This document shows positions 1 to 64,000 of a stretch of DNA of 64,000 nt, piece by piece. A model generated the notes under the pieces. That model searched no databases, was not told where the DNA came from, and saw only the letters and a list, made by a program, of their open reading frames with translations. The position numbers and the translations under genes were made by a program. The DNA comes from Acholeplasmatales bacterium. GTDB taxonomy: Bacteria; Bacillota_I; Bacilli_A; Acholeplasmatales; JAEDCM01. The stretch is taken from contig JAGCWW010000076.1 of NCBI GenBank assembly GCA_017961685.1, forward strand, positions 1 to 64,000. The letters are read 5' to 3'. Each line of letters begins with the position of its first letter. Position 1 is the first letter of the stretch.

Positions 1-500
<500 letters not shown>

Positions 501-519
501 TTATGTTTTATCCTTTTCT

Positions 520-548
520 ATTATATAACTTTAAGTTATATTTTTCAA
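520..548 (-). promoter_or_regulatory. nifJ promoter with palindrome in its spacer
   Basis: On the minus strand, TTGAAA (543-548) and TATAAT (520-525) are separated by 17 bp. Positions 524-540 form TATAACTTTAAGTTATA, an 8-bp inverted repeat with one central base lying between the two boxes. A factor bound there would block RNA polymerase. Operator function and the identity of the regulator are inference. Confidence 0.6.
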
Positions 549-654
549 CATAGTAAAACGCTTTTTATTTTAAAAAATAAATGCTTAATTTTTGATAACT
601 TTTTGCCTAAATCTTTTTAAACTTAATATTTGCGCCATAATTAGTTACTTAAGA

Positions 655-682
655 AACAAAAAAAAGACTGATATAATCAGTC
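655..682 (-). terminator. Terminator of the cold-shock gene
   Basis: GACTGAT (666-672) and ATCAGTC (676-682) form a perfect 7-bp stem with a 3-base loop. It is followed in the minus direction by a T-rich run, seen here as the A-run at 655-665. Confidence 0.8.
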
Positions 683-700
683 CTTCAAATTGCAATTAAT

Positions 701-898
701 CTATTTTTTTACTACATTAGTTGCTTGAGGTCCTTTAGGGCCATCATTAATTTCAAATTCAACAGCTTGACCTTCATCTAATGTCTTATATCCTTCTGAT
801 GCGATTTGAGAATAATGTACGAATACATCCTTTCCATCTTCAGTTGAAATAAAGCCATAGCCTTTTTCAGCGTTAAACCATTTTACTTTTCCTGTCAT
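701..898 (-). CDS. Cold-shock protein, CspA family
   Basis: A 65-residue protein, [17 protein letters not shown]..., with the RNP1 motif KGYGFI and RNP2 motif VFVHYSQI of the single cold-shock domain that binds single-stranded RNA and DNA. The length matches the family. The reading frame opens 21 codons earlier, but AAGGAG lies 11 bp before this ATG and the product then begins like all CspA proteins. It has its own promoter (953-981), a leader of about 50 nt and its own terminator, so it is monocistronic. Leader-based thermoregulation is known in the family but cannot be shown here. Confidence 0.95.
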
Positions 899-952
899 CT
901 TTAGTACTACTCCTTTGCTTAATATCAGCATAACTTTTGCTACACTAACATT

Positions 953-981
953 ATTATACACCTAATTAAATACCTAAACAA
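953..981 (-). promoter_or_regulatory. Promoter of the cold-shock gene
   Basis: TTGTTT (976-981) and TATAAT (953-958) are separated by 17 bp on the minus strand. The predicted start leaves about 50 nt of leader before the ATG at 898. Confidence 0.65.
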
Positions 982-999
982 GAAAAAGATAACTAATGG

Positions 1000-1986
1000 T
1001 TAATTTAAGTTCTCTTCATCCTTATCATAAAGTTCATGATAATATACTAAATCTTCAATCCACATCTTATCGGCTATTTCGTTTTCTTCTGATTTAGTAA
1101 TACCATATTTATCCATTAATAGCTTTGCTAGAAAATCAGTAGTCTTTTCAGCACCACTAATATTTAAGTGGTCTCCTCCACCATTATCTCTAACATCATA
1201 ATAATCAGTAGTCCCATCAAAACCTATTTCTTCTCTATAATCTTCAGCATCATAATAATCTACACCAACACTTTGTGTGTAGTTAACTACAGCATTATGT
1301 CTAGCATAATTCCATGTAGCTGATGAGAAAGATGTATAGAAGAATACTTCTATATCTTTTTCCTTACACATTTCAACAACTTGATCTAGTTGTGATTTAA
1401 TTCCCTTTTTGAAGTTTTCAGGTTCAGAATTAGGATCACCCATATAATCAGTTAATGTAGGAATTTGAACTCTTTTTCTAAAGATAAATCCTTTTAAAGC
1501 GTCTCTTGGGTAATCAGGAATTTGATATAAATTTTCAGCTTCCATATCCTTCCAGAAACAATGATATTTACCAACAAAATCACAGAACTTTTCCGCAACA
1601 TATGCTGTATCACTTAAATTCCTATAATATATTGCATCAGTTTCAACAATAACTACTTTTGGTTTTTGATACTTAAGTAGTTCTTTTAATTGACGCTTCA
1701 TACCAACACAGCTTTGTTTAGATACACCACAGTTATAGCTTCTAATACCATATTTTTCATACATATAATCTGGTGAAAAACATGAGAAAGCATCACTTGT
1801 ACCTATCATAACAACATCTAAACTATTCTTCTCTTCATCTTGATATCCTTTACCACGATAAAAACGTGTAGCCTCAGATCCTTTTAATGTTCTTGGAATA
1901 AACATAAATAAACTATAAAGGAATAATACTAGGACAATGAATATAAATAATGAAGCTTTTAGAATTCTTTGTTTTCTTAAACTCAT
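1000..1986 (-). CDS. Membrane-anchored SGNH-fold protein, DltD/AlgJ-like
   Basis: About 328 residues with one N-terminal membrane helix (roughly residues 8-30) and an extracytoplasmic domain. GTSDAF near residue 65 matches SGNH block I, with the nucleophilic Ser after GT. DHLNISGA near the C-terminus matches the Asp-x-x-His block, here as D-H-L-N. Such proteins act with an MBOAT partner in moving acyl or D-alanyl groups onto envelope polymers. It directly follows the MBOAT gene, whose stop codon overlaps its AGGAGGTG site. That site sets the ATG start, three codons inside the longest frame. The substrate is unknown. Confidence 0.75.
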   Translation of the reverse strand: MSLRKQRILKASLFIFIVLVLFLYSLFMFIPRTLKGSEATRFYRGKGYQDEEKNSLDVVMIGTSDAFSCFSPDYMYEKYGIRSYNCGVSKQSCVGMKRQLKELLKYQKPKVVIVETDAIYYRNLSDTAYVAEKFCDFVGKYHCFWKDMEAENLYQIPDYPRDALKGFIFRKRVQIPTLTDYMGDPNSEPENFKKGIKSQLDQVVEMCKEKDIEVFFYTSFSSATWNYARHNAVVNYTQSVGVDYYDAEDYREEIGFDGTTDYYDVRDNGGGDHLNISGAEKTTDFLAKLLMDKYGITKSEENEIADKMWIEDLVYYHELYDKDEENLN

Positions 1987-1998
1987 AATCCACACCTC

Positions 1999-3573
1999 CT
2001 AGAATTGACCATATACAGGATCTACAGGCGCATAGTTTGGCCCATATGTTCCAAAATAGAAAATAACAAGTATTAATAATAGATATAAAGCCCATCTAAT
2101 AACAACATGTCTTTTATCAACAAATTCTTCTCTTATGTTTTCATACTTAATATGCATAAAATCAACAAATACTAAGAAGGCAATTAATAATAACATAACA
2201 ATTAGTTCGCTTAATTCAATTACATTTGCGCTAACTAAGTTAGTTACACCACCACTAAAGAATCTAGAAATCATATTTACTGAATCATTAAGTGTTGCGG
2301 CTCTAAATATTAACATACCAATAGTTACAAGGATAAATGTTCTTGTAATTTGGAAACAAATGTATGCTTTATTATTTTTAAGCTTTTCATAATTTTTAAA
2401 TTTGTTCATTAATCCTTCAATTAATAAACCAATATCCATTATAACAAAATAATACATTCCATAAACAAAATACTTAACTCCACATCCATGCCATAAACCG
2501 CATACTACCCATACACAGAATAAGGCAATAGTTGATGGGATAAAGACAGATAAGAAATTCTTGTTTTTATTTCTTAAGCCCTTAGACATCTTCGTAATTG
2601 GCTTTGAGAAAGATACAGAATAGAAAATATATTCTTTTAGCCAAGCACCAAATGACATATGCCATCTACGCCAGAATTCACTAACAGTTCTTGAGAAGAA
2701 TGGTTTATCAAAGTTCTTTTGAAGCTTGAAACCAAACATTTCAGATACACCAAGTACCATTTCAATGATACCTGAGAATTCAGCATATAATTGAATTGTA
2801 TATAAAATAGCAGCACCAATAATAACAATACCAGAATAGTTATTGTAGTTTGTAAATACTTCTTGCGTGATGATATTTATTCTATCTGCAATAACAATCT
2901 TTTTAAAAATACCAAATAAGAATAATTGAAGACCATGTACCATATTTAAATAATCAAAGTCTCTTCCTTCAACAAGTTGAGGAGTTAACTCATCATATTT
3001 AGCAAATGGTCCTTCAAACATTTGTGGTAAGTATGACATAAATAAAGCAACATGTAAGAAGTTTCTATCTGCGCTATATTTACCTCTATATACATCTACA
3101 ACATAACCTATCGCATTTAGCGTATAGTAAGATAATCCTAGTGGAATTAAAACTATAAGAGTTGGGATGTTATAATCTATATGACACATATCAAAGAAAC
3201 CATTGAAGATTTCGCCAAATAGATTCAAGTATTTTAAGACAATTAGAAGTATAACATTAAATAAGACTCCTAAAATCATTAAGAGTTTCTTTTTCTTATT
3301 GTATTTTGCCTTTAAGGCTTTTCTATCATCTTTTTCTAATCCTTCTTTTTCTACTTCATACCTCTTATTATATTTATCCATTCCTATTCCAACAAAATAG
3401 ATACTTACTGTTGTTAGAATTAAGAATACTACTAGCCATTTACTAATTGTTATAAAAAGGCCATAACTAGCGATTAATAGCACAAAATATCTAAACTTTT
3501 TTGGCACTAAAATGTATATTAAAAAGACAATTGAAGCGAATAAGGCTAGAAAACCTATAGTCTCATAACCCAT
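1999..3573 (-). CDS. MBOAT-family membrane acyltransferase, DltB/AlgI-like
   Basis: A polytopic membrane protein of 524 residues with ten or more hydrophobic segments. It carries SEFWRRWHMSFGAWL and, later, CGLWHGCGVKYFVYG, the two His-bearing segments typical of MBOAT O-acyltransferases such as DltB and AlgI. In the Dlt pathway this protein takes an aminoacyl group from carrier-protein thioester and passes it across the membrane. Its neighbours are a carrier protein and an AMP ligase upstream and an SGNH protein downstream. The assignment as an envelope acyl-transfer channel is firm; D-alanine as the group moved is inference. Confidence 0.88.
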   Translation of the reverse strand: MGYETIGFLALFASIVFLIYILVPKKFRYFVLLIASYGLFITISKWLVVFLILTTVSIYFVGIGMDKYNKRYEVEKEGLEKDDRKALKAKYNKKKKLLMILGVLFNVILLIVLKYLNLFGEIFNGFFDMCHIDYNIPTLIVLIPLGLSYYTLNAIGYVVDVYRGKYSADRNFLHVALFMSYLPQMFEGPFAKYDELTPQLVEGRDFDYLNMVHGLQLFLFGIFKKIVIADRINIITQEVFTNYNNYSGIVIIGAAILYTIQLYAEFSGIIEMVLGVSEMFGFKLQKNFDKPFFSRTVSEFWRRWHMSFGAWLKEYIFYSVSFSKPITKMSKGLRNKNKNFLSVFIPSTIALFCVWVVCGLWHGCGVKYFVYGMYYFVIMDIGLLIEGLMNKFKNYEKLKNNKAYICFQITRTFILVTIGMLIFRAATLNDSVNMISRFFSGGVTNLVSANVIELSELIVMLLLIAFLVFVDFMHIKYENIREEFVDKRHVVIRWALYLLLILVIFYFGTYGPNYAPVDPVYGQF

Positions 3574-3617
3574 ATGACCAACTCCTTATTTTAAACACTA
3601 TAATTATACTACAAATA

Positions 3618-3642
3618 AAAAAATAATCAACGAGTGATTATT
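3618..3642 (-). terminator. Hairpin between the ACP and MBOAT genes
   Basis: AATAATCA-ACGAG-TGATTATT with an A/T-rich flank follows the ACP stop codon in the minus direction. It may be a leaky terminator that lowers expression of the MBOAT and SGNH genes relative to the ligase and carrier. Confidence 0.5.
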
Positions 3643-3870
3643 TTATTCTTCTTCTATTTTTTTAACTAATTCGTAGATAGTTTTTGCGGATGCAAAATTC
3701 TCAGGAATAACATAAGCTGGTGAAATTTCGATATCGAATTCATCTTCTAATTCTGTTACTAATCTAACGATATCAAAACTCTTTAAAAGTTTATGATTGA
3801 TTAAATCATCTTCCTTTTCGTAATCTACTGTTGGATTAATTCCTTTAAGTATTTCAATAACTCTATCCAT
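3643..3870 (-). CDS. Acyl/aminoacyl carrier protein, DltC-like
   Basis: A 75-residue acidic helical protein. LINHKLLKSFDIVRLV aligns with the helix II start of carrier proteins, where a Ser takes the 4'-phosphopantetheine arm. The usual D-S-L/F is K-S-F here, so the Ser is kept but the preceding Asp is replaced by Lys. It lies 9 bp downstream of the AMP ligase and upstream of the MBOAT gene, as DltC does between DltA and its membrane partners. It most likely carries the activated residue as a thioester. Confidence 0.82.
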   Translation of the reverse strand: MDRVIEILKGINPTVDYEKEDDLINHKLLKSFDIVRLVTELEDEFDIEISPAYVIPENFASAKTIYELVKKIEEE

Positions 3871-3879
3871 ATTATCCTC

Positions 3880-5409
3880 CTATAATTCTTTATAATGTGC
3901 TTTTAGATAAGCTCTATCAATTTTACCATTTAAGTTATATGTCATTTGTTTTACTCTAACATATCTATTTGGAATCATATAATCAGGAACTTTAGTTGCT
4001 AGATAATTTCTTATTTCTTCTTCTGTTAATCTTCCTTCATAAATGATAATTATTTCATCAACATCTTTATCATAAATGTTAATGCATGCCTTCATTTTAT
4101 CCATTGAACTAGCCGCAACATCTATTTCAGATAATTCAATACGATAGCCCATATGTTTTATTTGATTATCTTTTCTACCAGCATACATTAGTTCATTAAA
4201 TTCGTTATAATAAACTAAATCTCCAGTTCTATAAACATATTCATGATATGCCTTATTTAAGGGATTATTTACGAATGCTTGATCTGTTTTTTCTTTATTG
4301 TTATAATAACCCAAGCCAACAAATGGACTTCTTATTACTAATTCACCAATAGCATTCTTTTCAGTTACTAAATTATCATTATCATCTAAAACCATTGCAT
4401 CAACATTTTTACATCCATTACCAATAGGTAGTGTTTCATCATCACTAAATTCTCTATTAACTTTATAGAATGTACAAATATCTACTGTTTCTGTTGGACC
4501 AAATAGATTTGCATATAAACAGTTAATATGACGTCTCCAGTAATTTAAATGCTTTGTATGCATTATTTCTCCAGCAAATAATACTTTTTCTAAGTATTCA
4601 GGTTTAGCACAATCAAATACTTTTAAATTCGCTACTATAGCTAAAGCTGATGGAACCCAATAAATGGTATTAACTTTATATTCATTCATTACTTCTACTA
4701 ACTTAATTGGGAATGAGAAATAAAGCTTAGGAATAATTACATAAGTTGCACCCATAATTAATGTTGAATATAAATCAGAAACTGATGCGCTGAAATAGAA
4801 TTGTGTTTGACCACCAAAAATAGTTTTGTTTGTCATATCAAATTCAGTGATATACCAGTTAATATAACTAATTAAGTTTTGATGACTTATGATTGTTCCT
4901 TTTGGAGCACCTGATGAACCAGATGTGAATATCGCAAAGATTGGATCTGTTGTTACCATATCTTTTAAGATTTTATCTAGTTTTTCTTCATCTATATTAG
5001 TATTAATTGCTTCATCAAAATTGATTACATCAATACCTAAAAATGCCTTTTTAGCATCATCTACTAAATTGCTATTTGTAATAACCGCAAATGGATTAAT
5101 TGTATCTGCCATCATCTTAATTCTATCATTAGGCATTGATGGGTCAATTAATGTGTAATAGTTACCACTATAAATTGCGGATAACATCGAAATAACGACA
5201 TTTATTGATTTTTCCATATAAATGATAACTGCTTTATTACGCTTATTATATTTAGTTAAGAAACTTCCTATTTTTTTAGAACTATTTTGAAGGTTAGAAA
5301 ATGTAATATTAGTATTTAATACAGGATCAATAAAGGCAATTTTATCTTTATTTTCTAATACATTTTCATTAAATAATTCTATAAAGCTTTTATAGTATTT
5401 AAAAGCCAT
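3880..5409 (-). CDS. AMP-forming adenylation enzyme, DltA-like
   Basis: 509 residues, the usual DltA size. Adenylation motifs appear in order: FTSGSSGAPKG (P-loop), NLFGPTET, YRTGD, GRKDNQIKHMGYRIE and the C-terminal NGKIDR with the catalytic Lys. It should activate an amino or carboxylic acid as the adenylate and load the adjacent carrier protein. The ligase/carrier/MBOAT/SGNH order argues for D-alanine as in teichoic acid D-alanylation. The low similarity of the accessory genes leaves another substrate possible, and the selectivity pocket cannot be read with confidence by eye. Confidence 0.8.
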   Translation of the reverse strand: MAFKYYKSFIELFNENVLENKDKIAFIDPVLNTNITFSNLQNSSKKIGSFLTKYNKRNKAVIIYMEKSINVVISMLSAIYSGNYYTLIDPSMPNDRIKMMADTINPFAVITNSNLVDDAKKAFLGIDVINFDEAINTNIDEEKLDKILKDMVTTDPIFAIFTSGSSGAPKGTIISHQNLISYINWYITEFDMTNKTIFGGQTQFYFSASVSDLYSTLIMGATYVIIPKLYFSFPIKLVEVMNEYKVNTIYWVPSALAIVANLKVFDCAKPEYLEKVLFAGEIMHTKHLNYWRRHINCLYANLFGPTETVDICTFYKVNREFSDDETLPIGNGCKNVDAMVLDDNDNLVTEKNAIGELVIRSPFVGLGYYNNKEKTDQAFVNNPLNKAYHEYVYRTGDLVYYNEFNELMYAGRKDNQIKHMGYRIELSEIDVAASSMDKMKACINIYDKDVDEIIIIYEGRLTEEEIRNYLATKVPDYMIPNRYVRVKQMTYNLNGKIDRAYLKAHYKEL

Positions 5410-5420
5410 AATAACACCCC

Positions 5421-6251
5421 TTATTTTATGATGTGTAACTTCTTCTTTCTCTTATAAATACATATTGCTTGTGGTATATGATACATTGGAATTAATAATA
5501 GAATTATCCAAAGTGGATGCCATAAGTCATAGAAATATCCAACTAAGAAATAAGTCATTATAACGATTGTTGCAATATCCATAAACCAGAAGAATTTATA
5601 AGAAATAGCTCTTGATATATCAATGTATGTAATTATTGATAGGAAGATGATCCACCATGGATGCCATCTACCAAATACCATACCCATACATAAATAAACA
5701 ATTAAGATTGCATTTGCATAAACAAAGAATGTCCATTTTCTTGCTGCAACTGAAAAACAAATCAAATAATATAGTGGAATAGTTAAGAATAATATCCATC
5801 CTGGGCTCCATAAATCACATATAAAGCCTAAAAGAATATATGCTGCTATTACAATACAAGGATAATTAAATAATGCAAGACTACGTCTAAATATTGATGC
5901 ACCTAAACTATAGTATACTGGAATACTTAGGAAAATAGCCCATGCAGGATGCCATGCATCCTTTAAAAAACCAAATAATAGGAAAAAGATTAATGCGAAT
6001 ATTGGATATGGAATTCTATTCCAAATAATTAAACCCTTAATTGGTTTATTATTGATATCTTGTAATTCCTTGATGTAATTAGGAAAACTACATTCTTCTT
6101 CATACATTTCTTTTAGCTCAATGAATTTAACTTCATCAATCTCGCCTGTTTCTTCCCATTTAACTATATCTTCTTTATTAACATCTAATATTTGGGCTAA
6201 TTCTTCAATTGTGTAATTGCCTCTATATTTTATTAATTCTTCTCTTTCCAT
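5421..6251 (-). CDS. HTH-like N-terminus plus four 48-residue membrane repeats
   Basis: 276 residues. Residues about 8-40 look like a small helix-turn-helix (YTIEELAQILDVNKEDIVKW). Then come four copies of a two-helix membrane unit ending in a motif like W-H/S-P-x-W-I-x-F-L-x-I-P. The motif Trp falls at residues 100, 148, 196 and 244, exactly 48 apart. This suggests eight membrane segments made by internal duplication. It lies between the MORN gene and the ligase gene in one operon. The ribosome site is weak (AGAAAA), so translation may be coupled to the preceding gene. Function is unknown; a membrane-tethered regulator or sensor is possible. Confidence 0.7.
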   Translation of the reverse strand: MEREELIKYRGNYTIEELAQILDVNKEDIVKWEETGEIDEVKFIELKEMYEEECSFPNYIKELQDINNKPIKGLIIWNRIPYPIFALIFFLLFGFLKDAWHPAWAIFLSIPVYYSLGASIFRRSLALFNYPCIVIAAYILLGFICDLWSPGWILFLTIPLYYLICFSVAARKWTFFVYANAILIVYLCMGMVFGRWHPWWIIFLSIITYIDISRAISYKFFWFMDIATIVIMTYFLVGYFYDLWHPLWIILLLIPMYHIPQAICIYKRKKKLHIIK

Positions 6252-6269
6252 AGTTTTTTCTAATACAGA

Positions 6270-7178
6270 CTACTGTATTTCCTTTCTTGTATTACTTAGT
6301 TTGTCATTATCATAAATGTGGTGATATTCTTCACCATCATAATCAATAAATTTGAACTCACCATTCTTAATTCCATTAAAGAATTCACCAACGTATTTTC
6401 CTTTACCTAAGACATTTAATTCACCTTTACCAGTTAATTCATCGTTTTCTATGAAGCCTGTATATAGGTTATTATTGTTAAAAATTAATAACCCATTTTT
6501 AAATTCTTCTGAGATATTCCCAATAAAAGTTTTAAAGTCTTTATGATTTTTATAATGATAAATTCCTTTAATCAAATTAGAATATTTATCAATCATTCCA
6601 AAGAATAGATAGTCATTATTTTCTACTATTCTATAAACCATATGTGTATTAAGCTCACTAGTAAGTTTTATTTGTCCATGAATTAAAGTATAACCATCTT
6701 CTTTATATTCAACCTTTATGCCATATGATCTATTGTCTTTTTCCATTACAACACCTAGTCCACATTCTTTATCATTTTTGAACTGGCCAGTATAGATATT
6801 TCCATTAGCGTAATATACAGTACCATCGCCATCAGCTAAATTGTTTTTGAATTCACCAACGTATATTTCACCGTCACTATATTTCATGTATCCTATACCA
6901 TTAGCGCTATTACCTTTAAAGATTCCTTCAAAGTATCTTCCATCATTAAAACTGATTTGACCAAAACCTTCTTTATTACCTAATTTAAAATATCCTTCAT
7001 ATTTATAATTTCTAACCTTATCAGTTAAAATACCAAATGAATCAAATAGGCCATTATAAAAATATCCCTCATATTTTAAATTATTAGTTTCATAAACTCC
7101 ATATCCGTGAGGGATATTATTTTCAATATTTCCGCTATATTTAGCACCATTTAATAACATTTTTTCTTTAACTATCAT
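6270..7178 (-). CDS. MORN-repeat protein
   Basis: 302 residues with no signal peptide or membrane helix. It is built from about seven or more MORN repeats, for example KYEGYFKLGNKEGFGQI, YVGEFKNNLADGDGTV and YTGQFKNDKECGLGVV, spaced about 23 residues apart. The middle (about 150-215) is less regular. MORN repeats form beta-hairpin sheets that scaffold proteins or bind membranes. Its place at the head of the ligase/carrier/MBOAT operon suggests a role in organising the envelope machinery, which is inference. The ATG at 7178 has an AAGGG-like site about 7 bp upstream. Confidence 0.85.
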   Translation of the reverse strand: MIVKEKMLLNGAKYSGNIENNIPHGYGVYETNNLKYEGYFYNGLFDSFGILTDKVRNYKYEGYFKLGNKEGFGQISFNDGRYFEGIFKGNSANGIGYMKYSDGEIYVGEFKNNLADGDGTVYYANGNIYTGQFKNDKECGLGVVMEKDNRSYGIKVEYKEDGYTLIHGQIKLTSELNTHMVYRIVENNDYLFFGMIDKYSNLIKGIYHYKNHKDFKTFIGNISEEFKNGLLIFNNNNLYTGFIENDELTGKGELNVLGKGKYVGEFFNGIKNGEFKFIDYDGEEYHHIYDNDKLSNTRKEIQ

Positions 7179-7250
7179 CTAATCAGCCCTTATAAATATT
7201 CCCTATACATTATATCATAATTTTGTATTTTTTATATATAAAAATAAAAA

Positions 7251-8297
7251 TTATTTAATATCCTCGTAGTAACTATCTAAGTAACCTTTTTTTATTAGTT
7301 TTTTTACCTTTCTATCAAGTATTTTACGCCACAGTTTATTAAACCATTTCATTTTACCAAATAATTTAATAACTATTGGGGCATTAAAGTAATAAAACTT
7401 AATAAATAATCTTCCATACCAAGTTCTTCTTAAACACTTATCTCTATATCTTCTTAAAACAAATAATTCTTTTGTCTCATAAGAGTTATATACACATGTT
7501 GCGATATAGCATTTTTGTTTTTTAGGTATTGCGAATTTATCTTTATAGATTGGTTCATTAACTGTTTTAGAATCTAAGAAGGCACATGGGCTAATCTTAC
7601 AAGTAGCTGGGGCATTTACTTTATCTAGCATAAAGCATTCTCTAAATGACCAATCATCTAATTTTTCGATTTCATCATGAAGTATTACTGTTTGTAGTCT
7701 AATACAACTATAGAAACATCCCCTAGGTATAACCTTAATAGATTTAGGAATAACTATCGCAGGTAATTCTCTACAATTTCTAAAGGCAAACATATCTAAT
7801 ACTCTTAAAGTTTTAGGTAAGTTTATCTCAATTAGTTTTATACAATTTTCAAAGGCGCTTTCACCTATTTTAATTAAGCCATCAGATAAAGTTATACGTT
7901 CTAAGTGACTACAGTTTTTAAAAAGGTTCATTTCAATTTTCTTAATTGAAGATGGAACTTTAATAGAAATTAAGCTACTACACTCTTCAAATGCACCACT
8001 CATAATTTCTTCAATTCCTTCAGGTATTATTAATTCTTCTAAGCTTTGGCAGTTAGAAAATGCTTGATAGCCTATTACCTTTAAACAATCAGGTAAGACT
8101 ATTCTATAAACATTTTTACATTCAAAAAAGGTCTTTGTTAAGATATTTTCTACACTTGTATTACTTAAATCAATTTCACGTAATTCAGGATGTGTTCTAA
8201 ATATTAATGGTTTAATTTCTTTTACCTCACTAGGTAGGGTTAAATACTCTTCATTACCAGTATAATTAACTAATACGCCATCAACTATTTCAAACAT
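7251..8297 (-). CDS. Leucine-rich-repeat (BspA-type) protein with C-terminal CFI-box domain
   Basis: 348 residues. Residues about 15-255 hold roughly nine BspA-type repeats of the form IP-x-x-V/I-x-x-I-x-x-x-A-F-x-x-C-x-x-L, for example GAFEECSSLISIKVPSSIKK. The C-terminal 85 residues start CYIATCVYNSYETKEL and continue VLRRYRDKCLRRTWYGRLF, matching the CFI-box C-terminal domain. There is no signal peptide, so unlike secreted BspA adhesins it is probably cytoplasmic or membrane-associated through the basic tail. AGGAGGTG precedes the ATG. It lies 72 bp upstream of the MORN gene with no strong terminator, so it may head the envelope operon. Confidence 0.8.
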   Translation of the reverse strand: MFEIVDGVLVNYTGNEEYLTLPSEVKEIKPLIFRTHPELREIDLSNTSVENILTKTFFECKNVYRIVLPDCLKVIGYQAFSNCQSLEELIIPEGIEEIMSGAFEECSSLISIKVPSSIKKIEMNLFKNCSHLERITLSDGLIKIGESAFENCIKLIEINLPKTLRVLDMFAFRNCRELPAIVIPKSIKVIPRGCFYSCIRLQTVILHDEIEKLDDWSFRECFMLDKVNAPATCKISPCAFLDSKTVNEPIYKDKFAIPKKQKCYIATCVYNSYETKELFVLRRYRDKCLRRTWYGRLFIKFYYFNAPIVIKLFGKMKWFNKLWRKILDRKVKKLIKKGYLDSYYEDIK

Positions 8298-8324
8298 AAT
8301 AACACCTCCTTAAGTTAATTATAA

Positions 8325-8350
8325 CAAAATAAAAAGAGACTTTTAAGTCT
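8325..8350 (-). terminator. Terminator of the acyl-CoA synthetase/Nudix gene
   Basis: The minus-strand sequence AGAGACTT-AA-AAGTCTCT followed by TTTTTATTTTG begins at the stop codon. It separates the T-box-controlled gene from the LRR gene. Confidence 0.8.
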
Positions 8351-10402
8351 CTATTTTAAATAAGCATATGCTTTCTTTAAGATTTCTTTATCAGAATCAT
8401 TAGTAATTGTTTGTAATGCTTCTTGATAATTTAACCATAAAGCTTCTTTAATTTCATGTTCTTGAAGGATTATCTTTTCACTTGTAGGTGTAGCTATAAA
8501 GTATATTACATCCTTAATTGTTCCAAGTCTTGGAGAGTAAGTATTGATCTCTCTAAATCCTGTATCAAGTTTAACATCTAAGTATGTTTCTTCTTTAATT
8601 TCTCTTAAAGCTGTTTCTACTTCTGTTTCATTATTTTCTACATGACCTTTTGTAAATGAATAATGGCCTTGTTTATGTTTAGAAATTAAGAATCTTAATC
8701 CACCATTTTCATACTTATAGATAATTGCTCCACAAGATTTTTCTTTAACTGGATTAATTTCAATTAACTTTAAGATATCATGTCTAATAATCTTACCGCT
8801 TGTTGTCTTTGGTAATTCTTTAGCATAAATAATAGCTCTTGGATATTTATATGGAGCTGTATTAACTTTAACATAATCTTGTAACTCTTTTGTTAAATCA
8901 TAGCTTGGAGTATATCCTTCAGCTAAGTGAATTACAGCACATATGATTTGACCACGAATTGGGTCAGGTAAGCCAATTATTGCACTTTCAGTTACTGCTG
9001 GATGAGTGTTAAGTACACTTTCAATTTCGAATGGCCCGATACGATATCCACTTGATTTAATCATATCGTCATTTCTACTTACATACCAGAAATAACCATC
9101 ATTATCCATATATGCGATATCACCTGTGTGATAAATTCCTTTATAGTCGATACAATCAATTCTTTGATCGTTTAAAACATAATGATCTAAAAGTCCAATT
9201 GATTCTCTAGCGTTCATAATTACTACTTCACCTGGTTCATTTATTGTAGCAAATGTTCCATCAGATTTTAGTAATCTAATATCATATAGTGGACTTGGTC
9301 TACCCATACTTGCAGGTTTAACATCTAAATACTTAAATGTACAAGTAAGTGGAGTTGATTCACTTTGACCGAATCCTTCATGGATATATTTACCAGTTAA
9401 ATAGAAGAATTCTTTATTGATTTCACCTGATAGAGGTTCACCAGCTGTTGAGAAATGTTTAATTGATTTAACATCATCAGATTCTAGTCCATCAGTTAAG
9501 ATTAAACGATACATTGTAGGTGGGATACACATACTTGTTGGTTTATATTTCTTTAACATCTTTCTAAATCTATATGCATCAAATCTAATTGGATCATATC
9601 CTAGAATTGCTGTACCACAAATCCATTGACCATAAATATTACCCCAACCAAACTTAGCCCAACCGCTATCTGCTTGAGTAATATGTAAGCCATTATTTTG
9701 TACTGCTTGCATATATTTTGCAGTTATGATATGACCTAGTGGATATTTTCTATTGTGAATAGCCATCTTTGGATAACCACTTGTTCCACTAGTGAAATAA
9801 ATAACCATTTCATCTTTATTGCTTAAACCACTATAACCTTTAAACTCTTCACACTTAGTATATTCTGAATTAAAATCATGTCCAATGTTTTGAGGTTTAT
9901 CAGATACGATAATAACATTCTTTAATTCTTCAGCTTCTTCTTTTACACCATCAATTTGCTTTAAAACAAATGAATCATCAATTGCAATTAATGCCTTAAC
10001 GTGGGCATTTTTTAATCTATATAGAATGTCCTTTTTAGTAAGTTGAATACTTGCAGGAACTACTACTGCACCTATTCTATGTAAGGCTACTGCAATAATC
10101 CAGTACTCAGCTCTTCTACGAAGTAAAGTTAAAACTCTATCTCCTTTTTTAATACCTAATTTAGTAAAATAAGTAGCTGCCTTTTTAGATAATCTAGATA
10201 TATCAGTAAAAGTATAACGACGTTCTTCGTTAAAATCATTGCAGTATAATAAAGCTAACTTATCTGGTTCAAGTTCAGCCCATTTATCGACAATGTCTCT
10301 AGCAAAATCAAAGTCTTCAGGAATAATAACCTTTAGGTTTTGTTTAAAGTCATCATAGTTTTCAAATTCAATTTTGTTTAAGTAGTTATTTAATAGTTCC
10401 AT
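8351..10402 (-). CDS. AMP-forming acyl-CoA synthetase fused to a C-terminal Nudix hydrolase domain
   Basis: 683 residues. Residues about 1-540 form an acyl-CoA synthetase of the medium-chain/acetate type: YFTSGTSGYPKMA, EGFGQSESTPLTC, YHTGDIAYMD, and KTTSGKIIRH with the catalytic Lys. Residues about 545-683 form a Nudix domain with the box GHVENNETEVETALREIKEE, in which the Gly before the last position is replaced by Tyr. The first half should make acyl-CoA and AMP; the second may hydrolyse a nucleotide by-product such as a dinucleoside polyphosphate. The ATG is set by AGGAGG; an upstream GTG (10420) overlaps that site and is rejected. A T-box leader precedes it. Confidence 0.85.
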   Translation of the reverse strand: MELLNNYLNKIEFENYDDFKQNLKVIIPEDFDFARDIVDKWAELEPDKLALLYCNDFNEERRYTFTDISRLSKKAATYFTKLGIKKGDRVLTLLRRRAEYWIIAVALHRIGAVVVPASIQLTKKDILYRLKNAHVKALIAIDDSFVLKQIDGVKEEAEELKNVIIVSDKPQNIGHDFNSEYTKCEEFKGYSGLSNKDEMVIYFTSGTSGYPKMAIHNRKYPLGHIITAKYMQAVQNNGLHITQADSGWAKFGWGNIYGQWICGTAILGYDPIRFDAYRFRKMLKKYKPTSMCIPPTMYRLILTDGLESDDVKSIKHFSTAGEPLSGEINKEFFYLTGKYIHEGFGQSESTPLTCTFKYLDVKPASMGRPSPLYDIRLLKSDGTFATINEPGEVVIMNARESIGLLDHYVLNDQRIDCIDYKGIYHTGDIAYMDNDGYFWYVSRNDDMIKSSGYRIGPFEIESVLNTHPAVTESAIIGLPDPIRGQIICAVIHLAEGYTPSYDLTKELQDYVKVNTAPYKYPRAIIYAKELPKTTSGKIIRHDILKLIEINPVKEKSCGAIIYKYENGGLRFLISKHKQGHYSFTKGHVENNETEVETALREIKEETYLDVKLDTGFREINTYSPRLGTIKDVIYFIATPTSEKIILQEHEIKEALWLNYQEALQTITNDSDKEILKKAYAYLK

Positions 10403-10430
10403 ATTTCCTCCTTCTGGCACTATTGGTTAG

Positions 10431-10720
10431 AAAAATAAAAAGTCATTCTCCATTTTAGGACGAATGACTCGTGATACCACCTAAATTCATAAGAAAGTGT
10501 TACTTCCTTACCTTATCCAACACAATATTATGCCGCTTCCCCATTATACGGCGGGATGATTACTCCGTCAGAGACTACTTAAGTTAAACTTGTTCGATCT
10601 GCCGCTCCAAGACTACCTTCAATAAAACTTACTAGATTGCTTACACCATTACAATCCTCTCTATAAGTAGTAATTTATCTACTCCTTCTTTTCATAGCGT
10701 TTGATTAAATTTTCTACGCT
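10431..10720 (-). ncRNA. T-box leader (tRNA-sensing riboswitch)
   Basis: On the minus strand the leader shows the T-box signature AGGTGGTATCACG (10468-10480), followed by a terminator stem AGTCATTC/GAATGACT with TTTTTATTTTT (10431-10470). Upstream lie AGTAG and TGAAGGTAG (the two sides of a specifier loop), a stem ATAAATTACT/AGTAA..TTTAT, the AGAGAG plus TGGTGTAAG distal part of stem I, and CTTGGAGC. The UGGU in the bulge predicts a tRNA with discriminator A. The codon after GAA reads GGU or, one base on, GUA. GUA (valine) fits discriminator A better than glycine, whose tRNA normally ends in U. Specifier assignment is tentative. Confidence 0.85.
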
Positions 10721-10724
10721 CTAT

Positions 10725-10753
10725 ATTTTAGCATAATTATTTTTACTTGTAAA
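10725..10753 (-). promoter_or_regulatory. Promoter of the T-box transcript
   Basis: TTTACA (10748-10753) and TAAAAT (10725-10730) lie 17 bp apart on the minus strand. The predicted start is near 10718, just before stem I of the leader. Confidence 0.75.
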
Positions 10754-10776
10754 TAGCTAATTTTAATATATTTATA

Positions 10777-11169
10777 TTACTTAACTTTCTTTAGTTGAAA
10801 TAACATGTAAGCTAAACGGTCACCTTCAAATTTTAGTGGTTCAAGATGTGGTTTACCATCTCCATCTTCACCGAATTCATAATAGTATTTGTTTCCTTTT
10901 TTGATAATTGTACAACCATCAACTTCAAAAACATCTCCACCAACGCAAGGTAGACCTTCTTCAAGTGCTTCTTTCTTTTGTTCACCTGTTAAGGTAACTT
11001 GAATCTTCATAGCATCATCAGTAATAACAAAATCAGCTTCAGTCATTAGTTTAATATCATCATCAACTAAATTTTGTTTGATTGCTTCTTCAAGTTCAAT
11101 ATATTTGAATTCTCCTTCATCAGTAAATGAAGGTATAGCAGCTACACGCCAAGTTCCTTTAATATCCAT
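10777..11169 (-). CDS. Small protein of unknown function, lipocalin-like in pattern
   Basis: 130 residues, acidic, with no signal peptide or membrane helix. It begins MDIKGTWRVAAIPSF and alternates short strands and turns (ADFVITDDAMKIQVTL, GCTIIKKGNKYYYEF), ending in a basic tail. The GTW start and beta pattern recall small lipocalin-like calycin proteins, but no family is recognised. AGGAGG lies 8-10 bp upstream of the ATG. It is separated from the HAD gene by 64 bp and followed by the T-box promoter, so it is probably monocistronic or the end of a short transcript. Confidence 0.6.
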   Translation of the reverse strand: MDIKGTWRVAAIPSFTDEGEFKYIELEEAIKQNLVDDDIKLMTEADFVITDDAMKIQVTLTGEQKKEALEEGLPCVGGDVFEVDGCTIIKKGNKYYYEFGEDGDGKPHLEPLKFEGDRLAYMLFQLKKVK

Positions 11170-11233
11170 ATTTAATTCCTCCTATATGTTTGTACTCTAA
11201 TTTAAATATATCACATTTTACTTTGTAAAACAA

Positions 11234-11860
11234 TTATAACAACTCATTAAAACTATAAATATATTTATCACACATTTCCTTAATGTGTTCGTTATTATAA
11301 TCATTTACACCAACTACATAAAAGTTAGCACTTTTAGCACTTTTACATGCTTTATAAATATCTTCAAAAACCATACATTCTTCTGGTTTAACATTTAATT
11401 TTTTAGCAACATCTAAATAAATATCTGGTGAATCTTTACCATTTTTCATTGTAGATAAACTTCTATGATCATCAAATAATTCATATATTCCATTTCTCTT
11501 TAAGCATGGAATAAATAAAAAATCATCTAGTGCTGTAGCTATACCTAGCTTTAAACCTTTTCCTTTTAGCTTCATTAAGTATTCTTTAACAAATGGCTTT
11601 GTGATGATATTTTCTTCATATTCTAATCTCGCCATATCATTCCATTTATCTACAAGCTCATTAACTGTGTAATTGAATTTATAAGTATTTATGGTATATC
11701 TTGCGATATCATAAATATTCATTGCGCTAATGTTTTCTAGATAGTCTTTAGGTGTTTCCATATTATGTTCCTTAAAGAAATCACTATCAACTTTTTTCCA
11801 TACTCTAGAGCTATCTAAAATAGTTCCATCTAAATCAAATATTGCGCCCTTAAATTCCAT
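11234..11860 (-). CDS. HAD-superfamily hydrolase (phosphatase, beta-phosphoglucomutase-like group)
   Basis: 208 residues. Motif I is FDLDGTILDSS with the nucleophile Asp, motif II is the TA in KLGIATALDD, motif III Lys is in the KNGKDSPDIYL region, and motif IV is MVFEDIYKACKSAKSA. An alpha-helical cap lies between motif I and II, as in subclass IA. It likely removes phosphate from a small phosphorylated metabolite; substrate cannot be told. The frame extends upstream through TTG/GTG/ATG codons, but GGTG spaced before ATG-GAA-TTT and the family start at EFKGAIFDLDG favour this ATG. Confidence 0.85.
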   Translation of the reverse strand: MEFKGAIFDLDGTILDSSRVWKKVDSDFFKEHNMETPKDYLENISAMNIYDIARYTINTYKFNYTVNELVDKWNDMARLEYEENIITKPFVKEYLMKLKGKGLKLGIATALDDFLFIPCLKRNGIYELFDDHRSLSTMKNGKDSPDIYLDVAKKLNVKPEECMVFEDIYKACKSAKSANFYVVGVNDYNNEHIKEMCDKYIYSFNELL

Positions 11861-11893
11861 AAGCATCACCAAAAATTATTATAGCATAATAAA

Positions 11894-11922
11894 AATTAAA
11901 AAGCATCCTGCATTAGGATGCT
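11894..11922 (-). terminator. Terminator overlapping the end of the HTH gene
   Basis: AGCATCC-TAATGCA-GGATGCT followed by TTTTTAATTTTT on the minus strand. The stop codon of the HTH gene (TAA) lies within the T-run, so the gene's last codons encode the hairpin. Confidence 0.75.
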
Positions 11923-12120
11923 TATTGCAGAGACATTGAAAGTCTCAGCGATGTAGTTGACTACGCTGATACTATTTGTACCATCGCGTTCAATACGGCG
12001 TATTTGTCTATCGCTATAACCTAATTCATACGCCATTTCCTCTTGGGAAAGATTTAGACTCTCTCTAAGAGTCTTGATATTCGATGCAATAATTTTTGCA
12101 TCTATTTTTTTGTTATCCAT
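11896..12120 (-). CDS. Small XRE-family HTH regulator
   Basis: 74 residues, essentially a single Cro/CI-type helix-turn-helix: IKTLRESLNLSQEEMAYELGYSDRQIRRIERDG. There is no effector or membrane domain. It has a good promoter about 105-135 bp upstream and a 5' region carrying the inverted repeat TATCC-TTATA-GGATA (12196-12210), a plausible autoregulatory site. The nearest other gene on this side is a coiled-coil protein more than 350 bp away, so the target is unknown. Confidence 0.85.
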   Translation of the reverse strand: MDNKKIDAKIIASNIKTLRESLNLSQEEMAYELGYSDRQIRRIERDGTNSISVVNYIAETFNVSAISILMQDAF

Positions 12121-12489
12121 ACTAACACCTACCTCCGAACATGATCATTAATTAAACTCAATATTTTTCCTTTTTTTCTTATTTTTTTGTGTTAGTATCC
12201 TTATAGGATAACTGGTAGTATCTCTATATTATCACTATAAATTTTTAAATGCAAGTACTTTTTTAAAATATTAAAGATATTTTATAACCCTATACTTCCA
12301 ATATCTAAGTTTTTATCTTTGAATTTCAAAAATTTTAATTAATTATTATATATCCTCCAACCAATCCAAATCTACTTTAACCTATAACAACATAAGGGAT
12401 AACCAAATAAGCAGTATTCCACGTAAACCTTTTATTTCGATCCATGCTTTATATTTTATATGTTAAAAATTCAAAGAAGGGTCAAATAG
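12121..12489. other. Long intergenic region
   Basis: This 369-bp stretch holds the HTH gene's ribosome site, a 5' region with inverted repeat 12196-12210, and the promoter at 12226-12254. From about 12260 to 12489 it is AT-rich and I see no convincing gene, terminator or repeat. An open frame starting ATGCTTTATATT near 12448 lacks a ribosome site and was not called. Confidence 0.6.
12226..12254 (-). promoter_or_regulatory. Promoter of the XRE gene
   Basis: TTGCAT (12249-12254) and TAATAT (12226-12231) lie 17 bp apart on the minus strand. The predicted leader of about 100 nt contains the TATCC/GGATA inverted repeat. Confidence 0.6.
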
Positions 12490-12975
12490 TTAAACTTCTA
12501 TTAAGTTTGTAAGATTAACTCTATCAATAGCCATTTGAAGCTTAACTATTTCTTGTTTTGTCTTTTCGTAGTCTTCCTTAGCCTTATCGACATCATAAAG
12601 TATTTCGGTATATTCGACTTGCTTTAGATATTGTAAGGTTCTTGTTTTCTTTCTCTTACAAGAAAGAACGCTAAGTCTCTTTGAGACTTCGTTTAGCTGT
12701 GCTAAATAGACTAGGCAATCCCCAATAGTCATATTAAACTCTGGGACAATTGTTGTAGCGTTGGATTTAGCTAGTAAACCCCTTAAATAGATTTCCTTTT
12801 TGTTAAGGTCATCTATTTTTTGTCTAACTTCGCTATAGTTGTAATCAGTTAAGATTTTATCTTCTTCACTGATATAGCTAACCATACATTCGCTAGACTC
12901 TTTTTGAAGAATTTCGTTTTTTTCTTCATAGATTTGTTTTAAATCTTTCATAATTTCTGTATTGCATTTAAGCAT
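12490..12975 (-). CDS. Coiled-coil protein, DIP1984/septicolysin-like
   Basis: 161 residues, mostly helical. QKIDDLNKKEIYLRGLLAKSNATT, then TIGDCLVYLAQLNEVSKRLSVL and a final segment YEKTKQEIVKLQMAIDRVNLTN resemble the DIP1984-like family, small proteins with a helix-loop-helix core and unknown role. There is no signal peptide. The ATG is chosen because GGTGA lies 7 bp upstream; the frame extends four codons further. It follows a membrane acyltransferase gene but is separated from it by a terminator. Family assignment is moderate; biochemical function is not known. Confidence 0.6.
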   Translation of the reverse strand: MLKCNTEIMKDLKQIYEEKNEILQKESSECMVSYISEEDKILTDYNYSEVRQKIDDLNKKEIYLRGLLAKSNATTIVPEFNMTIGDCLVYLAQLNEVSKRLSVLSCKRKKTRTLQYLKQVEYTEILYDVDKAKEDYEKTKQEIVKLQMAIDRVNLTNLIEV

Positions 12976-13026
12976 TGTAATCACCAACCTTCACCTATAT
13001 TCTAAGGCTTTATTTAACATTTCACC

Positions 13027-13043
13027 AGGACATGTTATGTCCT
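13027..13043. repeat. Perfect palindrome upstream of the coiled-coil gene
   Basis: AGGACAT-GTT-ATGTCCT is a perfect 7-bp inverted repeat with a 3-base loop. It lies between the acyltransferase terminator and the next gene. It could be an operator or a second hairpin of the terminator. Confidence 0.5.
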
Positions 13044-13044
13044 A

Positions 13045-13070
13045 ATAAAAAAGCATCCTAACTGGATGCT
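13045..13070 (-). terminator. Terminator of the membrane acyltransferase gene
   Basis: AGCATCC-AGTTA-GGATGCT followed by TTTTTTATTAGG on the minus strand. The CDS stop lies inside the hairpin. Confidence 0.75.
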
Positions 13071-14230
13071 TCATTTATTTGTTCTTTTTGTTCTTCAATT
13101 TGTTGTGTTTCTGTAGTTTCTAATTCATTAGTTTCTTCTTTTTCTTCTTTAAAGATTTTAGAACATAAACATCTTATCTTTTTCTCTATAAAGTTACAGA
13201 ACTTCTTAACTCTACATAGTTTAAATAGATAATGTCTTACTGCATCAATTAATGCAAAACAAATAAATAATAGAATTGCTGTACCTATAACCGCAAATGG
13301 GAAAGCAAATGGATTAAGTTTACCATACTTCCAGAAACGATATGACATAAACTTTTGCCAGAAATATGGGGATACATGAATTACATAAACACTAAATGCT
13401 AGTGGAGCAAAGAATTTAACTCCAAAAATAGTTGGTTTATGTAGCTTCATTTTCGCAAACATTAAAACCATTGTTATACCACAAACATAAACTGTTGGTG
13501 ATGTGTAATTAATTAAGGTTTTCATGAAATATAATTCATAAGGGAATTTCATCCAACCAAATGTTAAAGTAACACATCCTAAATAAACTAATAATAATAC
13601 CCACCATTTATAATTCTTTTCTATACCAAACTTAGAAAAATAAGCACCAGTTAAATATAACATCATTAACCATAAGGCACTATATCCATAGCTTGTTGTA
13701 TATGTATCTTGATTAAAGAATGTTGGGATAAATGTAAATATAATAAAGATTGTTGCTATTAATAATCTACCTTGATTTCTTGTCATTTTATCAATAGCCA
13801 TATTCATAAATGGAATAAAGAAAAACATACAAAAATAGGCTCTATAATACCATATTACGTAATATGCAAAAGGCATTGATGCCTTCTTAAAATCATCTAT
13901 GGTAACTTCACTAGGATACCTAACTTTAAATATCGTAATAGATATTAAAAGCAAGAAAGTTATCTGGATATTTAGATATAAGATGTTTGCATATTTATGT
14001 TTTGATTTATATCCTACATATCCTGATATAATACCAAAGATATTAACAGCACAGTAACAAGCAATCTCTAAGAACCACGCAATATCATTATTGATACCCT
14101 TGGTAGTATAATTATCTAAAACTGCTCCTCTACCTAAAATATGAAGGATTAAAACCATAATCATAGAAACAATTCTAAGTAAGTCTATTCCATAGTTTCT
14201 CTCTACCTTTATGCCGATAGATTGATCCAT
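13058..14230 (-). CDS. Membrane acyltransferase, acyltransferase-3 (OafA/YrhL-like) family
   Basis: 390 residues with about ten membrane helices. The N-terminus GIDLLRIVSMIMVLILHILGR carries the R-x(9-10)-H pattern of the family, with the His at the end of the first helix. Acyltransferase-3 proteins move acyl groups, often acetyl, to surface sugars. The C-terminal tail of about 40 residues is charged and rich in Glu, Thr and Gln. It lies 11 bp downstream of a small protein of unknown function, probably in one transcript. Substrate cannot be told from the context. Confidence 0.85.
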   Translation of the reverse strand: MDQSIGIKVERNYGIDLLRIVSMIMVLILHILGRGAVLDNYTTKGINNDIAWFLEIACYCAVNIFGIISGYVGYKSKHKYANILYLNIQITFLLLISITIFKVRYPSEVTIDDFKKASMPFAYYVIWYYRAYFCMFFFIPFMNMAIDKMTRNQGRLLIATIFIIFTFIPTFFNQDTYTTSYGYSALWLMMLYLTGAYFSKFGIEKNYKWWVLLLVYLGCVTLTFGWMKFPYELYFMKTLINYTSPTVYVCGITMVLMFAKMKLHKPTIFGVKFFAPLAFSVYVIHVSPYFWQKFMSYRFWKYGKLNPFAFPFAVIGTAILLFICFALIDAVRHYLFKLCRVKKFCNFIEKKIRCLCSKIFKEEKEETNELETTETQQIEEQKEQINEASS

Positions 14231-14241
14231 TAAATCACTTC

Positions 14242-14631
14242 CTAACTATTTTCTTTTTTATTATTATAATTAGCATAAGCAAATTGTTTGATAAAAATTC
14301 TATTTTCATCAACAAATTTCATTATCTTAACTAATAATTCTTTATAATCAGTATTTTCAATTTTATTTATATCAACTTCTTTTAATGGTTCCTTTGATTT
14401 AATTAATTCATCAGTTTCAATAGCTCCTAAGAATTCATCATTATAGGCGATAATGATTGCTCCTTTAGTATTTTCACTAACGTTATATTCACCGTTCTTT
14501 TCCACAATATATTTAAACCCATTAGAAATAGGGGCATAATAGTATTCATCATCAATTGGGAAAAGTGGTCCAATATATTTTTTTAATCCACTTGGATTAT
14601 CATCTTTAACCATTAATTCATATAACTTCAT
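14242..14631 (-). CDS. Small cytoplasmic protein of unknown function
   Basis: 129 residues, no signal or membrane segment. It begins MKLYELMVKDDNPSGLKKYIG and has a middle section of alternating strands (NGFKYIVEKNGEYNVSE, GAIIIAYNDEFLGAIE) followed by a helical C-terminus. I do not recognise the family; the pattern could suit an SMI1/KNR4-like or immunity-type fold, but no decisive motif is visible. GAGGTG lies 6-7 bp before this ATG, which rejects the GTG three codons upstream. It is followed closely by the acyltransferase gene. Confidence 0.6.
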   Translation of the reverse strand: MKLYELMVKDDNPSGLKKYIGPLFPIDDEYYYAPISNGFKYIVEKNGEYNVSENTKGAIIIAYNDEFLGAIETDELIKSKEPLKEVDINKIENTDYKELLVKIMKFVDENRIFIKQFAYANYNNKKENS

Positions 14632-14663
14632 TTTTAACACCTCAAAACAATTATATCACAGAA

Positions 14664-14689
14664 TAAAAAAAGAGATAACTAGTATCTCT
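14664..14689 (-). terminator. Terminator of the importer permease gene
   Basis: AGAGATA-CTAGT-TATCTCT with TTTTTTTATTC on the minus strand, a perfect 7-bp stem touching the stop codon of the permease. Confidence 0.75.
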
Positions 14690-15438
14690 TATAAAGCAAT
14701 TTTTTTCTTAAGTTTACGAATAAATATTTCTACTATTATAACTATACTAATCATTAGTATACCCCAAGCAAAAATGTATTCCATATCTAAAAATGATCTA
14801 TATTCACCCATCTCATAGCCTATACTATTTTTTGTTTGAGCAATTAATTCAGCCATTACCATTGCCTTTAATCCAAGGCCTACAGATTGTAGTATGGAAA
14901 GCATAATATATGGCTTAGTTAAAGGAATATATACTTTTCTTAGGATGAATAAATTTGTTTTAGATAACATCTTTGTTTCATTAATAATAGAATCATCAAT
15001 ATTATTAATACCATTTAATAATGCTTCATACATTATAGGCATTATAACAAGTAAGCTTACATAAATTGGTGTAGAATTTCTACTAAATAGAAATAAGAAT
15101 AATAATATTACAACTACAACAGGAACTGTTTTAAGTAGTGTAATTATAGGAGCAATGAATGCCTTAAATTTTCTTGATAGAGTAGATAATATTACTAAAG
15201 CTAGTGATACGATAAATGATATTGATATCGCAATAACTATTTTTAGAATAGTTCTACCTAAAATATTATAAGTTCTTCCATCAGATAATAAATGAGCTAA
15301 CGCATTAGTTGTTTTATCTATTTTTGGAACAGCAAATTCATTGTTTATTGTAACACTTAATATTAGCCAAAAGATAAAGATAGATATTATACCAAGTATA
15401 AAGAATATCGTATCATTTCTTTTATCTAAAGAATTCAT
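14689..15438 (-). CDS. ABC importer permease, SsuC/TauC-like
   Basis: 249 residues with about six membrane helices. The segment around NGINNIDDSIINETKMLSKT followed by LRKVYIPLTKPYI is the cytoplasmic loop that contacts the ATPase (EAA-like). It belongs to the nitrate/sulfonate/taurine/thiamine-precursor importer group. It overlaps the end of the binding-protein gene by 17 bp and probably relies on translational coupling, as its own ribosome site is weak. No ATPase gene is next to it, so the ATPase must be encoded elsewhere or shared. Confidence 0.85.
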   Translation of the reverse strand: MNSLDKRNDTIFFILGIISIFIFWLILSVTINNEFAVPKIDKTTNALAHLLSDGRTYNILGRTILKIVIAISISFIVSLALVILSTLSRKFKAFIAPIITLLKTVPVVVVILLFLFLFSRNSTPIYVSLLVIMPIMYEALLNGINNIDDSIINETKMLSKTNLFILRKVYIPLTKPYIMLSILQSVGLGLKAMVMAELIAQTKNSIGYEMGEYRSFLDMEYIFAWGILMISIVIIVEIFIRKLKKKIAL

Positions 15439-16342
15439 CAGTTACCATTCCGTTTAAGATTTTAGCGTTATAATTATTTACTTCAGTATAATAAGCAAGG
15501 ATCTTATCTTTATTATCTTTTGCTTTAATGAAACTAATATTTGCATTTGGAATACTCTTTGCTAAAACTTCTTCTCCCATCTTTGTGAAGAATTGGTTTT
15601 TGTTTAATACTTCTTTTGCATATTCAGCTGGTTTTTCATTTAAGTATTCGATATTTTTCTTAATATCTTTAATTACTGAATTACATCTAGATTGATTAGC
15701 ATCAGGATTTACGAAAATACCTGCTTGATAAATTGTTGTAGACATATAGCTAGATAAATCTAAGACATTTAATTCTGCCTTCTTATTTACCCTTAATGCT
15801 GTAATTTGTGGTTCAGCGATTAAACAAAAATCAAAGTCACTTCCACCCATGAATGTTGATGTTGCTGTAGTAACATCATTTTCATAAGTGATTTCTACTT
15901 CTGATTCAGCAATTGAATTAGTCTTTAAAGCATTCTTTAAAGCAATATCAGGAGTGTTGTTTTGTCCATAAGCAACAATTTTCTTTCCCTTTAAATCATT
16001 AATATCAGTTAATGTAGTATTTTTCTTACTAATAATATATGTATTATTTGTTGTAACTACTGCTTCTAACTTATAGCTTGATTTACCAGCAATAGCAAGT
16101 TTAGCACCTGCAGTTAGTGGTGCAATAATAATGTCATGGCTTTTTGTAGATAAACCTGCAACTAAGTTATCTGGTCCACTTACAGCCTCAACTTCTAGTC
16201 CTTTATCGTTAATTAAGTTTCCAACAGCCATTAAAGGTGTTCCTGATGGAGTAAGTAACTTAATTGTTTCTTTATCCTTTTTACATGCAGTTAAGCTTAA
16301 GCCTGCTGCGGCAATTAATGTTGTTAATAGTAATTTTTTCAT
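15422..16342 (-). CDS. ABC importer substrate-binding lipoprotein, NMT1/SsuA-like
   Basis: 306 residues. The signal peptide MKKLLLTTLIAAAGLSLTAC has a clear lipobox (LTAC), so the mature protein is anchored by a lipidated Cys. The rest follows type-2 periplasmic-binding-fold order, with LKGKKIVAYGQNNTPDIAL near residue 120 as the hinge/phosphate-like region of the SsuA/ThiY/NitT group. The ligand is not evident; ThiY-like pyrimidine, aliphatic sulfonates or similar are possible. The start is the ATG 10 nt after GGAAGG, not the ATG three codons earlier. It is divergent from a Crp/Fnr-type regulator. Confidence 0.88.
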   Translation of the reverse strand: MKKLLLTTLIAAAGLSLTACKKDKETIKLLTPSGTPLMAVGNLINDKGLEVEAVSGPDNLVAGLSTKSHDIIIAPLTAGAKLAIAGKSSYKLEAVVTTNNTYIISKKNTTLTDINDLKGKKIVAYGQNNTPDIALKNALKTNSIAESEVEITYENDVTTATSTFMGGSDFDFCLIAEPQITALRVNKKAELNVLDLSSYMSTTIYQAGIFVNPDANQSRCNSVIKDIKKNIEYLNEKPAEYAKEVLNKNQFFTKMGEEVLAKSIPNANISFIKAKDNKDKILAYYTEVNNYNAKILNGMVTDEFFR

Positions 16343-16358
16343 AATAATCATTCCTTCC

Positions 16359-16388
16359 TTTACAACATTATTATATATGAGTTATAAT
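16359..16388 (+). promoter_or_regulatory. Promoter of the Crp/Fnr-type gene
   Basis: TTTACA (16359-16364) and TATAAT (16383-16388) lie 18 bp apart. The predicted start falls at about 16395, just before the palindrome at 16398-16411. Confidence 0.65.
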
Positions 16389-16397
16389 AATAATATC

Positions 16398-16411
16398 GTA
16401 ACATATGTTAC
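16398..16411. promoter_or_regulatory. Palindromic operator between importer and Crp/Fnr genes
   Basis: GTAACATATGTTAC is a perfect 14-bp palindrome between two divergent genes, at the start site of the regulator gene and upstream of the importer gene. Crp/Fnr dimers bind such dyads, so autoregulation and importer control are likely. Binding is inferred. Confidence 0.65.
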
Positions 16412-16427
16412 AAAGGGAGCGTTTTAT

Positions 16428-17024
16428 ATGAAAAACTTATTTGAAAATGCAAAGGACTTTGAAAAATACATTTATTATAAAGAATATAACAAAAATGCCC
16501 TTATTTTTTTAGAAGGTGAACAATGTAGAAATGTATGTATTGTTAAAAAAGGTGAGATCTCAATTACAACATCTACATATGATTCTTTAGTTGAAATAAA
16601 TAATTTAAAAGAAAATGAAATATTTGGTGATTCACTTATTTTTTCAACTGATAATAGATATTTAGGTAGTATTATGGCTGTTAAAGATACAACGCTTTGT
16701 ATTATAAGTAAAGATAATTGGTTAAAATTATTAGAGAATAAAGAAATCCTTAAAAACTATTTAGAAATAGTTAGTAATAAAGTATTTAAGATTCAATCTA
16801 AAGTTAAGATATTATCTCAAAAATCAATTAGGGAAAAAATATTATTCTATTTGATAACTGAATCTAAAAGAATAAATAAAAAGACTATTAGAATTAAATC
16901 TAAAGAGTCTTTAGCTTTATTTTTAAATGTGCCTCGCCCAAGCTTATCTAGAGAATTAATAAAACTTAAAGATGAAGGAATAATTGATTTTGATAGATAT
17001 TCTATAACTTTATTAGATAAATAA
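16428..17024 (+). CDS. Crp/Fnr-family transcription regulator
   Basis: 198 residues. Residues about 1-115 form a cyclic-nucleotide-binding-like beta-roll (LIFLEGEQCRNVCIVKKGEI, ENEIFGDSLIF). Residues about 135-198 form the winged HTH (SKESLALFLNVPRPSLSREL, IIDFDRYSITLLDK). There is no N-terminal Cys cluster like that of FNR, so oxygen sensing through an iron-sulfur cluster is unlikely; the ligand is unknown. AAAGGGAG lies 8 bp before the ATG; a much longer open frame upstream is antisense to the importer and rejected. It probably controls the divergent importer. Confidence 0.9.
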   Translation: MKNLFENAKDFEKYIYYKEYNKNALIFLEGEQCRNVCIVKKGEISITTSTYDSLVEINNLKENEIFGDSLIFSTDNRYLGSIMAVKDTTLCIISKDNWLKLLENKEILKNYLEIVSNKVFKIQSKVKILSQKSIREKILFYLITESKRINKKTIRIKSKESLALFLNVPRPSLSRELIKLKDEGIIDFDRYSITLLDK

Positions 17025-17046
17025 AAAAAGATGAATAAATCATCTT
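17022..17046 (-). terminator. Terminator of the tRNA-Glu transcript
   Basis: AAGATGA-TTTAT-TCATCTT followed by TTTTTTTATTTA on the minus strand begins 10 bp after the tRNA 3' end. The same stem lies just after the crp-type stop on the other strand. Confidence 0.7.
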
Positions 17047-17055
17047 AATTACTAA

Positions 17056-17130
17056 TGGTCACCCCAACCAGAATCGAACTGGTGATTCAACCTTGAGAGG
17101 GTTGCGTCTTAACCGCTTGACCATAGGGCG
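17056..17130 (-). tRNA. tRNA-Glu (anticodon CUC)
   Basis: The 75-nt minus-strand sequence folds as a cloverleaf: acceptor CGCCCTA/TGGGGTG, D arm GTCAAGCGGTTAAGAC, anticodon arm CAACC-CTCTCAA-GGTTG, T arm ACCAG-TTCGATT-CTGGT, then A and encoded CCA. The anticodon CTC reads GAG (Glu), and the D arm is typical of tRNA-Glu. The first pair is C1-G72 rather than the usual G1-C72. A TTGAGA/16/TATAAT promoter lies just upstream (17142-17169). Confidence 0.93.
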
Positions 17131-17141
17131 TTACATATTTT

Positions 17142-17169
17142 ATTATACACTTATTTAAAAAAATCTCAA
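17142..17169 (-). promoter_or_regulatory. Promoter of tRNA-Glu
   Basis: TTGAGA (17164-17169) and TATAAT (17142-17147) lie 16 bp apart on the minus strand, placing the start about 5 nt before the mature tRNA. Confidence 0.6.
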
Positions 17170-17204
17170 CATATAATATAATTGGATTAAGGATGTGATT
17201 TTTT

Positions 17205-17531
17205 ATGGCTAGACAAGAAAGATGGTATTATAGAAATGACCCTAGATATAGCGAGGAAGAAATCAAAATAATTGATAAAATATTAAAAAAAGAAGATACT
17301 ATTACCGCTATATTTGTTCCAATAGTATCTATATTATTTTTCTTTATGATTCCATGTATTATAATGGATATTATATTTCACTTAAAAGCGCTAGAAATAG
17401 CCCTTTATGTCCTTTTAGTATTATTCTTTATAAGTTTATTATTATGGTTTATATTTTATTATAAAGTAAGTCAAGAACGTATTAAAATAATGACTGAAAT
17501 TGAAAAAGATAAAAGAAAAAAAGCAAATTAA
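17205..17531 (+). CDS. Small two-helix membrane protein of unknown function
   Basis: 108 residues. A charged N-terminus of about 33 residues (RYSEEEIKIIDKILKKEDT) is followed by two membrane helices (about 34-55 and 63-88) and a basic tail ending KDKRKKAN. Both ends should face the cytoplasm. AAGGATGTGATTTTTT precedes the ATG. It stands alone between a tRNA gene and a convergent lipoprotein gene, with a shared terminator. No family is recognised. Confidence 0.65.
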   Translation: MARQERWYYRNDPRYSEEEIKIIDKILKKEDTITAIFVPIVSILFFFMIPCIIMDIIFHLKALEIALYVLLVLFFISLLLWFIFYYKVSQERIKIMTEIEKDKRKKAN

Positions 17532-17532
17532 A

Positions 17533-17567
17533 AGCACATTAGGAAAAACCTAATGTGTCTTTTTTTT
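17533..17567. terminator. Bidirectional terminator
   Basis: CACATTAGG-AAAAA-CCTAATGTG (17535-17557) with TCTTTTTTTT on the plus side and an A-rich flank on the other. It separates the convergent small membrane protein and large lipoprotein genes. Confidence 0.8.
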
Positions 17568-20500
17568 ATTCACCTATAATTGCTTTAGGTTCTAATACTA
17601 TTTGACCTTCTTTTCTTTCAATATATGTATAGTTTTCTGCATCAAACCAAGAGTTATAATCAGAATAGTATCTAGGATTTAGACTATAAGTCTCATATGA
17701 TCCAGTTAAATTTAAATATTGTGTAACACTTGAAATTTTATCCTCTATTTCTTCATCATACATATATTCAGTATAAAGAATTGTTGCTTTTTGTTCTGTT
17801 TCAAATCTTAAAACAGCTTCTTCTTTTACTAAACTAGTATATGAATAACTATCAGTTATGTATTTTGTTAGAGTAATTCTAAACAGATGGCGATCTGTAT
17901 CATCATATTCATACATTTCATCATAACACTTTTTATAATTAATACTTCCATCTTGATTATAGAATTTATAGTTAATGTATGCTAATTGTCCGTTTTCATC
18001 TTCATCAAAAATGTAAGTGTATCTATATTCTTCCTCTTTATAACAAATATTATTATCTAAATCTACATGTTCAACATAACGATAAAGTATTTGATGAGGT
18101 AGACTATTTTTAACTGTGTAAATAGCATATCTAAAGTAAGTTGTACTTTCATCGCTAAAGAAAATGCACTTTTCTTTTATGATATAAATTAATCTTACTT
18201 CTGTTTCTGTTTCATATTCATAAATCCATTTGTATTTTTCTGTTGGAGAAATTTCAATTTCTTCATAATCTAGTAATACAAATTCTTCATGCATATATTT
18301 ATATATATGATATATTCCATCACCAAATCTATCATCATAATCATATATTTCTTCTCTATCAACAAATTCAGTTTTTTCTCTATAGAAAGTATAGCTATAT
18401 CTTAAAATTTCTTCACTACCAATTAGAGTAAATGTTTTTTCTCTTCTAACCTTTTTACCAAAGTTAGAGCTTTCTTCATCAGTTTCATAGTATGTAGTAG
18501 TTGTAGCTAGTTCATTTTTAGAATAATCATAATCTTTTTCAATTGAACTAATCATTTGTGATTCACCATTTATTATGACATAAATCATTGCTTCATCTTT
18601 AACAGGTCTACTAGATGAATCATAGCTTGTTTCATAATGGCTTAATAATAGACCATTTTTTGTTGTATTTTTAACTATTTTAGTTATTTTAGTACCATCA
18701 TAAGTTATATTTTCTTCTGTGATAGTTACATCATTTTCATCAGTAATTGTTGTTGTTTTTTGCATTAAAAGGTAATCGCCATTAATAAATTGATATTCTG
18801 ATGCAATTATCTCGTTTTCCTTTGTTTTAGTAACAGTTCTAGTCATTTTTCCTACTGTTTCATCTTTTGATGCACGTACTTCTTTATCCTTTGTTACAAT
18901 ATCATAACCATCTTCAGTACTATAGGCATATGTTTCATAAATTTGTCTATAATAATCATTTACTCCACTACCATAGAAAACATTATGTTCAAATTGTGTA
19001 AGACTAGTACCAGTATAAGTATAACAATCTTGATAATCATATTCATACGTGCCTTCTTTAAAGTAATACTCTATTAGTGAATGACTTGTAACTTCATCAG
19101 TAGCTATTTTTTGCATCTTAACAATTGATCTAATTGGCTTTTTTCTTACATTAGCTTCAAAGTCGCTAATATATTCATAAATAGTCATCAAATAATCATT
19201 ACCTATATTAGCTTGTATTAATTCTAACTTTTCAACATATTCAGTTCCATCATAATCATATTCATTATAAGTTCTATAACTTACTTTTCCAGCATGTTGA
19301 CCTACTGTAAAATATTCAACAGTATCAGTAGCTGTCTTAATATCACCATTAATAAGCTTTTTAACCATTGAACTTTCTTTTGGTATATCTTTACCTAAAT
19401 CAGAGTTATAAAGATATTTTGTTGTTCTTTCTGCATATTCTAAAGTAGTTTCATAATATGTCTTAAGTTGGACCTTTATTAAATATATTTCATCATAAGT
19501 ATAATCAGCAATTTCATATGCAACTTGATTAGTTTCATCATCAAATATTTTTTCTATTCTATGATTAACTTTAGTTCCATCGCCTTTTGTGAATTTAATT
19601 AAATTATTATTTTCGTCATATCCATATGTATTTAATTCATATAATGCATAATCAGTAGCACCATCATTTAATCCATAAAATCTATTTTCAATTAATAAGT
19701 TAAGAGAATTATAAGTATAAACATATTTTTCTTGCGCTCCATCAGTATGTAATAGTTCTTCTACTAAAACATTACCAAGAACATCATATTCTGTATTAAT
19801 TAAAATATATTTTTCGTTTGAACTATTATAAGCTTCACATTCTATAATACGATGATATTTATCAAAAACACAATCCACTCGTGGCATACTAGATTCAAGA
19901 GGATTTTCAAAATCTACATCATCTGGACTAAATTCAGAATGTGTAATAGATAATGTTTCATTATCATCTCTTTTTCCATAAGTATAAGTATATAAGCTTC
20001 CATGATCTTTTGATCTATATTCCGTTTTACTAACTACACCATTTTCAAAATAAATAGTATTATTAGTATCAAGTGCGTCATATGCATAACAAGAAAAGCT
20101 TATTGTGTTTTCATCAATATGTTCAAAGACATTTTTTTGATTTACACTTTCCCAGCTTACATAATTATTATCAAAAATATATTCTGAAATTAAGCCTCCA
20201 TATTCAAGAGTTAATGTATTATCTACAAAATTCCATATAGAACCATCATCTAAAACAATATCATCAGCACCACAGGCAATAAGATCATCATCAGTTACAC
20301 CCTCAATTGTTATTTCTGTTTCAACTGTTCCATAAAGAATCTTAATTCTATCATCTAAAACTTTAATTCCAAGTACTTTATCTATACATGGTGATTCTGG
20401 ATCATTTGGACCAATCTTGTTGATATAATGTATCTTTGGGAAAGTTTGTAATGGTGTATATTGATCAGCATTATTGATAACTCTACAAGCTTCCTCAGCA

Positions 20501-20937
20501 TAAACTCGTTCATCGTAATCTGCTGTATATATAACTGCTGCACTTTTTATCTTTCCATCAACAACATTTGGTTTAATTTGATATTGATAAGTACCATTAT
20601 TATCAACAAACATATTAATTGTTTCAACTTGGCTATCTTTTATATACGCATTTAAAATAACACCATCTAGTGTATTTGAAACATAACAATCATTAGAATT
20701 AATAAGTGGTTCTGGTTTAGATTCTGTTGTAGATTGTTTATCTGAAGTTGTTCTTTTAGTAGTATCTTTAGTTACTCTAGTAACACCACTTGTTCTTTTT
20801 GTTGTATTTGTTGTTCTTGTTACATCTCTAGTTTTAGTTCCTTTTGTTGTTTTACTATCCTTTTTCTTACAAGAAACTAATGCTAAAGAGAATAAAGAAA
20901 TAATAATAAAACTCTTAATTAAGCCATTTCTTCTCAT
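17566..20937 (-). CDS. Large surface lipoprotein with Thr-rich stalk and YD-like repeats
   Basis: 1123 residues. The signal peptide ends in the lipobox LVSC followed by KKK. Residues about 25-80 are a low-complexity Thr/Lys/Arg stalk (TTKRTSGVTRVTKDTTKRTT). The rest is rich in Tyr, Asp and Glu and carries scattered YD/RHS-like units such as YGYDENNNLIKFTKGDG and YDVLGNVLVEELLHTDG, which form beta-hairpin coils. No RHS core signature or toxin tip is seen. It is probably an exposed surface protein anchored in the membrane; role unknown. AGGAGG precedes the ATG. It shares its head architecture with the lipoproteins at 24198 and 39024. Confidence 0.82.
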   Translation of the reverse strand: MRRNGLIKSFIIISLFSLALVSCKKKDSKTTKGTKTRDVTRTTNTTKRTSGVTRVTKDTTKRTTSDKQSTTESKPEPLINSNDCYVSNTLDGVILNAYIKDSQVETINMFVDNNGTYQYQIKPNVVDGKIKSAAVIYTADYDERVYAEEACRVINNADQYTPLQTFPKIHYINKIGPNDPESPCIDKVLGIKVLDDRIKILYGTVETEITIEGVTDDDLIACGADDIVLDDGSIWNFVDNTLTLEYGGLISEYIFDNNYVSWESVNQKNVFEHIDENTISFSCYAYDALDTNNTIYFENGVVSKTEYRSKDHGSLYTYTYGKRDDNETLSITHSEFSPDDVDFENPLESSMPRVDCVFDKYHRIIECEAYNSSNEKYILINTEYDVLGNVLVEELLHTDGAQEKYVYTYNSLNLLIENRFYGLNDGATDYALYELNTYGYDENNNLIKFTKGDGTKVNHRIEKIFDDETNQVAYEIADYTYDEIYLIKVQLKTYYETTLEYAERTTKYLYNSDLGKDIPKESSMVKKLINGDIKTATDTVEYFTVGQHAGKVSYRTYNEYDYDGTEYVEKLELIQANIGNDYLMTIYEYISDFEANVRKKPIRSIVKMQKIATDEVTSHSLIEYYFKEGTYEYDYQDCYTYTGTSLTQFEHNVFYGSGVNDYYRQIYETYAYSTEDGYDIVTKDKEVRASKDETVGKMTRTVTKTKENEIIASEYQFINGDYLLMQKTTTITDENDVTITEENITYDGTKITKIVKNTTKNGLLLSHYETSYDSSSRPVKDEAMIYVIINGESQMISSIEKDYDYSKNELATTTTYYETDEESSNFGKKVRREKTFTLIGSEEILRYSYTFYREKTEFVDREEIYDYDDRFGDGIYHIYKYMHEEFVLLDYEEIEISPTEKYKWIYEYETETEVRLIYIIKEKCIFFSDESTTYFRYAIYTVKNSLPHQILYRYVEHVDLDNNICYKEEEYRYTYIFDEDENGQLAYINYKFYNQDGSINYKKCYDEMYEYDDTDRHLFRITLTKYITDSYSYTSLVKEEAVLRFETEQKATILYTEYMYDEEIEDKISSVTQYLNLTGSYETYSLNPRYYSDYNSWFDAENYTYIERKEGQIVLEPKAIIGE

Positions 20938-21013
20938 ATTATTCCTCCTTTATTAGTCTATTTATTATAAAATAATTATACTATATATATTTATACATAG
21001 CAAACCAAAATAT

Positions 21014-21036
21014 AAAAAAAGGAATAAGTTTATTCC
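21014..21036 (-). terminator. Terminator of the FtsX-type exporter operon
   Basis: GGAATAA-ACT-TATTCC followed by TTTTTTTATATT on the minus strand, just after the permease gene. Confidence 0.75.
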
Positions 21037-21048
21037 TTATTCCTTAAT

Positions 21049-23316
21049 CTATTCAGCCTTTAATGATTCAACCATATCAATATGTTTATTCTTTCTAGCT
21101 ACCATGTATGAAACAAATAAGCTTGTTACTAAAACTAATATGAAGCTATAGATAAACATTCTTGGATCAAAGCATAATTTAATATCATAATCACTAGCAA
21201 GTAAATCCATTAAAGCTTTTAATACCCATACACCTAATGGTGCACCAAGTATGATACCTACTAAAGTCATCCACATGTTTTGTGTTACAAGTAAGCTAGT
21301 AATCTTTCTATCTTTAAATCCTAAAACTTTTAGTGTTGCTAATTCTCTATAACGCTCCATGTAACTTAAAATACCTAAATTATAAAGTACTACTATTCCA
21401 AGTATTACTGATGCTAAAGAAAGTAATACTACCATTGTATCCATTACAGACATGAAAGACATAAATGAATCCATTATATTTTTCTTTGTTTGTGTACTTG
21501 AGATTGCCTCATTATCGGCAATAGTTAAAGTGTTAGTGTAAATTTGATTATACTTATAATCGATACCTAAACTATCTGCATATTCATTTGTAATAACTAT
21601 TGAACCTGTTAAAGATCTAGTTATTTCAACAACTTCAATCTCATATTCACTATCAGTTGCAAATGATTTAAAAGTTATTTTATCTCCTACTTTAACACCT
21701 AATTCTTTAGCTGTTTTATTTGGAACATACGCTCCATTATTTTTAACATCTTTAATAATTTTTGTATTTAAATCAAGTATATTTATTAGTTCATGACTTC
21801 TATTATCTACTTCTAAATAGTATAGGTCATTATTAATTAGAATTGGTGTTGTGCCTGTTAAATCACCATCATATAAATTGGCTATTTCAAGCGCTTTTTC
21901 ATTAGTTGTTACTTCATCTAAATTAATACGTACCTCATATTGCATTGGCTTATCATAATAATCTTTTATAAAGCTTTGAAGTAAGTATTTTACACCAAAT
22001 GTTGCAACTAATAAAACAGTACAACCAATAACACCAAATATTGACATTAAGCTTCTTGCTTTATGACGGAAGACATCTCTAATATTCCATCTAAACGCAA
22101 ATCTTCTTTTATGGAACCACTTAGTCTTTTCAATAATTAGTGGTTTCATTTTCTTTGGTGTATAAGGTCTTAATGCTTCTGCTGCTGACCCCTTTAATAT
22201 ACGTTTAACGGAAATATATCCAATTAAAAGTAATACTAAATTCATACCAACAATTACTAGCCATACATACCAAGGCATGTATAAATTCCATTTAGGTAGA
22301 TCGAAGTATGTTCCCATAGGACCTTTTGGATTCATTATAAACCAAGTTAATACATAACCTAGTATTATACCTATAATTGTACCAAAGATACCTATAACTA
22401 GTGAGAAACTTACATAATGTCTAACAATCTTTCTATCTTTAAAGCCTAAAGCTTTTAAGATTCCTATTTGCATCTTCTCATTAGCTACTAATCTATTCAT
22501 TGTTGTAATTAATGTTAATAGTGATATTAAGAAGAATAATGTAGGTATTAAGCATGCCATAATTCTTCCTTCATTAATTTCACCTTGTACTTCTTTATAT
22601 GATGTTACATCTTCTTTAGCAAGTACAATATAAGATGATTCTAAAGCTTCAAAAGCTTTCTTTTCAAAATCTATTTTTTCTAAGCTACTTTTAACATTTA
22701 TTTGAGTGTAGAAACTGCTTCCTAGAGCGGTTTCTATTGATTTTGTTGTAACAAAACCATAGCCTGCATTTTTAAAGTCTGGCATTAATTGTGTTTCATC
22801 TAAAACACAGATTAAGAATTCAGAAGATTTAACTAAACCTTCAACTCTTAAAGGTATTTCATAACCCTTATAAGTTATTTTAATTATTTCGTTTAAACTA
22901 ATATCATTCTTTTTCGCATACATATCAGATAGCCAAATACCACCGATATTTTCTTCATTATATTCATTACCTTTAATTACTGTAAAACCAGAAACATCCA
23001 TATTACTTGATGTACAAATATTAAGTATATCATCATCTTTTGTTCTAGTTTGTACATTTAGATAAAGAGTTGCATCTTCTACTCCTTCAATAGCTTTAAT
23101 TTTATCTAAATCACTTTCAGTAAAGCCTAATGAATTATTAATTCTATAATCGGCAAACCCATCTAGATTATAGAAATAGTTACTATCTTTTTTTATTGTA
23201 TACCATTCACCAGAGAAACCTGCGAACACTCCAATACCAATCGCAATCATTATAATCATGGAAATGAATTGTGCTTTGTAATTAAAAAGTGTTCTAAACA
23301 TCTTCTTAATTAACAT
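21049..23316 (-). CDS. ABC exporter permease, FtsX/MacB-like, duplicated
   Basis: 755 residues. It contains an N-terminal membrane helix, an extracytoplasmic MacB-like domain, three helices (around KMQIGILKALGFKDRKI), a second half with another helix, a second soluble domain and three more helices (around ELATLKVLGFKDRKI). The two FtsX domains are internal duplicates. Such transporters export lipids, peptides or lipoproteins, or sense cell-wall antibiotics. It starts one base after the ATPase stop; GGAG within the ATPase end sets the ATG, six codons inside the longest frame. It should be repressed by the TetR protein at 25848. Confidence 0.88.
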   Translation of the reverse strand: MLIKKMFRTLFNYKAQFISMIIMIAIGIGVFAGFSGEWYTIKKDSNYFYNLDGFADYRINNSLGFTESDLDKIKAIEGVEDATLYLNVQTRTKDDDILNICTSSNMDVSGFTVIKGNEYNEENIGGIWLSDMYAKKNDISLNEIIKITYKGYEIPLRVEGLVKSSEFLICVLDETQLMPDFKNAGYGFVTTKSIETALGSSFYTQINVKSSLEKIDFEKKAFEALESSYIVLAKEDVTSYKEVQGEINEGRIMACLIPTLFFLISLLTLITTMNRLVANEKMQIGILKALGFKDRKIVRHYVSFSLVIGIFGTIIGIILGYVLTWFIMNPKGPMGTYFDLPKWNLYMPWYVWLVIVGMNLVLLLIGYISVKRILKGSAAEALRPYTPKKMKPLIIEKTKWFHKRRFAFRWNIRDVFRHKARSLMSIFGVIGCTVLLVATFGVKYLLQSFIKDYYDKPMQYEVRINLDEVTTNEKALEIANLYDGDLTGTTPILINNDLYYLEVDNRSHELINILDLNTKIIKDVKNNGAYVPNKTAKELGVKVGDKITFKSFATDSEYEIEVVEITRSLTGSIVITNEYADSLGIDYKYNQIYTNTLTIADNEAISSTQTKKNIMDSFMSFMSVMDTMVVLLSLASVILGIVVLYNLGILSYMERYRELATLKVLGFKDRKITSLLVTQNMWMTLVGIILGAPLGVWVLKALMDLLASDYDIKLCFDPRMFIYSFILVLVTSLFVSYMVARKNKHIDMVESLKAE

Positions 23317-23317
23317 A

Positions 23318-24019
23318 TTACCACTCCACTTCATCTACATTTTTAGGATTACTATTGTTTTCAATTGATTGAATCTTACCACTTCTAACTCTAATTACTT
23401 TATCAGCAATTTCAGCGATGTTAGAGTTATGTGTAACAATAACTATTGTCTTATTATATTCTCTAGCCATCTTAAGTAATAATTTTAATACCATTACACC
23501 AGTTTCAGAATCTAGTGCACCTGTTGGTTCATCACATAATAAGATTTTAGGGTTTTTTGCTAGTGCTCTAGCAATTGAAACTCTTTGTTGTTCACCACCA
23601 GATAATTCAGATGGGAATTTTTTATAATGATCTTTAAGTCCAACTTCTTCTAGCATCTTAGTTGCGGAAAGTGGATTTTCCGCAATCTCTTTAACTAATG
23701 TTACATTTTCATGTACTGTTAAAGTTGGAATTAAATTATAGAACTGAAATACAAAACCTACATGGCTTGCTCTATATTCAGCTAATTCATTATTTTTAAG
23801 TTTAGAAATGTCTTTTCCTTCAACCATTATTTTTCCACTTGTTGGATTATCAAGTCCACCAAGCATATTAAGTAATGTTGATTTACCGGCTCCTGATGGA
23901 CCAAGTATTACAACTAATTCTCCTTCATTAAGTTCGAAGCTAGCATCGCTTAATGCTTTAAATTCCATTTCTCCTACTTTGTATATTTTAGATACATCCA
24001 TAAATTCTACTATTGCCAT
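23318..24019 (-). CDS. ABC exporter ATPase, LolD/MacB-like
   Basis: 233 residues. Walker [11 protein letters not shown]-loop in [12 protein letters not shown], signature [15 protein letters not shown], Walker [13 protein letters not shown] and the switch His in [11 protein letters not shown] are all present. The GALDSETG and [14 protein letters not shown] segments are typical of the LolD/MacB/Bce group. It energises the adjacent permease. TAGGAGG precedes the ATG. The promoter has perfect -10 and -35 boxes with three operator copies around it (24035-24129). Confidence 0.93.
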
Positions 24020-24034
24020 AAAATACCTCCTAAT

Positions 24035-24050
24035 ATGAAATTTCTTTCAC
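24035..24050. promoter_or_regulatory. TetR-type operator, exporter site 1
   Basis: ATGAAATTTCTTTCAC follows the pattern A/GTGAAA-N4-TTTCA-T/C. It lies downstream of the exporter promoter, just before the ribosome site. Three more copies are at 24098, 24114 and 25773. Confidence 0.7.
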
Positions 24051-24061
24051 ATTGCAATTTC

Positions 24062-24090
24062 ATTATAGATTATAAGAAATATGTTGTCAA
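24062..24090 (-). promoter_or_regulatory. Promoter of the FtsX-type exporter operon
   Basis: TTGACA (24085-24090) and TATAAT (24062-24067), both perfect consensus, lie 17 bp apart on the minus strand. A strong promoter flanked by operator copies on both sides is expected to be tightly repressed. Confidence 0.85.
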
Positions 24091-24097
24091 TACTAAT

Positions 24098-24113
24098 GTG
24101 AAATTTTTTTCAT
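24098..24113. promoter_or_regulatory. TetR-type operator, exporter site 2
   Basis: GTGAAATTTTTTTCAT, 7 bp upstream of the -35 box and directly adjoining site 3 (24114-24129). Confidence 0.7.
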
Positions 24114-24129
24114 ATGAAATTGTTTTCAT
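24114..24129. promoter_or_regulatory. TetR-type operator, exporter site 3
   Basis: ATGAAATTGTTTTCAT, a perfect ATGAAA-N4-TTTCAT dyad directly abutting site 2. Confidence 0.72.
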
Positions 24130-24154
24130 ACTATTTATAACATATTAAGAAATC

Positions 24155-24180
24155 AAAAAAAGGAATCATTTACGATTCCA
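24155..24180 (-). terminator. Terminator of the 462-residue lipoprotein gene
   Basis: GGAATC-GTAAAT-GATTCC followed by TTTTTTTGATT on the minus strand. Confidence 0.75.
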
Positions 24181-24197
24181 GTTTTTTTATTATGCAT

Positions 24198-25586
24198 TTA
24201 TTCAATTGTTATAACAATATTATCTGTAGCATAAATTCCATCAATAAATAATCCGTCTTCACTATCAGGAATCACTTTGCTATAAACAGTAGTATCACCA
24301 ATAGTAATAGTTATAGTTAATTCAGTATATTCAGTAGCGAAATAAATAGCTTGAATACTTAATTCTAATCCTCTTGGAACAATTTCATCATTTCCAATTC
24401 CTTTTTCAATATATTGTTCTTCTTCAATACTATATATCAAATATCCAGTACTTAAAAATACTTCATCAGGTGAATTAATTGTTATTGTCGGTCCTTCAAT
24501 TGCATCAACTGAAACAACCATATTTCCTGTTAATACGATTCCATCAAATAAAACGTCTTGATCTTTACTAAGTATACATGCAGCAACAACTACATCATTT
24601 ATAGTTACTTTAGCAATATAATCTGTTGTTGAATTATTTGAAACATATGGATAAACATAAGTATATTTTTGAATATCTGTTCCAAATGAGATTGGAGTTG
24701 TTTTATCGGCACTATCAAAGCAAGCAACAGCTGTAGCAACAGGTAATGTGGCCTTAGTAACACTATATTCAGTATATGGTTCAACATATAACTTTATATC
24801 GCCCATAATAGCATTATAATCTTCTAACGTACTATTAGGTTCAATAACAACAGTTGCATCACTATCTAATTGATTATCATCATAGTAAGCAAAGATAACC
24901 TTATTTGTAGTAGATTTATTCTTTATTGTGTAATAAAGTGTACTTCCAGAAACAACAGTATCACCATCAACTACATTATGTTCAACCTCATCCATTCCTG
25001 CTACTGTAAAAGTAACATCTACATCAGTTGTTGCTATAGAAGAATTAAATTTAACATAATCAACAGCTTCTTCTCCATCATCAACCATATATGCAATAGT
25101 TATATCTTCAGTTGGAGAAAATGCCATTATTTCTTCACCTGTAGTAGCATCATCACCAGTTAGTTTTTCATAAGAAAACCATGGGAAATAATCAAAATCA
25201 CTACTATAAACACGTATTTTAACATCAGTTGCTAAGTTAAATAATGTAACAATTAATCTATCACCACTATCAAATTGATTTCCTGATGTAATTGTAGCAT
25301 TTTTTGTTTCATTAAAGACTCTTACTGTGTTCTTTAGTGTTGCTGTATCACCTGATGTATCACCGGCAACTGTTAAAGTACATTGATTACTTACATGATC
25401 TTTTGTTGAAGTTTTTTGTGTTGCACTTTTCTTTGTTGTTGTAATAGATGAAGTAGCTTTTTTTGTCGTAACAGATGTTGGTGTTAGTTTTGTTGTTGCA
25501 CCTTTTTTGGTAGTTGTTTTTCCTTTACATCCAGCAAACAATGCTAAAAGTAAAAGGGAACTACTTATTTTTGTTATTTTATTCAT
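24198..25586 (-). CDS. Thr-rich-stalk lipoprotein of unknown function
   Basis: 462 residues. The signal peptide has the lipobox FAGC followed by KGK. Residues about 22-66 form a Thr/Lys stalk (KGATTKLTPTSVTTKKATSS). The remainder is acidic, with beta-strand patterns in three or four similar domains (for example GDTSGDTATLKNTVRVF and TFTVAGMDEVEHNVVDGDTV). No catalytic motif is seen. It is likely surface-exposed. AAGGAGG sets the ATG, twelve codons inside the longest frame. It lies between the TetR gene and its exporter target; half-sites like AATTTCAT occur just upstream (about 25610-25625), so shared control is possible. Confidence 0.8.
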   Translation of the reverse strand: MNKITKISSSLLLLALFAGCKGKTTTKKGATTKLTPTSVTTKKATSSITTTKKSATQKTSTKDHVSNQCTLTVAGDTSGDTATLKNTVRVFNETKNATITSGNQFDSGDRLIVTLFNLATDVKIRVYSSDFDYFPWFSYEKLTGDDATTGEEIMAFSPTEDITIAYMVDDGEEAVDYVKFNSSIATTDVDVTFTVAGMDEVEHNVVDGDTVVSGSTLYYTIKNKSTTNKVIFAYYDDNQLDSDATVVIEPNSTLEDYNAIMGDIKLYVEPYTEYSVTKATLPVATAVACFDSADKTTPISFGTDIQKYTYVYPYVSNNSTTDYIAKVTINDVVVAACILSKDQDVLFDGIVLTGNMVVSVDAIEGPTITINSPDEVFLSTGYLIYSIEEEQYIEKGIGNDEIVPRGLELSIQAIYFATEYTELTITITIGDTTVYSKVIPDSEDGLFIDGIYATDNIVITIE

Positions 25587-25772
25587 ATTTTTCCTCCTTA
25601 AATCGCATAATTTCAATTTCATTTTATAATAAATAATAGTTATATTCTATTTTTTTTCAAAAAAAAATCGATAATTTTAAAAAATATCAACCTCTAATTT
25701 ACTTATATAATAATTCTTAAGAAAATCCGATTTTTAAAACGAATTCAACCTTGACACATTAAACTTTCTAAT

Positions 25773-25788
25773 ATGAAATTACTTTCAT
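25773..25788. promoter_or_regulatory. TetR-type operator upstream of the TetR gene
   Basis: ATGAAATTACTTTCAT is a perfect ATGAAA-N4-TTTCAT dyad, 8 bp upstream of the -35 box of the TetR gene promoter. It suggests autoregulation. Confidence 0.72.
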
Positions 25789-25795
25789 ACTTTTC

Positions 25796-25824
25796 TTGAC
25801 ATTGTTTTGCTATGACTATAAAAT
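25796..25824 (+). promoter_or_regulatory. Promoter of the TetR gene
   Basis: TTGACA (25796-25801) and TAAAAT (25819-25824) lie 17 bp apart. The start codon follows at 25848. Confidence 0.75.
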
Positions 25825-25847
25825 AAAAATATAAAGGAAGTGATAGC

Positions 25848-26447
25848 GTGCCAGAGATTAGAGAGCCTATAAAACAAACTTCAATCGAAAAAAAGAACAA
25901 AATAATAGATGCAGGGTTAAAAATCTTTAGTGAAAAAGGTTATTATAATACTACTACAGCTGAAATTGCTAAAGTTGCTGGAGTATCTACAGGTATAGTT
26001 TATCAATACTTTAAAGATAAAAAAGATATCTTAATTTATGCTGTTAAAAAGTATTATGATCGTCTATTTAATCCAATCGCATCAGAATTAGAGAAAATCA
26101 CTAAACTAAGCGATTTTGATGAACAAATGAAATCAGTTATCGATGTATCAATTAAGCTTCATAGAGCTAATAGTGTAGCTCATGAAGAAATGATTGCTAT
26201 GAGTCATTTAGATCCTGATATTCATCAATTATTTATTGAAAGTGAACATAGAATAATTGAAAGAATTGTTCAATTCTTAGAAAGCATTGATATAGATGTA
26301 GATCATATGCATGAAAAAGCACATATCGCATATAATATGGTAGAAAGCTTATCCCATGAATTTGTATATCATCAAGATGATGATGTTGATTATGATTTTT
26401 TGGTAAGTGAAACCGTTAGATTAATAAAAGCAATATTTGTTAATTAG
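25848..26447 (+). CDS. TetR-family repressor of the FtsX-type exporter
   Basis: 199 residues starting at GTG, 7 bp after AAGGAAGTG. Residues about 15-62 form the TetR HTH (KIIDAGLKIFSEKGYYNTTT, VAGVSTGIVYQYFKDKKDIL). The rest is the helical ligand-binding and dimer domain, with several His residues (MSHLDPDIHQLFIESEHRI). The same 16-bp dyad lies beside its own promoter and three times around the exporter promoter, so it very likely represses both and is released by the exported compound or a membrane stress signal. The ligand is unknown. Confidence 0.9.
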   Translation: MPEIREPIKQTSIEKKNKIIDAGLKIFSEKGYYNTTTAEIAKVAGVSTGIVYQYFKDKKDILIYAVKKYYDRLFNPIASELEKITKLSDFDEQMKSVIDVSIKLHRANSVAHEEMIAMSHLDPDIHQLFIESEHRIIERIVQFLESIDIDVDHMHEKAHIAYNMVESLSHEFVYHQDDDVDYDFLVSETVRLIKAIFVN

Positions 26448-26470
26448 GCTCAAAAATAGAGCCTTTTTTT
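26447..26470 (+). terminator. Terminator of the TetR gene
   Basis: GGCTC-AAAAATA-GAGCC followed by TTTTTTT, beginning within the TAG stop codon. Confidence 0.85.
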
Positions 26471-26484
26471 CTTATTAAAATAAA

Positions 26485-26513
26485 TTGTATATATTTTAAT
26501 AATTTAGTATAAT
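26485..26513 (+). promoter_or_regulatory. Promoter of the channel-like/CNBD/ligase-like operon
   Basis: TTGTAT (26485-26490) and TATAAT (26508-26513) lie 17 bp apart, 40 bp upstream of the first gene of the three-gene operon. Confidence 0.7.
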
Positions 26514-26553
26514 AGAATTGTATGGACTATATAAATTTAATGGGGGTGATTAA

Positions 26554-27693
26554 ATGAAAAAGCACCGTAGACGTATTTTTACAAAATACCATATAATAAT
26601 TTTTGTTACTTTGCTAACTATTTATATGGGACTAGTTGTAATAAATTATTTTGCACTAAAAAATAGTGGTGAGGATTGTTCATTTATAGACGTTTTATGG
26701 GTAGATATTTTAACTATCACAGGAAATGACTATGAATATATAACTACACCTGGAGCAAGATTAATAGGTATCTTCTTCTTGATTCTAAGCTTATTATTCT
26801 TATCTATCGTAACAGGTTATATTTCTTCACTATTAGTTGACCGTAAACTAAACTCAAAAAGGGGGCTTAAGAGAATGCAAAATCTAAAGAAACACATCAT
26901 TATATGTGGTTGGAAAAATGATATCAAATCACTAATCTTAGATATTTTAAGAAAAAATAAAAAATTGCCAATAGATCAAATCGTTGTTGTAACAAATGAG
27001 GATGTTGATAAAATACAAGCATTAAGAGATGATGCTGAATTAAAGGGCTTAAACATTTTAAAAGGTGATTACACACTAGAACAAACTTTAAATAATGTTA
27101 GTGCTAAATATGCATCTAAGGTATTAATTCTAGGAGAAAATCAAGAAAACCTAGATGCTGAGCTTGTTGATTCAAGAGTATTTGTTACAGCATTAATGTT
27201 TAGAAATATTAATTCAAGATGTCATATATGTGCTGAAATTAAAACAGAACGTTATAAGAATTATCTAGAAGCTCAAAACTGTGCTGAAGTTATTTATACA
27301 GATGAATATACAAGATATATTCTATCAACTTCAACAAACTATAGTGGTATTTCAAAAGTATTATCAAGTTTCTTGGATAATGGTGATGGTAAATCAGTTC
27401 AAATTGAAAAAATTGCCGATAAATGGATAGGTAAGCCATATATTGATTTATTTAATTGGTATAAACAAGAAAAAAATATTCTAGTAATTGGTATATTAGA
27501 AAATATGGGTGTTGAAAAAGAATTAAAGCATGAAATACTTGCTGAAGCTCAAAAATCAACTAATTATGGTGAGATTATACAAAAGATGCGTACTGTTAAA
27601 ACTCTAGAAACAAATCATCCATTACTAAACCCAAGTGATGATTATATTCTAGATAGAAATATGGGCGTAATAATTATAGGGGAGGAAATCTAA
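26554..27693 (+). CDS. Channel-like membrane protein with RCK/TrkA-N domain and unusual selectivity filter
   Basis: 379 residues. It contains one membrane helix (about 13-33), a pore-like re-entrant segment, a second helix (about 72-95) and then a Rossmann RCK/TrkA-N domain (HIIICGWKNDIKSLILDILR, SKVLILGENQENLD). The fold order is that of a two-helix potassium channel. Where TVGYGD is expected it reads DILTITGNDYEYITTPGARL, so the filter is strongly changed. It may conduct another ion or act as a sensor. GGGGGTG lies before the ATG. Its stop overlaps the start of the cyclic-nucleotide-binding gene (TAATG), so the two products are probably made together. Confidence 0.78.
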   Translation: MKKHRRRIFTKYHIIIFVTLLTIYMGLVVINYFALKNSGEDCSFIDVLWVDILTITGNDYEYITTPGARLIGIFFLILSLLFLSIVTGYISSLLVDRKLNSKRGLKRMQNLKKHIIICGWKNDIKSLILDILRKNKKLPIDQIVVVTNEDVDKIQALRDDAELKGLNILKGDYTLEQTLNNVSAKYASKVLILGENQENLDAELVDSRVFVTALMFRNINSRCHICAEIKTERYKNYLEAQNCAEVIYTDEYTRYILSTSTNYSGISKVLSSFLDNGDGKSVQIEKIADKWIGKPYIDLFNWYKQEKNILVIGILENMGVEKELKHEILAEAQKSTNYGEIIQKMRTVKTLETNHPLLNPSDDYILDRNMGVIIIGEEI

Positions 27694-28175
27694 TGGCTAA
27701 ATATGATGAATTAAAAAATTTCCCACTTCTTAAAAACTTAACTGATGATGATTTAAAAGCTTTAGAAGGCTATGTAACTGAAGTTAATTTTAATGAAAAT
27801 GATGATATCATCAAGGAAGGTGAAATAGGTGATACCTTATACCTACTTATTGAAGGCAAGGTAGATGTTATTAAAACAACTATTTTTGATGATGAATTTA
27901 TATGTGCTAGTCTAAATAGTGATATGCACTGTTTATTTGGTGAAATGGCTGTAATTGATAATGATAAGCGTAGTGCTACTATTAAAGCTAAAACACCTTG
28001 TAAAACACTATCTTTAAATAAAGAAGGCTTTGAAGAATATTGTAATAAATATCCTAAAGCTGGAATTGAATTATTAAAAATGATGAATATTAATATCGTT
28101 AGAAACTTAAGAATTGAAAACGAAAACCTAAAGCTTGTTTATCAAGCACTTATTGAAGAAATAGAAAATGATTAA
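27693..28175 (+). CDS. Stand-alone cyclic-nucleotide-binding-domain protein
   Basis: 160 residues, a single CNBD with no HTH and no membrane segment. The phosphate-binding cassette is FGEMAVIDNDKRSATIKA, keeping the FGE and the R-S-A-T of true cNMP binders. GEIGDTLYLLIEGKVDVI is the preceding beta-roll. The C-terminal helices (about 125-160) may contact a partner. The TAATG overlap with the channel-like gene suggests a split cyclic-nucleotide-gated channel: pore and RCK in one protein, the cNMP sensor in another. Which nucleotide it binds cannot be told. Confidence 0.85.
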   Translation: MAKYDELKNFPLLKNLTDDDLKALEGYVTEVNFNENDDIIKEGEIGDTLYLLIEGKVDVIKTTIFDDEFICASLNSDMHCLFGEMAVIDNDKRSATIKAKTPCKTLSLNKEGFEEYCNKYPKAGIELLKMMNINIVRNLRIENENLKLVYQALIEEIEND

Positions 28176-28188
28176 GAGGATTTAATAT

Positions 28189-30627
28189 ATGTTTAAAGTT
28201 GATGAACTACTTCTACTTGAAAACTTAACATATTTTTCAGATATAGCTCCCCTTTTTACAGTGTTAAACGCAGAAGGCTTAACTGTAAGAGAATATTTAG
28301 ATAAAATCAATTTTGATGAATTAATTGATGATAAGGATTATGCTAGTTATATGACTGGTTTTGATTTTAAAAACCTAATTTTAGCTATGAGAAAAAACAA
28401 AAATATTCTTAATTGTGAGATCCTAGAGCCTCACTTTGATCAAGCATATGGTGGAGGTGGCGGTTTATCTGTTGTTTTTATTAATGATGAATTAAAGGAA
28501 GCTATTGTTGCCTTTAGAGGTACAGCACTAAATGAATGGACAGATGATTTCTTAGGAGCTAATCAAATTGACTCCCTACAACAAATCAATGCCCTAGAAT
28601 GGTATAAAATGATTCATGATAAGCTTGATTTATCACGTTACCATGTTACTCTAACAGGACATTCTAAGGGTGGTAATAAAGCAAAATATATTACGATTCT
28701 TAACGATACAGTTGAACGTTGTGTTTCTTTTGATGGTCAAGGATTCTCTGATAAGTTCTTTGAAAACTATAAAAAAGAAATATCTACTCGTCAAAAAGTT
28801 ATTACAAACCATAACGTTGATTATGATTATGTAAATATCTTAATGAACGATATTGGTGAAAGAATTTATTATTATGGTTTTGATTATGGACGTGGAGGAT
28901 TTGCCGAAAGCCACTGTCCAAATACCTTCTTCGATTTCAAGGAGAATGGTGAATATGAAATGGTTGTAAATCCTTATGGACAAAGTCCTGAGATGCAAAT
29001 ATTAGACCAATTCTTTAATAGTTTAATTAGATCTGCGGTTAGTGATAAGGAACGTAGTGAAACTAATGAACTTTTAGGAATGTTGGTAGAAAAAGCATTC
29101 AAGATTGGTGTAGATGATTCTACTACTGAACAATATGTTAGTTTCTTATGCGATATGGTTGGAGATCCCAAATATTCGGATAATACAGCCTTTTTACTAA
29201 CATACATAATAAAATACTCACAAGAGAATAAAGGCTTCTTAAAAGCCTTAAAGGATATAATGACACATTTCAATGCACAAAGTATCGTAAATATCATTCA
29301 AATGGTTGAAGATATCGTTAATTCAAAGAAATTAAATAGATTAGTTAATCTATCTAACTTCCTAGTTCTTCACTTAAATAGAATCGTTGTTAAAAAGATT
29401 CAATCAACAGCAAGAAAAAAATACAATATCAATTTAACAAAGGAACAAATCAAGAAAGTATTAATTGTTATATCTATGGTTAAGGGAATGCTTAAGACTT
29501 TAGAAATTAATACTGATGGTTCTGATTTAGTAATTGATGATTATCTTGAAGAACAAGATTTGGTCTTACCAGAAAACTTAAATGTTGTAGTGCTTGCTGG
29601 TGGACTATCTAATGAAAGAAATATATCACTATATACAGGATATATGGTTTCAAATGCTTTAAAGAATAAAGGACATAATGTAATTTTACTAGATTCCTTT
29701 ATGGGCTATGAAGATTATGAATTAGTTATTGAAGATGCATTTAGTAATAGTGATAAATATAGTTTAAAATTAGATGATATTCCTAAAGATGTCCCCGATT
29801 TATGGGCAGTTAAAAAAAGAAGAGTTGATCAATCTAACTCCTTCTTTGGTCCAAACGTCTTACAAATATGTAGACAGGCTGATATTGTCTTTATAGCACT
29901 ACACGGGGCAAATGGTGAAAATGGAAAAGTTCAATCAACATTTGATCTTTTAGGTATTGATTATACAGGTAATGACTACTTCTCTAGTGCAATATCTTCT
30001 AATAAAATTATGTCTAAACAAATTTTAGTTAATAATGATATACCAGTACCTAAAGGTTATATCATTGAAAAGAATGATGATATAGTTGAACCAAGTGTTC
30101 ATAATATAAATTATCCTGTAATAGTTAAACCAAATAATGGTGGAATTGGCTTAGGTGTAAGTATTGCTACAGAAATAATATCCTTTAAAAAAGCGCTTAA
30201 GGAAGCCTTTAGATGGGAAAGTAGTGTTATAGTTGAAGAATATGTAAGTGGTAGAGAATTTAAGGTAAGTACTATTAATGGTAAGGCTATGCCTGTACTT
30301 GAAGTATTACCACTTAATACAGCTGATTCTTCTACTGGTAAGAGATTATCAGGATCTAGAGATAAGAAATGTCCAGCTAATATTTCCGCTAAGCTTGCTA
30401 AGGTTTTAATGCAAAAGGCTGAAGTTGCTAGTGCTTGTCTAGGTTTAAAAGCATACTCTAAGGTTGATTTTATTGTTAGAAATGATGAATCATTTGTATG
30501 TCTAGAATGTGATTCACATCCACACCTTAATTCTGGTTCAGATTTCATAACTGAAGCTAATGAAATAAATATGAGCTTTGATGAAGTATGTGTTAAAATA
30601 CTAGAACTAAGTTTACTTAAAAATTAA
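28189..30627 (+). CDS. Fusion of a lipase-like (Mbeg1/DUF2974-like) domain and a D-Ala-D-Ala-ligase-like ATP-grasp domain
   Basis: 812 residues in one uninterrupted frame. Residues about 1-330 resemble Mbeg1-like alpha/beta hydrolases: IVAFRGTALNEWTDDF and the nucleophile elbow TLTGHSKGGNKA near residue 157. A helical linker follows. Residues about 462-812 are D-Ala-D-Ala-ligase-like: VVVLAGGLSNERNISLYTG, ALHGANGENGKVQSTFDLLG, YPVIVKPNNGGIGLGV, VEEYVSGREFKVS and VDFIVRNDESFVCLECD. The metal-binding E-x-N is E-x-D, and the family's NTLPG stretch is replaced by SHPHLNSGS, so a different ligation is likely. It is third in an operon with channel-like and cNMP-binding genes. Confidence 0.82.
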   Translation: MFKVDELLLLENLTYFSDIAPLFTVLNAEGLTVREYLDKINFDELIDDKDYASYMTGFDFKNLILAMRKNKNILNCEILEPHFDQAYGGGGGLSVVFINDELKEAIVAFRGTALNEWTDDFLGANQIDSLQQINALEWYKMIHDKLDLSRYHVTLTGHSKGGNKAKYITILNDTVERCVSFDGQGFSDKFFENYKKEISTRQKVITNHNVDYDYVNILMNDIGERIYYYGFDYGRGGFAESHCPNTFFDFKENGEYEMVVNPYGQSPEMQILDQFFNSLIRSAVSDKERSETNELLGMLVEKAFKIGVDDSTTEQYVSFLCDMVGDPKYSDNTAFLLTYIIKYSQENKGFLKALKDIMTHFNAQSIVNIIQMVEDIVNSKKLNRLVNLSNFLVLHLNRIVVKKIQSTARKKYNINLTKEQIKKVLIVISMVKGMLKTLEINTDGSDLVIDDYLEEQDLVLPENLNVVVLAGGLSNERNISLYTGYMVSNALKNKGHNVILLDSFMGYEDYELVIEDAFSNSDKYSLKLDDIPKDVPDLWAVKKRRVDQSNSFFGPNVLQICRQADIVFIALHGANGENGKVQSTFDLLGIDYTGNDYFSSAISSNKIMSKQILVNNDIPVPKGYIIEKNDDIVEPSVHNINYPVIVKPNNGGIGLGVSIATEIISFKKALKEAFRWESSVIVEEYVSGREFKVSTINGKAMPVLEVLPLNTADSSTGKRLSGSRDKKCPANISAKLAKVLMQKAEVASACLGLKAYSKVDFIVRNDESFVCLECDSHPHLNSGSDFITEANEINMSFDEVCVKILELSLLKN

Positions 30628-30631
30628 GATA

Positions 30632-30660
30632 AAAAAATAAGTCCGGTTGGACTTATTTTT
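30632..30660. terminator. Bidirectional terminator
   Basis: AATAAGTCC-GGTT-GGACTTATT, flanked by A-run and T-run, lies between the convergent ligase-like fusion gene and glyA. Confidence 0.8.
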
Positions 30661-31906
30661 ATTCATATAATGGGAAGTTCTTTAATAAATCAATAACTTC
30701 TTGTTTAACTTCAGCTAGAATCTTTTCATCTTGGTAGTTTCTTAATGCCTTATCAATTAAATGAGCAACCTTAATTGTTTCAGCTTCTTTGAATCCTCTA
30801 GTAGTGATTGCTGGAGTACCAATTCTTAAACCACTTGTGATGAATGGTTTTTCAGGATCATTTGGAATTGCATTCTTATTACATGTAATGTTTACTGTAT
30901 CAAGGATGTGTTCTGCTTCTTTACCAGTTAAGCCAACTGATGTTTTAACATCAACTAACATTAAATGGTTTTCAGTTTTATTTCCAATTACTTTATATCC
31001 TAATTTAATGAATTCTTCACATAATACTTTAGCATTCTTAACTGTTTGAATTTGTCTAGCTTTAAATTCAGGAGTTAAAGCTTCACCGAATGCAGCAGCC
31101 TTACCAGCGATAACATGCATTAGTGGTCCACCTTGAATACCAGGGAAAACAATCTTATTAACCTTCTTAATGATTTCTTCATCATTAGTAAGGATTGCTC
31201 CACCTCTAGGTCCTCCTAGAGTTTTATGTGTTGTAGTAGTTACGATATCAGCGTAATCCATTGGGTTTGGATGGCATCCTGCAGCAACTAATCCTGCGAT
31301 ATGAGCCATATCAACCATTAAATAAGCCCCAATCTTATCGCAAACTTCTCTAAATCTCTTGAAATCAATGATTTGAGGATATGCACTAGCACCTGCAATA
31401 ATCATTTTTGGCTTATATTCTAAAGCTAATTTTTCCATCTCGTCATAATCAATTGCTCCTGTTTCAGGATTAACTGAATAAGAAATGATTTTATAATCAT
31501 GACCTGAGAAACTCATTGAATGTCCATGAGTTAAATGTCCACCTTGATCTAGTGACATACCCATAACACAATCACCTAGTTCAACTAATGAACGGTAAGC
31601 AGCCATGTTTGCTTGGCTTCCTGAGTGAGGTTGTACGTTAGCATATTTAGCATTAAACATCTTTTTAATTCTTTCAATAGCTAGAGTTTCAACTTTATCA
31701 ACGAATTCACATCCGCCATAATATCTCTTTCCAGGATATCCTTCAGCATATTTATTAGTTAAAACAGAACCTTGTGCTTCTAAAACAGCCTTACTAACGA
31801 TGTTTTCAGAAGCAATTAACTCGATATGAGTTTGTTGTCTATCAAGTTCTTCTGTAATATATTGATATAATTCAGCATCTTGTTTTTTAATGTTTTCCAT
31901 TTCCAT
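30659..31906 (-). CDS. glyA: Serine hydroxymethyltransferase
   Basis: 415 residues, the normal size. It converts serine and tetrahydrofolate to glycine and 5,10-methylene-tetrahydrofolate with PLP. Recognisable segments are [60 protein letters not shown] and [15 protein letters not shown] with the PLP-binding Lys. AAGGAG lies 9 bp before the ATG used here; the frame extends two codons upstream to a TTG. It appears monocistronic. Confidence 0.97.
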
Positions 31907-32017
31907 ATTCAAACACTCCTTTATAATATTTAAACAACACTAACATTATAACATAAATATTTTTATATTTAAAATATTTTTACAACTTTTAAAATGAAAA
32001 TGTTTTTATTGTAAAAT

Positions 32018-32041
32018 AAAAAAAGCGATTGCTCGCTTTTT
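32018..32041 (-). terminator. Terminator of the acidic-tail membrane protein gene
   Basis: AAAAGCGA-GCAA-TCGCTTTT on the minus strand with further T residues downstream. Confidence 0.7.
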
Positions 32042-32050
32042 ATATTTTTT

Positions 32051-32506
32051 CTATAATCCTCTAAAGAACCAAACTAAGTGTTGAATTGAATCAATTCCAA
32101 ACCAGAATGCACAAACGAATGCTAAGATAAATGTGATTAAACTGATTAAGAATGATGCTAAGTCTACACCCTTATTAGGATTTGTTTTACCGATAAATAA
32201 TTTTAATTCAACGATACCAGCAAAGATTAAGCCAGCACATCCAGCACCATAGATTACACAATCTAAGATGTTGCATACGTTATTATCGATTGCACCATCG
32301 AAAATAGCAGTTAAAATCCATACAACTGTATCAATACCACAAGCAATGATAGCCCACATTAAAGCTTTCTTAAAGTTTTCTTGGATTAGATGATACTTTG
32401 TTCCACTCTTTTGAGTAGTTTCTTCTGTTTTTGTTTCTTCAACTTTAGTTTCTTCTTCTTTTACTTCTTCAGTTTCTACAACTTCTTTTTCGTTATCTTC
32501 AAACAT
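32051..32506 (-). CDS. Small membrane protein with acidic N-terminus
   Basis: 151 residues. The first 35 residues are a Glu/Thr/Lys-rich low-complexity segment (VVETEEVKEEETKVEETKTE), followed by three or four membrane helices (about 45-66, 78-102, 115-140). Two Asn/Cys-containing turns (DNNVCNILDCVIYGAGCAG) are present. There is no recognised family. AGAGGGAATTAAA precedes the ATG. It lies alone between glyA and pyrR with its own terminator. Confidence 0.65.
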   Translation of the reverse strand: MFEDNEKEVVETEEVKEEETKVEETKTEETTQKSGTKYHLIQENFKKALMWAIIACGIDTVVWILTAIFDGAIDNNVCNILDCVIYGAGCAGLIFAGIVELKLFIGKTNPNKGVDLASFLISLITFILAFVCAFWFGIDSIQHLVWFFRGL

Positions 32507-32595
32507 TTTAATTCCCTCTTTTCTCCAATTTTCATTATATATTTTTTATTTTATAAAATCAATTTTTTCTTATTTAATAAGGCAAATAATTGAAA

Positions 32596-33093
32596 TTATT
32601 TGATATAAATAATATTTTCATCAAGATTTACGACAACATTTTCATCTCTTGATGTTGGGATATTTTTACCTACATAATCAGGTCTAATAGGTAATTCTCT
32701 ATGTCCTCTATCAACTAAAACAGCTAGTTGAATACGTTTTGCTCTACCTAAATCCATTACAGCATCCATCGCAGCTCTTGCACTACGACCAGTAAATAAA
32801 ACATCATCAACTAACACAACTACTTTATCATGTAATGTTTGCGAAATATTTAAAATAGCTGTATCTGTTTTCTTTTCATCATCTCTATATTTAGAAATAT
32901 CTAATTCTTCAACAGGTATTCTAACATTTTCAAAATGATAGATATTATCACTTAATAATTTCGCAATAGGTGTACCCTTAGATTTTATACCAATTAAAAT
33001 AACTTCTGTTAAATCGATATTCTTTTCAATTATTTCGTGGCTCATTCTTCTAATTGTTCTACCAATTTGCTCACTTTCCATAATTACTTTCAT
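32596..33093 (-). CDS. pyrR: PyrR-like uracil phosphoribosyltransferase / pyr RNA-binding regulator
   Basis: 165 residues, a little shorter than typical PyrR. The PRPP-binding motif VVLVDDVLFTGRSARAAMDA, the segment GTPIAKLLSDNI and the ending LVDRGHRELPIRPDYVGKNIPTS are close to Bacillus PyrR. PyrR binds UMP and pyr leader RNA to attenuate pyrimidine operons and has weak uracil phosphoribosyltransferase activity. No pyr operon or pyr attenuator is seen in the window, so it acts at a distance or is mainly an enzyme. GAGGTG lies before the ATG. Confidence 0.92.
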   Translation of the reverse strand: MKVIMESEQIGRTIRRMSHEIIEKNIDLTEVILIGIKSKGTPIAKLLSDNIYHFENVRIPVEELDISKYRDDEKKTDTAILNISQTLHDKVVVLVDDVLFTGRSARAAMDAVMDLGRAKRIQLAVLVDRGHRELPIRPDYVGKNIPTSRDENVVVNLDENIIYIK

Positions 33094-33129
33094 TTTAACA
33101 CCTCAAATCTATTTTATCATTTTATTATT

Positions 33130-34485
33130 TCATTTAAAAGATGAATTAATAGCGTTAATTATTAATTCTAATCCCTCATTAATTAAATTATAATCAATTG
33201 CTGAAAAGCCTATTATTAAAATATTCTTTTCTACTTTTCTTTCCATAAAATCACTAATAAAATGAATATTAATTTTCTTGTTTTCAAATTCTTTTTTTAG
33301 TTTATCAATATCTATATTTTCTAACTCAATTAAAATAGATGAATAGTTTTCAACTGGCACTATTTTAAAATTAGTTTTATTTAAAATATTTAGTATCTGT
33401 TTTTTCTTATTTAAGAATGATGTTCTAAGTCTATTAACATAATTTGCATATTTTCCACTTTCAATAAATTTGGATAAAATTAATTGATCAAGTGAAGGTA
33501 TTGATTTAGGATTAATAGAAAATAGTTTATCATATTTATCTACTAGCTTTTTAGGTATTACCATATATGAAATACATAAGCCTGGAAACATTGTTCTTGA
33601 AAAAGATTCTAAGAAAAATACATTATTTGATATATTAAAAAGGGGTGTTGTTTGATATCCATTATTTCTAAAAGATGAATCAAAAGAATCTTCTATAATA
33701 TATCTATTTGATTTATCTAAATAGCTTGAAATTTCTATCTTTCTATCCATAGGCATTTTAATACCTAAAGGGAATTGAGAGAAACTTGTTAAGATGCCTA
33801 ATTTCGCATAAGAACGCGAAAATTCAGTTACGCTAAAGCCTTTATTATCCATGTTATTATAGCATACATCTATACTAAAAGATTCCTTTTTATAATATCC
33901 TGGATTTTCAAGCATAATGGACTTTGCATCTAGTAATTCTATTACTTCATTTATTAGACTATGAGCGTTAGAACCTATTACAATTTGATCAATACTTACA
34001 CTTATGCTTTTTTCTTCATATAATAAGTTTTTAATTTGACGTCTTAATTCAACACTGCCTTTAAAAGGAACTCTATTATAAAAAGATTCATCATTATATA
34101 TTATATCCTTAGTAATACTATTAAATATTGATTTAGGAAATAGGGTATTATCTATTTTAGAAGTTGTAAAATCATAAATATATTCAACTTCTTTTTTTAT
34201 TACTTCTTCTTTTTCTAATGATTTATCTTTATAATCAAAGCCTAAAAAATCAGATACAAAATATCCTTTCTTTTCTTCTGAATAGATATAACCTTCAATA
34301 AGTAGAATATCATAAGCATTAATGACGGTATTTACGCTAACATTTAAGTTATTCGCAAGTGTTCTTTTAGAAGGCAGTTTCTCATCTTTAACTAAAACAC
34401 CATTAATAATATCATTTTTAATGTGTTCATATATCTCAATATACATATTTTTTGATTTATTTAAAGGAAACGAATAATTTTTCAT
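33130..34485 (-). CDS. MocR/GntR-type regulator with aminotransferase-like domain
   Basis: 451 residues. Residues about 5-75 are a GntR winged HTH (KNDIINGVLVKDEKLPSKRT, NVSVNTVINAYDILLIEGYI). Residues about 105-450 have the class I aminotransferase fold (QIVIGSNAHSLINEVIELLD, IIEDSFDSSFRNN). At the usual PLP-Lys site the text reads FFLESFSRTMFPGLCISYM, so the Lys seems replaced by Arg. This may mean weak or altered PLP binding. It is divergent from an ECF transporter S-component gene with an inverted repeat between them, as in PdxR/MocR control of vitamin B6 transport. Confidence 0.85.
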   Translation of the reverse strand: MKNYSFPLNKSKNMYIEIYEHIKNDIINGVLVKDEKLPSKRTLANNLNVSVNTVINAYDILLIEGYIYSEEKKGYFVSDFLGFDYKDKSLEKEEVIKKEVEYIYDFTTSKIDNTLFPKSIFNSITKDIIYNDESFYNRVPFKGSVELRRQIKNLLYEEKSISVSIDQIVIGSNAHSLINEVIELLDAKSIMLENPGYYKKESFSIDVCYNNMDNKGFSVTEFSRSYAKLGILTSFSQFPLGIKMPMDRKIEISSYLDKSNRYIIEDSFDSSFRNNGYQTTPLFNISNNVFFLESFSRTMFPGLCISYMVIPKKLVDKYDKLFSINPKSIPSLDQLILSKFIESGKYANYVNRLRTSFLNKKKQILNILNKTNFKIVPVENYSSILIELENIDIDKLKKEFENKKINIHFISDFMERKVEKNILIIGFSAIDYNLINEGLELIINAINSSFK

Positions 34486-34505
34486 CTGGTACCTCCAAAA
34501 AATGT

Positions 34506-34547
34506 TAAACTGGATATTTTAACAAGACCAGTTTACTGATATATTAT
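34506..34547 (+). promoter_or_regulatory. Promoter of the S-component gene with MocR-type operator
   Basis: TTAACA (34519-34524) and TATTAT (34542-34547) lie 17 bp apart. TAAACTGG (34506-34513) and CCAGTTTA (34528-34535) form an 8-bp inverted repeat with centres 22 bp apart, about two helical turns, one arm upstream of the -35 and one inside the spacer. The divergent MocR regulator is the natural candidate to bind. Confidence 0.65.
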
Positions 34548-34580
34548 AAGATGTAAATTGAAAAAAAGCAAGGTGATAAT

Positions 34581-35447
34581 ATGGCTACTATGTCAAAACA
34601 AAAGTTAGCATTATTTAAAATTATACTTACAGCCCTATTTACAGCATTATGCTTTATAGGTGTTTATATACACATTCCTATGCCAACAGGATTTGTTCAT
34701 CTAGGTAATATGATATGTATTCTAGGTGCCCTACTTATTGGTGGAGTATATGGTGGAATATCTGGTTCTCTTGGTATGGGCTTAGCTGATTTAGCTTTAG
34801 GTTATGGACTACCAAGTTTCCTAAGAACCATTATTTTAAAATTTATAATGGGGTTAATTGCTGGATTATTATTTAAACTAATTTTAAAGAAAAAGTTAAA
34901 TGTTAAAAAGCTTACTATTATATTAGTTGTAATATTAGGACTACTTACAATTACAACAATCACTCTATCAATTGTAAGTTACAATAATGGCTTTGTTATA
35001 ACATATATCAAATCTGGTAAGGAAGTTGTAAAAACTATTAAAATACACTGGATTATTCCTTTATTTACTGGCATAATGTTTATTATAGGTATAATTGATT
35101 TAATAATAGAAAAGAAATTAGGTGTGTTATCTGGTGCAGCTTTAATCGCATCAAGTATGGGTATATTCTTCAACATTTTTGGTGAAGTATATATTAAAGC
35201 AGTATTATATTACTGGGTAAGTTCAGCTTATTCAAGTTTAAATGATGCTTACCTTTATGCTGTAACAGGCTTACCATCAACAATAATAACAAGTGTATTA
35301 ACTGTATCAATTATAGGCTTTATATATTATCCAATTTATAGAGCAACAAAATCATTTAACCCACTTGATTATGTAACACCTTTAATTGAAGATACTTCTA
35401 ATGATGATTTTGATTTTGATGATGAAGAAAAAGATGCTGAGGATTAA
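34581..35447 (+). CDS. ECF-type transporter S component, possibly for vitamin B6
   Basis: 288 residues with about six membrane helices. The start LFTALCFIGVYIHIPMPTGFVHLGNMICILGALLIG with GGVYGGISGSLGMGLADLALGY is typical of ECF substrate-binding subunits. The C-terminus is acidic (DDFDFDDEEKDAED). The insertion near residues 100-150 is unusual for the small S-component family. Pairing with a MocR regulator suggests pyridoxine (PdxU-like), which is inference. The energising EcfA/EcfT proteins are not in the window. AAGGTGATAAT precedes the ATG. Its stop overlaps that of the convergent HD-GYP gene by 4 bp. Confidence 0.82.
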   Translation: MATMSKQKLALFKIILTALFTALCFIGVYIHIPMPTGFVHLGNMICILGALLIGGVYGGISGSLGMGLADLALGYGLPSFLRTIILKFIMGLIAGLLFKLILKKKLNVKKLTIILVVILGLLTITTITLSIVSYNNGFVITYIKSGKEVVKTIKIHWIIPLFTGIMFIIGIIDLIIEKKLGVLSGAALIASSMGIFFNIFGEVYIKAVLYYWVSSAYSSLNDAYLYAVTGLPSTIITSVLTVSIIGFIYYPIYRATKSFNPLDYVTPLIEDTSNDDFDFDDEEKDAED

Positions 35448-36679
35448 TCAGCATCTTTTCTTATATTATCATAAATATTTATTTCTCCACTTTCGACCAT
35501 TTCAATTGCGACTTTGGCAATTTTTGGATCAAATTGAGTACCAGAATTATCTTCTAATTCTTTAATAATTTCTTCTTTTTCTAAATGTGCTCTATAGCAT
35601 CTATCGCTAGCCATTGCATCAAGTGAATCAGCTACACCTATAATTCTAGCAGATAGAGGAATTTCTTCTCCTTTTAATCCTTTAGGATAGCCTGTGCCAT
35701 CATACCATTCATGGTGATACATTGCACCATTAACGATTTCTTTAATTGATGTAAAGTTTTGTAGTGCTTTACCACCATTAGATGTATGAGTCTTCATTAT
35801 TTCATATTCTTCTTCTGTTAGTTTAGCTGGTTTTGTTAAAATATCATCATCAATTAATAATTTACCACAATCATGCATTAATGCTATGTAGGCTAGATTT
35901 CTTATGAAATCATCATCTAGGCCTAATTTTCTAGCTATTTTAACTGAATAATAAGATACTCTAGCTGAATGGTCTTTTGTGTATGGATCTTTTGTATCAA
36001 TTAGGCTTGCGAATGTATTCATCGATTGATTTATAATTTTATAAGTATTTTCTTTAAATGCTTCAAAGTTTCTTTCTTTTAGCCTAATAACTATATAAGA
36101 TATAGCATAAGCTACATAAATAATTAATGCAAAGAATAGGATCCAGAATGTTTTATATTCCATAACATCTTTATGTCTTATACCTGTTAAAGTATAAGTG
36201 ATATTAGAGAAGTCTTTTTCTTCTACTTTGATATTATTAATAAAGATAAAACCAAATGAATTATTCTTAGTTCTACTAATACTTACTAAATCGATATCAC
36301 CAACAGGAGTTAAATTTAATGTATTTCCATCTTTAACATATTCAACGTTCCAAGCATCATCTATTTCTTTTAGATTATATCCTGGAACATTAATATTAAT
36401 AACTAAATTCCAATTATTTAAATTATAAGTTGTTTCATCAATAATAGTAAAATCAAATTGTTGACCTTCAGTTTGATTTTCAGTTCCTTCATCATTAGTC
36501 CATGATTTAGATATATTTAAAATTAAAGAAAATTTATCGTTAGGGCTAGTAATTGAGCCTTCGTATTTCTTTTCCTTCTTATTATCAACAGCGACCGTAA
36601 TAAAAAAGCAAATGATACCAAGAGCTAAGACTATACCTATTATAATTAACAATAATGTACCCTTCTTGATTTTCTTCAT
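35444..36679 (-). CDS. HD-GYP domain phosphodiesterase with extracytoplasmic sensor domain
   Basis: 411 residues. One membrane helix (about 5-28), an extracytoplasmic beta-rich domain (about 30-175), a second helix (about 180-203), then a C-terminal HD-GYP domain: LMHDCGKLLIDDDIL, HTSNGGKAL, YHHEWYDGTGYPKGLKGEEI. All metal ligands of the HD core appear present. HD-GYP enzymes usually cleave cyclic di-GMP or related dinucleotides. No GGDEF gene is in the window, so the substrate is not certain. GGAGGG sets the ATG four codons inside the longest frame. Confidence 0.88.
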   Translation of the reverse strand: MKKIKKGTLLLIIIGIVLALGIICFFITVAVDNKKEKKYEGSITSPNDKFSLILNISKSWTNDEGTENQTEGQQFDFTIIDETTYNLNNWNLVININVPGYNLKEIDDAWNVEYVKDGNTLNLTPVGDIDLVSISRTKNNSFGFIFINNIKVEEKDFSNITYTLTGIRHKDVMEYKTFWILFFALIIYVAYAISYIVIRLKERNFEAFKENTYKIINQSMNTFASLIDTKDPYTKDHSARVSYYSVKIARKLGLDDDFIRNLAYIALMHDCGKLLIDDDILTKPAKLTEEEYEIMKTHTSNGGKALQNFTSIKEIVNGAMYHHEWYDGTGYPKGLKGEEIPLSARIIGVADSLDAMASDRCYRAHLEKEEIIKELEDNSGTQFDPKIAKVAIEMVESGEINIYDNIRKDAD

Positions 36680-36781
36680 ATTGCCCTCCATAACGTCCTT
36701 ATGTGAGAATTATAACATGATTTTGTTAATAAAACGTTAAAATAATGATATTTTGCCAATAAATATTGTAAATATATAAAC

Positions 36782-36808
36782 AAAAAAGAGAGTTTAGAAC
36801 TCTCCTTT
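36782..36808 (-). terminator. Terminator of glnN
   Basis: GAGAGTT-CTA-AACTCTC followed by TTTTTTG on the minus strand. Confidence 0.75.
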
Positions 36809-36815
36809 TAATTGT

Positions 36816-38912
36816 TTAATTAAACATTAAATCGCCATAGCTTGGTACTGGCCATAAGTCAGCATCAACTAATAACTCTAATTTATCTATAGGATATCTT
36901 AAAGCACCCATAATAGTGAATACTTCTTTTCTGTAGAACAATGCACGCTTAACACCTTCAGGTTTAGTTTCAGCAATAGCTACTTTTTCTTTTAAGTTCT
37001 CTAAAGCTTCTTTAGCTTCAAGAAGTAAAATAGAAGTATCATTTAATAATTTTTCAATTACTGTTGTATCAGCTGAATTAGATGCTTGTTTAACATTAAC
37101 AATAGTTTCACTTAATTTATCCATATATTTTATAACTGCAGGAATATATTGTTTTGAAGCCATTTCTATCATTGTCATTGCTTCAATATTTATTGTTTTA
37201 GCATAAACACCATAATAGATTTCAGCACGACTTTCTAGTTCTGTTTTTGTATATATTTTATTTCTATCCATTACTTCAATTGTATGTGGATCAATTAAAG
37301 CTTTAATAGAATCTACAAAGCTAACAGCATTTGGAAGTCCTCTTTTCTTAGCTTCCTTTTTCCATTCTTCTGTATAGTTATTACCATTGAATATTATTCT
37401 TTGATGCTTTGTTAGAGTTTCTTTAATTACTTCTCTAACATTTTTCTTATTGATTACTACTTCATCAGTCATTTCTCTAATACTATCAGCAACTATACCA
37501 TTAAGCATAATATTTGTACATGCGATAGATTCACTTGAGCCAACCATTCTAAATTCAAATTTATTACCAGTAAAGGCAAATGGACTTGTTCTATTTCTAT
37601 CAGTGGCATCTTTTCTAAATGCAATAACAGAATCAACACCTGTATTTAATACATCGCCTTTTTTGCTTGTCTTAGCATCACCTGTGTTAATGATTTGGTT
37701 AACGATATCACCAATTTGATCACCTAAATAAATAGAAATGATTGCTGGAGGTGCTTCATGTCCACCAAGTCTAAAGTCATTACCTGGACCTGATGATGCC
37801 ATTCTAAGTAATAAGGCATTCTCATCTACTGCTTTAATTACAGCAGTTAAGAAGAATAAGAATATATTATTTTCATGTGGCATTTTACCTGGTGAGAATA
37901 AGTTCTTACCACTATCAGTAATTAAACTCCAGTTATTATGCTTACCACTTCCATTAACGCCCTTAAATGGTTTTTCATGTAATAATACTTCTAGATTATG
38001 ATGTCTAGCAACTCTCTTTAAAGCTTCCATAGTAAGTTGGTTATGATCAGTTGCGATATTAACTGTGTTATAAATTGGAGCTATTTCATATTGAGCTGGC
38101 GCAGCTTCATTGTGTTGAGTTTTCGCATAAACACCCAATTTCCATAACTCTATATTAACTTCTTTCATGAACTCTAAAACATTTTCTTTAATGGTACCAT
38201 AATAATGAGCTTCAACGGCTTGACTCTTTGGAGCTTGTGCACCAAATAGAGTTCTACCTGTAAAGATTAAATCTTCACGCTTTAAATATTTATCTCTATC
38301 AACTAAGAAATATTCTTGCTCTGGTCCTACAGATACATCAATCTTATTACATTCAACATTAAAGATTTCTTTTAATGCTCTAATTGTTTCTTGGTTGATT
38401 GCTCTAATACTTCTAAGTAGTGGAGTTTTCTTATCTAGAGCTTCTCCTGTATATGAACAGAAAATAGTAGGAATACATAAAGTAACACCTGCTTTAGTTT
38501 CTTTTAAGAATACTGGAGATGTACAATCCCATGTAGTATAACCTCTAGCTTCAAATGTTTGACGAAGTCCTCCTGATGGGAAGCTTGAAGCATCTGATTC
38601 ACCTTGGATTAATTCTTTACCAGAGAATTCTAGAATCATTTTCTTATTCTTATCGAAAGAAACAAATGAATCATGCTTTTCAGCTGTTAAGCCTGTCATA
38701 GGTTGGAACCAGTGAGTAAAGTGTGTTGCACCTTTTTCAATTGCCCATCCTTTCATAGCACTAGCAACTTCATCAGCTATAGAGATATCTAATTTTTCTC
38801 TATTATCAATTGCCATCTTTAATTTTGTATATACTTCACTTGATAAACGTTCTTTCATTACTTCATCATTAAAAACGTTCTTTTCAAAGTTGTCTATTAA
38901 ACAATTAGCCAT
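36816..38912 (-). CDS. glnN: Glutamine synthetase type III
   Basis: 698 residues, the typical GSIII length and far longer than GlnA. Segments include THFTHWFQPMTGLTAEKHDS, FPSGGLRQTFEARGYTTWD, SVGPEQEYFLVD, KTQHNEAAPAQYEIAPI, GVNGSGKHNNWSL and ATDRNRTSPFAFTGNKFE. It makes glutamine from glutamate, ammonia and ATP as a dodecamer. AAGGAGGT sets the ATG seven codons inside the longest frame. It is monocistronic with a terminator downstream, and no GlnR-type site is evident near it. Confidence 0.97.
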   Translation of the reverse strand: MANCLIDNFEKNVFNDEVMKERLSSEVYTKLKMAIDNREKLDISIADEVASAMKGWAIEKGATHFTHWFQPMTGLTAEKHDSFVSFDKNKKMILEFSGKELIQGESDASSFPSGGLRQTFEARGYTTWDCTSPVFLKETKAGVTLCIPTIFCSYTGEALDKKTPLLRSIRAINQETIRALKEIFNVECNKIDVSVGPEQEYFLVDRDKYLKREDLIFTGRTLFGAQAPKSQAVEAHYYGTIKENVLEFMKEVNIELWKLGVYAKTQHNEAAPAQYEIAPIYNTVNIATDHNQLTMEALKRVARHHNLEVLLHEKPFKGVNGSGKHNNWSLITDSGKNLFSPGKMPHENNIFLFFLTAVIKAVDENALLLRMASSGPGNDFRLGGHEAPPAIISIYLGDQIGDIVNQIINTGDAKTSKKGDVLNTGVDSVIAFRKDATDRNRTSPFAFTGNKFEFRMVGSSESIACTNIMLNGIVADSIREMTDEVVINKKNVREVIKETLTKHQRIIFNGNNYTEEWKKEAKKRGLPNAVSFVDSIKALIDPHTIEVMDRNKIYTKTELESRAEIYYGVYAKTINIEAMTMIEMASKQYIPAVIKYMDKLSETIVNVKQASNSADTTVIEKLLNDTSILLLEAKEALENLKEKVAIAETKPEGVKRALFYRKEVFTIMGALRYPIDKLELLVDADLWPVPSYGDLMFN

Positions 38913-38993
38913 AATACTACCTCCTTGTAGCATAAATACACAATTATTATATCATATTTATTTTAAATAAATAATAGTGTTTTACTTTCTTAT

Positions 38994-39016
38994 AAAAAAA
39001 GAACCCCAAAGGGTTC
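38994..39016 (-). terminator. Terminator of the 555-residue lipoprotein gene
   Basis: GAACCC-TTTG-GGGTTC followed by TTTTTTTATAAG on the minus strand. Confidence 0.8.
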
Positions 39017-39023
39017 AATTTTT

Positions 39024-40691
39024 TTATGCTAAAGGTGTATTTTGTACTCCTATTGGATAAAGAATTATAGTTACATTACAAGTTATTTGGAATCCAGATG
39101 CACAATTATAAGGATGATCTTTACCATATCCATAAATTGTTTCACTTTCTAATATTTCGCCTGTATCTGTATTTATAATTTCCATTTCGACATTATAATC
39201 TGTTCCATTTGAGAATACAGCTGCTAACCATGTGCTTTCTGCAAATTCTTTATTAATATCAGCTTCAGGATAATCATACATACCTCTATAGTAACCTAAT
39301 CTAGCTGTAACACCTTCTGTTTTACATCTATCATCTATTTTAACTTTATATAATTTAGACTCAACATCAGCTAAGGTAATTATAATTTTATAATCATTTT
39401 CTACTACCACGGTTTCCCAACTATCTTTAGATGAGAAAGAAGCTTTAGCTAATACAGAAACTTCCCAATCTGTTTCTGTCTTACTTAAGTCATCAAAAAT
39501 AGATATTGTTGAATTGTATTTTGTATTATTAGTAATTTCATAACCAATTGTGCAAGCTAAAGGACATTTATCTCCTGATTTTAATTCTGTTTCTATTCCA
39601 TCTTTATCGATATAATAGAAATAAGCATCTACTCCTTTGGCTCCTTGGAATACAAAATCAAATTCTTTATAATCTTCCACATAGAAACTCATAGGATTAG
39701 CTAAATCAAATGTTAAAGTTATTTCATCGGCTTTTGTTCTTTCATAATAATTGCACTCACCAAATCCGAAAGCACTTATTACTAAGTCTTTTTTAGTAGG
39801 ATTAGAAATAGAAACTTCAACTCTATCAAATTGATTAATATGAACTTCATTATTTAACTCTAAATCATCATTAGTTGTTTTATTTGTAAATGTAACTGTA
39901 ACATCATTAGTACTAACTTTACATTCTGATTCTAAAGAACCATAGTTAGAAACATAACCTAGTGATAAATTATTAGTTACAACTAATCCTTCATCATCAA
40001 AACATATTTTAACAGGATTTTGATTACCACCAAGATATGGATTAATTGGTGTTGCTTTAACAGTATTAGTAATTAAATTACCATCTTGTATATATGCTGT
40101 TTTTTCGTTGTATGAGTCATTAATTACATAAAAATAAACTTTTGCGTTTTTCTTGACAAAGAAATCATCAGTTTTTGTTACTAAAGCACCATTATCTGTA
40201 TAAGTTGCTTCAAAACTAATACCATCAATTTCATATGGATTGAAATCAATAAATACATATTCACTTTCTTTTACTTCAAAGCTTAAATTGTTAGTAATAG
40301 TAATTTCTTCTGTTTGACATTTAATATTGTTTTTAACATCTAAAACTTTATCAGTTTCATTAAATAATTCAAGATTACTACTAGTTCTATTAATAATTTC
40401 TAAAATTACTTTATCATTTTCTTTGTATTTTTTATTGCTAGAATCTAGTGTTTTAACGCCATCAACTACACTATAAATATTATAAGTAACATTATCAATT
40501 GTTTTAACATTTAAAGTATATTCTTTTTCTTGTGTTGTAGCATTAGTTGTAGTTCTACTATTTGTTGTTATACTTTGTGTTGTTTTATCATTTGTTTTAC
40601 TAGTCTTCTTTTTCTTGCCACAAGCAGTTAAAGCTAGTAAAAAAGTAAATGTTAAAAGGCAAGCACTAACTAATCTTTTATTTCTTTTCAT
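39024..40691 (-). CDS. Thr-rich-stalk lipoprotein of unknown function
   Basis: 555 residues. The signal peptide has the lipobox LTAC followed by GKKKK. Residues about 30-57 form a Thr/Ser/Asn stalk (TTQSITTNSRTTTNATTQEK). The rest is acidic and beta-rich with four or more repeating units around TV(T)F and KICFDDEGLVVTNNLSLG-like segments, similar in style to the 462-residue lipoprotein at 24198. It is probably surface-exposed. No enzyme motif is seen. GGGGGATAAAA precedes the ATG. It stands alone between glnN and the suf operon. Confidence 0.8.
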   Translation of the reverse strand: MKRNKRLVSACLLTFTFLLALTACGKKKKTSKTNDKTTQSITTNSRTTTNATTQEKEYTLNVKTIDNVTYNIYSVVDGVKTLDSSNKKYKENDKVILEIINRTSSNLELFNETDKVLDVKNNIKCQTEEITITNNLSFEVKESEYVFIDFNPYEIDGISFEATYTDNGALVTKTDDFFVKKNAKVYFYVINDSYNEKTAYIQDGNLITNTVKATPINPYLGGNQNPVKICFDDEGLVVTNNLSLGYVSNYGSLESECKVSTNDVTVTFTNKTTNDDLELNNEVHINQFDRVEVSISNPTKKDLVISAFGFGECNYYERTKADEITLTFDLANPMSFYVEDYKEFDFVFQGAKGVDAYFYYIDKDGIETELKSGDKCPLACTIGYEITNNTKYNSTISIFDDLSKTETDWEVSVLAKASFSSKDSWETVVVENDYKIIITLADVESKLYKVKIDDRCKTEGVTARLGYYRGMYDYPEADINKEFAESTWLAAVFSNGTDYNVEMEIINTDTGEILESETIYGYGKDHPYNCASGFQITCNVTIILYPIGVQNTPLA

Positions 40692-40751
40692 TTTTATCCC
40701 CCTCTATCTTTTAAAGACATTATTATTATAAAACGATAATAATAAAAAGTA

Positions 40752-40785
40752 AAATAAAAAGTGCTTATAGTTACTATAAACACTT
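40752..40785 (-). terminator. Terminator of the suf operon
   Basis: AAGTG-T-TTATAG-TAA-CTATAA-G-CACTT followed by TTTTATTTTAC on the minus strand. Confidence 0.75.
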
Positions 40786-40792
40786 ATAATTT

Positions 40793-42193
40793 TTATCCTA
40801 TTGAATTAGTCATTTCTAACTTAATTAATTGGTTTAATTCTACTGCATATTCCATTGGTAATTCTTTAGCAAATGGCTCAATGAAGCCCATAACTATCAT
40901 TTCTGTTGCTTCAGCTCTAGTTAATCCTCTACTCATTAAATAATATAATTGTTCTTCATTAACTTTAGATACTGATGCTTCATGTTCTAAGTATGAATCA
41001 TCATTTAAAACTTCATTTGTAGGTATTGTATCACTTGTAGAAATATCATCTAAAATGATTGTATCACATTCAACATGGCTTTTTGCGCCTTTAGCAGTTC
41101 CAGCCATTTTAACTGTACCCCTATAGTTAACCTTACCTCCACCACAGCAAATAGATTTTGAAATAACTGTTGAAGTAGTCTTTTCACCAATATGAATCAT
41201 CTTAGCTCCTGTATCTTGGAATTGTTTTGCTCCAGCAAAAGCAATTGTAACTGTTGTACCTTTTGCTTTATAGCCCTTTAAGATACATGCAGGATATTTC
41301 ATATTAAGTCCACTACCAATATTACCATCTATCCATTCCATATGACCATTGTCTAAAACAACAGCTCTTTTTGTAACTAAATTTATAATATTATTACTCC
41401 AGTTTTGGATAGTTGAATATCTACAATAACTATTATTTTTAACAAATATTTCTACTACTGCTGCATGCAAAGAATCTTTTGAGTATTTTGGAGCTGTACA
41501 ACCTTCTACATAGTTTAGATGTCCTTCATCTTCAACAATAATCATAGTTCTTTCAAATTGACCCATTTGTTCAGAGTTAATTCTAAAATATGATTGTAAT
41601 GGTTTATCAATTTTTACGCCCTTAGGAATATAAATAAATGATCCACCACTCCATACTGCAGTGTTAAGTGCTGCATATTTATTATCAGAATAAGGTACAG
41701 CCTTACCCCAATATTCTTTTACAATTTCAGGATATAATCTAACAGCGCTATCTGTATCACAGAATAATACTCCTAGTGCTTCAAGTTCTTTCATTTGATT
41801 GTGATAAACTACTTCACTTTCAAATTGAGTTGATACACCTGATAAGTATTTTTGTTCAGCCTCAGGTATACCTAACTTATCAAAAGTATCTTTGATTTCT
41901 GTTGGTACTTCATCCCAAGATTTCTCTACCTTTTGGCTAGATTTAATATAATAAGTATAATCATTAAAATCAATTCCAGATAAGTCTGGTCCCCATTTAG
42001 GGTTTTCAAGTTCAAGGAATTTATGATATGCCTTAAGTCTTATATCAAGCATCCAGTCAGGTTCGTTTTTAGCTTTAGAAATATTTTTAATAACCTCTTC
42101 GTTTAAACCTTTCCCCGTATCATAGATGGTTTTAGCATCTGTTGTAAAACCATACTTATATTCCCCGACAATATCTTTTAAATCGTCTGCCAT
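40793..42193 (-). CDS. sufB: Fe-S cluster scaffold subunit SufB
   Basis: 466 residues, the usual length. It has [40 protein letters not shown] and the C-terminal [20 protein letters not shown]. SufB forms the scaffold complex with SufC and SufD on which iron-sulfur clusters are built. It is the last gene of sufC-D-S-U-B, beginning one base after the sufU stop. GAGGAGG lies before the ATG. The cluster order and content are those of the Bacillota SUF system. Confidence 0.96.
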
Positions 42194-42194
42194 A

Positions 42195-42620
42195 TTAATC
42201 CTCCTCTACGCCTTTTTGAATAGCCTTCCAGGATAATCCTGCGCATTTAATACGTGCTGGGAATTTTGATACTCCTTTATATACTAAAGCATCCATTAAT
42301 TCTTCATCATCTATTTCTTTACCAGTAAGTAAGTCTAAGAATTCTTGAATTAATCTTTTAGCATCTTCTACACTCTTACCCATAATAACATCAGTCATTA
42401 CTGATGCACTAGACATACATATAGAGCATCCATGACCATCTTGTTTGATATCTTTAATTATGCCATCTTCAATAATGAATTGAACAGTTATATCATCACC
42501 ACAGCTTGGGTTGTTTAAATGAACCTTTTTATATTTATCATTATCAAGTAAGCCTTTATTGTGTGGGTACTTATAATGTTCCATTATGACTTGTTTATAT
42601 AAACTCTCTAAATCATCCAT
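42195..42620 (-). CDS. sufU: SufU zinc-dependent sulfur-transfer protein
   Basis: 141 residues. [36 protein letters not shown] and [11 protein letters not shown] give the three Cys (with Asp) that bind zinc in SufU. SufU receives sulfur from SufS, its adjacent partner, and stimulates the desulfurase. AAAGGAATTAATT lies before the ATG. The small spacing to sufS (13 bp) and sufB (1 bp) places it inside the operon. Confidence 0.93.
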
Positions 42621-42633
42621 AATTAATTCCTTT

Positions 42634-43827
42634 CTAGAAACTCATAAAGAAGTCTCTTGCTTCTATAATACTATCTACTAACATATCAACATCATGAAAG
42701 TCATTATATAAATAGAATGAGCATCTAATTGTTGATATTTGATCTAAAAACCTTGTTATAGGTTGAGCACAGTGGAAACCTGCACGAATACATACATTAT
42801 TTTTATCAAAGATACTAGCTGCATCATGTGGATGCACACCATCAATATTAAATGTTAATAAGCTTGAATCTAAGTTATTATTATAGATTGTTATACCTTT
42901 AACATCTTTCAACTTTTCTAAAGCATATTTTTTTAATTCTAATTCATGCTTTTTAACGTTATCTAAGCCAATATTAGTTAAGAATTCAACAGCATCTTTT
43001 AGCGCTATTACTTCACTAATTAAAGGTGTACCTGTTTCAAATTTGAATGGTGCATCTTTATATGTAGCTTCAAATTCATAAACATCTTGAGCCATGTCTC
43101 CACCAAATTCAACTGGAGGCATTTTTTCTAGTAATTCATATTTACCATATAAAACACCTACCCCTGATGGGCCACACATCTTATGACCTGAAAAAGATAA
43201 GAAATCACAATCTAAATCTTTAACATCTACATTCATATGAGGAACACTTTGAGCTCCATCAACGCTAACGATAGCTCCAACTTCATGAGCTAGCTTGCAA
43301 ATTTCTTTAATTGGGTTAGTATAACCAAGTACATTACTTACTTGATTAATTGCAACTACTTTTGTTTTGTTTGTTAAAACACTTTTAAAGTTTTCTATAG
43401 TTACTTTACCATCTTTTGTTAGTGGTACATAAACTATTTTTGCATTCTTTCTTTTAGCCACATTTAACCAAGGCATAAAGGAAGAATGATGTTCTTGTAA
43501 AGTTGTAATGATTTCATCATTTTCATTAATGAAATCCATATAACTATTTGCTACTAGATTAAGTGAAGCTGATGCTCCTCTAGTAAAAACTATTTCATTT
43601 TCTTTAGCGTTTATAAATTTAGCCACAACTCTTCTAGATTCTTCATATAGATCAGTTGCTTCATAGCTTAATTGATAAACTCCTCTATTTACATTTACAC
43701 AAATATTATTGTAATAATAATCAATTTTATCTATTACACATTTAGGCTTTAAACTTGATGCTGCACTATCTAAATAAACTAAATTTTTCTTGTTTTCAAA
43801 AATTGGAAAATATTTTTTATAGTCCAT
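42634..43827 (-). CDS. sufS: Cysteine desulfurase SufS
   Basis: 397 residues of the class V aminotransferase fold. YLDSAASSLKPKCVID at the start, IVFTRGASASLNLVANS, the PLP-Lys in FLSFSGHKMCGPSGVGVLYG, and the catalytic Cys loop VCIRAGFHCAQPITRFL. It takes sulfur from cysteine for iron-sulfur assembly. It lies 2 bp after sufD and just before its partner sufU. GAGAGG precedes the ATG. Confidence 0.95.
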   Translation of the reverse strand: MDYKKYFPIFENKKNLVYLDSAASSLKPKCVIDKIDYYYNNICVNVNRGVYQLSYEATDLYEESRRVVAKFINAKENEIVFTRGASASLNLVANSYMDFINENDEIITTLQEHHSSFMPWLNVAKRKNAKIVYVPLTKDGKVTIENFKSVLTNKTKVVAINQVSNVLGYTNPIKEICKLAHEVGAIVSVDGAQSVPHMNVDVKDLDCDFLSFSGHKMCGPSGVGVLYGKYELLEKMPPVEFGGDMAQDVYEFEATYKDAPFKFETGTPLISEVIALKDAVEFLTNIGLDNVKKHELELKKYALEKLKDVKGITIYNNNLDSSLLTFNIDGVHPHDAASIFDKNNVCIRAGFHCAQPITRFLDQISTIRCSFYLYNDFHDVDMLVDSIIEARDFFMSF

Positions 43828-43829
43828 TA

Positions 43830-44573
43830 TTATAACCTCTCATCTTGAAGGCGTATTAATTCTTCTTTCATTTCTTCACTCTTAATTTCTTTTAAGATAG
43901 GAGATAAAAATCCCTTAATGATGAGCATTTCTGCATCTTTCTTAGAAATACCTCTACTCATTAAATAATACATTCCTTCATCATCAATCTTACCGATTGC
44001 TGCACCATGATTAGCCTTAACATCATATTCATCAATTAATAAAACAGGCATAACTTTAATATAAGCATCATCTGTTAAAACAATACCACGGCTCTTTTGA
44101 GCGCAGTTAGAATTACTCATATTCTTTTTAATTTTACCTATTACATCAATATCAATTTTAGCTTTATTACTTGTAATATAATTTTCAATATTTGAAGTGG
44201 TATTTTTTGCATTATGATAAACATTAATGCTTTCGTTTTCCTTATCATTTTTCATCATGATAATTGATTTAATATTGATATTAGAATTCTCTTTATCTAG
44301 ATTAACAATGATTTCCTTTTTACCACCATTAAAATAAGATAAAATCATTTCTAAATTATCATCTTGTTTTAAATTAATTTCTTTTTTAGAATCCTTTGAT
44401 AAATCAACTGATAGATAATTAATAATGGCATTATCTTCAAAATCGATTTTTAAGTTTCTATTTTCTTTATTATGTTCGATTAATGTTGCGTTTATGTTCT
44501 TTTTAACTAAGATATTAACATCTACATCACTAGGAATAAGATATTCTTTATTTTCGTTAATAATTAAATCCAT
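43830..44573 (-). CDS. sufD: SufD-like scaffold subunit, short form
   Basis: 247 residues, clearly shorter than usual SufD (about 430). The C-terminal half keeps the beta-helix end and GMYYLMSRGISKKDAEMLII typical of the SufB/SufD family, and NHGAAIGKIDDEGMYYL with the His of the interface. The N-terminal domain is reduced. It should form the SufBC2D complex with its neighbours. Its ATG overlaps the sufC stop (TAATG). The shortening looks like a real lineage feature since the frame is intact and the start is coupled. Confidence 0.85.
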   Translation of the reverse strand: MDLIINENKEYLIPSDVDVNILVKKNINATLIEHNKENRNLKIDFEDNAIINYLSVDLSKDSKKEINLKQDDNLEMILSYFNGGKKEIIVNLDKENSNINIKSIIMMKNDKENESINVYHNAKNTTSNIENYITSNKAKIDIDVIGKIKKNMSNSNCAQKSRGIVLTDDAYIKVMPVLLIDEYDVKANHGAAIGKIDDEGMYYLMSRGISKKDAEMLIIKGFLSPILKEIKSEEMKEELIRLQDERL

Positions 44574-45379
44574 TATTTCTTTTCCACCTTGTTAGCACAA
44601 GTTCCTAAAACATTAACATTTTTAGGAGTATATTCATCTTTAATACCAAGTTCTTTTTTAACCCAGTCGTATCCTTCCTTATCAATCTTTTCGATTAATT
44701 CAGGGCCACCTGTTTTAACAATTTTTCCCTTAATTAAAATATGAACATAATCTGGTTTAATATAGTCAAGTAATCTTTGGTAGTGTGTAATCAATAAGCA
44801 TCCAAAGTTTTCATTAACCATAGCACTAACATTTTCACCAACAATTTTTAAAGCGTCAACATCTAGCCCTGAATCTATTTCATCTAAAATAGCAAAGTTA
44901 GGCTTAAGCATTTTCATTTGAAGGATTTCGTTTTTCTTCTTTTCTCCACCAGAAAAACCCTCATTTAAATATCTATGAGGTACATCACTTGCCATTTTAA
45001 GATCTTTAATAGATGCATCATATTCTTTGATGAACTTATATAATGGCATATTTTCTTTATGCTTTAAAGCCGCTCTAATAAAATCAGAGTTAGTTACTCC
45101 TGGTATTTCAGCAGGATATTGCATAGCTATAAATAGACCCTTTCTTGCTCTTTCATCTACTTCTAGATTTGTGATATTTTCTCCATCAAGGAAAATATCT
45201 CCTTCAGTAATAGTGTATCTAGGATTACCCATAATAGCACTTGATAAAGTAGTCTTACCAGCACCGTTAGGTCCCATAATAGCATGTACTTCTCCTGTAT
45301 TAATTTTTAAATCAATTCCTTTTAGAATTTCTAAATCTTCAACCTTTGCATGAAGGTTCTTAATCTCTAAAGTTTTCAA
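44573..45379 (-). CDS. sufC: SufC ATPase
   Basis: About 268 residues. MKTLEIKNLHAKVEDLEILKG, Walker A MGPNGAGKTTL, signature LNEGFSGGEKKKNEI, Walker B FAILDEIDSGLD and the His in CLLITHYQRLLDYI. It is the ATPase of the SufBCD scaffold and first gene of the operon. The start is probably the TTG at 45379, 8 bp after GGAG and matching the family start; the GTG three codons upstream abuts GGAG too closely. The promoter and palindromes lie at 45403-45457. Confidence 0.95.
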   Translation of the reverse strand: MKTLEIKNLHAKVEDLEILKGIDLKINTGEVHAIMGPNGAGKTTLSSAIMGNPRYTITEGDIFLDGENITNLEVDERARKGLFIAMQYPAEIPGVTNSDFIRAALKHKENMPLYKFIKEYDASIKDLKMASDVPHRYLNEGFSGGEKKKNEILQMKMLKPNFAILDEIDSGLDVDALKIVGENVSAMVNENFGCLLITHYQRLLDYIKPDYVHILIKGKIVKTGGPELIEKIDKEGYDWVKKELGIKDEYTPKNVNVLGTCANKVEKK

Positions 45380-45402
45380 TTTTACCACTCCACTTCCACA
45401 TA

Positions 45403-45457
45403 ATTATAAAATAACTATATATTATTTTCAAATAATATGATAATTATTTTTTATCAT
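45403..45457 (-). promoter_or_regulatory. suf operon promoter with two inverted repeats
   Basis: TTGAAA (45426-45431) and TATAAT (45403-45408) lie 17 bp apart on the minus strand. ATTATTT-TC-AAATAAT (45421-45436) covers the -35 box. ATGATAA-N7-TTATCAT (45437-45457) lies upstream and looks like a site for a metal- or redox-responsive regulator. No such regulator gene is adjacent apart from the TetR protein at 45487. Confidence 0.6.
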
Positions 45458-45470
45458 GTTTTTAGATAAA

Positions 45471-45497
45471 ATAAAAAATGGCTAATTTATGCCATTT
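45471..45497 (-). terminator. Terminator of the TetR gene
   Basis: AAATGGC-ATAAATTA-GCCATTT followed by TTTATTTTATC on the minus strand; the last codons of the gene lie inside it. Confidence 0.7.
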
Positions 45498-46020
45498 TTA
45501 CTTGTAATACTTTTTCTAACATGAAGTTTGTCATTTCATCAATTGATTCAACTGAACCATTTTGAATCCATGCTATACATACATTATAGAATGCTGTAAT
45601 TTTAGCTACATGTTCATACATTGTAAGGCTTGATACTTTCCATGTATGTGAAGGAATTAATTTATTCTTTTCAGCTACCTTAAAGAATATAACTCTTAAA
45701 TTACTTGATAAAATATCTGTGAAATTTTCTTTCTTTTCATATATTTTAGTTAGAACAGAATGTACTTCTTTATACCATGCATTATAATCATTATTAGCAA
45801 GTAGCGGTATGATTTGTTCATTAAAATTAATTGTGTATTGTTCAGCAATGTAATCTAATACATCTTCAATAGAATTAAAATGTCTATAGAAAGATGCTCT
45901 AGCAACATTTGCTTTATCAGTTAATTCTAATATTTTAATTTCTGCATAATTCTTTTTACCAAGTAAATCTAATAATGTATCACTTATTCTATCTTTTGCG
46001 GATTTAGTTTTTCTAGCCAT
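45487..46020 (-). CDS. TetR-family regulator
   Basis: 177 residues. The HTH spans about 8-55 (DRISDTLLDLLGKKNYAEIK, KANVARASFYRHFNSIEDVL). The C-terminal domain is helical with FTDILSSNLRVIFFKVAEKN and a trailing SVESIDEMTNFMLEKVL, as in TetR proteins of the DhaS type. Its target is not clear: the gene before it in reading direction is an operon of acyltransferases and glycosyltransferases, the one after is suf. GGAGG precedes the ATG. No clear dyad was found at its own promoter. Confidence 0.85.
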   Translation of the reverse strand: MARKTKSAKDRISDTLLDLLGKKNYAEIKILELTDKANVARASFYRHFNSIEDVLDYIAEQYTINFNEQIIPLLANNDYNAWYKEVHSVLTKIYEKKENFTDILSSNLRVIFFKVAEKNKLIPSHTWKVSSLTMYEHVAKITAFYNVCIAWIQNGSVESIDEMTNFMLEKVLQVKMA

Positions 46021-46088
46021 AATAAAACCTCCAACTTATTAATTCTATACAAATTGTATCATTTTTTATGACTAAATGCAATAATATT

Positions 46089-46835
46089 TTACATTAAATC
46101 ATATTTTGTCTCATAAGTTGCTTCATAAAGTTTAATTAATTCATCCATTACCCTATTTTTCAAGTCTTCTTTTTGAGTGTTTGAATCTAAATCTTTGTTT
46201 CTATAAATAGGTTTTAAGATGTTTAATGTAAAGTGATTCTTTTCATCAAATGTAATAAATAATGGGACAATAGGTTTATCATATTTAACCGCATAATGAT
46301 AAGCACCTACCTTATGTGGTCTAGGTTTTTTATACATTGGCCACATAGATCCTTCTGGATAAATTAAAATTGATGTTTTATGTTCTAAATAATATTTAAC
46401 AGCTTCATTGAATTTTTTCATTCCACCATAATTATCACTTAGAGGCATCATGCCACCGCTACGCATCCAATTACCAAAGCGTCCCTTTTGGTTATTAAAT
46501 GGAGCCGCAATTATTCTTAATTTTTTTCTTAAGCTACGTCTAATAACTAAACAATCAAAGATATCTACATGGTTAGATGTAAATATGGCGTTTTTAATTC
46601 CCTTTAGATTTTTCTTACCCTTAACCTTAATTCCATACTTATGCTTTAAGTGATAGCTATAAGGTTTTATAACAAATAGGTTATTGAAAAAATCGCCTAG
46701 TTTAGTCTTTATCCCTTTTCTTAAGTAATTGTATGTTTCATCTACAACATAACAATTACTCATATCAGGATCATTAATATGTGCATCAAATGTTTTATTT
46801 AATTCACACTCTTTTATTTTCTCTTCTATAGTCAT
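46089..46835 (-). CDS. PlsC-like acyltransferase
   Basis: 248 residues with no clear membrane helix. The catalytic SNHVDIFDCLVI has the N-H-x4-D motif; LIYPEGSMWPMYKKPRPHK matches the second acyltransferase motif, and the segment RFGNWMRSGGMMPLS is the glycerol-phosphate-binding region. It should transfer an acyl chain to a glycerolipid or sugar-lipid. It is last in an operon with a second PlsC-like protein and two glycosyltransferases, so a glycolipid acceptor is likely. Its start lies 1 bp past the GT2 stop. Confidence 0.82.
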   Translation of the reverse strand: MTIEEKIKECELNKTFDAHINDPDMSNCYVVDETYNYLRKGIKTKLGDFFNNLFVIKPYSYHLKHKYGIKVKGKKNLKGIKNAIFTSNHVDIFDCLVIRRSLRKKLRIIAAPFNNQKGRFGNWMRSGGMMPLSDNYGGMKKFNEAVKYYLEHKTSILIYPEGSMWPMYKKPRPHKVGAYHYAVKYDKPIVPLFITFDEKNHFTLNILKPIYRNKDLDSNTQKEDLKNRVMDELIKLYEATYETKYDLM

Positions 46836-46836
46836 T

Positions 46837-48075
46837 TTATCCCTCGAATTTTACTCTATCAATTACTTCCCATTTATTAGATGTTAAGCCTAAATATACC
46901 TTTAAACAAATTCTAATATAGCCCATGTAGAATATTGGGTGAATGAATAATAGTAATATTTTTTCATACCAAGGTCTTTTTATATGACCTACCATTAATA
47001 TAAATAATGTTAGTATAAAAAATGATACATAAATAATACCCATAGATATTAAACCTAACATAAAGCATTCAGTCCATAGACTACTTCCTGCGAAGAATAA
47101 TACTCCACCAATAATCATATTTAATACAAAATATAATAAGCAAGCACCTATAAATAAGAAGCAAGGTGATAAAGCAGTAACAAAATATCTATTTTTATCA
47201 CTAGCTTCTTTTAATCTATCATTATAAATTCTCTTACTATTAATTACGCCGTCCATCCATCTAGTTCTTCTTTTATTAGTTACTTTTAAACTAGTAGATT
47301 CTTCTAAGTAGATTATCGCATGTTCATAATAGAATGTAGAGTAACCTTTAATAGCCGCATCATTCATAAATTCGATATCTTCTGTTAGAGTCTTATTATA
47401 AGGCCAACCATTAAGTTCTTTTATAACATCCATTCTAATCATTATACCTGTACCAATAAGCATATTAGTTATGCCTTTAGCACTTTTATATTTATTGCCT
47501 AAATCATCAATAATTGTCCAGATTAAGCCATTACAGCTACTCCATAAGGAATTAGCATTTTTATTTTTCATATAGAAGTTTTTAACTCTCTTTTTTACTT
47601 GGATAATTTGTTTACCAGTAGATAGGGCATTGTTTAATTCTTCCATACATTTATTATCCATATAGCAATCCGCATCAATTATAAAGCATGCATCATAGAT
47701 ATTCTTTTTCATTGCTTCTTTTAATGCATAATCAAGAGCATCTGATTTTTTTGTTTGATTTTCTAAAACTAAAGTATAAGCATTTATATCTTTAGCCATA
47801 TTTATTGTTTCATCTTTTGGATCTTTAACAATAACATAAACATCAAAGTTTTTATAAGTTTGTTCCTTAATAGAATCAAACAAATTTCCTATAACCATTG
47901 ATTCATTCCTTGCAGGAATAATAATGGCTATTTTATTATCCTTATTTTTAGTTAAATGCTTTTGTTTTTTAAATCCATAAAACCAAGCTCTTAATCTTGG
48001 AATATATGCAATTATACAAAATGCAATAAATACTATAAATAAATAAAATCCATATCTAATTAAATCTTCTAGCAT
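46837..48075 (-). CDS. Processive-type GT2 glycosyltransferase, membrane-bound
   Basis: 412 residues. One N-terminal helix (about 8-26), a GT-A domain with IAIIIPARNESMVIGNLFDS, the metal-binding CFIIDADCYMDN, the acceptor motif TLTEDIEFMNDAAIKG and the R-x-x-R-W variant RRTRWMDG, then four or five helices. This is the hyaluronan/cellulose synthase-like layout, acting on a nucleotide sugar at the membrane. Its ATG overlaps the stop of the GT8 gene. It likely extends a glycolipid or surface glycan with the neighbouring enzymes. Confidence 0.88.
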   Translation of the reverse strand: MLEDLIRYGFYLFIVFIAFCIIAYIPRLRAWFYGFKKQKHLTKNKDNKIAIIIPARNESMVIGNLFDSIKEQTYKNFDVYVIVKDPKDETINMAKDINAYTLVLENQTKKSDALDYALKEAMKKNIYDACFIIDADCYMDNKCMEELNNALSTGKQIIQVKKRVKNFYMKNKNANSLWSSCNGLIWTIIDDLGNKYKSAKGITNMLIGTGIMIRMDVIKELNGWPYNKTLTEDIEFMNDAAIKGYSTFYYEHAIIYLEESTSLKVTNKRRTRWMDGVINSKRIYNDRLKEASDKNRYFVTALSPCFLFIGACLLYFVLNMIIGGVLFFAGSSLWTECFMLGLISMGIIYVSFFILTLFILMVGHIKRPWYEKILLLFIHPIFYMGYIRICLKVYLGLTSNKWEVIDRVKFEG

Positions 48076-48872
48076 AATTCATCACCCGTAATTTCTTTAT
48101 ATTTTTCATATAGTTCATCATACATATTAATTTTTAATTTCTTATGTACATTAACTACATCCCACTGTTTAACATTTATTGTGTGATAAAATGGTAAGAA
48201 TCTTATCGATTTACAAAAATGTTTTATGACAGTATTTTTCTTTATATTTCCTTGATTGTTATAAATTGATGGAACTTTAAGATAAAATTGTTTTAATTTG
48301 TTTAAAGCACTTTGATCTGGAAAGGCCATCTTTTTATTTTTAACCATTTCCCTTGTGTTTTTAAATAACTTTGTTTCTCTTATTTTATTTAAATTAAGAA
48401 GTAAAACACCTGAATTGATATAATTAAGTCCAATAAACCATCTACCTAATCTATCAACAACACCAGCGAATTCATAATTTGTTATATCTAAATGGTAAAA
48501 TTCGCTTATATCTTTATTAATCATTGTGTCACAATCTAAATATAATATCTTTTCTGGTAAATCTAATAAATCAGAAAATAATCTTAATAAACAATATGGA
48601 GTATAGAAATTATTTAAATTCTTTGAATCTTTCATTTCGTTATTAAAGATTTCAGTTACATCTATTAAATATACTTCATTTTTTTCATCTTTTTCTTTAA
48701 CTACTTTTCTTAAAGTATTAAGCATATCATCACTTATTCTTTTAAAACCATCAATTTCCATTGTGATTAAATAAATACTCACATTTTCTTTTGTGTTTTT
48801 TAAAATGGATAAAGTAGATAGTAATACACCTTTAAAAACGAAATCATTACCTGTATACATTATGTTAATCAT
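48069..48872 (-). CDS. GT8-family glycosyltransferase, LgtC-like
   Basis: 267 residues from the ATG used here. MINIMYTGNDFVFKG starts the nucleotide-sugar fold, ILYLDCDTMINKDISEFYHL has the D-x-D metal motif, and HFCKSIRFLPF near the end is the second metal-site His motif. Family members add galactose or glucose to lipid or LPS acceptors. The frame extends 20 codons upstream into the PlsC-like gene, but the family start and a start overlapping the PlsC stop (ATGATTAA) favour this ATG. It is the second gene of the glycolipid operon. Confidence 0.87.
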   Translation of the reverse strand: MINIMYTGNDFVFKGVLLSTLSILKNTKENVSIYLITMEIDGFKRISDDMLNTLRKVVKEKDEKNEVYLIDVTEIFNNEMKDSKNLNNFYTPYCLLRLFSDLLDLPEKILYLDCDTMINKDISEFYHLDITNYEFAGVVDRLGRWFIGLNYINSGVLLLNLNKIRETKLFKNTREMVKNKKMAFPDQSALNKLKQFYLKVPSIYNNQGNIKKNTVIKHFCKSIRFLPFYHTINVKQWDVVNVHKKLKINMYDELYEKYKEITGDELC

Positions 48873-49638
48873 TTTTAACATCAACCTTGTAATATTTAAA
48901 ATATTCGTATGTTGAATTCTTACTTCTTTCAACCATACAATTATAAATTCTATTTCTTAACTCCTCTTCAGCTTGTTTACCTTTTAAGTTCTTATCAAAG
49001 TAAAAAGGTCCATCAACATAAACAGTCATTTTAGGTTTATTTGAGAATCTTCTTTTTTGATAAGTTGTTGTAAAGCAGTAAGCTGGTTTATCAAGTTTTA
49101 TAGGATATCTAAATGATGTAGACTTAAATGGTCTAATCTTTGTATAGTATGGCCATATATGAGCCTCAGGATATATAACAATTGGATGATGGTGTTTAAC
49201 TCTTCTTTCTATGGCATTCATAAAATTTTTTAAACCTGAAATTTTTGAAGGCACAGGAAGGGAACCACTCATCTTCACAAACCATGCGACCCCCCTTAGG
49301 GATACTGCATCAGGATTAACTATGATGAAAGATTTTCTTGGAAACCCAATTAAATTTGGAACATATGCATCCATAGGCATCATTGTGTGATTTCCATATA
49401 TGAAATATCTCCCCTTAGCTTTTTTGACAATTCTTTTGTTTTTGATTTTGATATGTGCAATCTTACAATGCACGAAAGCTATCGTTGTCATGATGATACG
49501 ATAAACAACAAATTCCAAAATCATAAACAATATATTGTGGTTTATGTAATTGTAGTTATCTTCGATCTCCCTTTGGTTCTTGATATAGGCAAACGCAAAG
49601 TCATCGTTTAGTTCATCCGAATAAAAGAATGTCTTCAT
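48865..49638 (-). CDS. PlsC-like acyltransferase with membrane helix
   Basis: 257 residues. A hydrophobic segment lies at about 35-55 (NILFMILEFVVYRIIMTTIA). GNHTMMPMDAYVP is the N-H-x4-D motif and IVIYPEAHIWPYYTKIRPFK the second motif, with E in place of G-S. The similarity in order to the PlsC-like protein at 46089 suggests paralogues. It heads a four-gene operon of PlsC/GT8/GT2/PlsC. The ATG follows GGTGGTGAGTTGT; upstream GTG codons lie inside that ribosome site. Acceptor unknown. Confidence 0.8.
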   Translation of the reverse strand: MKTFFYSDELNDDFAFAYIKNQREIEDNYNYINHNILFMILEFVVYRIIMTTIAFVHCKIAHIKIKNKRIVKKAKGRYFIYGNHTMMPMDAYVPNLIGFPRKSFIIVNPDAVSLRGVAWFVKMSGSLPVPSKISGLKNFMNAIERRVKHHHPIVIYPEAHIWPYYTKIRPFKSTSFRYPIKLDKPAYCFTTTYQKRRFSNKPKMTVYVDGPFYFDKNLKGKQAEEELRNRIYNCMVERSKNSTYEYFKYYKVDVKND

Positions 49639-49724
49639 ACAACTCACCACCTATATTCTAGTTTATATATATAAAAAAACAAGAAAAAATAACTTAAATC
49701 TTCTATAATCATTGTTCTCTACCA

Positions 49725-49784
49725 GTAGAATTTTATTCTACTATAAGTAGAACACTTGATTTTAAGCCATTATTTTGCTATAAT
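49725..49784 (+). promoter_or_regulatory. Promoter and operator of the XRE-membrane gene
   Basis: GTAGAAT-TTT-ATTCTAC (49725-49741) is a perfect inverted repeat with a third half-site GTAGAA at 49747-49752. TTGATT (49756-49761) and TATAAT (49779-49784) lie 17 bp apart. The ATG is only 8 bp beyond the -10 box, so the transcript is leaderless or nearly so. The divergent PlsC operon start lies on the other side of the operator. Confidence 0.72.
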
Positions 49785-49792
49785 TTGCGTGT

Positions 49793-50440
49793 ATGAAAGA
49801 TGTTAGACAAATAATTGCCGAAAACTTAACTGAACTAAGAAAAGTTAATAAATTAACACAGTTAGAACTAGCAGAAAAACTCAATTATTCAGATAAAGCC
49901 ATTTCAAAATGGGAAAGAGGCGAGTCATTACCTGATGTTGAAATACTTTGTCAAATTGCTGAATTGTATGGTGTATCTCTTGATTATCTTGTCACAAAAG
50001 ATCATGAAGAAGCTACACTTGAGTATAAAATTAGTAAAGAAAGGGCTAATATAAACAAGACCATAATAACATGGCTATCTGTTTTTTCAGCTGTATTATT
50101 AGTTGTATTAAGCTATGTCTTAGTCTATACCATAACTGGATATAATTTATGGATTCTATTTGTTTGGATGGTTCCTCTAAGCTCAACAATACTATTAATA
50201 TTTAATTGTATTTGGGGTAAGAGAAAATATAGATATATTATTTTATCTGTTTTAATGTGGTCAATGATTACAAGCTTTGCCCTACAGTTTATGAAGTATA
50301 ATATATGGTTAATATATTGCCTTGGAGCACCAGGTCAAGTAATAATTCTTTTAATATCTAGATTAGGTTATTTAAAGAGAAAAGGTCATCAATCAATCGA
50401 AAAGAAAGAGGAAGAAAATGAAAAAGATTCGGAAGAATAA
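49793..50440 (+). CDS. XRE-family regulator with C-terminal membrane domain
   Basis: 215 residues. Residues 1-65 form a Cro/CI HTH (LRKVNKLTQLELAEKLNYSD, KAISKWERGESLPDVEILCQ). A linker leads to four membrane helices (about 92-112, 118-138, 145-162, 168-185) and an acidic tail. Such proteins couple a membrane signal to DNA binding. No Shine-Dalgarno sequence precedes the ATG, in keeping with a leaderless mRNA. The operator lies directly upstream. It may control the divergent glycolipid operon as well as itself, which is inference. Confidence 0.88.
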   Translation: MKDVRQIIAENLTELRKVNKLTQLELAEKLNYSDKAISKWERGESLPDVEILCQIAELYGVSLDYLVTKDHEEATLEYKISKERANINKTIITWLSVFSAVLLVVLSYVLVYTITGYNLWILFVWMVPLSSTILLIFNCIWGKRKYRYIILSVLMWSMITSFALQFMKYNIWLIYCLGAPGQVIILLISRLGYLKRKGHQSIEKKEEENEKDSEE

Positions 50441-50456
50441 TCCGAATCTTTTTTTA
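50424..50456 (+). terminator. Terminator of the XRE-membrane gene
   Basis: AAGATTCGGA-AGAATAA-TCCGAATCTT followed by TTTTTA, with the stop codon in the loop. Confidence 0.85.
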
Positions 50457-50505
50457 TAGCCTATGGCAAGCTATTCATTAAATCACGCTAAAGAGTGAAT
50501 TATAA

Positions 50506-50532
50506 CAAAAAAACTCACCCCAAAGGATGAGT
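50506..50532 (-). terminator. Terminator of the ABC exporter operon
   Basis: AACTCA-T-CC-TTTG-GG-G-TGAGTT followed by TTTTTTGTTATA on the minus strand. Confidence 0.75.
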
Positions 50533-50547
50533 TCTTATAATTATAAA

Positions 50548-52392
50548 TTAATCTTCAAATTGTGAATAATATAGGTCAGCATAGAAGCCTTTCTTAGCTA
50601 AAAGCTCTTCATGGCGTCCTTGTTCAACGATATTACCATTGTTCATAACAAGGATTAAATCAGCATCTTTAATAGTTTGAAGTCTATGAGCTATTACAAA
50701 GCTTGTTCTACCTTTAGTAAGCTTATCCATAGCTTTTTGGATTAAGATTTCTGTACGAGTATCAATGTTTGAAGTTGCTTCATCTAGAATAATCATAGGA
50801 GCATTTTCAATCATTGCTCTAGCAATAGTGAATAATTGCTTTTGTCCTTGAGAAATTGTTGTTGATTCATCTAATACAGTATCAAAACCTTTAGACATTG
50901 TTGAAATGTAGTGATAGATATGAGCTTCAGTTGCTTTTTCAACTAATTCTTCTTCACTTACTTCATCATCTCTACCGAAGCATAAGTTATCTCTAACGCT
51001 ACCTTCAAATAACCAAGTTTCTTGAAGCACCATTGAGAATACTTTATGTAATTCACTTCTCTTGATTGATTGAATATCAATTCCATCAATATAAATCTTA
51101 CCACTATTGATTTCATAGAATCTCATTAGTAAATTTACTAGAGTTGTTTTACCTGCACCTGTAGGACCTACAATAGCTATTTTACTACCTGCTTTAATAT
51201 CTGCATTAAAGTCATTAATGATAATCTTATCAGGGTTATAACCAAATGTTACATGTTCAAATCTTATATCACCTTTAACATTGTCTAAAGTCATAGTCTT
51301 ATTAGATTCATCTTCCATTTCAGCTTCACCTAATAACTCAAAGATTCTTTCAGCAGCTGCACCAGCCATTAATAATTGACCTGCAACTTGTCCAATTCTT
51401 GAGAATTGGTTATTAAACATTCTTGAATAAATTACAAATAGAATGATTACTGAGAAGTATTCAAATGGATTAGCATAACCCTTAGCAATAACACCACCAA
51501 CGAATAATACTAAGGCATAAACGATATTTGCGACAAATACCATTAATGGCATCATTAAGCCACTTAAGAATTGTGACTTCCAGTTATCTTTATATAAAGC
51601 TTCATTTAAATAGTTAAATTGATTCTTTGTTTTTTCTTCAGCATTAAATGCTTTAACAACAGTTTGTCCGGCATACATTTCTTCAATGTATCCATTAACA
51701 ATGCCAAGCTTCATTTGTTGACCAATGAAGTATTTTCTACTAATCTTCATGATGATCATTAGAATAATCATACTTGTTGGAATAGAGATGAAACATACTA
51801 ATGTTAATCTCCAATCAACGATAAACATCGCTATAGGTAGACCAATAATCATGAATAAACTTTGAATTAAAGTTGTTCCAGATTGTTGGAATGCTTGACA
51901 TAAAGTATCAACATCATTAGTAATTCTACTTAATGTATCACCATATGGATTAGTATCAAAATAAGAAAGTGGTAATTTATGAATCTTATTATTAATATCA
52001 CTTCTTATATTCTTACCCATTTTATCAGTTATTCTTACTACAAAGAATATTTCAGCGAAATATCCAAATACTAAACCAACAAAATAAATAATTATAATGG
52101 AAATACCTAAATTGAAAATAGTTGTATCTATTTCATAATTAAGTATCTTAAATTGTAGTGTTTCTTTAAATTCAGAATCTATACCCATAATGTAGTTAGC
52201 ACCATTAGTCATAACTCCACTAGTTAATTCAGCTGTAAGTCTAGGTGCAAGTATAGATACAAAGACAGATAATAATATACAAATAATTGCTAAAACGAAG
52301 AAAGCTTTAAAAGGTTTTAGAACTCTTGCTAGATTCTTGAAGGCATTTTTGTTGTTTTTAGGTCTTTCACCATTACCCATTCTAGGCGGCAT
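50548..52392 (-). CDS. ABC exporter half-transporter (second subunit)
   Basis: 614 residues: six membrane helices followed by an ATPase domain. Walker A IVGPTGAGKTTL, signature TTISQGQKQLFTIARAMI, Walker B APMIILDEATSNID, switch SFVIAHRLQTI. The signature reads SQGQ rather than SGGQ, so one of the two ATP sites of the heterodimer is probably degenerate or altered. It pairs with the gene just upstream, as in BmrCD/YheHI-type multidrug exporters. Its ATG overlaps the previous stop by 11 bp with GGAGGAG inside it. Confidence 0.92.
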   Translation of the reverse strand: MPPRMGNGERPKNNKNAFKNLARVLKPFKAFFVLAIICILLSVFVSILAPRLTAELTSGVMTNGANYIMGIDSEFKETLQFKILNYEIDTTIFNLGISIIIIYFVGLVFGYFAEIFFVVRITDKMGKNIRSDINNKIHKLPLSYFDTNPYGDTLSRITNDVDTLCQAFQQSGTTLIQSLFMIIGLPIAMFIVDWRLTLVCFISIPTSMIILMIIMKISRKYFIGQQMKLGIVNGYIEEMYAGQTVVKAFNAEEKTKNQFNYLNEALYKDNWKSQFLSGLMMPLMVFVANIVYALVLFVGGVIAKGYANPFEYFSVIILFVIYSRMFNNQFSRIGQVAGQLLMAGAAAERIFELLGEAEMEDESNKTMTLDNVKGDIRFEHVTFGYNPDKIIINDFNADIKAGSKIAIVGPTGAGKTTLVNLLMRFYEINSGKIYIDGIDIQSIKRSELHKVFSMVLQETWLFEGSVRDNLCFGRDDEVSEEELVEKATEAHIYHYISTMSKGFDTVLDESTTISQGQKQLFTIARAMIENAPMIILDEATSNIDTRTEILIQKAMDKLTKGRTSFVIAHRLQTIKDADLILVMNNGNIVEQGRHEELLAKKGFYADLYYSQFED

Positions 52393-54136
52393 TATTAATC
52401 TCCTCCTCGCTTAATTGCGATAAGGCAATTTCCTTATATACTTCGCAATTCTTTAGTAACTCTTTGTGTTTACCCATGCCAACAATTCTACCTTCATCTA
52501 AAACAATAATTCTATCTGCATCCATAATAGTACCAATTCTTTGGGCTACTATGATACATGTTGAACCTGCCATTTCACTTTTTAAAGCTTTTCTTAATTT
52601 TTTATCTGTCTTAAAATCAAGAGCACTAAATGTATCATCAAAAATATAGATTTCTGATTCTTTTGCTAGTGCTCTAGCAATAGCTAATCTTTGTTTTTGA
52701 CCACCACTTACGTTTTGGCCACCTTGGCTAATTTTATAATTATATTTTTCTTCTTTGTTTTCTATAAATTCGCTTGCTTGTGCTATTTTAGCACTTTTTT
52801 CAATTACTTCATCTGATACGCCTTTACCTGCAAAATCAATGTTTTCTTTAATGCTTCCACTAAATAGAACACCCTTTTGAGGAATAAAGCCTATTCTATC
52901 TCTTAAGTCATATTGACTAAAGTCTCTAACATCTACTCCATCAACTAAAACTGATCCACTAGTTACATCATAGAATCTAGGAATTAAATTAACTACTGTT
53001 GATTTACCACAACCTGTTGAACCAATTAAAGCAACTGTTTCACCCTTATTAGCTTTAAAACTAATATTGTTTAATACATTATTTGATCCATCAGGATATT
53101 TAAAGCTAACATCCTTAAATTCAATAGTTCCAAGTCTATCAGGATTAATTACTTCTTCTTTATCCTTAATCTTAGTTTCAGTATCTAATACTTCATTAAT
53201 ACGCTTAGCACTTACAGCACCTCTAGGTATTAATATAAATACAACTGTTAGGAACATAAATGACATAACTATATGCATAGTATATGCGAAGAATTCAGAA
53301 AGTCTTACCGCATCTGTAAATTCCATTTTCTTTATCAGTGCTGCGGCAACTAGCATAATAACAACAATTAAACCATTCATTAAAATAGTTAATAATGGAT
53401 TGACCATACCCATAGTGTAGTCAATTGATTTCATATTACGATAGTTCTTATCATTAACATCTTCATATTTTTCAGTTTCATAATCTTCAGCATTATACGC
53501 TCTAATTACTCTAATACCTGTAAGTTCTTCTCTACCCATCTTATTAAAGTTATCAGTACACTTTTGTAAGATTTTAAAACGAGGAATAACTATTGCAAAT
53601 ATAATTCCAATAGATGCGATTAAAACTAATACACCAATACCAATTACACCACTGATTGTTGGGCTAATACTTACTACCTTCACAATAGCGGTAATGGCCA
53701 TAGCTGGACATTTTATTAAGAATTTAAGTGCCATAATTACTGTCATTTGTACTTGGTTAATATCATTAGTACTACGAGTTATTAAACTACCTGTAGAGAA
53801 CTTTTCAATCTCTTCCATAGAAAATCCTTGAACCTTATCAAAAACCTTCTTACGCATGTCTCTAGCCATTCCAGCACCTGCTTTAGCACTGAAGAATGCA
53901 GATAGTACAGCACTAACACAAGCACCTACAGCAATTAAAATCATTATAGGAACTAAAATGCTTAACGCTAATACTTTATTTCCAGAAGGATCAGTCTCAT
54001 ATCCAGCAGCTGAATACATTACTTGGCTTATATATTCTGGTAGTTTAAGTTCTAGTTGTGCTTCTACTACTACAAAGATAATTGTTAGTAGTACTAAAAA
54101 CCAATATGGCTTTAAATATTTAAGAAACTTAAACAT
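52382..54136 (-). CDS. ABC exporter half-transporter (first subunit)
   Basis: 584 residues: six membrane helices and an ATPase domain. Walker A LIGSTGCGKSTVV, signature NVSGGQKQRLAIARAL, Walker B SEIYIFDDTFSALDFKTD, switch Gln in TCIIVAQRIGTI. The catalytic Glu after Walker B is Asp and the switch His is Gln, so this subunit carries the non-catalytic half-site. The ATG lies 1 bp after the marR stop and uses the GGAGG inside the marR end, so all three are co-translated. Heterodimer of the BmrCD-like type. Confidence 0.92.
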   Translation of the reverse strand: MFKFLKYLKPYWFLVLLTIIFVVVEAQLELKLPEYISQVMYSAAGYETDPSGNKVLALSILVPIMILIAVGACVSAVLSAFFSAKAGAGMARDMRKKVFDKVQGFSMEEIEKFSTGSLITRSTNDINQVQMTVIMALKFLIKCPAMAITAIVKVVSISPTISGVIGIGVLVLIASIGIIFAIVIPRFKILQKCTDNFNKMGREELTGIRVIRAYNAEDYETEKYEDVNDKNYRNMKSIDYTMGMVNPLLTILMNGLIVVIMLVAAALIKKMEFTDAVRLSEFFAYTMHIVMSFMFLTVVFILIPRGAVSAKRINEVLDTETKIKDKEEVINPDRLGTIEFKDVSFKYPDGSNNVLNNISFKANKGETVALIGSTGCGKSTVVNLIPRFYDVTSGSVLVDGVDVRDFSQYDLRDRIGFIPQKGVLFSGSIKENIDFAGKGVSDEVIEKSAKIAQASEFIENKEEKYNYKISQGGQNVSGGQKQRLAIARALAKESEIYIFDDTFSALDFKTDKKLRKALKSEMAGSTCIIVAQRIGTIMDADRIIVLDEGRIVGMGKHKELLKNCEVYKEIALSQLSEEEINNAA

Positions 54137-54137
54137 T

Positions 54138-54533
54138 TTATATCTCCTCCATTTCATTAATTCTATTTAGTATTCTAATTAATTCATCCTTATCACTACC
54201 TAAGTAGTCGAATAAGTTATTAATTTTATTATCAATAATCTTTTTATTATCATCTAAAAGCATTTCAGCTTTAGGGGTTAAATGATAATACTTTTTTCTT
54301 TTGTCTTTTTCATCTACTGTCTTAATTAAGTATTCATCATTTACTAAACTATCAAGCTTATGCATAACAGCAGGAATCGTCACATGATACTTATTTGCGA
54401 TCATACTTGCGGTTAAGTCTTTATGACATTTTAGTTCAAGTAATAAAAATACTTCTATTGAACTAGGCAGATTAATTTTGTGTTTAACGCTTCTTATTAA
54501 ATCTAAGAACTCTTTAACTTCATTTTTAGCCAT
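54138..54533 (-). CDS. MarR-family regulator of the ABC exporter
   Basis: 131 residues. The winged HTH is at about 35-95 (TASMIANKYHVTIPAVMHKL, KTVDEKDKRKKYYHLTPKAE), with helices for dimer formation at both ends. MarR proteins release DNA when they bind drugs or oxidants. It is first in its operon; a perfect palindrome on the -35 box of the promoter (54567-54583) is its likely operator. GGAGGTGG precedes the ATG. Confidence 0.92.
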   Translation of the reverse strand: MAKNEVKEFLDLIRSVKHKINLPSSIEVFLLLELKCHKDLTASMIANKYHVTIPAVMHKLDSLVNDEYLIKTVDEKDKRKKYYHLTPKAEMLLDDNKKIIDNKINNLFDYLGSDKDELIRILNRINEMEEI

Positions 54534-54552
54534 TAAACCACCTCCATGAAAA

Positions 54553-54583
54553 AGTATACCAAATAAACTTTACTTAGTAAAGT
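54553..54583 (-). promoter_or_regulatory. Promoter and operator of the MarR/exporter operon
   Basis: TTTACT (54576-54581) and TATACT (54553-54558) lie 17 bp apart on the minus strand. ACTTTAC-TTA-GTAAAGT (54567-54583) is a perfect 7-bp inverted repeat covering the -35 box. Confidence 0.75.
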
Positions 54584-54604
54584 ATTTTTAAACGTTTTCA
54601 TAAA

Positions 54605-54634
54605 TGAAAAAGAAAGAAACTAGCAAGTAGTTTC
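54605..54634 (-). terminator. Terminator of the PadR/DUF4097 operon
   Basis: GAAACTA-CTTGC-TAGTTTC followed by TTTCTTTTTCATT on the minus strand. The predicted 25-residue frame ends inside this hairpin. Confidence 0.6.
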
Positions 54635-54697
54635 TCCCTTTTTATTCTTAAAATGTTTTGTAACGCAAGTTGCAATTAATATAAATGTTAGTATCAT
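54620..54697 (-). CDS. Possible 25-residue membrane peptide
   Basis: The frame encodes MILTFILIATCVTKHFKNKK and five more residues: one short hydrophobic helix and a basic tail. GAGG at the end of the DUF4097 gene lies 9 bp before the ATG, and the frame starts 3 bp after that stop, as a translationally coupled small gene would. The stop falls inside the operon terminator. Small single-helix peptides often attend membrane operons, but this could be a chance frame. Confidence 0.35.
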   Translation of the reverse strand: MILTFILIATCVTKHFKNKKGETTC

Positions 54698-54700
54698 TTT

Positions 54701-55498
54701 TTATTCCTCAAAGTAGACTTTTACAGAACCTGCATTAATCTTACCCTTAATATTCTTTTCTGAACCAACAACTTTTTGATTTCTATATTCCTTATCTAAG
54801 TTAATGCTTCCAGCATTTCTATTGATATCTGTATTATAATCATCTAATTTACCTTTAACAGTAAACTTTAAATCACCTGCATTAACATTAAATGTAATAT
54901 CATCACTAGTTAATTTATCAACAATCAAATCACCTGCATTAACCTTTAATGTAGTCTTCTTTGCTTCTAGCTCAGCTACATTTAAATCTCCTGCATTAAC
55001 TCTTAATTTTGCTTCTTCTTTAACTATTAATTTTCCATTACTATTAAAGTCTCCTGCGTTAACTTCGATACTTAAATTATTGAATTCATAATCACCATCT
55101 AGGATGAAATCTCCAGCATTTAATTCTAAGAACATATCATAGTCTGTATCTGTTAAATATACATCCATTGTATTCTTCTTGTTAGTGAAGAAAATGAACC
55201 AATATTGCCATTTTCTAGTTAATTTAACTTCATTATCTTCTTTATCATATTTAACATTAAAGAATTCAGAAACGTTGTATTCAACATATGATTTAGTACT
55301 AGTTGTATGATGAATTGTTACAGTTCCAGCATCACATTCAACATTTAAAGTTTTTGAATCATTTAATTCGATAGTACCTGTTTTAAAGTTATCCATTTTC
55401 TTATAGTCATCATAAGCTGGTTTTGCGCATACTGCGATTAAACCAAGGCCTGCAACAGAGAAAATAACTCCAGCGATAATTGCTCCCATTCCCTTCAT
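54701..55498 (-). CDS. DUF4097-type beta-helix protein with membrane anchor
   Basis: 265 residues. One N-terminal helix (about 5-27) anchors an extracytoplasmic right-handed beta-helix of the DUF4097 type. The motif N-A-G-D/S recurs near residues 127, 147, 168, 187, 206, 228 and 255 of this start, giving a ladder of about 20 residues per turn. It is third in a PadR/DUF1700/DUF4097 operon, a common envelope-stress set in Bacillota. AGGTG before the ATG sets the start, three codons inside the longest frame. Function of the helix is not known. Confidence 0.82.
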   Translation of the reverse strand: MKGMGAIIAGVIFSVAGLGLIAVCAKPAYDDYKKMDNFKTGTIELNDSKTLNVECDAGTVTIHHTTSTKSYVEYNVSEFFNVKYDKEDNEVKLTRKWQYWFIFFTNKKNTMDVYLTDTDYDMFLELNAGDFILDGDYEFNNLSIEVNAGDFNSNGKLIVKEEAKLRVNAGDLNVAELEAKKTTLKVNAGDLIVDKLTSDDITFNVNAGDLKFTVKGKLDDYNTDINRNAGSINLDKEYRNQKVVGSEKNIKGKINAGSVKVYFEE

Positions 55499-55499
55499 A

Positions 55500-56069
55500 T
55501 TATTCACCTGCCAAACCTTTTCTTACGCTATTATTCCATCTTGGTCTATGAGTAAAGATGAACTTAACTAATACTCTTGCAAAGTGTACAGCTACAATGC
55601 TGAATCCAAAGATGAATAAGCCAGTTCCAAATACTACACCAGCCATTGAAATTGATGTAGCTATGATTGTTGCGGATAGAACCATTTGAACGATTGATTC
55701 GATTAATAAAGCAATAGCTACGATTAGAGTAAGAATTGCTCCAATGCAGAAGAATACAGTTGCGATTGACCAAAGTACATATACGAACTTCTTTCCTCCA
55801 CTCATTCTTTTAGGTTCAGTTGTTTGAGCTTGAGTATTATTTACTGCATTAGAATTGTTAATTTCTTCAGTCCTAATAATTCCTCTTTGCTCTTCGATGT
55901 TTCTGCAGATATCATCAACTGAACCTAAGGAAGCAACCGCCTCATCTTCTAGCATTCCTGAATCAATTTTATCTTGTATTAATTCATTGTAGTATTGAAT
56001 AATATCATTATGATCAGGATACTTACTTATTCTATTACTTAATTCATTTAAGAATGTTCCTTTTTTCAT
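55500..56069 (-). CDS. DUF1700/HAAS-domain membrane protein
   Basis: 189 residues. The N-terminal 50 residues match the HAAS domain (LNELSNRISKYPDHNDIIQYY, EDEAVASLGSVDDICRNIEE), followed by a polar linker and two or three membrane helices (about 88-112, 120-145, 148-170). In similar operons it passes signals between the PadR regulator and the membrane protein that follows. Its start overlaps the PadR stop (TAATG). Confidence 0.87.
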   Translation of the reverse strand: MKKGTFLNELSNRISKYPDHNDIIQYYNELIQDKIDSGMLEDEAVASLGSVDDICRNIEEQRGIIRTEEINNSNAVNNTQAQTTEPKRMSGGKKFVYVLWSIATVFFCIGAILTLIVAIALLIESIVQMVLSATIIATSISMAGVVFGTGLFIFGFSIVAVHFARVLVKFIFTHRPRWNNSVRKGLAGE

Positions 56070-56386
56070 TATCTTATTCCTCCCTTGCTGGAAATGAAAT
56101 GTAATACCTTATCTATTTCTTCCCATTCGCTTACAAATTCTTTAATTCTTCTTTTTCCTACATCTGTGATTTGATAGTACTTTCTAAGTCTACCATTAAA
56201 ATCTTTTGTATATGTCTTCAAGCACTCTTGTCCTTCTAGTCTCTTAAGTACTGGATATAATGTCGATTCGCTTAAGGCTATGACACTCTCTAAGTCGGAT
56301 ATTATCTTATATCCATATGAGGCTTCATCTTTCAAGGCGGCTAAAACACATACATCAATAAGTCCTCTTTTTAATTGTACGTTCAT
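56069..56386 (-). CDS. PadR-family regulator
   Basis: 105 residues: a winged HTH (DVCVLAALKDEASYGYKIIS, LSESTLYPVLKRLEGQECLK) and a short C-terminal dimer helix, the small PadR (subfamily 2) type. It is first in the PadR/DUF1700/DUF4097 operon. A dyad of AGTATTATG and CATAATATT overlaps the -35 box upstream and is probably its own operator. GGAGG precedes the ATG. Confidence 0.92.
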   Translation of the reverse strand: MNVQLKRGLIDVCVLAALKDEASYGYKIISDLESVIALSESTLYPVLKRLEGQECLKTYTKDFNGRLRKYYQITDVGKRRIKEFVSEWEEIDKVLHFISSKGGIR

Positions 56387-56407
56387 TTTAATACCTCCAC
56401 ACCTATA

Positions 56408-56446
56408 ATATTACGCCTCGCATAGTATTATGTCAAGCATAATATT
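56408..56446 (-). promoter_or_regulatory. Promoter and PadR-type operator
   Basis: TTGACA (56431-56436) and TAATAT (56408-56413) lie 17 bp apart on the minus strand. AGTATTATG (56424-56432) and CATAATATT (56438-56446) form an inverted repeat with one mismatch spanning the -35 box. Confidence 0.78.
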
Positions 56447-56545
56447 TAAAATTTTTTAATTTTTTTGCATTTTTTAGTAAATTTGTGCGTTTTTTTAGGC
56501 AAAAATGACCCATTTTTCCGTATTATATAGTGGAGGATATATAAA

Positions 56546-57646
56546 ATGAAGAGAAAAATTTATAAAAAAATAGAGTGGAATTATGATAATTTACCCATAA
56601 ATTTGTATTTTGATAAAGAATTAGAGAAGCTTTGGATTGAAAAAGCAAGCATTGGTTTAATAATTAATAAAAAAAGTGTTTTTATCTCAAAGCTCATGTC
56701 TAAATCATTAATAGAGAATAGACAAAAAGAAAAAATAGACTATAAATTTATAAGTCATTCAGGTAAAAAAAGAATACCTTTATATGATGTTAAGTCATTA
56801 GATTTGATAATTCATAATAAAGACTTCTTAGATAAATTAAAAGAATTTGAAGAAATTTATGTTAGTAATTACCATAGAGTTGAGCTTGGTAAGCTTTATT
56901 TTAAAACAGGACTTCTTCACTTAAATGAATTTCACCAGAATGAAGAAATATTTCTAAATAGAAATGAACTTATTAATTTATTTGATTTAAAGAATTCAAA
57001 TATTACTTTAGATAAAAATATATATTATCTTGATGAAATAATTAAAATAGGATATAAATTAGAAAATAAAGTTGGTGAAGATTTTAGGATGTGGGTTTTA
57101 TCTATTATTAGTAGTATTTTAAATAATGGATATTATATTAATAAAGAGGAATGCTTAAAGGATAAGAAAAAAGTATATGAAATAACTAATATCACAAATG
57201 AATTATCATCTAATAATGAATTAATTGATGAAGAAAAAAACATTTTATATAAATCAATTATTACCTTTAATAATAATAAATATGATGCAGAATATTTTAT
57301 AAATGATTTATTTAGCAATGCCAAAAAACAAATCATTATTTTATCAAGATATATGGATGATTCAATATTTAAGTTATTAGATAGTATTAAAGTTAATATC
57401 ATTTTATATACTTCAAAGCGTGCTATTATAACTCGTTTTATGAGTGATAAATTTATGAAAGATCATATTATAAGTATTAAGAAAAATTATGAAATAGATA
57501 AAACATATATTATTATAGATAACTTAGTATATGTATTAGATGTATCTATAATTAATATAATTAAGGAAGACTCTAAATGCACTTTATTAAATATAAATTA
57601 TAACAGTATTATTAATAATATAAGCAAAGAAAAAAGGCTTGATTAA
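56546..57646 (+). CDS. RhuM-like protein with C-terminal PLD-like domain
   Basis: 366 residues, very rich in Ile, Lys and Asn. Residues about 175-205 (GEDFRMWVLSIISSILNNGY) resemble the RhuM/Bro-N signature of F-R-x-W-A-x-x-V and G-Y-x-I-N. Residues about 240-366 resemble phospholipase-D-like tails of such proteins: YDAEYFINDLFSNAKKQIII, LSRYMDDSIFKLLDS and DKTYIIIDNLVY. The HxK pair of active PLD enzymes is not seen (the expected H-D-R-F is D-K-T-Y), so it may bind rather than cut nucleic acid. It converges with the RES gene and overlaps it by 4 bp. Family assignment is moderate. Confidence 0.55.
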   Translation: MKRKIYKKIEWNYDNLPINLYFDKELEKLWIEKASIGLIINKKSVFISKLMSKSLIENRQKEKIDYKFISHSGKKRIPLYDVKSLDLIIHNKDFLDKLKEFEEIYVSNYHRVELGKLYFKTGLLHLNEFHQNEEIFLNRNELINLFDLKNSNITLDKNIYYLDEIIKIGYKLENKVGEDFRMWVLSIISSILNNGYYINKEECLKDKKKVYEITNITNELSSNNELIDEEKNILYKSIITFNNNKYDAEYFINDLFSNAKKQIIILSRYMDDSIFKLLDSIKVNIILYTSKRAIITRFMSDKFMKDHIISIKKNYEIDKTYIIIDNLVYVLDVSIINIIKEDSKCTLLNINYNSIINNISKEKRLD

Positions 57647-57655
57647 GCCTTTTTA
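57631..57655. terminator. Shared terminator of the RhuM-like and RES genes
   Basis: AAAAAGGCTT-GATT-AAGCCTTTTT is symmetric and serves both convergent genes, whose stop codons lie inside it. Confidence 0.8.
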
Positions 57656-58386
57656 TAATTTGGATTGTTAAAGATATAATCTGTTTCATCGTTATAAAAT
57701 GATTCAAATTCAGGATTATCTATAAATTCAGGTAGCACCTCTTCAAAATCATATTCAACGCGTTTTGCAAGGAACATTTTTTCTGAATAAGTTACTAGTT
57801 CAAAGTTTTGATCATCAAATATAACGAAACACTTTCCATTTGATTGTACGCTATCATATGCGATACCATCAATACCTATTGCCTTAATTAAATCAGATAT
57901 AAATCTAGTGAATTTATAGTGATAAATATTATCATCACATACCGGTGTAATTAAGAAGTCTTTTAATGTTTTATTTTTATCTAAGTTTAATAATCTTAAA
58001 TCTTTCTTCTGCTTAAATTCAGCAATACTACATATTGAACCAATCTTTAGTCTAAGTTCTGCAATACATGTTTTTTCATCACTCGATAAGTAAAGGTAAG
58101 AGAAACCATCTCTATTAAATCTTGCGGCTTCGCTTAAGTGACATGGTGGGTTTTTGATATCTTTACCATAATATGGATATTTAAATTTAAGCATTTTTTC
58201 ACTATCTTCTTTATAATAGCTCTTATAGCCTAAACGTCCACGATATAAAATTTGTCCTTTTTTGAATACTTTTGTATAACTAAGAAGTTCTTGCTTAGTT
58301 GTTTTAATGTATTCTTCTAATAACATATCAGGATTTCTACTCTTAACATCTATTTTTAGTTTAATTAACCATAAATCATCTATCAT
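57643..58386 (-). CDS. RES-domain protein (NAD-degrading toxin family)
   Basis: 247 residues. The RES core is visible: KGQILYRGRLG with the first Arg, AARFNRDGFSYLYLSSDEKT with the second Arg, CIAELRLKIG with the Glu, and GIDGIAYDSVQSNGKCFVIF with the Ser. RES proteins bind NAD+ and in toxin-antitoxin pairs degrade it. Here there is no small Xre antitoxin beside it; the neighbours are a convergent RhuM/PLD-like gene and thiI. GAGGGGTGATA sets the ATG, 14 codons inside the longest frame. It could be a toxin, a defence effector or a housekeeping ADP-ribose enzyme. Confidence 0.72.
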   Translation of the reverse strand: MIDDLWLIKLKIDVKSRNPDMLLEEYIKTTKQELLSYTKVFKKGQILYRGRLGYKSYYKEDSEKMLKFKYPYYGKDIKNPPCHLSEAARFNRDGFSYLYLSSDEKTCIAELRLKIGSICSIAEFKQKKDLRLLNLDKNKTLKDFLITPVCDDNIYHYKFTRFISDLIKAIGIDGIAYDSVQSNGKCFVIFDDQNFELVTYSEKMFLAKRVEYDFEEVLPEFIDNPEFESFYNDETDYIFNNPNYKKA

Positions 58387-58433
58387 AGTATCACCCCTCT
58401 TACTTTTATTATAGAATAAATTAAACATTTTTA

Positions 58434-58462
58434 AAAGGAAAAGACTATCTTTTGATAGTCTA
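58434..58462 (-). terminator. Terminator of thiI
   Basis: AGACTATC-AAAA-GATAGTCT followed by TTTCCTTTTAAA on the minus strand. Confidence 0.65.
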
Positions 58463-59716
58463 TTTTTTTAGTATTTCTTTAGTTACAATCTCATCTATTA
58501 CGTCTCCAACTTCTAAACCGTAGCTAGCTAGATTAATATCCATTTCATCATTTACTACTAAATACTTTGTATTATTAAGTGTCCAGTTGATGATTTCTTC
58601 AAAGTCGAACTTAGCTTCCATTTCTTCACACTTTTTGATATTTGGCTTAATAACAGGATTTTTTGGTACATATACTGTACAACAATCTTCAAAAGGTTTA
58701 ATAGAAATATCAAAGCAATCAATATGTCTTGATATTTTAATAATATCATTTTTATCATATGTAACAAGTGGTCTTAAAACTGGTATATTAGTTACACTAT
58801 TAATTACATGCATACTATCTAATGTTTGACTTGCTACTTGTCCAACTGATTCACCGTTAATTAAACATAAGATTTCTTTCATGTTAGCTAGGCGGCTTGC
58901 GATTCTATACATCATTCTTCTCATGATAGTAATATTATAAGATTCATCAACATAATCAAGTAATGCTTGATGCATCTTCATGAAAGGAATCATATATACT
59001 TTAATTTTATTATTTGGAGCATACACTGCAAGCTTTTTAGTTAAATCGATAACCTTTTGTGCTGATTCAATTGATGTTAGTGGTGTAGATTCAAAATGAA
59101 TGATTTCTACTTCTATACCTTGTTTCATAGCAAGATAAGCCGCAACAGGTGAATCTATACCTCCACTCATCATTACTAAGCCACGTCCAGCAACCCCTAC
59201 AGGGAAGCCACCCATAGCTTTAATCTCTTCAGTATACATAAATGTTCCTTCACTTCTTATTTCAATAGTTAAAGTAACATCAGGATTATGTACATCAACT
59301 GTTAAGTTATTAGTATTTTTTAAAATATGAGCTGAAGTAATCTTTGGCACTTCTAGGCTAGTTAGTGGGAAAGTTTTGTCAGCTCTTTTACATTCAACCT
59401 TAAAGCTTACATTTTTAGTAATAGTTTCTTTAACTAATTTTAAAGCTAAATCATTAATTGAATCTATATTTGAATCACATCTACATACTAAACTATAACT
59501 AGATAAACCAGATACTCTATCTAATCTTTTTAGTACTTCTTTATAATCAACACCATTAAGCATAATGTATATTCTGCTATGTGTACAATCTACTTTTACA
59601 TCTAAATCTTTTAGCTTATTTTTTGTTAAGTTTTGTACTTTAGTTAGAAACATTTTTTGGTTTCTTCCTTTTAAAGTTAAGTCACCATATCTAACTAATA
59701 TTCTATCATAAATCAT
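58460..59716 (-). CDS. thiI: tRNA 4-thiouridine synthase ThiI, short form
   Basis: 418 residues. An N-terminal ferredoxin-like and THUMP domain (VRYGDLTLKGRNQKMFLTKV) is followed by the PP-loop ATPase with VMMSGGIDSPVAAYLA and the adenylating half. The C-terminal rhodanese domain of the enterobacterial enzyme is absent, as usual in Bacillota, so sulfur comes from a cysteine desulfurase. It makes s4U at position 8 of tRNA. The gene starts with a poor ribosome site of GAGGTGTTATTATG type and ends in a terminator. Confidence 0.94.
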   Translation of the reverse strand: MIYDRILVRYGDLTLKGRNQKMFLTKVQNLTKNKLKDLDVKVDCTHSRIYIMLNGVDYKEVLKRLDRVSGLSSYSLVCRCDSNIDSINDLALKLVKETITKNVSFKVECKRADKTFPLTSLEVPKITSAHILKNTNNLTVDVHNPDVTLTIEIRSEGTFMYTEEIKAMGGFPVGVAGRGLVMMSGGIDSPVAAYLAMKQGIEVEIIHFESTPLTSIESAQKVIDLTKKLAVYAPNNKIKVYMIPFMKMHQALLDYVDESYNITIMRRMMYRIASRLANMKEILCLINGESVGQVASQTLDSMHVINSVTNIPVLRPLVTYDKNDIIKISRHIDCFDISIKPFEDCCTVYVPKNPVIKPNIKKCEEMEAKFDFEEIINWTLNNTKYLVVNDEMDINLASYGLEVGDVIDEIVTKEILKK

Positions 59717-59731
59717 AATAACACCTCACAT

Positions 59732-59756
59732 AAAAAGGCTTTATAAAGCCCTTTTT
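59732..59756 (-). terminator. Terminator of the zinc-ribbon protein gene
   Basis: AAAAAGGGCTT-TATA-AAGCCTTTTT with T-rich flank on the minus strand, just after the stop. Confidence 0.75.
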
Positions 59757-59955
59757 AAACTAACAATATGATTGCAGTAAATACGCATATAAATAGTAAG
59801 AAGAATACTAAACAACTCTTAATAATTATTCTTCTTGTATAGATATCAGATGAGTCACTTGCTTCTTTCACTTTGTTAAAGTTTTTAATATTACTTCCAC
59901 ATTCAGAACAAATATCTTCATCTAGACTTTCCATTCCACAATAAGGACACTTCAT
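59755..59955 (-). CDS. Small zinc-ribbon membrane protein
   Basis: 66 residues. MKCPYCGMESLDEDICSECG has two C-x2-C pairs, a zinc ribbon as in small tail-anchored proteins. A linker leads to one membrane helix at about 45-66 at the C-terminus, so it is tail-anchored with the ribbon in the cytoplasm. GGAGG sets the ATG at the third codon of the frame. Function unknown. Confidence 0.8.
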   Translation of the reverse strand: MKCPYCGMESLDEDICSECGSNIKNFNKVKEASDSSDIYTRRIIIKSCLVFFLLFICVFTAIILLV

Positions 59956-60031
59956 ATGCATTCCTCCAATCTACACATATATTATACACAATTATTATAT
60001 TAAATATAAGTGTTATTTAAAAATAATATTT

Positions 60032-60856
60032 TTAATACTTATCTCCTTTTTCTTTATTGCATCTGCTACATAAAGTTTGTAAGTTATCATATGTGGACTT
60101 ACCGCCTTTAGCAATAGGTTTGATGTGATCTATTTCTAAATCACATGAATTTTGACTTCTACCACATTTACAGCATCTATATCCATCTCTTTGATATATT
60201 AAAAATCTCATTTTATTAGAAACCTTACCTCTTTCAACTCGACAAATTGCGTCCCAAATGCCTCTATCGTTATAAAAGGACCCACTTTTATTATTAAGTC
60301 TAGATATTAGAGAAAGTATTTGTTCGGGTTCAAACACATCATATTTATAACCATATACACGTCCATTGATTGTTGAACAATCTAAATGAACAATAGCAAT
60401 AAAATTAGTTTTAGGCGTTTTTACTATCTCATCAACCATTTTATCCTTTAACTTTTTTAAATAAGTGATATTCATTTTTTCTGTAGACGCATTATAATCA
60501 TCGATTTTCTTAATTGCAAATACTTCTTCTAAATATTTTGTATACTTTAATTTATTACTATTAGCCTTTTTTATTTCTTCTTCCATTTCTTTTTTTGCAA
60601 ATTGTAACTGGTAAATTAAATAATCCTGACAAGAAATATTATTATAAAAATTCTCATTATCATATACATATGATTCGCTATAATCCCTTACAACATAAAA
60701 AACGTACCTTCCATTTATTGCTTTAATCTCTTTCAAAGCAACACTATTTTCTTCTATGAAATTAATATACTTGCTTTTCCTAACTTCAAAAAATATCATT
60801 AAAGATGATAGAATTGCTAAGATTATTAAAATTATTACTAAGATAACCCAAAACAT
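60032..60856 (-). CDS. Membrane-anchored HNH endonuclease-like protein
   Basis: 274 residues. A membrane helix (about 2-25) is followed by a charged helical region and, at the C-terminus, an HNH domain: LIYQRDGYRCCKCGRSQNSC, EIDHIKPIAKGGKSTYDNLQ, TLCSRCNKEKG, with two zinc Cys pairs and the D-H, N and H/C of the motif. The middle part (VRDYSESYVYDNENFYNNIS) is not recognised. A nuclease tethered to the membrane is unusual. AAGGTGA sets the ATG three codons inside the longest frame. It lies alone between a zinc-ribbon protein and the trp operon. Confidence 0.82.
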   Translation of the reverse strand: MFWVILVIILIILAILSSLMIFFEVRKSKYINFIEENSVALKEIKAINGRYVFYVVRDYSESYVYDNENFYNNISCQDYLIYQLQFAKKEMEEEIKKANSNKLKYTKYLEEVFAIKKIDDYNASTEKMNITYLKKLKDKMVDEIVKTPKTNFIAIVHLDCSTINGRVYGYKYDVFEPEQILSLISRLNNKSGSFYNDRGIWDAICRVERGKVSNKMRFLIYQRDGYRCCKCGRSQNSCDLEIDHIKPIAKGGKSTYDNLQTLCSRCNKEKGDKY

Positions 60857-60910
60857 ATTAATCACCTTCTATGCACAATATGATTATAGCATAATTTCCC
60901 CATTTTTTGC

Positions 60911-60944
60911 AAAAAAACACTTTAACCGTGATTAGTTAAAGTGT
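60911..60944 (-). terminator. Terminator of the trp operon
   Basis: ACACTTTAAC-TAATCACG-GTTAAAGTGT followed by TTTTTTTGC on the minus strand, a 10-bp stem. Confidence 0.85.
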
Positions 60945-60952
60945 AATGTCTT

Positions 60953-61732
60953 TTATAATGTTTTAAGTTCATCTACTATTTCTTTTGCGAACTTATAAAT
61001 ATAATCTTTTGAATCTTTACCGTATTTAGCAATGATATTTTCAATAGCTGAACCAATGATAGCTCCATCTGATACTTTAGCCATCTTTTTAGCTTGGTCT
61101 TTATCTTTAATACCAAATCCTACAAATACAGGAATGTTTGTGAATTCTTTAATCTTTTTCGAATTACCTTCAACATCTGAAGTGATACTTTCTCTAACAC
61201 CTGTAACACCTAAAGATGATACTAAATAAACAAATCCTTCAGCTTCTCTTGCGATACGCTCAATTCTATCTAGTGATGTAGGAGCAATTAAAGAAATTAC
61301 GGCTACATCATATTTAGTTGCAACATCACTTACCTCATGTTTTTCTTCAAATGATAAATCAGCTAGAATTATACCTGAAACTTTAACTTCTTGGCATTTC
61401 TTAAAGAATTTATCATATCCATATACAAAAACAGGATTTAAATAAGTCATAAATACAAATGGATAGTCTGGATAATCTTTTCTAATATCTTTAACCATAT
61501 CAAAGATTTTATCTGTTGTAGCACCTGCTTTAAGTGCTCTTTCATCAGCTTCCATTATTGTTTTACCTTCAGCGATAGGATCAGAGAAAGGTATACCAAT
61601 TTCAATAATTGTTGAACCAGCTTCAATTAATGCTTTAATAAATTCTTTAGTGCATTCGATAGATGGATCACCTGCTGTGATAAATGGAACGAATGCTTTT
61701 TTATCTTTCATATATTTATTAAAATTAATCAT
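60953..61732 (-). CDS. trpA: Tryptophan synthase alpha subunit
   Basis: 259 residues, close to the usual length. [36 protein letters not shown], with the catalytic Glu and Asp, [26 protein letters not shown] and [15 protein letters not shown]. It cleaves indole-glycerol phosphate and channels indole to TrpB. It is last of trpC-F-B-A and overlaps the trpB stop by 8 bp. Confidence 0.96.
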
Positions 61733-62906
61733 TTAAATCAACTCCCATATATCTAGCGATAGCAGCTACATCCTTATCTCCTCTACCACTAATAGTAATA
61801 ACCATTATCTTATCTTTGCCTAATTCTTTTGCATATTTCATAGCATATGCAACAGCATGAGCTGATTCAATTGCTGGTATAATTCCTTCAACTCTTGATA
61901 AGTATTGGAAGGCAGAAACGGCTTCATCATCAGTAATTCCTACATATTTAGCACGTTTAGTTTCAAATAGGTATGCATGTTCTGGACCTACTCCTGGGTA
62001 ATCTAGGCCTGCTGAAATTGAATACACTGGAGCAATTTGTCCGTATTCATTTTGACAGAAATAGGATTTCATTCCATGGAATACTCCAACAGTACCTGTA
62101 TTGCATGTTGCGGCTGTATAAGGTGTATCAATTCCTTTACCTGCGGCTTCACATCCAATTAATTCTACTTCTTTATCGTTAATAAATTCATAGAATGTTC
62201 CCATGGCATTTGAGCCACCACCAACACATGCAATTACACAGTCAGGATTACGTCCTTCAAGTTCATGCATTTGCTCCTTTATTTCTTTACCAATAATCTT
62301 TTGGAAATCTCTAACAATTGTTGGATATGGATGTGGTCCCATAACTGAACCTAAAACATATAACGTATCATCCATTCTTGTAGCCCATTCTTTCATAGCT
62401 TCATTAACAGCATCTTTTAGTGTACGAGTTCCTGTCATTACTTTATGTACCTTTGCACCAAGTAATTCCATTCTAAATACATTAAGCGCTTGACGCTTTG
62501 TATCTTCTTCACCCATAAAGATTTCACATTCAAGTCCCATTAAAGCTGCACCTGTAGCTGTAGCAACACCGTGTTGACCAGCACCTGTTTCAGCTATAAC
62601 TCTTTTCTTACCCATCTTTTTAGCAAGTAAGATTTGACCTAATACGTTATTAATCTTATGACTACCAGTATGGTTTAAATCTTCTCTTTTTAAATAAATC
62701 TTACATCCACCTAAATCTTTAGTCATCTTTTCAGCATAATATAATAAAGATGGTCTATTAGCATATTCATTTAAAAGCTTTGTAAGTTCTTTTTGAAATT
62801 CAGGATCATTACTATATTTATTATATGCTTCTTCAAGTTCATTAACGGCATTCATTAATGTTTCAGGAACATATTGTCCACCATAATTTCCAAATCTTCC
62901 TTTCAT
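61725..62906 (-). CDS. trpB: Tryptophan synthase beta subunit
   Basis: 393 residues. [19 protein letters not shown], the PLP-Lys in [42 protein letters not shown] and SGRGDKDVA. It condenses indole with serine. Its ATG overlaps the trpF stop TGA as ATGA, which confirms that TGA is a stop in this organism. Confidence 0.97.
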
Positions 62907-63466
62907 GATCTCACCTTCCTAATAATTTCTTTTATTTTTTCTTCATCTTTAAAACCATTAACCTCAACAGATGAAGATAAATCAATACAATATGGATTAA
63001 GCTTTTTAGCTTCATCAATATTATTTAAATCTATTCCTCCTGCAAGGAAGAATGGCTTATCTTTCTTGATTGTAGCCCAATCAAATGTCATTCCTTTACC
63101 AGGATCAACATTATCAAATAAAGCATAATCAGCATATTCATAATTACTGTATGCTTTTATAATAGGTAATTTAGTGTGTTTTTTAAGCTCTAAAATGAAG
63201 TTTGAATCTTCATTACCGTGTAATTGAATCATATCAATCGCATTTGAATTTGCGATATTAATAACTTCATTAATATCGTTATCCTTAAACACACCAACTG
63301 CTATTATATCATTATCTAACTTTTCTTTAAACATTAAAGCGTCATTTAATGAAATAGTTCTTGTTTTATTATGCGCAAATATAAAGCCAATATAGTCTGG
63401 TTTATATTTATTAACTATTAAAATGTCTTCCATTCTTCTTAGTCCACATATTTTAATCTTAGTCAT
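62903..63466 (-). CDS. trpF: Phosphoribosylanthranilate isomerase
   Basis: 187 residues, slightly short. [20 protein letters not shown], with the catalytic Cys, [26 protein letters not shown], and [17 protein letters not shown]. It converts PRA to CdRP in tryptophan synthesis. It overlaps trpC and trpB by a few bases. Confidence 0.93.
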
Positions 63467-64000
63467 TTTTTAACTTCCTAACCTCATTAATTATATCATT
63501 ACTACGCATTAATGTCTCTCCTATTAATACGGCATTAACATTATTTTCTTCTAATTTCTTTATATCATTTCTTACTTTTATTCCTGATTCAGAAACGAAT
63601 AAAATATTTTTAGGTGCTTTATTCCTTAAATTGATTGAGTTATTCATATCAATAGTAAAATCTTTTAGATTTCTATTATTTACACCTACTACCTTAGCAC
63701 CACAAGAAATAGCTATTTCTAGCTCTAATTCACTATGTGCTTCTACTAGGCAGCCAAGACCTATTAAATGGGCTAAATCAATGTATTTTTTTAAAGTAGT
63801 TTTATCAAGTATTGCGACTATTAAAAGTATTGCATCAGCACCAATACATTTAGCTTCATATATTTGATAATCATAAAGAATAAAATCTTTTCTTAAAACT
63901 GGTATATTAACATTCATTTTAATGTTAGTTAAATATTCATCACTACCTAAAAAGAAGTAAGGTTCAGTTAAGCATGAAATACAATCAGCACATTCATTAT
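63459..64000 (-). CDS. trpC: Indole-3-glycerol phosphate synthase, C-terminal part (runs off the right edge)
   Basis: The frame is open from the right edge to 63459. The visible part reads NECADCISCLTEPYFFLGSD, IPVLRKDFILYDYQIYEAKC, GADAILLIVAILDKT, EAHSELELEIAISCGAKVVG, VNNRNLKDFTID and FVSESGIKVRNDIKKLEENN. These are the core of IGPS, which makes indole-glycerol phosphate from CdRP. A start at 63917 is internal; the true start lies beyond 64000. It is upstream of trpF and overlaps it by 8 bp. Confidence 0.95.
   Translation of the reverse strand, partial: NECADCISCLTEPYFFLGSDEYLTNIKMNVNIPVLRKDFILYDYQIYEAKCIGADAILLIVAILDKTTLKKYIDLAHLIGLGCLVEAHSELELEIAISCGAKVVGVNNRNLKDFTIDMNNSINLRNKAPKNILFVSESGIKVRNDIKKLEENNVNAVLIGETLMRSNDIINEVRKLKND

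Follow-up and report, generated by a model that had tools for sequence, protein, structure and literature searches.

Gene order and boundaries of the locus

Within the window, the whole 64,000-nucleotide stretch of Acholeplasmatales DNA analyzed here, three open reading frames lie on one strand between positions 26554 and 30627. They encode a channel, a stand-alone protein with a cyclic nucleotide-binding domain (CNBD), and a lipase/ATP-grasp fusion. As originally predicted, the channel and CNBD genes share one base (TAATG), and the fusion gene starts 13 bp past the CNBD gene. The predicted domains were also recovered, as Slo-like RCK, cNMP_binding, Mbeg1-like, and Dala_Dala_lig_N and _C matches. 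The features are as follows.

26446..26464, + strand: intrinsic terminator closing the TetR gene upstream (6-bp stem with 4 G-C pairs, and a T tract)
26485..26513, + strand: promoter-like TTGTAT-17-TATAAT, read by eye (TTGTAT at 26485-26490, TATAAT at 26508-26513)
26554..27693, + strand: channel gene, two transmembrane helices (2TM) and a single RCK, 379 aa (PF22614, structural model, Foldseek)
26722..26733, + strand: selectivity-filter motif GNDY, aa 57-60, invariant in 29/29 homologues
27693..28175, + strand: CNBD gene, stand-alone protein, 160 aa (PF00027, E 8.5e-17)
27936..27980, + strand: phosphate-binding cassette FGEMAVIDNDKRSAT, aa 82-96, with G83, E84, R93, and S94 in 31/31 homologues
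28189..30627, + strand: lipase/ATP-grasp fusion gene, 812 aa, single open frame
28189..28983, + strand: N-terminal lipase-like alpha/beta hydrolase, aa 1-265 (PF11187, Mbeg1-like, E 5.1e-11)
28984..29508, + strand: helical middle region, aa 266-440 (predicted helices 267-437)
29575..30615, + strand: Ddl-like ATP-grasp domain, aa 463-809 (PF01820/PF07478, residue table, Foldseek)
30633..30660, no strand assigned: 12-bp stem-loop in the gap where the fusion gene and a glyA-like gene converge

The promoter predicted to drive all three genes is present as a sequence, but its -35 element agrees with the consensus at just three of six bases. A consensus scan of the window did not list the site and returned fewer sites than shuffled sequence did (27 versus 35.3). 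This site is weak evidence for a unit. Better evidence that the trio is self-contained comes from the terminator, which insulates it from the upstream TetR gene; from the stem-loop at its 3' end, scored on the minus strand and near-symmetrical; and from the recurrence of the same gene order in other genomes.

Conservation of the trio

Full-length relatives of the fusion (45 to 66% identity) are present in many genomes. Among its 34 informative relatives in public genomes, meaning loci with enough sequence, 26 have the order channel-CNBD-fusion on one strand, as do two congeners. The genes are therefore not always scattered, and the predicted grouping stands. The bearers are gut bacteria of two classes, Lachnospiraceae and Acholeplasmatales-type bacteria. 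The flanks of the trio differ between these lineages, and the channel and CNBD genes overlap in 14 of the 26 ordered loci. Pairwise distances of channel and fusion are correlated (rho 0.87), a value reached in none of 500 permutations. Searches of plasmids and of viral contigs gave no match to the channel, and phage matches to the fusion were confined to the generic Ddl domain, so we rejected the idea that the trio is mobile-element cargo.

Wherever the sequence extends far enough past a channel gene, the gene that follows is the CNBD gene. This includes Anaeroplasma, where the channel-CNBD pair stays together and the fusion is found elsewhere in the genome. Since the CNBD gene tracks the channel even there, the CNBD protein goes with the channel first. 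In seven genomes the fusion is kept without channel or CNBD, indicating that the enzyme is also useful by itself. The Anaeroplasma split and these lone fusions are all that speaks for a chance or hitch-hiking neighborhood without joint function, in which the ligase would be an ordinary Ddl. We consider this highly improbable, as it is contradicted by an order kept in two classes amid unrelated flanks and by the ligase residues and host genomes described below. That the trio is one functional unit, and its arrangement not chance, is well supported.

The channel, the CNBD protein, and a candidate cyclase

The channel is MthK-like, with two transmembrane helices and one RCK, the latter nearest to those of CASTOR and Slo. 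Its only RCK (PF22614, Slo-like, E 7.7e-12) spans aa 111-226. The structural model, of modest confidence (pLDDT 70.7, pTM 0.44), places TM1 at 2-37, a pore helix at 44-55, and TM2 at 66-109, followed by the RCK. With the whole chain as a Foldseek query, MthK was the best match (E 1.7e-13), and by sequence the CASTOR RCK was the best match among solved structures (E 2.4e-5). Across homologues the filter reads [AT]x[AT]GNDY, and the TVGYG-type K+ filter is absent.

RCK channels are ion-gated, which would suit a role in ion or osmotic homeostasis. In such a role the channel would regulate volume or membrane potential, the lipase-ligase would remodel membrane lipids after stress, and cAMP would be a general stress signal. 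One fusion neighborhood (G053) holds genes for a SpoIIE phosphatase, a STAS protein, and a Na+/H+ exchanger, but neighborhoods of this type are not conserved at other loci, and we regard this explanation as quite unlikely.

The PF00027 match of the CNBD protein covers aa 31-120, and the domain search gave neither a helix-turn-helix nor a transmembrane match. Its cassette is CRP-like, including the Glu and Arg, and cyclic nucleotide binding is accordingly a prediction from sequence. A probable source of the nucleotide is a CHASE2 class III cyclase, to judge from its distribution and domains. This cyclase is present in 5/5 fusion-bearing relatives versus 0/56 other relatives, and in 22/26 channel-bearing Clostridia versus 52/297 Lachnospiraceae without the channel. 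It is usually encoded at a distance. In one genome it lies 5 kb from the trio, within an 18-kb locus (L095) that holds both the trio and a cyclase operon (FecR, GAF-HD, TIM barrel, CHASE2-cyclase). The cyclase was not found in four channel-bearing draft genomes, and because many Lachnospiraceae have it without the trio, it also serves other targets.

The lipase-ligase fusion

The ligase half matches Dala_Dala_lig_N (E 2.3e-21) and Dala_Dala_lig_C (E 2.5e-24), and by Foldseek it matches DdlA (E 4.5e-27). It retains K606, K647, and E683 and the metal set D760/E773/D775. The residues that bind the Ddl substrate are a different matter. In a table of 34 fusions, using E. coli DdlB numbering, the S150 equivalent is I in 29/34, the Y216 equivalent is Y in none (T/S instead), the R255 equivalent is K in 27/34, the N272 equivalent is D in 32/34, and the G276 equivalent is replaced by Q. 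The domain also scores below the NCBIfam Ddl cut-offs (222 versus 243 bits for NF002378; 198.3 versus 245.65 for TIGR01205). The window comes from a rumen-type bacterium that carries no cell wall genes. Mur_ligase_M gave no match in host genomes G000-G002 and one folC-sized match each in G037 and G053, compared with five to six or more in walled relatives. Because the D-Ala-binding residues are lost and the host genomes lack Mur ligases, cell wall chemistry is unlikely, and we rejected an ordinary cell wall Ddl. The original prediction had tied a cyclic nucleotide-gated ion signal to envelope or peptide chemistry. The nucleotide link gains support from the co-occurring cyclase and the L095 locus, but the envelope or peptide part, which depended on a D-Ala-D-Ala ligase, is not supported.

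For the trio lineages, a dead pseudo-enzyme was rejected on account of the conserved ATP and metal residues. D760/E773/D775 are intact in 27/27 fusions from channel-bearing genomes versus 2/7 from channel-lacking genomes, a contrast that represents about one independent event on the tree and leaves an independent-pairs test without power. For this reason, the decay of the ligase does not prove coupling in a statistical sense. In one channel-less clade, the lone fusions have kept the lipase and lost the metal site, and there the ligase half is likely dead, judging by its residues.

One chain joining an ATP-grasp ligase to a hydrolase is known from glutathionylspermidine synthetase/amidase. The fusion could similarly be a bifunctional metabolic enzyme in which one half forms an amide or acyl product and the other cleaves it, with the CNBD protein regulating the enzyme and not the channel. 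The conserved fusion, its family-specific pocket (S150 to I, Y216 to T/S, R255 to K, G276 to Q), and, in the trio lineages, the intact ATP and metal residues are consistent with this. The constant placement of the CNBD gene behind the channel gene and the clade that retains the lipase without the metal site argue against it, and we think it improbable.

By its residues, the hydrolase half is a Ser-Asp-His lipase: the nucleophile S159 in GHSKGG, H242, and D213 or D221 are invariant in 34/34. A PDB sequence search with this half gave no match. The helices of the middle region, predicted with low local confidence, are common to stand-alone lipase relatives, whose matches reach about residue 450. 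Those relatives sit in type VII secretion loci among WXG100, YukD, and FtsK/EssC-type genes, directly downstream of a signal-bearing, TilA-like partner gene. The same layout is found for TslA (Tsl1), a type VII-secreted lipase with the immunity lipoprotein TilA (PMC10730906); lipases of the Tsl1 kind carry a helical, LXG-like targeting domain at the C terminus. At the trio loci no type VII genes were seen, and eight of them carry a 231-aa gene, without a Pfam family, that is a signal-less homologue of the partner. Signals were judged by N-terminal hydrophobicity, a simple lipobox pattern being unreliable.

These relationships, with the invariant triad, raise the alternative of a domesticated toxin, in which an intracellular type VII lipase, with the 231-aa gene product as its cytosolic inhibitor, would be triggered by cAMP through the channel and CNBD protein to damage the membrane in a Pycsar/CBASS-like suicide or defense response. 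PADLOC yields a generic CNBD match only, and on that basis we rejected a known defense system. Moreover, the cyclase is a membrane sensor mostly encoded elsewhere and not an adjacent PycC, the inhibitor-like gene is missing from most trio loci, and the plasmid, viral-contig, and phage searches described above gave no sign of mobility. We consider such an effector unlikely.

A proposed pathway and its relation to known systems

Taken together, these findings lead us to favor, by a little over even chances, a reading in which the trio is the effector arm of a cyclic nucleotide pathway, most likely cAMP, comprising the CHASE2 cyclase, CNBD protein, channel, and lipase-ligase. Here we infer the ligand, the ion, the substrates, and the direction of control. 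The cyclase would sense an outside signal and make cAMP, which the 160-aa CNBD protein would bind through its cassette. Given the near-universal pairing, this protein may regulate the co-translated 2TM-RCK channel as a subunit detached from it. Without the K+ signature filter, the channel could pass another cation mix, possibly including Ca2+. Cation influx, lipase-ligase activity at the membrane, or both would be the output, the fusion presumably acting on a membrane lipid or lipid product. Its lipase may have descended from, or be shared with, type VII secretion lipases, and the substrate pocket of its ligase is altered.

Ca2+ dependence is stated for TelC and merely speculated for TslA, which is harmful only outside cells, perhaps since cytosolic Ca2+ is too low (PMC10730906). 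If that explanation holds, the channel gains a direct role. A fuller chain, which we offer tentatively and consider unlikely as a whole, would run from outside signal to cAMP to a detached CNBD. The latter would open a channel of CASTOR/MthK-like type for cations, possibly Ca2+, whose influx activates a toxin-descended cytosolic lipase-ligase that forms a new lipid or acyl product, all shared horizontally among walled and wall-less bacteria.

In the open literature searched, we found no earlier description of such a trio, and it looks like an undescribed signaling unit. If our reading is correct, this would be a new form of bacterial cyclic nucleotide-regulated channel. Its sensor would be split off as a separate protein, and the conserved gene order would link the pair to a lipase-ligase enzyme. 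Three subjects that are mostly treated separately would thereby meet: bacterial cAMP signaling, bacterial channels that have unusual filters and are related to those of plant symbiosis, and type VII-group lipases used intracellularly. It would also show a D-Ala-D-Ala-ligase-derived enzyme re-used in genomes without detected peptidoglycan ligases, for which the annotation "D-alanine--D-alanine ligase" is misleading.

The whole-chain architecture is that of MthK, a Ca2+-gated K+ channel with a 2TM pore and one RCK, from which the channel differs in having GNDY for the K+ signature, a Slo/CASTOR-like RCK, and a paired CNBD gene. With CASTOR/POLLUX/DMI1 it shares the RCK sequence match and a G-N within a non-TVGYG filter, but those proteins have two tandem RCKs. 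The CASTOR filter is AD265S(A)GNHA, with Asp265 essential (PMC6697748); the filter here lacks the Asp265 position, and only G-N is common. Like SthK-type prokaryotic channels, the locus pairs a cyclic nucleotide-binding domain with a channel, here through neighboring genes; its CNBD is a separate protein and its pore is 2TM-RCK, not 6TM. Pycsar combines an adjacent PycC with a CNBD-fused effector, unlike the usually distant CHASE2-type cyclase here. The likeness to TslA/TilA is one of architecture and layout (an N-terminal GxSxG lipase with a helical region, here a predicted one, and a 5' partner gene in the stand-alone relatives); the trio differs in the ATP-grasp fusion, the lack of type VII genes at its loci, and a partner that is optional and signal-less. 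The fusion shares with D-alanine--D-alanine ligase the fold, the Pfam domains, the ATP-site lysines, and the Mg2+ acidic residues, but not the five substrate residue equivalents (S150, Y216, R255, N272, and G276), and it is joined to a lipase. With glutathionylspermidine synthetase/amidase it has the ligase-hydrolase chain in common and differs in its hydrolase fold.

Conservation of the three-gene unit

The original prediction described an operon that couples a channel-like protein, a cyclic-nucleotide-binding (CNBD) protein, and a hydrolase/ligase fusion. Our reading of the sequence confirmed the positions of the three open reading frames, the TAATG overlap of the first two, and the 13-bp gap before the third, and a domain search upheld the assignments of all three proteins.

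26554-27693, + strand: channel (379 aa)
27693-28175, + strand: CNBD protein (160 aa)
28189-30627, + strand: fusion of an N-terminal lipase-like half and a Ddl-like ATP-grasp ligase half (812 aa)

The single promoter proposed for these genes fared less well: a TTGTAT/TATAAT-type site is present, but its -35 element matches only 3/6 bases and such sites are no more frequent here than in shuffled sequences. The unit is bordered by a terminator behind a TetR gene on one side and a stem-loop before a convergent glyA-like gene on the other.

We scanned 84,980 named genomes for the fusion and identified 36 loci, 34 of which had enough upstream sequence to judge gene order. The trio is a conserved unit: at 26 of the 34 loci, the genes run in the order channel, CNBD, fusion on the same strand, mostly in rumen Lachnospiraceae and otherwise in Acholeplasmatales/Bacillales MAGs. 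Among these 26, the channel and CNBD genes overlap at 14, the gap from CNBD gene to fusion is at most 60 bp at 17, and an additional 231-aa gene separates the two at 8. Two congeners in our genome collection carry the same trio (the fusion gene reaches the contig end in one), while Anaeroplasma bactoclasticum ATCC 27112 has adjacent channel and CNBD genes and the fusion on a separate contig. The flanks vary from lineage to lineage and pairwise distances of channel and fusion are correlated, so the cassette is passed on as a unit. The channel is scarce, occurring in 2/299 sampled Lachnospiraceae and 2/395 genomes of the window's own class (E below 1e-30).

Two MAGs of Candidatus Minthosoma (L087, L121), which are listed as Bacteroidota, also contain full-length fusions; searches there for the channel and the cyclase described below gave no match. 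These reflect either cross-phylum transfer or mislabeled bins.

The channel and the CNBD protein

In the structure model, the channel comprises TM1, pore helix, TM2, and RCK, in that order. Structure comparison matched it to MthK along the whole chain, and at the sequence level CASTOR is nearest to its RCK. The motif at the filter position is [AT]x[AT]GNDY, its GNDY being the same in 29/29 homologs; this is not the K+ signature TVGYG. Nor is it the filter of CASTOR, AD265S(A)GNHA, with which it has G-N in common. CASTOR is reported to be Ca2+-selective, with Asp265 essential (PMC6697748); Ca2+ as the ion of our channel is conjecture.

The CNBD protein contains the cassette FGEMA..D.D..RSAT, with Glu and Arg kept in 31/31 sequences. 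CRP, too, reads RSA, which favors cAMP as the putative ligand. Since a domain search for HTH and transmembrane domains gave no match in this protein, its target must be another protein. The CNBD protein may serve as a channel subunit.

Elsewhere in the window, a CRP-type regulator with CNBD and HTH_Crp_2 domains (16386-17021, + strand) is a possible second cyclic-nucleotide receptor. Other window genes encode a MORN-repeat protein (PF02493; 6270-7178, - strand) and a RES-domain protein (PF08808; 57643-58428, - strand), the latter family being known from toxin-antitoxin pairs.

The two halves of the fusion

The active sites of the fusion are intact. The N-terminal half, residues 1-265, is an alpha/beta hydrolase that bears GHSKGG and in which S159, D213, D221, and H242 are invariant (34/34). 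The same scan returned stand-alone relatives of 450-600 aa, several of which, in Lachnospiraceae, lie amid WXG100, YukD, and FtsK/EssC-type genes. A partner gene is immediately upstream in 32/39, and the partner protein has a hydrophobic N terminus at 9/10 loci with WXG-like neighbors versus 1/29 without. The type VII toxin TslA, a lipase, and TilA, the lipoprotein that confers immunity to it, have this gene layout (PMC10730906). The optional 231-aa gene at trio loci encodes a signal-less homolog of the partner protein found beside the stand-alone relatives. A TslA-like lipase family encoded downstream of a partner gene (L097-L141) spans Lachnospiraceae and Erysipelotrichaceae; some members lie in type VII loci, and some, in Butyrivibrio and Pseudobutyrivibrio, have a hydrophobic C-terminal tail and a signal-less partner.

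By structure comparison, the ligase half has the Ddl fold. Equivalents of K97, K144, E180, E187, D257, and E270 (E. coli DdlB numbering) are retained in all or most fusions. The N272 equivalent is Asp in 32/34, S150 is Ile in 29/34, R255 is Lys in 27/34, G276 is mostly Gln or Glu, and Y216 is Tyr in none. Judged from sequence, this is a coherent new pocket rather than random decay. The metal residues D760/E773/D775 (fusion numbering) are intact in 27/27 fusions of channel-bearing genomes and altered in 5/7 of channel-lacking genomes, a correlation that is only suggestive because the change maps to about one event on the tree, followed by varied decay.

A search for Mur_ligase_M gave no match in the window genus (three genomes, 72-83% complete) and only one folC-sized match each in A. 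bactoclasticum and a further fusion-bearing relative, G053 (both 98% complete). Walled relatives have at least 5 matches and a separate Ddl close to a Mur ligase. The window genome, which lacks a match in this search, has a dlt-like cluster (1000-5409, - strand) of an AMP-binding DltA-like, an MBOAT DltB-like, and a possible DltD-like protein; NCBIfam Dlt scores are far under curated cut-offs, so D-alanylation is uncertain.

A cyclase operon and the proposed pathway

A CHASE2-TM-class III cyclase of ~600-660 aa co-occurs with the fusion: within a 61-genome set of relatives, it is present in 5/5 fusion-bearing genomes and 0/56 fusion-less ones, the latter giving weak short matches only. In Clostridia, a class III cyclase is found in 22/26 channel-bearing genomes versus 52/297 sampled channel-less Lachnospiraceae, counts that lack phylogenetic independence. 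The cyclase gene of the window genome is first in an undescribed signaling operon, followed by genes for a xylose-isomerase-like TIM barrel and a GAF-HD protein.

L152 (contig C22 of the window genome), 3798-7928: operon of CHASE2 cyclase, AP_endonuc_2 TIM barrel, and GAF-HD protein

This operon also occurs in Lachnospiraceae (L154), there with FecR. Either alone or together with the GAF-HD gene, the TIM-barrel gene also flanks the paired channel and CNBD genes of Anaeroplasma and the fusion gene of G053. At one locus, L095, the trio, FecR, GAF-HD, TIM barrel, and cyclase all lie inside 18 kb. The strongest argument for placing the trio in a cyclic-nucleotide pathway is this shared neighborhood, L095 included.

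Such a pathway would lead from a signal through the CHASE2 cyclase to cAMP, and from cAMP through the CNBD protein to the channel and/or the lipase-ligase; we infer the sequence of events, as we do the ion, the lipid substrate, and the ligase product. In a more specific version, ion influx would switch on the lipase. TslA acts as a toxin only from outside the cell, for which the authors of that work offer too little cytosolic Ca2+ as a speculative reason (PMC10730906).

Every part of the trio is a known fold, and the open literature searched yielded no prior description of the channel/CNBD/lipase-ligase combination. A new pathway is the lower-probability reading; we regard the trio as a variant of cyclic-nucleotide-regulated channel systems in which the combination is new.
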